Part shown: in pieces, positions 1-27,019 of the stretch
Numbering within the stretch: the first letter of the stretch is position 1
Layout of the letters: the number at the start of each line of letters is the position of its first letter
Source of the DNA: a virus
Length of the DNA stretch: 27,019 nucleotides
Virus record (IMG/VR): IMGVR_UViG_3300037069_001785
Location: 1-27,019 of that record
Strand: one strand, 5' to 3'
Position numbers and translations under genes: made by a program
The notes under the pieces: generated by a model
The model's database searches: none
Told to the model about the DNA's origin: nothing
What the model saw: only the letters and a program-made list of their open reading frames with translations

Positions 1-1
1 G

Positions 2-46
2 AATCACCCAGTGGATGATGTCATTACGTACGAATCTGAAGAATGA
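2..46 (+). CDS. C-terminal tail of an upstream gene (partial)
   Basis: The frame beginning at base 2 is open and ends at TGA 44-46, giving 14 residues with an acidic end (VDDVITYESEE). The stop overlaps the next start as ATGA, the same tight coupling used by other gene pairs here. That is the only support, because the 5' part lies outside the window. No function can be assigned. Confidence 0.5.
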   Translation, partial: NHPVDDVITYESEE

Positions 47-1359
47 ATCCAGTAGCCAAGAAGGTCATCTCCGGCTTAGCTGCAGCAGCGGCAGGCTATG
101 GTATTGTCGTCGGCACAGCTCATGAGGCTCGTCAACCAGATAATCTCTCTGATGCCCAGCAAAAGGCTACCTTCGGACACTTCGGACTAGATCTTACAAG
201 AGATGTCGGCATAGGTCTGATCGATGACCTCGCCGGTATTGCCTTTCTCAACTCTAGGTACTTCAAGAAGCGCTTTAGTCAGTACGAAGGTCTAGCACAT
301 GCTGGTATCGCTGCCCTTAGTGTAACAGGCGCAGCAGTTGGTGGAACTATTGCCGGTCATGATTATATGAACTGGCAGGCCGCTAAGAGCTATGTTAATA
401 AGAGAAATGTAGCACTGCAGCAATCTCAGGCCCAGATACCGGACTCTCGCCTTAACCCCCTCTCCGGTTTCAATAACAAGGGAGCTGCGGGACAGCAGCG
501 TAGGGATATGACTGGCATAGGCTCTCCAGCAGCTGGTGGTATCTTCTATAATATGTTAAACAATCCGTTTGCGCATATGTTGAATAGAACTATCACAGCC
601 CCAGATAAAAGAGAAGCACAGGATCCAAGAGCTAAAGCTCTGACCTATTCCTGGGCCGGTGGTGTAGCTGGTATGCTACTCGGCATGAGAGGTGGACTTG
701 CTAAAGCAACCCTGGGCGGTCTCATTGGTGGAACTGCAGCAGGTCTCTATGGTATACACCAAGCTCACAACTCCGATATGAGACAAAATGCTCGTGCTCT
801 CGGAGATGTAGCGCTTGTTGCCGCTCCAACATCTATCATGGCTGGTACTCTTCTAGGACTTGCCAGTCTTCGTGGAAGATTCGCCGGAGTAGGTGAGTTC
901 GCTACTAAGACCTTATCCAAGACTACTCATGGTATTGGAGCCGCTGGCAAGTGGCTTGCTCCACGATCAGATGCTCTCTATAGCAATATACAATCCAGTA
1001 AACAATACGTCCAACGACATGCTGGAGGTTTTGCTGCATCTCATATAGATCCGCTGATTGTTAGAGCTACCGCCCTAACTGGACATCCTAAAGATCTTGA
1101 TGTATCAGGAATGGTACAAGGAGCAGCGGGAGTCGCCGGTGATGCCGCCAGTCTTGCGAATGAACTCTTCCGCTCACAAGCGATTGGCATGATGATCAAG
1201 ACCGGTAAGCATGACAAGACCTGGGAGCAAGCTCTTGGAGTAGGACACTTAATTGTAGCTGGCCCACACCAAGTAGCTCTTGCAGCAACTGCTGCAGGTA
1301 TCTACCAGAACCATAAGAGTAAGGCTACCACTACGATGCCCAGTAGTAGGAGACATTAA
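43..1359 (+). CDS. Gly/Ala-rich hydrophobic protein, probable virion or membrane-active protein
   Basis: This 438-residue protein is not recognised. Several hydrophobic Gly/Ala-rich stretches are visible, roughly at residues 8-27, 85-104, 203-240 and 255-277. Some are long enough to span a membrane, but they are unusually rich in glycine and alanine. Basic or amphipathic segments lie between them, and the C-terminus is basic (SSRRH). There is no signal peptide and no enzyme motif. The start follows a weak GAAG sequence and overlaps the previous stop as ATGA; the stop overlaps the next gene as TAATG. The N-terminal KKVISG resembles SKVISG in the next protein. Phage proteins of this composition are often internal virion or DNA-ejection proteins, so that role is inferred only from composition and position before the terminase. 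Codon use includes many AGA, AGG and ATA codons, unlike the capsid genes downstream. Confidence 0.8.
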   Translation: MNPVAKKVISGLAAAAAGYGIVVGTAHEARQPDNLSDAQQKATFGHFGLDLTRDVGIGLIDDLAGIAFLNSRYFKKRFSQYEGLAHAGIAALSVTGAAVGGTIAGHDYMNWQAAKSYVNKRNVALQQSQAQIPDSRLNPLSGFNNKGAAGQQRRDMTGIGSPAAGGIFYNMLNNPFAHMLNRTITAPDKREAQDPRAKALTYSWAGGVAGMLLGMRGGLAKATLGGLIGGTAAGLYGIHQAHNSDMRQNARALGDVALVAAPTSIMAGTLLGLASLRGRFAGVGEFATKTLSKTTHGIGAAGKWLAPRSDALYSNIQSSKQYVQRHAGGFAASHIDPLIVRATALTGHPKDLDVSGMVQGAAGVAGDAASLANELFRSQAIGMMIKTGKHDKTWEQALGVGHLIVAGPHQVALAATAAGIYQNHKSKATTTMPSSRRH

Positions 1360-1682
1360 TGGCTGGTCTATTCAGTAAAGTAATATCGGGAGCAAAGACT
1401 GCCGGTGCCTTTAGCACTCGTACCACAGCTGATGTCTTTTCTGGCACTGCTCGCAATATGATGAACGTCGCCGGGATCGCAGCTGTAGCGCGAGATCACT
1501 GGGCTATGACTACAGCGGCTGTAGTTGGTGGATCCCTTATATTCGGATATTCTGGACGCGCTGCCCAATCCGTTCCAGCAGGTCCATCTACTCAAGGACA
1601 GGTACCGGGGTCTAGCGGAGCAAGTAACTATAATCTGGGAGCAAGTGGAGACCTAGTCTTCGCTTTGAATAGGTTAAGATAA
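1359..1682 (+). CDS. Small Gly/Ala-rich protein with one hydrophobic segment
   Basis: A 107-residue protein of unknown function. One hydrophobic stretch at about residues 49-66 (TTAAVVGGSLIFGY) could cross or insert into a membrane. The N-terminus SKVISG matches the motif near the start of the preceding 438-residue protein. A Gly/Ser/Pro/Gln-rich region at about 70-95 looks disordered. The ATG overlaps the preceding stop (TAATG) and is preceded by AGGAG, so the two genes are probably translationally coupled. It may belong to the same structural assembly as its neighbours, which is inference from shared motif and composition. Confidence 0.75.
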   Translation: MAGLFSKVISGAKTAGAFSTRTTADVFSGTARNMMNVAGIAAVARDHWAMTTAAVVGGSLIFGYSGRAAQSVPAGPSTQGQVPGSSGASNYNLGASGDLVFALNRLR

Positions 1683-2107
1683 TGCCTTTCTATTCTGGTC
1701 TATTAAAGAAAGCCGGTATCGGCGCAATAGGTATGGGAGTTGTTGAAACAGCTCTTAATGCTGGATTAACTTACTCTACCTACAAGGACGATAGAGAAAA
1801 AGGTAAGGGTGGAGTATTCTCCGCTATACATGCCGTGGGAACAACTATTATTATGAATGAGTTCATGCTCCCGGCTATTGCTCTATCTCTAGCCCCTATG
1901 CTGCCGATCATGCATCAGGCCATAGCAAATAAAGTCGGCATGAGACAGAAGCAGATGATGCCGATGTCTCCATTCAACAGTCAACCAGATTCCCAGCAAG
2001 CCGCCACTAGTAGACAACGTGCCCTCGGTGCTATAGCTAACTCTCAGATTTCTGCAAGAAACGTTTTAGGAAATGAAGCGGGCATTTATGCGCCTCGCTT
2101 CAGATAA
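1682..2107 (+). CDS. Small hydrophobic phage protein
   Basis: A 141-residue protein of unknown function. It has an N-terminal Gly-rich hydrophobic segment (about residues 9-30) and a stronger one at about 51-78 (IIMNEFMLPAIALSLAPML), then a Gln/Met-rich polar C-terminus. The ATG overlaps the preceding stop (TAATG). It sits third in a run of four compact genes with similar composition, which suggests one membrane-associated or internal virion complex, although nothing in the sequence proves this. No catalytic motif is visible. Confidence 0.75.
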   Translation: MPFYSGLLKKAGIGAIGMGVVETALNAGLTYSTYKDDREKGKGGVFSAIHAVGTTIIMNEFMLPAIALSLAPMLPIMHQAIANKVGMRQKQMMPMSPFNSQPDSQQAATSRQRALGAIANSQISARNVLGNEAGIYAPRFR

Positions 2108-2117
2108 GGGGAAATAA

Positions 2118-2501
2118 ATGGCCGATACCACACTATACGGCAAGGTACTTGGAGCTATATCTGGACTATCTGCAAAGGGTAGCGAGCAAGTAGCAGCTGG
2201 CAAAAGTCTTTATAATAATATCGGATTAGGACAAGCTCGTAGAGATTTTATGGGATTGCCCAATCAGATAAGAAACTACGCTAAGAATCAACATAGGGCG
2301 ATATCTGCCGGTTTAGCCAAGCAAGTAATGGATCCCAAGTTCACAAAACCATCAATGGGGATGAGAGCTACTGACTTAAGAGGAAAAGTACTTGGCAAAA
2401 TATCTACCATGAGAGGTACTACCATGAGAAATTACGCTCTTGGAATTGGTGCTGGTGCATATGGAGTTCATTCAATCAATAATCGTCGTAGAGGCTATTA
2501 A
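2118..2501 (+). CDS. Small basic Gly/Ala protein
   Basis: A 127-residue basic protein of unknown function. The start follows AGGGGAA at good distance. An N-terminal helix-prone region (YGKVLGAISGL) resembles the KVISG motifs at the start of the genes at 43 and 1359. Near the C-terminus, ALGIGAGAYGVHS resembles GGTAAGLYGIHQ in the 438-residue protein. This suggests the group shares a short glycine-rich hairpin motif. The protein ends in a basic RRRGY tail. A role as an internal virion protein is inference. Confidence 0.72.
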   Translation: MADTTLYGKVLGAISGLSAKGSEQVAAGKSLYNNIGLGQARRDFMGLPNQIRNYAKNQHRAISAGLAKQVMDPKFTKPSMGMRATDLRGKVLGKISTMRGTTMRNYALGIGAGAYGVHSINNRRRGY

Positions 2502-2530
2502 GACTAGAACTCAAGGATTGAGTTTATTCC

Positions 2531-4426
2531 CTGGCTATTAAAAAAGACTTTGCTGCTGGATTCAGCAAGGCGGAGCAATCTACTCTCACTCAGATCTTTA
2601 AGTCTCCGCTCTTATGGGCCGAGTCTATGTTCCCGCCTAAGATCGCACTAGAAGAGTATGTAGACGTTTATGGCAATCCTAGTACGAGACGTGCAGTTGT
2701 CGAAGGCTGGATGACTCGTCCTTGGCAGCAAGAGATTGTAGAAGCCCCTGGTCTTAAGAAAGTTATTCGAGTATCCCGTCGTGCAGGTAAGACGGCTCTA
2801 GCTATCGTCAAGTGTCTGCACATGTCCTTCGTCATGGGTAAGGGCGTTCTGATCGTAGCCCCTATCGAGCGTCAGGTAGCAGAAATCTACCAGACAATGC
2901 ACAAGCAGTTCATAGATGCCCATCCCGAAGTATTCGCCAGTTCTATCAAGCAGGACGTCAAGTCACCGTATAAGATTGTATGGAACAACGGTGGCTTTAT
3001 TAATTTCGTAACCGCAGGTACTAAGTCTGGCGGCAAGGGTGATGCTATTCGTGGTCAAGGTCACGGCGTTGGCTTGATCTATATCGACGAGTGCGATTAC
3101 ATGACCGACTCCGATTTGGAATCGATCCTGGCTCTTCCAGCGCAGAATCCAACGATGGAAGTCATTATGACCTCTACCCCAACAGGTAAGAGAAACATGT
3201 TCTATCGTCTCTGTACGGATCCACCTCTTGGATGGAAGTCATTCCATAAGACCTGTTGGGAAGCTAACCCTGAGTGGAATGACACTATCGATCAAGAAAT
3301 GCGCAAGGTCTACTCTCCTGACGGTTATCGTCGTGAGTTCTTGGCTGAATTCGGAGATGAAGCGACAGGCGTATTCGATAAGGAATCTATTGATAGAGCT
3401 ATGGAGAGAGGTGAGGGTGGATATCCTTATCGCGATCCTATTAGCGGTCATATGATCTCGGTCAAGTGGCCACACTATGGTTACGCCAAGTCACTTCCTA
3501 AGTCGCCAGATACATTCCGTATCGTAGGCGTAGACTGGGATAAATATCAGGCCGGTCCACAGATTCTTATCATTGAAGCAGAGAGAGCTCGCCCAAGCAC
3601 TAGTAGCGAATATACAAGAGCTATTGAGCAGCCTTTCAATTATATCAAGGTTATCGCCCGTCAGGAGATTCCAAGATCTAAGTTCTCTCTTACCAATGCA
3701 GTTAAGGAGCTCGTCAGGATTAATAAGGACTTCTCTCCCGACTTCTTCTATGTAGACCGTGGATATGGTGAACATCAAATAGAAACCCTTCAGCTCATGG
3801 GACTTGAGGCCGAAGAAGGTTCTGCCGCCGAAGGCTTAGACAAGAAGATCATTCCTATTAGCTTCTCGCAAGGCTATGAGAAGATGGATCCAGTTACTAA
3901 GCAACCCATCAAGGTACGTATCAAGCCTGAGATGGTTAACCGTGCTCGTAACAAGTTCGATGATGAAGAAGTTATCCTCAATCCGTTTGATGATATCCTC
4001 AAGACTCAGCTTGTTAACTATATTGTCGAAAAGATCACTGCCAATGGAGAGCCCAAGTATAGTTCAGTCAATGAACATGCCGTGGACGCTTTCTGCTTGG
4101 CAGTCTTCGGCCTGTATGAGCAGTTCGGCAAGAAACTTATTGCTGAGTTTCAGAAGATGTTCATTGAGAAGCCTCTTGGGCAACGCTATATGGAACTCCA
4201 TGCTAAGAGAGACAGTACAGGACGTCCAGACTTCTTTGCCATGCACAGCGAGATAAAGAAGGAAGATGCTGAAGAAGATATAATGCTTGCTCGCAGCGGG
4301 TTTATCAAGAAAGATCTGATACAGTCTTCTCCAGGCGTTCCTACTGAATCTCAGTTCGATACGAAGAAGCAGGCTTCATATTTTATGCGGGGCGGCAGTC
4401 CTAGCTTCTCCCGCAGGAAGTTCTAA
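2531..4426 (+). CDS. terL: Terminase large subunit (packaging ATPase and nuclease)
   Basis: This is the motor that cuts concatemeric phage DNA and pumps it into the prohead through the portal. Counted from a CTG at 2531 it is 631 residues. Walker A is SRRAGKT (about 82-88), Walker B is IYIDE with Asp/Glu at about 186-187, and motif III is TSTPTG (about 214-219). The RNase H-like nuclease domain shows candidate acidic residues at D335 (VGVDWD), D409 (YVDRG) and D519 (HAVDAF). The first ATG is at 2627, but the 32 upstream codons are open and read like a terminase N-terminus (FKSPLLWAES, just before the W-x-x-EI segment). No ATG, GTG or TTG occurs between the in-frame TGA at 2519 and 2627. AAGGA at 2513-2517 is 13 bases from the CTG, which is long, so the start is less secure than the gene. 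The stop overlaps the next gene as TAATG. Confidence 0.95.
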   Translation: MAIKKDFAAGFSKAEQSTLTQIFKSPLLWAESMFPPKIALEEYVDVYGNPSTRRAVVEGWMTRPWQQEIVEAPGLKKVIRVSRRAGKTALAIVKCLHMSFVMGKGVLIVAPIERQVAEIYQTMHKQFIDAHPEVFASSIKQDVKSPYKIVWNNGGFINFVTAGTKSGGKGDAIRGQGHGVGLIYIDECDYMTDSDLESILALPAQNPTMEVIMTSTPTGKRNMFYRLCTDPPLGWKSFHKTCWEANPEWNDTIDQEMRKVYSPDGYRREFLAEFGDEATGVFDKESIDRAMERGEGGYPYRDPISGHMISVKWPHYGYAKSLPKSPDTFRIVGVDWDKYQAGPQILIIEAERARPSTSSEYTRAIEQPFNYIKVIARQEIPRSKFSLTNAVKELVRINKDFSPDFFYVDRGYGEHQIETLQLMGLEAEEGSAAEGLDKKIIPISFSQGYEKMDPVTKQPIKVRIKPEMVNRARNKFDDEEVILNPFDDILKTQLVNYIVEKITANGEPKYSSVNEHAVDAFCLAVFGLYEQFGKKLIAEFQKMFIEKPLGQRYMELHAKRDSTGRPDFFAMHSEIKKEDAEEDIMLARSGFIKKDLIQSSPGVPTESQFDTKKQASYFMRGGSPSFSRRKF

Positions 4427-5919
4427 TGGCTGACCAAGCCGATATCGATGCCTTAACTACTGAAGCTAAGGATGTTCTTGACTATAGGCCAAACTTATCT
4501 ATTCAACGGCCTAGAGCAATTCCAGGCACAGATGATGTTCAGCAGACTATTCAGCAGGCTCCAAATCATATAGTCCAAGACTATATACTAGAGCTTCTTG
4601 CTACACAGAATGATCTACTATCACTTCAGAGTTGGATGAATGAAGTATTGCCATTATATGGTCGATCACTAGTTAATATTCAGATTCCGATAGCTGGAGA
4701 TACGCTCGGTTCTGATGTACAGCAGGCCGTGAGGTCTATTCTAAACCGGGACTATATTAACTTTGCCGATGCTTTGGATTCCTATGAGCATCCCGAAAAT
4801 CCAGCCAGTTCAGCTATTAAGAAGCTATGGTCCAGAAGCCAATATGGAATTGACGGTAGTATCGCTGGTTCCTTATATTTCAACCTCTGGCGGATAAACA
4901 AGTACTATCTACCAGCGATACAAAACAATCTCACCGGCCTAATGGCCCTTTCTGCTTATGGTATCTTGAATAGTGAAGATGCTTCTCCGGGCACTCTCGT
5001 AGCAGGGGCATCACAAGAGAACTATGACATACCACTAGAGCAGATCGTCGGCTACATGAAGGTTGGCAGTACTCTTAGTTCTCAGGTTAGTGATCTATTC
5101 TCTGTAACTAATAATATTCAGTCGGCAGTTAACTCCCAGGCACTTGCAGCCCCAATGGCCGGGGAACTCATTAGCCAGTTATCGGGAGTAGTAGCCACTG
5201 CACCTGGAAGCTCTAATAAGGTAGATCTAGCAGAGATTATCACTGTTCTACGCACTCTCAAGACCCTATTTATTGTACAGAATGACATAACATATATCAG
5301 TCTTGCAGGAATAGAACAGCGTCTAGATCAACTTATTGAAAATCTACTCCTAGAAGTCCTAGGAGAAGCCGCCAATATCTATGCTCACCTTGAGAGCATG
5401 CTAATGGCACCTATAGTGGGACTCATCCGCAAGCTGGATCAAGCATTCGGTGGGGCGGGGGCTAAAGTTATGGATGACTTTGCCGATAAGCTCACTATAC
5501 TTCTTAATGGAGTTGTCGGGAAGTTCGAATCTCATATGTTGGATATGTATAGGCATACGGCCTTACATAACAATCTAACTAACGTATCTATAGATAAGAA
5601 CGCCCAGAACAATAACCTTAGGAATCTCGTTAAGACTGTAGATCTTCTCATAGAAGCTCTTGAGCTTCTCAATGGGAATCAAATCAACTGGGAATCCATA
5701 GCGGTTGGCATAGCCGATCAGGTAGTTAGTAGGAGTCTCTTACAGATACTCCCCAAGCTACCATCTCAGGCCAAGTCCTCTGCTCCTCCCGGAACTAATC
5801 TCAGTACCTTAACAACGAATACATGGGGACTGAACCTAACTGGTACTCCCGGTCAGGTTGCAAGTAGTCTCGCTACCAATATTCTAGCCCTTACAGGCTC
5901 AGACGGAGGCGTTTCCTGA
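4426..5919 (+). CDS. Helical phage protein of unknown function
   Basis: A 497-residue protein that I do not recognise. It is mostly predicted helix by composition, rich in Leu, Gln, Asn and Ala, with a long amphipathic central part (about residues 270-420, including EQRLDQLIENLLLEVLG). The C-terminus is Ser/Thr/Gly-rich and looks flexible. No enzyme motif or obvious membrane span is present. AGGAAG precedes an ATG that overlaps the terminase stop. Its own stop TGA overlaps the next start as CTGA, and GGAGG for that next gene lies inside its last codons. Position between terminase and metallophosphoesterase suggests a virion or assembly role, but this is only context. Confidence 0.8.
   Translation: MADQADIDALTTEAKDVLDYRPNLSIQRPRAIPGTDDVQQTIQQAPNHIVQDYILELLATQNDLLSLQSWMNEVLPLYGRSLVNIQIPIAGDTLGSDVQQAVRSILNRDYINFADALDSYEHPENPASSAIKKLWSRSQYGIDGSIAGSLYFNLWRINKYYLPAIQNNLTGLMALSAYGILNSEDASPGTLVAGASQENYDIPLEQIVGYMKVGSTLSSQVSDLFSVTNNIQSAVNSQALAAPMAGELISQLSGVVATAPGSSNKVDLAEIITVLRTLKTLFIVQNDITYISLAGIEQRLDQLIENLLLEVLGEAANIYAHLESMLMAPIVGLIRKLDQAFGGAGAKVMDDFADKLTILLNGVVGKFESHMLDMYRHTALHNNLTNVSIDKNAQNNNLRNLVKTVDLLIEALELLNGNQINWESIAVGIADQVVSRSLLQILPKLPSQAKSSAPPGTNLSTLTTNTWGLNLTGTPGQVASSLATNILALTGSDGGVS
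5905..5909 (+). promoter_or_regulatory. Shine-Dalgarno for a CTG start
   Basis: GGAGG lies six bases before CTG 5916-5918, which overlaps the previous stop as CTGA. No ATG, GTG or TTG exists in this frame between the stop at 5865-5867 and ATG 6210. The site therefore decides the start of the metallophosphoesterase gene and supports initiation at CTG. Confidence 0.7.
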
Positions 5920-7235
5920 ACAGCCCAGATCCAACCCTTAAAAAGGGTCACGTTGAATTTAAGACAGGCTTTTGCACCGATTGCGGAGATTCATTCCAGT
6001 ATCCCAAGCATTTCAGCAAAGAGCTAAGACCAGTCCTATGTGAAGCCCACGATCCAGCTAATGCAATCAAAATAGATCTATCTGAATTTGACGATTACTC
6101 CAATGGAGTAACTAACCAAAATCCTGGATCTTATAAGGTTATAGACGTAGATGGAGCTAACTGGCATGTCTCCGTTAGTGATGACAATCCATGGCTCATT
6201 CACGGCACTATGCCGCCGATGACAGCGAGCACGGCAACACCATTTACTACGAATGCCCCATTTACCAGCGGATATAGTCAGATCATCACCACGGCATCTC
6301 CTGTTGCTGGTTATTTTACTACTCCAGGTCCTCAGGGTAATAAGTTCTCCGACTCTCGGAGAATGAAGTCTGCTGATGAGATCAGGTCTGAGTATAATGC
6401 TCGTCTGTACAAGCTACAGATGCCAGAGGTCTGCGATATTAGTCTTCCAAGGCCTAGGCATGGCAAGCATGTAACAATCATACATGCGGGTGATGTACAT
6501 ATCGGTACCGATGCCTGCACCTACAGAGCCTTCAAAGAACTCCTAGAATATGTCCTACAAGCTCCCGACACATATATCGCTTTCCAAGGCGATCTAGTTG
6601 ACGTTCTCACAGCTCATAGTGTAGGTGTTATGGCTGAACAGGCCATGACGATCCAGGAGCAGTTCACTCTAGCCACTGCAGATCTTATGCCGCTGGCTAA
6701 GGCTAATAAGATACTATGGGTTATCAAGGGTAATCACGAGGATCGCCTAGACCGTGCCACTAAGAACATCGTAGATGGAGCTCAGTGGATGGCCCGCGTC
6801 TTAGACGTGAACTATCTATATACTGAGGGCTACACTCGTCTACATTGTGGTGATGCTAGCTATCTCTCCTACAATCTCCACGGCTTCAATGCCGGTAGCT
6901 CAGCCGGTGCTCGTAGGAACAAGATGGACTCTATGCTCACCAAGTTCCCATCTGCTGATATTATCACTTGTGGACACAACCACCAGTTAGATATCATCCA
7001 GCGCGTAGATGATACTATTCTTCCAAACAACCAGCGGGCTCATAAGCAGCGTTGGGGACTCTATACAGGAACATTCCATTCCTATATCGGCTATCCAGCC
7101 GAAGCAGGTCTTGGAGCTAGCCCACTGGGTGCTACAGCAGTTCACTTCGATATAGAGTTCAATACCATCAAGCCTGAGATTCTCCCTGTTGTTCCAATCA
7201 ATGGGGTTTATAGGATACAGTTACCTGTACGATGA
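5916..7235 (+). CDS. Calcineurin-like metallophosphoesterase with zinc-ribbon-like N-terminus
   Basis: A two-metal phosphoesterase; the substrate is unknown (nucleic-acid ends, cyclic nucleotides and phosphoproteins are all possible for this fold). From CTG 5916 it has 439 residues. The family motifs occur in order: GDVH (D193, H195), GD (225-226), GNHED (272-276), a His in NLHG (H322) and GHNH (353-356). The segment before the first ATG (residues 1-98) carries C20-x2-C23 and C42-x2-H45, which looks like a zinc-binding knuckle, followed by a Ser/Thr/Pro-rich linker to about residue 145. From ATG 6210 the product would be 341 residues and still hold the whole catalytic domain, so both forms could exist. 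The start rests on GGAGG at 5905 and the CTGA overlap. The stop overlaps the next gene (ATGA). Confidence 0.88.
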   Translation: MNSPDPTLKKGHVEFKTGFCTDCGDSFQYPKHFSKELRPVLCEAHDPANAIKIDLSEFDDYSNGVTNQNPGSYKVIDVDGANWHVSVSDDNPWLIHGTMPPMTASTATPFTTNAPFTSGYSQIITTASPVAGYFTTPGPQGNKFSDSRRMKSADEIRSEYNARLYKLQMPEVCDISLPRPRHGKHVTIIHAGDVHIGTDACTYRAFKELLEYVLQAPDTYIAFQGDLVDVLTAHSVGVMAEQAMTIQEQFTLATADLMPLAKANKILWVIKGNHEDRLDRATKNIVDGAQWMARVLDVNYLYTEGYTRLHCGDASYLSYNLHGFNAGSSAGARRNKMDSMLTKFPSADIITCGHNHQLDIIQRVDDTILPNNQRAHKQRWGLYTGTFHSYIGYPAEAGLGASPLGATAVHFDIEFNTIKPEILPVVPINGVYRIQLPVR

Positions 7236-7441
7236 TTTCAATCAATACCCGAGTAAGTGAATTAGAAGCAATCTTAAGACCAGCTGCTGTTCCTCCCAAT
7301 CTCTCTTGCAATAGATGCGATGGAACTGGTCACAATATCAGTCTTCTATCTCCGGAGCCATTCTGCCCTCAGTGTAAGGGAACCGGATTTGCTGATTCTT
7401 CTCGACGTAAAGCAAGAAAGCTCGCTTCTTTAAGAGCCTAA
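7232..7441 (+). CDS. Small zinc protein with two DnaJ-type CxxCxGxG motifs
   Basis: A 69-residue protein with two CxxCxGxG motifs, CNRCDGTG and CPQCKGTG, separated by about 12 residues. These are the zinc-binding repeats of the DnaJ (Hsp40) cysteine-rich domain, which normally has four; two are enough to form one zinc site. There is no J domain. The C-terminus is basic (SSRRKARKLASLRA). It overlaps the metallophosphoesterase gene by four bases (ATGA) and sits 40 bases before a Clp-type ATPase. It could be a substrate-binding or adaptor protein for that ATPase, which is inference. Similar motifs occur in other small phage proteins of unknown role. Confidence 0.85.
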   Translation: MISINTRVSELEAILRPAAVPPNLSCNRCDGTGHNISLLSPEPFCPQCKGTGFADSSRRKARKLASLRA

Positions 7442-7460
7442 ACAACTAGCAAGCTCTTAA
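7430..7460 (+). other. Hairpin across a stop codon
   Basis: TTAAGAGC (7430-7437) and GCTCTTAA (7453-7460) form a perfect 8-bp inverted repeat with a 15-base loop that spans the stop of the zinc protein. No T-run follows, so it is not a typical intrinsic terminator. It may slow exonucleases or affect coupling to the ATPase gene, or be chance. Confidence 0.35.
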
Positions 7461-7481
7461 CTCCAGGATATAGGGTACATC

Positions 7482-8495
7482 ATGGTCGATCATTCGTATC
7501 AACAGTTAGCGAATCGGCTTGAAGTATTAAGAAGCGGTCTAGAAAGCTCCATCATAGGGCAGTCTGTCGCTATAGACACAATCATGGGATCTTTAGAAAG
7601 GTACCATGCTGGTCTACACGATCAGAAGCATCCAATTGGGTCATTCATGTTGATTGGCCCAACAGGATCTGGTAAAACCTATTCGGTAGAGACTCTTGCT
7701 TCTAACCTTCTCCCCAAGGAATCATTTATACGGCTTGACTGTTCGGAGTTCTCTCTAGAACAAGACGTATCAAAGATCTTCGGGGCAGCACCAGGGTATA
7801 TCGGTTCTGATAGCCCTTCTATGCTCGCCCGCCTATATAATGATATCCCGAATAAAGAGAATGGCTTTATCCTTCTACTTGACGAGATCGAAAAGGCAAA
7901 TAGGAAATTCTTCGATAGCTGGCTACAAGTATTAGATGCAGCTAGACTAACGGATGCCAAGGGAAATGTAATGGACTTTTCACGTTGCCTAATCTTTATG
8001 ACTAGCAACGTGGGCGCAGACTTTTACTCAGATAAAACAGATATAGGATTCAGAGCTGCCGGGAACCGCGAAAACATCAAGAGAGTAGAGGCACAAGTCT
8101 CTGAAGCTCTTAAGAAGAATTTCAAGCCGGAATTCCTTAATCGCCTAACGGGAGTAGTTCATTACTCTCCCCTTAGCAAGGACCAGCAGGGTATGATCCT
8201 TAACAATATGCTTGGAGAGTTGAACGCCCGACTCTCCAAGCATTACATCCGTGCAGAGTTCTCTCCCGAGATGTACTCTCACATCTTGAACACAGGCTTT
8301 AGCAAAGAGTACGGAGCTCGTGAACTCAAGAGGACACTTATCAAAATTATAGAACAGCCACTGGCCAAGCAGATCATTAACCGTAGTGTAGATCAAGATA
8401 GCTTGATCGAACTGGGTCTAGAGAATGGTGGACTATACGTAAGGCGGATTGGTGACTACCCAATCCTAATGGAAGAGAACGTAGCCTCAGCTTAA
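7482..8495 (+). CDS. Single-ring Clp-type AAA+ ATPase (ClpA/ClpC/ClpB D2-like unfoldase)
   Basis: A 337-residue AAA+ protein matching only the second ATPase ring of Clp/Hsp100 unfoldases. Walker A is GPTGSGKT (59-66), the pore loop is GYIG (105-108), Walker B is LLLDEIEK (131-138), sensor 1 is TSN (174-176), the arginine finger lies in KPEFLNR (R221) and sensor 2 is GARELKR (278-284). All key residues are present, so it should be an active hexameric motor. N-terminal and D1 domains are absent. After sensor 1 it reads DIGF (187-190); ClpA and ClpC carry IGL or VGF tripeptides here that dock onto ClpP, while ClpB lacks one. It may therefore work with host ClpP, or act alone in head assembly. 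The gene lies between a DnaJ-type zinc protein and the portal. Confidence 0.93.
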   Translation: MVDHSYQQLANRLEVLRSGLESSIIGQSVAIDTIMGSLERYHAGLHDQKHPIGSFMLIGPTGSGKTYSVETLASNLLPKESFIRLDCSEFSLEQDVSKIFGAAPGYIGSDSPSMLARLYNDIPNKENGFILLLDEIEKANRKFFDSWLQVLDAARLTDAKGNVMDFSRCLIFMTSNVGADFYSDKTDIGFRAAGNRENIKRVEAQVSEALKKNFKPEFLNRLTGVVHYSPLSKDQQGMILNNMLGELNARLSKHYIRAEFSPEMYSHILNTGFSKEYGARELKRTLIKIIEQPLAKQIINRSVDQDSLIELGLENGGLYVRRIGDYPILMEENVASA

Positions 8496-8505
8496 GGGGT
8501 AACCC

Positions 8506-10989
8506 ATGGAGTTCCTGCAAAGGGAATTTAGTCCATCTCAAAACCAGAGCAGCGAACTACCTGCCTGGTTTGAGTTTACGTCCCCACGTATAGTACCAAC
8601 TAAGAGTGATCAGATCTCTCCCAGCAGGTCTTTATGGGATCAGTACAATAAGCGCAAAGAGATAGAAGAGAAGCACAGTACGGACTTCTATGCCATCATG
8701 CAGGCCGTGGCCCAAGATGGATATGTTAAGACCGCCGTTAGTAAGTATGTAAACTCTATCTTCCTTCGTGGTTATCAGGTCCATAGTCTTAAGAAGGATC
8801 TTATAGACTATCTTCAGCTACGTTTAAGATTCGTTTCAGAATCTATGGGAGAGAACACCGATAACTTCTTCCATCGTATAGCCTATGACCTAGTGGCTTA
8901 TGCCAATGTCTATGTTCAAAAGATTAGGTTCGACTACCCAGATAAGGTTCTTCCCAAGAGGTTAAAGTCTATCAAGGGCTTGCCTATTATGAAGAACAAA
9001 AAGCTGGTGAGTAGAGATCCTATAGCTGGATATGATCTTATTCATCCAGCCACAATGCATATCTTTAGAGATAGATTCGGTAACGTTGTTCGCTATGAAC
9101 AATGGCCACTCTATGCCCGGAAGAGACCGACTGATCTCAAGCAGATCAGAGTATATGATCCATCTGAGATCGTACATATTGTCATCGACAGAGAAGATAA
9201 CTTCGCCTACGGTACTCCGTTCCTGGGTGCAGTCATCGATGATATTCGCATGCTTCGCCTTATTGAAGATCATGCTAGCAGACTAGCTTTCAGATACGCC
9301 TTCCCATTCACCCAGGTCCGTATTGGTGATATGAAGCCGGGCTTCCAGGCAACTGAAGAAGACCTAATCTACTATCGTAGACTAGTAGGCGAGGCTCCTC
9401 CTGATGCAACTCTTGTTACCAATGAAAAGGTCAAGTTTGAGGTAGTAGGAGCACAAGGTGCAGCTATTGATCTTAGCCCATACCTGAAGCACTTTGAAGA
9501 TAGAACTTTCACGGGCCTACAGGTACCCGCAGTATCTATGGGACGCGGAGACTCTGCATCACGTAGCACCGCAGACGCCATGACTACAGAAATGCATGAC
9601 CAGATCAAGCATTTCCAGAACATCATGTCTCGCGCTATCTCAGATGAGATTTACCAAGAGCTCTTAAGAGAAGCGGGCTATTCGTTCTTCGACGATGTTA
9701 AGAATGATGCCAAGATGGTCTTCGAAGAGATCGAAGTAGAATCAAAGATCAAGCGAGAGACCCACATCATGGGACTCGTACAAGCCAATCTAATCACCAT
9801 TAGTGAAGCTCGTATTATGCTTGGCAGACAGAAATTCACAGATACCGAATGGGAAGATAGTTACCTTATCAAGGTACTTATACCACAGGCTATCGTCAAA
9901 GATACCGGCCTTATCGATCTCGATGAGCATGGTAAGCTCAAGCTTGAAGCTCATAAAACAGCTATCGCACAAGCCAAGGCTGAAGTGGATAATGTCAAAG
10001 CAGCTACTGATAATACCAAGGCTGATACTGATCAAATCAAGAACACTCCGCCTCCTCAAAATGATGGGCCCCACACTACAACTACGAAAACTCATCATGT
10101 TACTACTGGTGGCGGCAAGAGATCAGTCAAGAAGACTGTTCAGATCAAGAAGCCTATGGGACGCCCACTCTCTGTTAAGTCGGGACCTAGCAAAGGCACC
10201 GACAATAAGAACCGTCCAGCTAATCAGCATGGCAAGAAATCGGGCCCTAAGAGAAGTACAGAACTTCACATATCGGAGTCTGTTACCTCTCATAGTGTAG
10301 ACTTCCTTACGACAGTTTCTCGCTTCGAGACTGCTATCAGGGAGCTTTATAAGGATCTGCAAGGCGGCGCTATAGAGCAGGGCATAGTCTATATGAGAGA
10401 TATCAATAAGACTGAACCTAAGCTCGCAGAGCTACTCTTCAATCTTATTGAAGATCGTCTGACTTCTGTCTCTCGTTCGTACCTTATGCCAGCGTACCGT
10501 GAGGGCTCTACGGCATTCTCAACCCAAGCATTAGAGCGCGGATTGATTATCTCCCCAGTAGAAGACTTCTGGCTTAATGAACGTAAAGCTCTAGAAGAAT
10601 TCAATGAAAAGACGATGGCTAGACTTGTTAGGGATGTAGCTAGACCTACCCTAACTGCTATCAAGAAGGCCACGGATGAGACTGCCCTAGCCGAGAAAGT
10701 TAAGGCTATTTTTGAAGCCCAGTCTTATCGTCTGACCCTCATCGCCAACACAGAATGTCCACAAGCATTCTGGTTTGGATATGCCTCTGCGGCCTATGCA
10801 GCTGGTATAGATCTAGATGTTGTAGCTGAAGCTGATGCATGTGATGACTGCCTAGAACAGCCAGGATTTGAACATCTTTCTTCTGCCAGAGCAAGACTAA
10901 AGAAGACTCCCACAGTCCACCCACAGTGTGATTGTGCCTTGGAAATAGCCGTTGATCCGGAAGAAGACGACCAGGAAACCGGCGAGTAA
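8506..10989 (+). CDS. Portal protein fused to a MuF-type head morphogenesis domain
   Basis: The portal forms the ring through which DNA enters and leaves the head. This 827-residue product is far longer than usual portals (about 400-550). Residues 1 to about 480 have portal features, including VHIVIDREDNFAYG and YGTPFLGAVIDDI around 223-250. A coiled-coil-like segment follows (about 485-512, KAEVDNVKAATDNTKADTD), then a basic, disordered Pro/Gly/Lys linker to about 585 and a helical region. The end is a MuF-like module with C779-x2-C782 and HPQCDC (805-810), the typical Cys/His pattern of SPP1 gp7/Mu gpF family minor head proteins. The start follows AAGGGG. The acidic tail (DPEEDDQETGE) is overlapped 38 bases by the next gene in another frame. 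Confidence 0.92.
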   Translation: MEFLQREFSPSQNQSSELPAWFEFTSPRIVPTKSDQISPSRSLWDQYNKRKEIEEKHSTDFYAIMQAVAQDGYVKTAVSKYVNSIFLRGYQVHSLKKDLIDYLQLRLRFVSESMGENTDNFFHRIAYDLVAYANVYVQKIRFDYPDKVLPKRLKSIKGLPIMKNKKLVSRDPIAGYDLIHPATMHIFRDRFGNVVRYEQWPLYARKRPTDLKQIRVYDPSEIVHIVIDREDNFAYGTPFLGAVIDDIRMLRLIEDHASRLAFRYAFPFTQVRIGDMKPGFQATEEDLIYYRRLVGEAPPDATLVTNEKVKFEVVGAQGAAIDLSPYLKHFEDRTFTGLQVPAVSMGRGDSASRSTADAMTTEMHDQIKHFQNIMSRAISDEIYQELLREAGYSFFDDVKNDAKMVFEEIEVESKIKRETHIMGLVQANLITISEARIMLGRQKFTDTEWEDSYLIKVLIPQAIVKDTGLIDLDEHGKLKLEAHKTAIAQAKAEVDNVKAATDNTKADTDQIKNTPPPQNDGPHTTTTKTHHVTTGGGKRSVKKTVQIKKPMGRPLSVKSGPSKGTDNKNRPANQHGKKSGPKRSTELHISESVTSHSVDFLTTVSRFETAIRELYKDLQGGAIEQGIVYMRDINKTEPKLAELLFNLIEDRLTSVSRSYLMPAYREGSTAFSTQALERGLIISPVEDFWLNERKALEEFNEKTMARLVRDVARPTLTAIKKATDETALAEKVKAIFEAQSYRLTLIANTECPQAFWFGYASAAYAAGIDLDVVAEADACDDCLEQPGFEHLSSARARLKKTPTVHPQCDCALEIAVDPEEDDQETGE

Positions 10990-11404
10990 AAGAGCTAAGA
11001 AGAAGTCTAGCAACTCTGTATCTCGCACAAAAACAGCACTAAAACACCGTACTACTACCCTCAGGAAGCGTAGAGTAGCCCCGAGCTTTATAGAGAAGCT
11101 CATGTCGGGTGCTCTTAAGCGTTTAGCTATAGCTGCCATCCCTCAATACCGAATCCCCAGGACGGGAAGAAACACTGGCCGAGCCTACTATGTAGACTTC
11201 GCCATCCCCAAGTTGAAACTGGCGATAGAATGCGATGGAGCGGCTTATCACTCCACCGTGGCTCAGGTACGTCGAGATAAGAAACGACAGGCCGAGATAG
11301 AAGAACAGGGATGGACATTCCTAAGATTTTCTGGAAGTCAGATTGTGACCGATATGGCGACCTGTGAGCAAGTCCTACAAACTCTCTGCAAAGGGAAGAA
11401 GTAA
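10952..11404 (+). CDS. DUF559/Vsr-like PD-(D/E)XK endonuclease
   Basis: A 150-residue putative DNA endonuclease starting at TTG inside the portal gene. The core has the DUF559 layout: a helix with E48 (FIEKLM), then YYVDFAIPKLKLAIECDG with D82, E93 and D95, H100, R108-D109, and GWTFLRFSG near 120-128. These are the expected catalytic acids of the PD-(D/E)XK/Vsr-like fold. The first 45 residues are strongly basic and may bind DNA. Substrate specificity is unknown: repair-type nicking, packaging-related cutting and a solitary homing-like role are all possible. The ATG at 11101 would remove E48 and the basic region, so TTG is preferred. The stop overlaps the protease start (TAATG). Confidence 0.85.
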   Translation: MIRKKTTRKPASKRAKKKSSNSVSRTKTALKHRTTTLRKRRVAPSFIEKLMSGALKRLAIAAIPQYRIPRTGRNTGRAYYVDFAIPKLKLAIECDGAAYHSTVAQVRRDKKRQAEIEEQGWTFLRFSGSQIVTDMATCEQVLQTLCKGKK

Positions 11405-13236
11405 TGGCTCTTAAGCGCTTCAACGAAGACTTTGCATTTGCTCTGCCTGTTTTTAACGAGGCAGCTCAGACTCATGTCATTGAGTCTCTAGTCACCGAAG
11501 GTGATGCAGGCCAGCAAGGTCTAGAAGTAACATTTGCAGCTATCCATGAAGGACTTACGCGGAACGATACGTTCTACACTCGCGAAGGTCTAACCAATAA
11601 GGTCCGCAATGATCAGGGACAAATTGGTGGTTTGGAGAGCTGGACCAATCCCTATAAGGCTCCTATCCTCCTCAACCATGATACAACCGTAGATCCTATC
11701 GGTCGTGTCAAAAAGGCTGAGTGGAAGGAAAAGGCGGGAGCTGAAAAGGGACATGTAGAGATTACTGCCCTCATCACCCAACCCGATGCTATCCAGAAGT
11801 TCCTTCGCGGAGAGTATGCTACCGGTTCCATCGGCATGGACGTAGATAAGGCTAATTGCTCTATCTGTTCTGCTGACCGTCTAACCAACTGGTGCGATCA
11901 CCAACGCGGCAAGTGGTATAAGAAAGCCCCTAAGGGTCATGAAGCCGAGGGTTCCTGGATCGAAGCTATCGACCATGAAGCCGGTGCTCGTCGTGCTCAC
12001 ATCCAAATCGGGAACGTATGGGCCCGTGAATACTCGATAGTCAATGTTCCCTCGGACATGCGTAGCATAGCTAAGTCTATGCAAGTAATGGAATGTGCCT
12101 TCACCGAATCTACTGGTGCAGTTACTCACTTACTTGATGCCCCTGCCGTTGTGGAATCAGTCCAAACTAATACAGGAGATCCCGTGGCTGACGTTACAAA
12201 TACTGATCCAGCGGCTACTACAGAGACAGTCACCGAGAAGTCGGTAGCTGAGCTATGCCAGGCCTTCCGCACCGAACTGGATGCCGATGTCCTCTCGCTA
12301 TATACGGCTATTACATCGGAAGCAGCAACTTATGAGCTATCCGATACTCACACTTATACTCAGGCCGAGCTTGAGAAATTCGCTACCTACATCTTAGAAA
12401 ACAACGAAGATCTAGAAGCTGAGCTGAATGAGATCAAAGAGTCCGTACTATCGAGCACGAATACAGCAGATCTACCAGATTCCGCATTTGCTCTAGTTAA
12501 AACGGTGGGTGAGAAGGCCCTCCGTATACTTCCTTTCAAGGATAATAAGGGCAAGATCGAAGTAGCTAAGCTCGTCACTGCTCTGTCTCGTTGTGGCCAG
12601 ATCTCTGGACTGACCAAAACCGAACAAGCTAAGGTACTCAAGAAGCTCCGTGCCGCCGCCCTAAAGCGCGGCTTCTCTGCGTCTACAGATGAGGAGACTC
12701 AGGCTGAAATCACTGCTGCTAAGGAATTCCTTGCTGCAAATGGTATCACCCTAGAGACTGCTCCAGTAGCTGGAACCGAAGAGCTAACCACTAAGGTGGC
12801 TACTCTGGAGGGCCAGCTAGCTGACCTGAAGGTTCTAGTAGAGGAACGTGAGACTGAAAATGCCGAGCTCGTAGAGCAGGTCAGTGAACTAAAGATCTCT
12901 GCCGAAAGCCAGACGAAGGCCTCGGTAGTGGAGAAGATTCTCGCCCTTGAAAATGTAGCACCAGATGCCCGCGAGGCACGTGTTACAGAGCTTACCAAGG
13001 AAAGTGCAGAGAATCTGAATGGAGTCCTGACTACTCTTCAGGAAGCTAATCCAGATGAAGTACTCGTTATCCAGCGCCTTACCAAGTCTGGTATGTCCGT
13101 TGGAACCAACGAAGATGAGAATTCCGAAGAAGACAAGCCGACCCTCACCCGTGAGGATATCATCAGCGCCTTCTTAGGATCAAAGAAAAGCCGGGAGACT
13201 GTCTCGGCTGCAATAAAAGCCAGTCGTAGTAAGTAA
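11404..13236 (+). CDS. Prohead maturation protease fused to scaffold-like region
   Basis: A 610-residue protein joining a prohead protease with a scaffold. The N-terminal third shows LLNHD with H92, PIGR (98-101), TGSIGMD with S142 and REYSIVNVPS (208-217), the layout of S78-type phage maturation proteases; H92 and S142 are the likely catalytic pair. After S142 comes a Cys/His cluster, C152-x2-C155 and C164-x-H166, probably zinc. Residues about 355-424 (LPDSAFAL, then RILPFKD) look like the helical domain often found behind phage proteases. Residues about 458-505 are a heptad-rich coiled coil, and the Glu-rich end resembles scaffolds that are cleaved out of the prohead. All arginine codons I read are CGN. 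It is followed by the decoration and capsid genes. Confidence 0.88.
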   Translation: MALKRFNEDFAFALPVFNEAAQTHVIESLVTEGDAGQQGLEVTFAAIHEGLTRNDTFYTREGLTNKVRNDQGQIGGLESWTNPYKAPILLNHDTTVDPIGRVKKAEWKEKAGAEKGHVEITALITQPDAIQKFLRGEYATGSIGMDVDKANCSICSADRLTNWCDHQRGKWYKKAPKGHEAEGSWIEAIDHEAGARRAHIQIGNVWAREYSIVNVPSDMRSIAKSMQVMECAFTESTGAVTHLLDAPAVVESVQTNTGDPVADVTNTDPAATTETVTEKSVAELCQAFRTELDADVLSLYTAITSEAATYELSDTHTYTQAELEKFATYILENNEDLEAELNEIKESVLSSTNTADLPDSAFALVKTVGEKALRILPFKDNKGKIEVAKLVTALSRCGQISGLTKTEQAKVLKKLRAAALKRGFSASTDEETQAEITAAKEFLAANGITLETAPVAGTEELTTKVATLEGQLADLKVLVEERETENAELVEQVSELKISAESQTKASVVEKILALENVAPDAREARVTELTKESAENLNGVLTTLQEANPDEVLVIQRLTKSGMSVGTNEDENSEEDKPTLTREDIISAFLGSKKSRETVSAAIKASRSK

Positions 13237-13323
13237 CCTTCGCGCCGCCAATTAGCGGCAGTAAGTCCACATCTTCTTTCAGCTCTATGGTGTTAGTGTG
13301 CCGGGGCTGTAAGAGGTAGATAA
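13237..13323 (+). other. Intergenic leader before the 438-residue head protein
   Basis: This 87-base gap holds a short hairpin, GCCGC (13244-13248) and GCGGC (13255-13259) with a 6-base loop and no T-run, so it is not a convincing terminator. AGAGGTAG shortly before ATG 13324 serves as the ribosome binding site. No gene and no clear promoter are seen. Confidence 0.4.
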
Positions 13324-14640
13324 ATGCCAATTCTTCCTAATGGTGGCTCCTGGGTACTTGAAGACGGTCCAAACAATGTTTTCCGCACACAGAACCGTCT
13401 AGAAATCAGTGATCAGGTAAACCGCATCGCGGAGAACTTCATCACCGACCCTAACCTGCCAGTCCAGTTCACCTATCCATTCCAGGGTACATACTTCCGC
13501 CCAGCTGAAGTACAGATCCCTAAGGGTCTGGTAGTTGCTCACCGTGCAGGCGCTCCTTATACTAAGGACTACGACGTCGATTTCATGGCTCCATGCCTGA
13601 CAATCGCCAACGGCGGTACAAACACTACGACTGCAGGACCTTATGGCTCCTACACTCGTCAGGCCAACGTACCTGTCGGTATTGCCTTCAAGAACTGCTA
13701 CAAGCGTCTTAACGACCGTATGAAGGGCAACTACCCTACGATCACTCGTAAGGCTTACATCGCTCTTCCATACTTCGGATCCAACACCGCTCTGGCTCAG
13801 GCCATGAAGTGGGGATGCGTTTATGACGGTTCCGTCGGAGCTATTGCTCTAGGCGACCGTGTTATGTCTGATGCAAACGGTAAGCTAGTGAAGTGGGATG
13901 GATCTAATGTCGCCCAGTGCGTCGGCCAGGTCATCCACATCGACCGTTCTGTTCCAGTCCAAGGTTGGCTACAGTGGGTAATGTGGGAGTTCACTTCCCG
14001 TGCCGGTGTAGGCGACGGTCAGTCCGAAATGTTCAACCCATACGATATCAATGCTCCTCTGCCAACCCCAGATGGCGCAGCCGGTGATACGGTTAATGGT
14101 ACTCGTGGTACGACCACTTCCGGACGTCCTGACCTTAATGCACAGCAGGGTCAATACCCTGGCTTCTACGACTACAACGACCTAGTAACTCGTTTCCCAG
14201 AGCAGATCTGGGATGCGATGGGTATCCCCGGCTTGACCGATGGTGCCCGCATGGCCGCTGTGGACTACACAGAAGCCGCACTTGGTAACGGTACACAAAA
14301 CGTCTTCGATAGCACTGCAGTAGTCAATAAGATTACTCTTTCGCACAAGCGTATTGCCCGCGACCGTCAGGGAGCTACAAACCCAACTCCTGACCATCCA
14401 TTCCCAACCAAGATGCTCGTATACAATACTTCTGATCTGACAACTCCTCTAGTCGAGAACATCGACTACACAGTTGACTGCTACCGTGGTATTGTCTACA
14501 TCAAGACTCCTGGCCAGGCTGGTACAGAAACCTATACATTCACCTATACCTCTCTTGAGAACCAGGTCGTTGGTGTTCCATCGAACATCGACTTCAAGGG
14601 TGCCGTTGGTGAAATTCGTATTCTGGTAGACATCCTGTAA
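13324..14640 (+). CDS. Probable capsid decoration/head structural protein
   Basis: A 438-residue protein encoded between prohead protease and major capsid protein. It looks rich in beta structure, with many Gly, Asn, Thr and Pro residues and no transmembrane segment. Around residues 170-210, AIALGDRVMSDANGKLVKW followed by CVGQVI resembles the small beta domain of phage capsid decoration or cement proteins. The C-terminal part (TYTFTYTSL and GAVGEIRILVDIL) looks like another beta domain. All arginine codons read are CGT or CGC, as in the capsid gene, which suggests a very abundant product. Being larger than the capsid protein is unusual for a decoration protein, so a head fibre or minor capsomer protein remains possible. 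The role is inferred from position, codon use and weak motif similarity. Confidence 0.7.
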   Translation: MPILPNGGSWVLEDGPNNVFRTQNRLEISDQVNRIAENFITDPNLPVQFTYPFQGTYFRPAEVQIPKGLVVAHRAGAPYTKDYDVDFMAPCLTIANGGTNTTTAGPYGSYTRQANVPVGIAFKNCYKRLNDRMKGNYPTITRKAYIALPYFGSNTALAQAMKWGCVYDGSVGAIALGDRVMSDANGKLVKWDGSNVAQCVGQVIHIDRSVPVQGWLQWVMWEFTSRAGVGDGQSEMFNPYDINAPLPTPDGAAGDTVNGTRGTTTSGRPDLNAQQGQYPGFYDYNDLVTRFPEQIWDAMGIPGLTDGARMAAVDYTEAALGNGTQNVFDSTAVVNKITLSHKRIARDRQGATNPTPDHPFPTKMLVYNTSDLTTPLVENIDYTVDCYRGIVYIKTPGQAGTETYTFTYTSLENQVVGVPSNIDFKGAVGEIRILVDIL

Positions 14641-14656
14641 TTCAGAACCACTATTG

Positions 14657-14674
14657 GGCCCCGGCAATGGGGCC
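14657..14674 (+). terminator. GC-rich hairpin, weak terminator candidate
   Basis: GGCCCC (14657-14662) pairs with GGGGCC (14669-14674) across a 6-base loop, 16 bases after the stop of the 438-residue gene. Only two T residues follow, so termination would be partial at most. It may instead protect the upstream mRNA. Confidence 0.4.
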
Positions 14675-14773
14675 TTATAGGCATCGTAACCTGTAAGATA
14701 TCCAGCAGCGGGACTCCCGGTCGAAGCCAGAGCTCTCTGCTACGACCATCACTGAGACCCCCAGGAGGCCATA

Positions 14774-15886
14774 GTGGCTCTGTCCTTAACCGCTGAGAAC
14801 TACCTAGACGTAGTTAATGCGCATTTCCAGGAGTCGTATAATCGGTTTAACGCGGACCGCAACGCGGATTCGTGGAAGACAACCGAAGGAACTGACGTTC
14901 CCCGCGTAACTCTTAAAGAAGCGCTGAACTCAGACGACTCCGCCATCCTTATGCCCAAGATCATCACGGGCGTAATGCGCGAAGCCGCTGAACCTATCTA
15001 CGTAGCTGGACAGTTCTTCACACAGATCCGTGTAACTCAAGGTACTTCCATTGAGTTCCCATCTGTCGGACTGATCCGTGCTCACTTCGTAGAAGAAGCA
15101 CAACCATACAAAGAAGAGACCCTAGAATTCCAGAAGCATCGTGCTACCTTCGAAGTGAAGGTTCGTAAAGTCGGTCTCATGGTCAAGTTGACCGATGAGA
15201 TGATCTCCGACAGCGAATGGGATGTCATCGGACTCCACCTACGTTATGCAGGCCGTGCTATGGCCCGCTTCAAGGAAGAGTGGATGTTCAATGAGCTCTA
15301 CAAGCACAGCCATGTGTTCATGGATAACCAGTCTTCGGATCCAAACCAGCACACCACTGGTCTTGGCCCAGACGGTCAGCCAAACAACACTCTCTCGGTA
15401 TTCGACTTCATCGACCTCTTCGCAGGTCTGATGTACAACGGCTATGTCCCAACGACTCTGCTTATCCACCCTCTAGTGTGGGCAGTATTCGCAAAGAATG
15501 ACATTCTTGGCTCTCTAGCTCAGAACGTCGTCTTCCCAGGACAGAACGTTGCTTACCCAGTGAAGAACATCGAGCTGGGACCTCAGTCCATTGCACAGCG
15601 TCTGCCATTCAGCTTCGAGATCGTGCTGACACCATTCGCTCCAATCGACCGTGTAGCTCGTACATTCGACATGTTCCTTCTCGATAAGGATAATGTCGGT
15701 GCGCTTCTTGTTCGTGAAGACATGTCTACCGAGGAGTTCAAGAACCCTCTCGAAGACATGACCGCCTTCCGTGTCAAGGAACGTTATTCGCCAGGTATCT
15801 ACAACGAAGGTCGCGGTATCGTACAGATCCGTAAGGTCAGCCTTACCCCATCGTACAACCGTCCACTTATCGTCAAGTCTCTGTAA
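14774..15886 (+). CDS. Major capsid protein, HK97 fold
   Basis: The shell-forming protein of the head, 370 residues. It starts at GTG 14774, five bases after a perfect AGGAGG (14763-14768). The region around residues 80-170 is typical of HK97-fold capsid proteins: a beta-hairpin arm (about 85-105), FVEEAQPYKEETLEF, then the alternating KVRKVGLMVKLTDEMISDS with the long spine helix after it. No long N-terminal delta or scaffold domain is present, which fits with the scaffold-like region being on the protease. Arginine is coded almost only by CGT and CGC, with no AGA or AGG seen, as expected for the most expressed virion gene. A strong terminator lies 19 bases downstream. A HK97-fold assignment is from pattern recognition, not alignment. 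Confidence 0.9.
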   Translation: MALSLTAENYLDVVNAHFQESYNRFNADRNADSWKTTEGTDVPRVTLKEALNSDDSAILMPKIITGVMREAAEPIYVAGQFFTQIRVTQGTSIEFPSVGLIRAHFVEEAQPYKEETLEFQKHRATFEVKVRKVGLMVKLTDEMISDSEWDVIGLHLRYAGRAMARFKEEWMFNELYKHSHVFMDNQSSDPNQHTTGLGPDGQPNNTLSVFDFIDLFAGLMYNGYVPTTLLIHPLVWAVFAKNDILGSLAQNVVFPGQNVAYPVKNIELGPQSIAQRLPFSFEIVLTPFAPIDRVARTFDMFLLDKDNVGALLVREDMSTEEFKNPLEDMTAFRVKERYSPGIYNEGRGIVQIRKVSLTPSYNRPLIVKSL

Positions 15887-15905
15887 TACAGTAATCTACG
15901 TACTA

Positions 15906-15946
15906 AAGGGGTGGATGGAGTCCCTATCCATCCACCCCTTCTTTTT
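15906..15946 (+). terminator. Strong intrinsic terminator after the capsid gene
   Basis: AAGGGGTGGATGGA (15906-15919) pairs perfectly over 14 bp with TCCATCCACCCCTT (15927-15940), leaving a 7-base loop. A run of five T residues (15942-15946) follows after one C. This is a textbook Rho-independent terminator. It separates the capsid mRNA from the small genes downstream. Confidence 0.93.
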
Positions 15947-15962
15947 GAGCTAAAGGAGCTTA

Positions 15963-16298
15963 ATGCCTAAAGAAAAAGCAAGTCCACTTCATGTGGCGCT
16001 GAACCCACGTAACCCAGAAGCTAACTCATGGTATTGCCCAACTACTGGAGTCAATCTATTCTTAGATAGTCCAGAGAGCAAGGACCTCTCCGGATTTGAC
16101 GCCAGTAAGCTGGATGCAGTGAAGAGAGGCATTCGTGCCGGTCTTCTAATTGTATCTCAGGGCGAATTACCAGAAGGCGTTGATGTCAATGAGATCAACC
16201 TATTCGCATCTCCTCGTTCCCGTTGGAGCGAAGAGTTCGACGATGTTCAGAAGCAGGCTCAGGCCAACTGGGAAGCACTGACAGCTAGCAAGTCGTAA
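15963..16298 (+). CDS. Small head-region protein, paralogue of the next gene
   Basis: A 111-residue soluble protein of unknown function. Residues about 28-70 (TGVNL, DLSGFDASKL, RAGLLIVSQGELPEG) align by eye with the 118-residue product of the next gene (TGVNL, ADLSGFSSGQL, KSGRLTLVSGSLP). Both probably derive from one duplication. AAAGGAG precedes the ATG. It follows the capsid terminator, so it needs its own promoter or read-through. Candidate roles are capsid cement, head completion or a collar protein that anchors fibres. None is proven by the sequence. Confidence 0.78.
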   Translation: MPKEKASPLHVALNPRNPEANSWYCPTTGVNLFLDSPESKDLSGFDASKLDAVKRGIRAGLLIVSQGELPEGVDVNEINLFASPRSRWSEEFDDVQKQAQANWEALTASKS

Positions 16299-16321
16299 GA
16301 CCTTCTTAGGAGGGCCAATAC

Positions 16322-16678
16322 GTGGCGCTCGTAGTTAAACTCAATACCCGCATCTTGAGCCCTGTACTAGGCGTAATCCAAGATGATGGCGCATCTTATT
16401 GGGATGCCGTTACCGGTGTAAACCTGAATAGGGTTAACAACATCTCTGCTGATCTTTCGGGCTTCAGCAGTGGTCAGCTTGTAAATATCGCTAACGCTGT
16501 CAAGTCTGGTCGCCTGACCCTCGTAAGTGGATCTCTCCCAAGTGCAACAGACACATTCAAGGCATATAGCAACTTTGCTTCTGCCGGTGCCCCAGGTGGT
16601 CCAGGTTGGACCGGTATCACTGGTGTCTCTGCTGCAATGGCTCCAGCTGCCACTGGATCGGCGTTCGTTCCGTTCTAA
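16322..16678 (+). CDS. Small head-region protein, paralogue of the previous gene
   Basis: A 118-residue protein starting at GTG 16322, eight bases after AGGAGG (16308-16313). It shares the TGVNL, DLSGF and SG-x-LTLVSGSLP pattern with the preceding protein. The C-terminal 30 residues are Gly/Ala/Pro-rich and end in FVPF, which may be a flexible tail. No Cys and no membrane segment are present. Function is unknown; being encoded between capsid and a giant fibre suggests a decoration or fibre-anchoring protein. A strong terminator follows. Confidence 0.78.
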   Translation: MALVVKLNTRILSPVLGVIQDDGASYWDAVTGVNLNRVNNISADLSGFSSGQLVNIANAVKSGRLTLVSGSLPSATDTFKAYSNFASAGAPGGPGWTGITGVSAAMAPAATGSAFVPF

Positions 16679-16744
16679 GTACAAACCCCAGTGGCGCGAA
16701 ATCCGCTCCCTGGGCTACTCGTATAGTAATATACGGGTCTGCAT

Positions 16745-16781
16745 ACCGGCCGGGCACCGTAGTGGGCCCGAGCCGGTTTTT
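16745..16781 (+). terminator. Strong intrinsic terminator before the giant fibre gene
   Basis: ACCGGCCGGGC (16745-16755) pairs with GCCCG plus GCCGGT (16766-16777), with one bulged A at 16771 and a 10-base loop. It is followed directly by TTTTT (16777-16781). The GC-rich stem plus T-run is typical of Rho-independent termination. It lies 34 bases before the start of the 2826-residue gene. Confidence 0.9.
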
Positions 16782-16791
16782 GCAAGTTCAC

Positions 16792-16896
16792 AAATCACCT
16801 GAAGGATTTTCCTAATGCCAAAGATTTATGGCGCGTCAACTGTGAAAAGTTCCGTGCCCCGTAGGGCATTTAGGAATATATCCTCACAGGTGATTT
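16792..16896 (+). promoter_or_regulatory. Inverted repeat bracketing the giant gene's ribosome binding site
   Basis: AAATCACCTG (16792-16801) is an exact reverse complement of CAGGTGATTT (16887-16896). AAGGA (16802-16806) and ATG 16815 lie in the 85-base loop, directly next to the left arm. Folding could reduce or shape ribosome access to this gene. A chance 10-bp repeat is also possible. Confidence 0.35.
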
Positions 16897-19800
16897 CTTT
16901 TTCTGCGGGCGGGATTCAATATAGTCTTGCTCCCAATCAGTCTGTATCCATTGTGCATACAGATGCTGACACCTCCACAGATATCGTACAGCTCGTAGCA
17001 TCTGGGATTCTACTTGAGCTAACTGTCTATGGAGCTAAGACAGTCGTACCTACCCCAGTGGAAACATCTACTCCTGTTGTAGCTGCTCCAGTGAGTTTCA
17101 CTTCCGCTACCCAAAGCTCGATCACCGGGAATATCGACGGCATAACTATCGATAGCTCTACGGGAGCTTGGGTGCTATTGAATGGTAGTAGAATGCTCTA
17201 TGCCAGCTCTAGGCTTAGACAGCAACCTGCGGCTGGACCAGGGTCCTCGGTGACTATTGGTGCAACCATGCAAAGAAACTCTATAGCTGGTGCATTTGGC
17301 TTCGCTATCTATACAGATGGAAGCCCTAAAGCCGGGTCCTTCGCCAATGGTATTACAGTCCATTATGAATCTAACGGCCTATGCCAGATCTATCAACTAC
17401 AGAATAACGTCTGGAATGATATATCCAATCAAGCTAATAGTGTTCCTTATCCAATGGATACCAATGAACATAGCTATGCAGTAGTTGTTCAGAATCCAAA
17501 TAGCTCTACCTTGAACATCACAGCATTTGTAGATGCTGTGCCTGTCGCTACTGCAGTTGTGACAGGTGGTAACTTTGTCACTAACGGAACTATCGGCTTC
17601 TCCACATCTGGAGGATGCCCACCGGTTCTGATTGCTCCTAACAGTTTCCAGTTCTCTCTGGGAGTAGGACTATTACAGAATCTACCTATTGCCGGACAAG
17701 CTATCATCCACACCGATGCGCAGGGCAATCCCCTGCTAAACCTCAATCCTAGTGGTGGTGCAGGTGGTGGACAAATAGGCACACTAGGTCAGGCTAATAA
17801 TGATCCAGCTGTTCTCTTTGGATCTGTGACCGGTACTGCAAAGAATCTTGTCCCTGACTCTGATCTCAAATTCGGGTCTACTCTATCCAACACCTCACAT
17901 GCTGGAGCACTTTCTGTTGTTCCGGGTACGGGGCTATCAGGCGGTAAGGGTATTGTTTTCTCACAGCCTACAGGTATCAATACCAGTATCGGACCACTGC
18001 AATGGCAGTTTGGCACGATAGCAGTTGTAGCTGGGCAGATATGTTCTCTATCTGGCAATATCCAATGCGCAGGAGGCACCCAGGGCGGTTCAGGTCTACC
18101 GGCTTGGGAGCTATGGAGTGTTAATACTGATGATAGTCTTAATACAAGACTTCTACATGCTGATCAGCAGCTAGGTCAAGGAACTCCTTCTGATGGGAAG
18201 TCCCGTGTTAAGTATGAGAACTATACTATCCCAGGTGGAGTCACCGGGGTAGCTGTTGTTGCAGCAACCAACGGCGTAGCTCTAACAGCACTTACTAACC
18301 TCATATTCTCAGAGCCACAATTAGAGTTTGGTCCCTACGCCACGGCCTATAGTTCTAATATACTATCTGATCAAACTTCTGTGGTTCCATATGGCACAAT
18401 GGATGCGCCTATTCAATCTGGTATTGATAGCGCTGGCCGTCTAAACCTTGGTAGCCCTCAGCCTGGAGTACAAGTTCCTCTTGGAGCAAACTCCTCACAG
18501 GTTGTATCTACTATTGCTTCAAGCCAGATCAATGGTACGTATATGAAGCCTATCACTATTGCCAATTCTACGATTGGTCCTAATACAGTTACTAATGATA
18601 AGGCTCAGAGCAATACTTATACCAATACAACTGCAAACATCTTCAACAACGTATCAAGTAACTATAGCTGGTATGTACCTGGGATAGGAGCAGTTACCGT
18701 TGCTAATACCATAGCTGATGGTAGCTCTCTCATCTATAGTGTTAATACAGTTGATCCAGCGACTTCTCCGGCTCCTACTGCTGAGACCTTAAAGATCGCG
18801 GCTAATTCTACTATAACCGTGATATTCAATCATCCACCTTATGTGGCCAGTGCCCCTTATAGCACTAAGATTGCATTCACAGGATCGACAGCATCGGTGA
18901 CTGCTAATGTTGTTCAGAGCGCCTCTATCGGAGATAGTTCTGCTCCATCCATCACTGCATCTACCACACCGTCTACCACTACCCCACAATATACAACAGG
19001 ATTTTCCAACACTGGTAACCCTTCTATTACCAGTTCTATTTCTTCTACTCCAGTCAATCAAGCTGTTACTACTGGATTCTCGGATAGCCAAACTGCAGCC
19101 ATTACTAGCTCTCTAAACTCTTCTACTAGTAATGATCCATTCACGGGTACTGTTGGTTCTACTGCTTCTACTCCAAGCATTACATCTTCATCTAATACTA
19201 CCACGGCAACTATTTCCAATAGCCAAGTAGAGAACAATACCTCTACTCCGACTATCACAAGTAGCACTGGATCAGTACCTACACTGACTGCAGAATCTGG
19301 CAGTGGATCAGCTAGTTCAACAGCGCAGATAGTTCCTACTTTCCATGCCAACGTGGCAAATACCCAGAACAGTACAGCCACTACTCCAGAGGCTTCTACC
19401 AGCTCTATAACCCAGAACGCCAATACTACCTATTCCAACAATGCGTTTACTGGGACTAACACAGCTGAGAATTCTACAGCAACTATCACTAGAGTAGCTA
19501 ATCCCGCTACATATACTAATGTAGCTACTACTACTGGAGCTAACGGAACTTCCACTGCTACCATTTCCTCCACTACTGTTCCCGGTAGCTCTAGCCAGGT
19601 ACAGAGTACCGCTTCGGCTTCCGGTAGTTCTACTAGCTCTATTTCATCATCGGCTGATGCCATAACTACTTCTAATCAGTCTAATACCTCTCAGGCTTCA
19701 GCTATTTCCTCTACGGCAAGTATCTCTAGTACTGCCGATGCCCCGGTATATGTAACCCAACAGCAGAGCTCTAGTCTTCCAACTGCCACATCTACAGCGA

Positions 19801-22800
19801 CTATTGCCAGTACTGCGGATGCGCTTACCTATTCTGATATTCTACATTCCCAGGCTAATGGAGATAGCGGCTACAGCACTGCCCAAATATCCCTTACTAG
19901 ATCTAGTGTTCAGCAGACTAGCAGTGGAACTGTCACTACCGGAGTATCTACTACCACATGCATGGCAGGAACAAGCCTAACGGTAAATTCCTACTATAGA
20001 AGTACCTATACTCATACTACTCATCATGTAGGCACGGATACAATTGATGTCTATACATCAATTGTATATACAGACACAATAACTATTACAGGTCCTAGCT
20101 CTTATTCGTATACAGCCTCTGCTGGCCTTCAACCATTTTCCGTAACAGTACCCTATGATGGAGTCTATACGGTAGTATCTTCTTCTTCTACCAATGCTGT
20201 AGACTCTGAAGATAGTCCAATATCCGGTGCAAGTAATACAAATACACTTTCTATTACATGGAATCAGCTTAGCCAGAGCTACACTTCTGCTAATGGATCT
20301 TGGGTTAATTTTGCAGTTTCCCCAAGCGTTACAGAAGCTCCAGTAGACTCTGCTCATCAACTTACCTTATATAGCCCTAGTTTCTCGTTACACTATCAGA
20401 CTGGGAATGGTCCTCTTCTAACTTCTGATGGTTTTACTGGAGGATCCTTTAGCGATAGTACAGGATCGTATTCTGTAGATATAAGGTTGATTGCTCCAAA
20501 TGGATCAACGGTCTTGCAGACTTGGACAGCAGTTACTGGAGGACAAACTATTCCTTACTATGCTGCTGGGGTACCTGCGGGTGTCTATACATTCCAAATA
20601 AGAGTAACTATTATAAGTAATACAAGTTCAAATACTGCTAGTCGTGGAGTTAGTGGAACTTCTAATTTGTCTTGGTATCAATCAGATGCTAATCCTCAGA
20701 CATATACTCATACCGCCACTAATGGATCTAGGGTTGTTATTGGATCAACCCCATCTAGTACTCTAGCTCCTACAAGCTTAGGTACAGCTATTTCCCTGAC
20801 ACCAAGTAATGTTACTAACGCAAGTGATAGTAATGGTGATACAGCATTACAAGTAGAGTTATACTCTCCATCAAATGCTTTACTTGCCACCTTTAGGGCA
20901 AGCACAACTACCTACACTTACTATAATTCCAGCGCGGCTGCCGGGATATATACTTGGAAAGTATTTACTCTACCTGTAATTTTAAGTGGATCAGACTCAA
21001 CGACCAACTACTCTACCTCATACCCGGGTTCATGTCAGGCAACAATGACATGGTATCAGCAAGTAGCTACTTCCCAGACATATACCCATACAGCATCCCC
21101 CGGTACCTTAGTAACTGTGGGAAGTTCTGGTTCTGCTATTGCCCCGGTATCATCGAGTACTGCAATTACCTTCATAGCTGGGTCTGGTACTGTATTGCCA
21201 ACAAGCTCATTTGGTACTGGTACGATGACGCTATTTCTTCTAAATCCGTCTGCTATTCAGGTAGCTTCTTTTACTATTTCTTCTACCTCGCAGCTTTGCA
21301 CTTACTTCAATGCATCAGCCCCAGCGGGTATCTATACTTGGAAAATGCAGACATCTGCAACTCCAACAAATACAGATGATACGAATAACTACTCCACTAC
21401 AATTCCAGGAACTATCGCCGGTACTGTTGGTTGGTATGTAACAGTCAATAATCCTCAGACCTACACACATACTACGAGTAATGGCTCTACTGTTGCTATT
21501 GCCTCAACTGGTAGTGCATCTGCTCCAACTTCTACTTCCACGCAGCTCAGTTTTGCAGTAGGATCTATTACTGTACCATCTGATAGTAATGGAGGCTCTT
21601 CCTTTAGTGTTCAGCTCTATAGCCCAAGCAACGCCTTATTACAGACGTGGACTGGGATAACTTCTACTCAAACTCTGACCTATGCGGATGGATCAGCTAC
21701 TTCTGGGGTTTACACATGGAAAGCTTTCTCTATTGCAGCACTAGGATCCATTGCTTCTACGGCCAATGTTTCTAGTTCTTACGCCGGGTCTATCGCCGGT
21801 ACTATTGGTTGGTATACTCTAGTAACTATTCCTACAACCTATACTCATTCCACTGCTAATGGAGCTACAGTAACTCTAGCCTCTACTCCATCTCTTAGCG
21901 CAACTGTAGGAACAGCTCTAATACCCACCAATGCAGGAACCCAATTATCCTTAACCATCTCTGGCTTAACGATACCTAGTAATGCTGATGGTTCATCTCA
22001 GTTCAACGTAACCTTACTTCGTCCTGACTCCACAGTAGCAGCTACCTTCTTATCGGTTACTAACGGACAAGTATTAACATATTTCAATGCCTCAGCGGCT
22101 TCAGGCGTATATGTATGGAAGGGATATACATCCTGCACTATTTCTGGGTCTGTGAATAACACTCAGAATATATCTGATAGCTATAGCGGAGTATTGACTG
22201 GTACTGCGCAATGGTATGTTTCTACGGTTAATCCGACAACGTATGTTTATACAGATACAAGTGGTACAACTAATACATTAACCACTCCAGTAAGCGCCTT
22301 AGCAGCTTCGTCTGGAACGCCGCATACTCTCGTATTGACCGGAATCAACTGTCCATCAGATGCTAATGGATCCAGTGCCCTTCAAGTACAGCTATTCAAT
22401 CCCAACAATTCTATGGTTCAGTCTTGGACTGTTAGTACAAATCAAACACTTACCTATTCTACAGCCGGATCGCCAGCAGGTGTATGGACATGGAATCTAA
22501 CAGGTATTGTTACCACAGATACACATACCAATGTAGCCTCTTACCTTGTCCAGGTATCTGCACAAGCCGGATGGTACCAAAGTGTTGGAACTACTAACTA
22601 TACCTATACAGTTACCAATGGATCTACACAGACTCTTACTACTAGCAATGTAGCTCTGGGACCAAATGCTGGTACTCCGCATACTTTGGTATTATCTGGC
22701 ATCTCTGTGCCGTCTGATGCCAATGGATCTAGCTCATTCACAGTAGTATTGAAAGATCCAAGCTCTACAACTCTCAATACCTGGACAGGTATCACGACAA

Positions 22801-25295
22801 ACCAGACTCTTACTTGGAGCGCTAGTGGGCCCTCTACTGGCACTTATAGCTGGCTTATTTTCGCTACTGCCTCTTCTAATAATGTATTAGGGGCAACCTA
22901 TAATGCTTCTGTAAATGCTAAGGCTGGTTGGTATGAGGCACCGGTTGGTGGTACTTATACTTATACAACTCCATCTGGTACAGCATCCACCTTTACTACG
23001 GACCCAGCCACACTGGCTCCAACTAGTTCAGCACAGCAGCTAACACTGGTTCTATCTTCTGTAGTAGCAGTCTCAAATAGCAGCGGAACTAGTGCTCTGG
23101 CGGTTAGCCTAACAGATCCATCCTCTGCTGTAGTTAAGACCTGGAATGTAACAGGGAACACTACTCTTAGCTACAGTGCTCCTGGAGCTATATCTGGTAC
23201 GTATACCTGGTCTATAGCAGCTGCGATTACCAATAACCTCAATACAGCTACTACTACAGTAAACTATGCAAATAGCTGTAATGTAAGTTCCGGATGGTAT
23301 CAGAATGTAAATGTATCTGTCACTACCTATACGGCTAATAATGGATCTACAGCTAGCTATCCTACTCCATCTGGTACTTTAGCTCCAACTACTGGGGCTC
23401 TACAGCTAAGCTTCAATATCACAGCAATTACTGCTGGATCAAATAGCGCTGGATCTTCGGCGTATTCTATATCTCTACTAAGACCGGATGGTTCGCAGGC
23501 CCAGCACTGGACGGGTGTAACAAGTACTCAGACCCTTACATACTTTAACGCTTCTGATCCTGGAGGGATCTGGCATTGGAGTGTCTATTCTTACTGCACC
23601 ACTACTAATACGGCCACTGCCACCTATAGCAATTCTCTAACTGCAACTGCTGGATGGTTTGAGAGTCAAAGTACTACTACAACTACCTATAGTAATAATG
23701 TCGGGGCACTATCTAGTTTTGTCACTGATCCAACAACTATAGCCCCAACTAGCCCGGCTACTCAGCTTAGCTTCAACATATCTAGCTTAACAGCTGGTAG
23801 TAATGCTAATGGATCGTCTACATGGACAGTTATATTGAAGGACTCTTCTGCTACTACTAGGCAGACATGGGCTGGATTAACTGCGAGTGCTACTCTAACC
23901 TGGTATCAAGTAGCTGCCTCGGCGGGACAATATACATGGACTGTTCAGTCGTTCTGTACTAATACCGGTACTGCTATAGATTCTTATGGAAACCATATAG
24001 CCGGGACCTTGACTTGGTATCAGGCTGTAACCACAACATCTACTCAATACAATACAGCTAACGGTGTCCCATCGGCCTACGCCACACCGTCTGGTACGGT
24101 TGCGCCTGTATCTGTAGGAACTCAACTGACGTTCCAGATTACAGCTATTTCTACTATCAGCAATTCTGCAGGTACTGGATCATACAATGTAACTCTGCAA
24201 AATTCTGCCGGTACACAGGTCCAGGCCTGGTCTTCTATTACTACTACGCAAACACTAAGCTACTCTAATGGATCTGCCATTGGTGGCAGTTATACATGGA
24301 ATATCAATGCAGTAGTAGTAAAATCTGGTAGTCCAACAACTGGTAATTATGCGGCCACCATGACCTCAACGGTGGGATGGTATATTCTACAAGCCACTGG
24401 AGCGACTGTATACTCCAACAATGCTTCTACAAGTACTTCTACGGCCAGCACTGATCCAACTACTTTGGCCCCTATCAACTCAGGGCTACAGCTTAGTTTC
24501 ACGCCGAGCTCTATTACACTGCCATCTGATTCGAAGGGCGCTACAACGTACAATGTTAGCCTTAAGAGTCCCACTGGAACAGTTATTCAGTCATGGCCTG
24601 TAACCAATACTACTCCTATCACCTACTTCAACTCAGCAGCCGTAGCTGGATCATATAGCTGGGTTATTCAGGCTCAGTGTACTAATACTGGGACCGGAAC
24701 TGAAACCTATACTACAATGATATCCGGTACGATAGGATGGCATCAGACCCTTAACTCCACCATCCTTACATGCACCAATCATGATGGCAATGTAGCGTCT
24801 TATAGCACCCCAGCTAATACTGTTGCACCAGCTGCTTCTGGAACTCAACTTACACTTAGCCTTGATACGGTTATAACTCCAAGCAATTCTCAAGGCACTA
24901 GCTCTATAGCAGTTCTGCTTTATGATCCTACGAATACCCTTATAAGTGCCATAACCACAACGGGTATAACCTCCTCAAGAACTATCCACTACTTCAATGG
25001 CTCTGCTATTGCCGGAAGTTATACTTGGGTTGTGTGGGGTCAGTGTTCTAATAATGGTACAGGAGCCAGCACCTATGCTGTGTCGTGGTCTGGTTCCCAT
25101 TCCTGGTATCAGCCTCAGACTTCGAATGCTCAGGTCTATATCTTAGCGAATGATAACTTCACTCAAAGAATATCCGTAGCCGATTCGAATGTAGACTTCC
25201 AGACCGTATCTCCAAGCCAGGTGCAGTTCCAAATAACTAACTCAGCTTCGTCAGCGCTGACCTTCACCTTAGGCGTCATAAGTACAGGATTCTAA
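16815..25295 (+). CDS. Giant modular fibre/adhesin-like protein
   Basis: A 2826-residue protein without frameshift or stop. Residues 1-80 form a small domain, possibly the virion anchor. About 89-284 resembles a concanavalin/LamG-like beta-sandwich (GAFGFAIYTDG, EHSYAVVVQN). About 343-514 resembles a carbohydrate-binding jelly roll (NLVPDSDLKFG near the start, PQLEFGPYATAY at the end). About 709-1049 is a Ser/Thr-rich stalk with short repeats. From 1153 to 2770 there are 13 tandem beta-sandwich repeats of 119-141 residues, then a 56-residue cap. No protease, hydrolase or membrane motif is evident. Such proteins commonly bind host surfaces or glycans as long fibres. Whether it sits on head or tail cannot be read directly; its place just after the capsid genes makes a head fibre possible. 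AAGGA lies eight bases before the ATG. Confidence 0.9.
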   Translation: MPKIYGASTVKSSVPRRAFRNISSQVISFSAGGIQYSLAPNQSVSIVHTDADTSTDIVQLVASGILLELTVYGAKTVVPTPVETSTPVVAAPVSFTSATQSSITGNIDGITIDSSTGAWVLLNGSRMLYASSRLRQQPAAGPGSSVTIGATMQRNSIAGAFGFAIYTDGSPKAGSFANGITVHYESNGLCQIYQLQNNVWNDISNQANSVPYPMDTNEHSYAVVVQNPNSSTLNITAFVDAVPVATAVVTGGNFVTNGTIGFSTSGGCPPVLIAPNSFQFSLGVGLLQNLPIAGQAIIHTDAQGNPLLNLNPSGGAGGGQIGTLGQANNDPAVLFGSVTGTAKNLVPDSDLKFGSTLSNTSHAGALSVVPGTGLSGGKGIVFSQPTGINTSIGPLQWQFGTIAVVAGQICSLSGNIQCAGGTQGGSGLPAWELWSVNTDDSLNTRLLHADQQLGQGTPSDGKSRVKYENYTIPGGVTGVAVVAATNGVALTALTNLIFSEPQLEFGPYATAYSSNILSDQTSVVPYGTMDAPIQSGIDSAGRLNLGSPQPGVQVPLGANSSQVVSTIASSQINGTYMKPITIANSTIGPNTVTNDKAQSNTYTNTTANIFNNVSSNYSWYVPGIGAVTVANTIADGSSLIYSVNTVDPATSPAPTAETLKIAANSTITVIFNHPPYVASAPYSTKIAFTGSTASVTANVVQSASIGDSSAPSITASTTPSTTTPQYTTGFSNTGNPSITSSISSTPVNQAVTTGFSDSQTAAITSSLNSSTSNDPFTGTVGSTASTPSITSSSNTTTATISNSQVENNTSTPTITSSTGSVPTLTAESGSGSASSTAQIVPTFHANVANTQNSTATTPEASTSSITQNANTTYSNNAFTGTNTAENSTATITRVANPATYTNVATTTGANGTSTATISSTTVPGSSSQVQSTASASGSSTSSISSSADAITTSNQSNTSQASAISSTASISSTADAPVYVTQQQSSSLPTATSTATIASTADALTYSDILHSQANGDSGYSTAQISLTRSSVQQTSSGTVTTGVSTTTCMAGTSLTVNSYYRSTYTHTTHHVGTDTIDVYTSIVYTDTITITGPSSYSYTASAGLQPFSVTVPYDGVYTVVSSSSTNAVDSEDSPISGASNTNTLSITWNQLSQSYTSANGSWVNFAVSPSVTEAPVDSAHQLTLYSPSFSLHYQTGNGPLLTSDGFTGGSFSDSTGSYSVDIRLIAPNGSTVLQTWTAVTGGQTIPYYAAGVPAGVYTFQIRVTIISNTSSNTASRGVSGTSNLSWYQSDANPQTYTHTATNGSRVVIGSTPSSTLAPTSLGTAISLTPSNVTNASDSNGDTALQVELYSPSNALLATFRASTTTYTYYNSSAAAGIYTWKVFTLPVILSGSDSTTNYSTSYPGSCQATMTWYQQVATSQTYTHTASPGTLVTVGSSGSAIAPVSSSTAITFIAGSGTVLPTSSFGTGTMTLFLLNPSAIQVASFTISSTSQLCTYFNASAPAGIYTWKMQTSATPTNTDDTNNYSTTIPGTIAGTVGWYVTVNNPQTYTHTTSNGSTVAIASTGSASAPTSTSTQLSFAVGSITVPSDSNGGSSFSVQLYSPSNALLQTWTGITSTQTLTYADGSATSGVYTWKAFSIAALGSIASTANVSSSYAGSIAGTIGWYTLVTIPTTYTHSTANGATVTLASTPSLSATVGTALIPTNAGTQLSLTISGLTIPSNADGSSQFNVTLLRPDSTVAATFLSVTNGQVLTYFNASAASGVYVWKGYTSCTISGSVNNTQNISDSYSGVLTGTAQWYVSTVNPTTYVYTDTSGTTNTLTTPVSALAASSGTPHTLVLTGINCPSDANGSSALQVQLFNPNNSMVQSWTVSTNQTLTYSTAGSPAGVWTWNLTGIVTTDTHTNVASYLVQVSAQAGWYQSVGTTNYTYTVTNGSTQTLTTSNVALGPNAGTPHTLVLSGISVPSDANGSSSFTVVLKDPSSTTLNTWTGITTNQTLTWSASGPSTGTYSWLIFATASSNNVLGATYNASVNAKAGWYEAPVGGTYTYTTPSGTASTFTTDPATLAPTSSAQQLTLVLSSVVAVSNSSGTSALAVSLTDPSSAVVKTWNVTGNTTLSYSAPGAISGTYTWSIAAAITNNLNTATTTVNYANSCNVSSGWYQNVNVSVTTYTANNGSTASYPTPSGTLAPTTGALQLSFNITAITAGSNSAGSSAYSISLLRPDGSQAQHWTGVTSTQTLTYFNASDPGGIWHWSVYSYCTTTNTATATYSNSLTATAGWFESQSTTTTTYSNNVGALSSFVTDPTTIAPTSPATQLSFNISSLTAGSNANGSSTWTVILKDSSATTRQTWAGLTASATLTWYQVAASAGQYTWTVQSFCTNTGTAIDSYGNHIAGTLTWYQAVTTTSTQYNTANGVPSAYATPSGTVAPVSVGTQLTFQITAISTISNSAGTGSYNVTLQNSAGTQVQAWSSITTTQTLSYSNGSAIGGSYTWNINAVVVKSGSPTTGNYAATMTSTVGWYILQATGATVYSNNASTSTSTASTDPTTLAPINSGLQLSFTPSSITLPSDSKGATTYNVSLKSPTGTVIQSWPVTNTTPITYFNSAAVAGSYSWVIQAQCTNTGTGTETYTTMISGTIGWHQTLNSTILTCTNHDGNVASYSTPANTVAPAASGTQLTLSLDTVITPSNSQGTSSIAVLLYDPTNTLISAITTTGITSSRTIHYFNGSAIAGSYTWVVWGQCSNNGTGASTYAVSWSGSHSWYQPQTSNAQVYILANDNFTQRISVADSNVDFQTVSPSQVQFQITNSASSALTFTLGVISTGF
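18940..19960 (+). repeat. Ser/Thr-rich stalk repeats, about 23-27 residues each
   Basis: Within the giant protein a degenerate unit recurs roughly every 25 residues, typically containing a TPSITSS or TATISST core followed by polar residues and often FTGT, GFS or TADA. Examples are NPSITSSISST, TPSITSSSNTT, TPTITSSTGS and STATIASTADA. The DNA is too diverged to be a simple satellite, so the unit is selected at protein level. It probably forms an extended beta-rich shaft. Confidence 0.7.
20271..25124 (+). repeat. Thirteen tandem beta-sandwich repeats
   Basis: Repeat starts fall at about 20271, 20694, 21072, 21453, 21831, 22233, 22593, 22953, 23316, 23673, 24036, 24399 and 24759. Each unit runs through TYTxxxNGS, an APTS-x-TQL strand, SDSNGSS, a LYSPSN strand, TQTLTY, AGxYTW and ends at GWY or TWY. 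The first five are 126-141 residues; the last eight are 119-122. Many late units carry a single Cys (as in FCTNTG). The central strand pattern recalls PPC or P-domain folds, a weak resemblance only. An additional divergent unit may precede at about 19960-20270. Confidence 0.88.
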
Positions 25296-25642
25296 TGCTT
25301 AGAGATACTATGGATCGTCTAATCAAAAGAGGGCAACTTACAAGACCGGTCAAGCCCTTTCATACTGAATCAGAGCATAACCACAATCACCATGCTGTGC
25401 ACCTGGCGTGCACTTGGCTTCATGAGCTTACCAATGCATCAATAGAGCATATACATGATGCCTTTGCTAAGCACCAAAAACATAAAACTAAGATGGATCA
25501 AGAGACCCTTCATGGGGTATCTCAGGAGCTTTTAGAGGTACTGTATAGCCATGACCAGAGCTTTACTCCATCGACCTATGCCTCTCTTTATCATCATATA
25601 GCCAAGGGACTAATTTCTAAGGAAACCACCGAGAATGTCTAA
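25295..25642 (+). CDS. Small histidine-rich protein
   Basis: A 115-residue protein of unknown function, with 15 histidines including EHNHNHHAVH near residue 30 and YHH near 100. It is predicted helical, with no signal peptide or membrane span. The ATG overlaps the stop of the giant fibre (TAATG), so translation is probably coupled. A fibre-assembly chaperone or metal-binding connector would fit its place between two fibre genes, but this is inference. The next gene starts inside its last eight bases. Confidence 0.75.
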   Translation: MLRDTMDRLIKRGQLTRPVKPFHTESEHNHNHHAVHLACTWLHELTNASIEHIHDAFAKHQKHKTKMDQETLHGVSQELLEVLYSHDQSFTPSTYASLYHHIAKGLISKETTENV

Positions 25643-27019
25643 TGCTGCTCCTATGTCCAGCGTCAATAAATCAGGTCAAACCTGGTCTATTGTGCTTGAT
25701 CAGGATGGTGGCAATCAGGCCCTTTACGTCTACTCTTCGCCTTCGGCACTGCCTAATCATTACATAGCTAAAATAGCTGCTGATGGTTCATATACCGTAG
25801 GATCTGTTACCTATGGTCCTACAGGTATGACCGGTGGAACCTATTCCGTCACAGGAATAACAATCTCTAGTAATCTCTTTGGAGTCGTGGGAGTATCAAG
25901 CTTTACCTCCAATAGCACTAGCGATGTTCCTGTTACTATATATGGGCAGGCTGGACAGAGTGGAGATCTATTTGATGTAAAGCTAACCAGCGGTGGAGCT
26001 AAGGAGTTCTGGGTTGATAGCGCCGGACTTGTCAATGCCAATATAAGCATTGCAGTCAACGGCAGCACATGGGACGGCATAACTCTTCAGTCTAAGTCTG
26101 GTAATGATCTTAACCTGGCTTCTAATAAATCCACGGGAAAGATCACCTTTAACTTTAACAAGTCCACCAATAGCGACGGAATATATGTCTATGATGGTGG
26201 ATCTACTAATAATGTCCATGTTCTTGCTTCTGGATCTGGAGGCACATTAAGTTATAATGGTACACAATTCATCAGTACCGATACCGCAAATACCTATCTC
26301 ACCTCCCTAACACCTTCGGGGTTAGTATACTTTGGTAACTCTAGTAGCTCTACTGGCTATGGATCTATTTCATCGTCCGGTCTTGTTATTGGCTCTAGTA
26401 CTTATGCGGCTACTAGTACGACGGTAAATGGAACCCTCACAGCTACAACCATACATATCACCAATCCACTTGGAACTATCTATGGTGGTACTGGAATAGG
26501 AACCTATGCTGTTGGAGATATCTTATATGCATCTACTACCACTGCCCTATCGGCATTATCTGATGTAGCAACTGGCAACGTGTTGCTATCAGGTGGAGTA
26601 AGTACAGCACCAAGCTGGGGCAAGGTATCCTTAACTGCAGCAGTGAGTGGAGTCCTCCCAGTAGCCAATGGCGGTACTGGATCAGGTACACAGAATTTTG
26701 TTGATCTAACCACTGGCCAGACCGTTGCAGGTGTTAAGACCTTCTCTTCCGCCCCTGTATCTGCCAACGGCTTTACGGCAGGCAGTTCTTCCTATGGAGC
26801 AACTACTGCAACAGTAAACGGGACTCTAACTGCGACTACTCTAAATCTAACAAATCCTACAGCAGCTATTTATGGGGGTACGGGACAGGCTTCTTATGCT
26901 ATAGGAGATATTCTATATGCATCAACCACTACTGCTCTCTCTAAGCTAGCAGATGTGGCAACTGGAAATGCTCTAATTTCCGGAGGCGTTAACACGGCCC
27001 CATCCTGGGGCAAGATTTC
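25635..27019 (+). CDS. Tail fibre protein with GGTG repeats (3' end outside window)
   Basis: An open frame of 461 codons runs off the right edge. It begins at ATG 25635 (MSNAAPMSS), overlapping the previous gene by 8 bases; AAGGA at 25619-25623 lies 11 bases upstream. ATG 25653 in the same frame is an alternative. The protein is rich in Gly, Ser, Thr and Val and looks beta-structured. From about residue 253 it carries repeats with YGGTG, VANGGTG, VGDILYAS, DVATGN and APSWGK, a pattern well known in phage tail fibre shafts. No tip, chaperone or enzyme domain is seen before the cut. It probably forms a trimeric side or tail fibre for host contact. Confidence 0.88.
   Translation, partial: MSNAAPMSSVNKSGQTWSIVLDQDGGNQALYVYSSPSALPNHYIAKIAADGSYTVGSVTYGPTGMTGGTYSVTGITISSNLFGVVGVSSFTSNSTSDVPVTIYGQAGQSGDLFDVKLTSGGAKEFWVDSAGLVNANISIAVNGSTWDGITLQSKSGNDLNLASNKSTGKITFNFNKSTNSDGIYVYDGGSTNNVHVLASGSGGTLSYNGTQFISTDTANTYLTSLTPSGLVYFGNSSSSTGYGSISSSGLVIGSSTYAATSTTVNGTLTATTIHITNPLGTIYGGTGIGTYAVGDILYASTTTALSALSDVATGNVLLSGGVSTAPSWGKVSLTAAVSGVLPVANGGTGSGTQNFVDLTTGQTVAGVKTFSSAPVSANGFTAGSSSYGATTATVNGTLTATTLNLTNPTAAIYGGTGQASYAIGDILYASTTTALSKLADVATGNALISGGVNTAPSWGKI
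26391..27019 (+). repeat. 130-residue fibre repeats
   Basis: Two copies in the same frame start at 26391 (GSSTYAAT) and 26781 (GSSSYGAT), a period of exactly 390 bases. Both share VNGTLTATT, YGGTG, GDILYASTTTALS, DVATGN and APSWGK in the same order. The second copy is cut by the window edge. The array likely continues downstream. Confidence 0.85.

Follow-up and report, generated by a model that had tools for sequence, protein, structure and literature searches.

The window analyzed here, a 27,019-nucleotide stretch of viral DNA, encodes a ClpA/C-like AAA+ protein of 337 amino acid residues that consists of a single D2-type ring and carries a candidate ClpP-docking tripeptide. The tripeptide, the single-ring architecture and the place of the gene in the head operon are all conserved in three divergent viral contigs. 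With some reserve, we favor the interpretation that this protein is a minimal, D2-only unfoldase of the ClpA/C type with host ClpP as its docking partner; hexamer formation, docking, the use of host ClpP and the substrates are what we infer. Phage ClpA-like proteins with the tripeptide are already known from jumbo phages, where they have two rings and often occur alongside a phage ClpP. The D2-only form and the fixed place in a head operon are new.

Domain composition of the phage Clp protein

The best Pfam matches to the Clp protein, AAA_2 (residues 51-223, E = 1.5e-35) and ClpB_D2-small (residues 231-307, E = 2e-17), together span the sequence, and the remaining matches are generic AAA models. 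The protein is one Clp/Hsp100 D2-type AAA+ module without the N-domain, D1 and the middle domain. Its N-terminus lies just ahead of the D2 ring, in the linker helix, i.e. at the D2 boundary, and it has one Walker A motif versus two in ClpA, ClpB and the Clp proteins of phages 121Q, PA5oct, Atu_ph07, VnaP and qdvp001. All features that define membership in the D2 module are present (Walker A and B, sensor 1, arginine finger, sensor 2 and a GYVG-type pore loop). Residue equivalences come from aligning the protein with E. coli ClpB and ClpA; all D2 residues for catalysis and translocation are kept, including sensor-1 N176 (ClpB N719). Thus, the preliminary description of this DNA, which saw only a D2-like Clp ring with intact ATPase motifs, is borne out by both Pfam and the alignment. 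The gene and its motifs are located as follows.

7482-8495, + strand: single-ring (D2-only) ClpA/C-like AAA+ protein, predicted unfoldase, 337 aa (Pfam, PHROG, AlphaFold, Foldseek); start ATG at 7482, stop TAA at 8493-8495
7656-7679, + strand: Walker A GPTGSGKT, residues 59-66; K65 corresponds to ClpB K611
7794-7805, + strand: pore loop 1 GYIG, residues 105-108, aligned to ClpB GYVG; Y106 corresponds to ClpB Y653
7881-7886, + strand: Walker B D134-E135, corresponding to ClpB D677/E678
8040-8054, + strand: D-I-G-F-R with the candidate ClpP-docking tripeptide (IGF codons 8043-8051), in the ClpA IGL column; DLGFR in both orthologues
8142-8144, + strand: arginine finger R221, corresponding to ClpB R756
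8319-8321, + strand: sensor-2 arginine R280 (GAR), corresponding to ClpB R815
8451-8472, + strand: lineage-specific C-terminal tail G-[DA]-Y-P-x-L past the last D2 strand, kept in all three orthologues

Two orthologues, 51% and 46% identical to the window protein, were found on other IMG/VR contigs, G003 (111 kb) and G004 (33 kb), which, like the window contig (G000, 27 kb), are genome fragments. These contigs were reached via a search of viral contigs with the capsid protein; scanning viral contigs directly with the single window Clp sequence retrieved no relatives, and scanning genome contigs with the capsid protein in search of the host gave no match. Both orthologues are likewise single-ring proteins (332 and 338 aa). 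Since they keep the same boundaries and there is no D1 upstream, we rejected the possibility that the window protein is a remnant of a two-ring Clp produced by fragmentation or a frameshift. The G-[DA]-Y-P-x-L tail is missing from ClpA and ClpB and, among the proteins compared, occurs only in these three; the C-terminal end (8451-8495) is possibly a partner-binding tail.

A conserved candidate ClpP-docking tripeptide

Residues I188-G189-F190 fall in the exact column of I617-G618-L619 of E. coli ClpA, whereas E. coli ClpB has G730-E731-L732 there and no motif. The position of DIGF after sensor 1, where ClpA and ClpC have their loop for ClpP, had been pointed out in the preliminary description together with the lack of the tripeptide in ClpB; both observations hold, the tripeptide being missing from all ClpB-type rows of the alignment. 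Loss of the tripeptide with retention of the ATPase motifs, which had been named as evidence against docking, was not seen in either orthologue. At 46-51% identity, the two orthologues retain all ATPase motifs and an LGF tripeptide, with DLGFR in the DIGFR column and a variable sequence in the rest of the loop. When the loop of the window sequence alone was shuffled, a hydrophobic-G-[FLMY] pattern appeared somewhere in it in 3.75% of shuffles, so that the tripeptide in a single sequence is weak by itself and conservation carries the case: the pattern never appeared in one shared column of all three orthologues in 200,000 loop shuffles.

We then surveyed the pattern hydrophobic-G-[FLMIY] in an alignment of D2 domains with 55 rows of bacterial or viral origin. 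Nearly all ClpA/C-type rows, both bacterial and phage, have the tripeptide; the exceptions are locus L068, which has GGF in this column, and a divergent plasmid protein, LactoClp595, which lacks the motif. No ClpB, ClpK, TssH or ClpL-type row in this alignment has it. This distribution can be read against what is known of the motif, which distinguishes ClpP-binding ClpA from ClpB and Hsp104, and the ClpA loop, when put onto ClpB (BAP), yields a ClpB variant able to feed ClpP (PMC5540906). The clefts of ClpP receive the IGL loops of ClpA and the IGF loops of ClpX (PMC7707817), and plastid ClpB3 has no IGF motif and hence does not dock (PMC7966870).

Predicted structure and classification

The AlphaFold2 model of the monomer, built with 36 D2 sequences, has a pLDDT of 90.4 and a pTM of 0.86; the IGF loop is among its few flexible parts (residues 181-200, pLDDT about 65). 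The best Foldseek matches in the PDB are ClpC chains, many of them from ClpC-ClpP complexes, interleaved with crystal structures of ClpB NBD2, and the best PDB matches by sequence are also ClpC. The match to phrog_4871 (ATP-dependent protease), a phage ClpA-like family, is confined to profile positions 455-754 of 764 (E = 3e-80) and does not extend over the two rings. In a maximum-likelihood D2 tree, the three single-ring proteins form a clade of their own (100/100 support, stem of 1.76 changes per column), whose branch the tree leaves undecided: neither union with the ClpB group (AU p = 0.34) nor union with the ClpA group (p = 0.19) is rejected.

Among the class 1 features of ClpA and ClpC, the tripeptide after D2 sensor 1 is present, and the pair of D1 and D2 rings and the N-domain are not. 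Because two defining parts (D1 and the N-domain) are missing, we do not claim identity as ClpA or ClpC; that the protein works like ClpA/C is a prediction from its loop and fold. It differs from ClpB in the docking tripeptide, present in all three proteins, and in missing the middle domain and D1. A ClpX homologue was rejected on profile score (40 bits versus a cut-off of 359), and the zinc-binding domain of ClpX was not found.

NCBIfam profiles score ClpB best (236.9 bits versus 224.0 bits for ClpA), a difference that does not separate the families. This score, along with the D2-only form, which resembles Skd3/CLPB, whose structures were matched by sequence, would fit a ClpP-independent remodelling chaperone or disaggregase of the ClpB/Skd3 kind that aids the folding or assembly of portal, capsid or tail proteins, with IGF as the leftover of a ClpC-like ancestor. 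We regard this main alternative as somewhat unlikely: at 46-51% identity, one would expect a vestige to have decayed, yet the tripeptide is kept in all three proteins while the surrounding loop varies. Genomic context, to which we now turn, bears on the same question.

Gene neighborhood in the head operon

The three contigs share the gene order TerL, a 497-aa protein, metallophosphatase, Clp and portal, followed by an MTES_1575/DUF559-type nuclease, a protease/scaffold protein, a 438-aa protein and the major capsid protein. The survey of neighbors that the preliminary description had proposed therefore places the Clp gene in the same slot, between the metallophosphatase and portal genes, in three divergent contigs. 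The neighbors in the window are listed below.

6210-7235, + strand: calcineurin-like metallophosphatase (PF00149, phrog_7339), upstream neighbor with conserved synteny
7232-7441, + strand: 69-aa protein with two DnaJ-type CxxCxGxG zinc-finger halves (PF00684), directly upstream of Clp
8506-10989, + strand: portal protein with a C-terminal extension (phrog_9232, E = 3.4e-49), downstream neighbor
10952-11404, + strand: MTES_1575/DUF559 (VSR-like) nuclease between the portal and protease genes, overlapping the end of the portal gene; position kept in both sister contigs
11404-13236, strand not given: head maturation protease (PHROG match)
16815-25295, + strand: 2826-aa Ser/Thr-rich repetitive protein, with no Pfam match in its first 1200 residues

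The C-terminal extension of the portal protein has weak similarity to a head morphogenesis family (phrog_1657, E = 0.003). In each of the three contigs the Clp gene immediately precedes the portal gene, which is consistent with the remodelling-chaperone alternative, as are the DnaJ-type zinc-finger open reading frame just upstream in the window and the DnaJ gene found immediately ahead of the phage clpA in PA5oct and Atu_ph07. The PF00684 match of the 69-aa protein (E = 4.9e-6, 27.1 bits) is, however, under the curated cut-off of 32.7, and no zinc-finger open reading frame was found between the metallophosphatase and Clp genes of either sister contig, which counts against that alternative and also makes a general DnaJ-Clp operon pairing a weak rule.

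Moorella phage MTATph1 and Bacillus phage KLEB27-3 share with these contigs the order of the TerL, metallophosphatase, portal, protease and capsid genes, and neither has a Clp gene in the head module or elsewhere in its genome (positive controls worked). Because these related head modules lack it, we count the Clp gene as an accessory: either one lineage gained it in a head module of an already known type and retained it, or the others lost it. KLEB27-3 presents the mirror image of the window lineage, having a ClpP gene (OM634661.1, 100121-100735) and no Clp/AAA_2 ATPase. The earlier claim that no standard phage head module carries such a gene was too strong, since a gene for a two-ring Clp adjoins capsid/head genes in the Vibrio phages VnaP and qdvp001, and jumbo phages carry ClpA-like genes; what stands is that the single-ring form and the fixed slot are unusual.

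An accessory gene missing from related head modules would also suit a moron-like role, that of a counter-defence or host-takeover factor unfolding or degrading a host defence or regulatory protein, unconnected with virion assembly. We consider this highly improbable: there are no defence-specific neighbors, the PADLOC matches are partial and cover only the common AAA core, and the slot of the gene among co-directional structural genes suggests that it is expressed late.

Candidate partner protease

No ClpP gene was found in the window or in the two sister contigs (27, 111 and 33 kb, all partial), and the same search was positive in 121Q, PA5oct, Atu_ph07 and KLEB27-3. This makes host ClpP the natural partner, although, with all three contigs being fragments, the result only leans that way, and a ClpP gene could lie in unsequenced parts of the lineage genomes. 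Docking with a phage-encoded ClpP from elsewhere in the genome, as may hold for jumbo phages with both genes, has its parallels in 121Q, PA5oct and Atu_ph07, where ClpA-like and ClpP genes occur together, and in KLEB27-3, whose head module is a cousin of this one and which has ClpP and no Clp ATPase; we judge it quite improbable given the lack of ClpP in the three partial contigs, the longest being 111 kb. A ClpP-like prohead protease in the same operon was rejected as the partner: the product of 11404-13236 matches head maturation protease, and the window has no CLP_protease match. Searches for ClpS found no gene, and neither an adaptor nor an N-domain that could select substrates was found for the window Clp.

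Proposed mode of action

According to the host-ClpP interpretation, the protein would assemble into a hexamer that, driven by ATP, threads proteins through a tyrosine-lined pore, and its (I/L)GF loops would dock this hexamer on a host-supplied ClpP tetradecamer. In this way the phage would acquire a machine for degradation that makes its own choice of substrates, and the phage probably feeds proteins of its own choosing to the host protease. Given the constant position of the gene within the head operon, the most probable clients would be proteins of virion assembly (portal, scaffold or capsid protein in excess or wrongly assembled) or host proteins encountered late in infection. A more specific version, in which the unfoldase draws host ClpP to proheads under assembly and clears scaffold or defective portal or capsid protein, is in our estimation rather unlikely; such a quality-control or scaffold-exit route, if true, is not known from other phages. 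In two-ring Clp proteins, the D1 ring aids hexamer assembly, so a D2 ring on its own may assemble poorly.

If docking on ClpP is true, the protein is a natural minimal ClpA/C, in which a lone D2 ring does both the unfolding and the docking, with neither D1 nor an N-domain. It would then allow a direct test of the contribution of D1 to ClpAP, and the phage would be steering host proteolysis from inside a structural operon. If the protein does not dock, the conserved tripeptide needs a different explanation.

Relationship to known Clp proteins

The D2 ring of ClpC (B. subtilis, S. aureus and M. tuberculosis ClpC1) is the best PDB match in sequence and fold and has the same D2 motifs, and in B. 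subtilis ClpC VGF stands in the column of IGF; ClpC differs in having an N-domain, D1 and a middle domain, and identity is about 34%. E. coli ClpA shares the D2 ATPase residues and has IGL (617-619) in the column of IGF (188-190), but possesses two rings and a ClpS-binding N-domain. ClpX, too, has a single AAA+ ring, and it docks ClpP through IGF (PMC7707817), but it belongs to another AAA+ family and has a zinc domain. The mitochondrial disaggregase Skd3/CLPB is also a single-ring protein. Skd3 carries ankyrin repeats, and we know of no ClpP partner for it.

The Clp proteins of 121Q, PA5oct and Atu_ph07 (phrog_4871) and of VnaP and qdvp001 are phage-borne, have a hydrophobic-G-[FLM] tripeptide and are often encoded near structural genes, as here. 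These jumbo-phage and Vibrio-phage proteins differ in their two rings (724-765 aa) and separate clade, and several of the phages have their own ClpP. Atu_ph07 encodes seven Clp-family proteins, most Rak2-like phages have a conserved ClpA, and roles in virion assembly or stress have been suggested (PMC6102473).

Literature searches turned up no single-ring Clp described from a phage. Of the 80 best-ranking viral loci for the D2 alignment, complete single-ring proteins are those of the window lineage and of loci L060 and L062, and other short open reading frames are mostly at contig ends; L037 (650 aa) has one Walker A motif by pattern. The L060/L062 viral Clp (498 aa; 6503-7984 of L060, strand not given) has one-ring size and a D2-type or related AAA module, but differs in a 170-aa N-terminal extension, a longer loop (L060) and VGY in the docking column. 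Two proteins of uncultured phages in BFVD, A0A6J5MDF8 (488 aa) and A0A6J5MAM5 (356 aa, only 21% identical), are further one-ring-sized candidates with a D2-type or related AAA module. No operon shared by the window Clp and any of these proteins was seen. Judged from these sequences, a single ring is rare among phages, not unique; all four huge-phage genomes checked have two-ring proteins, three of them with the tripeptide.
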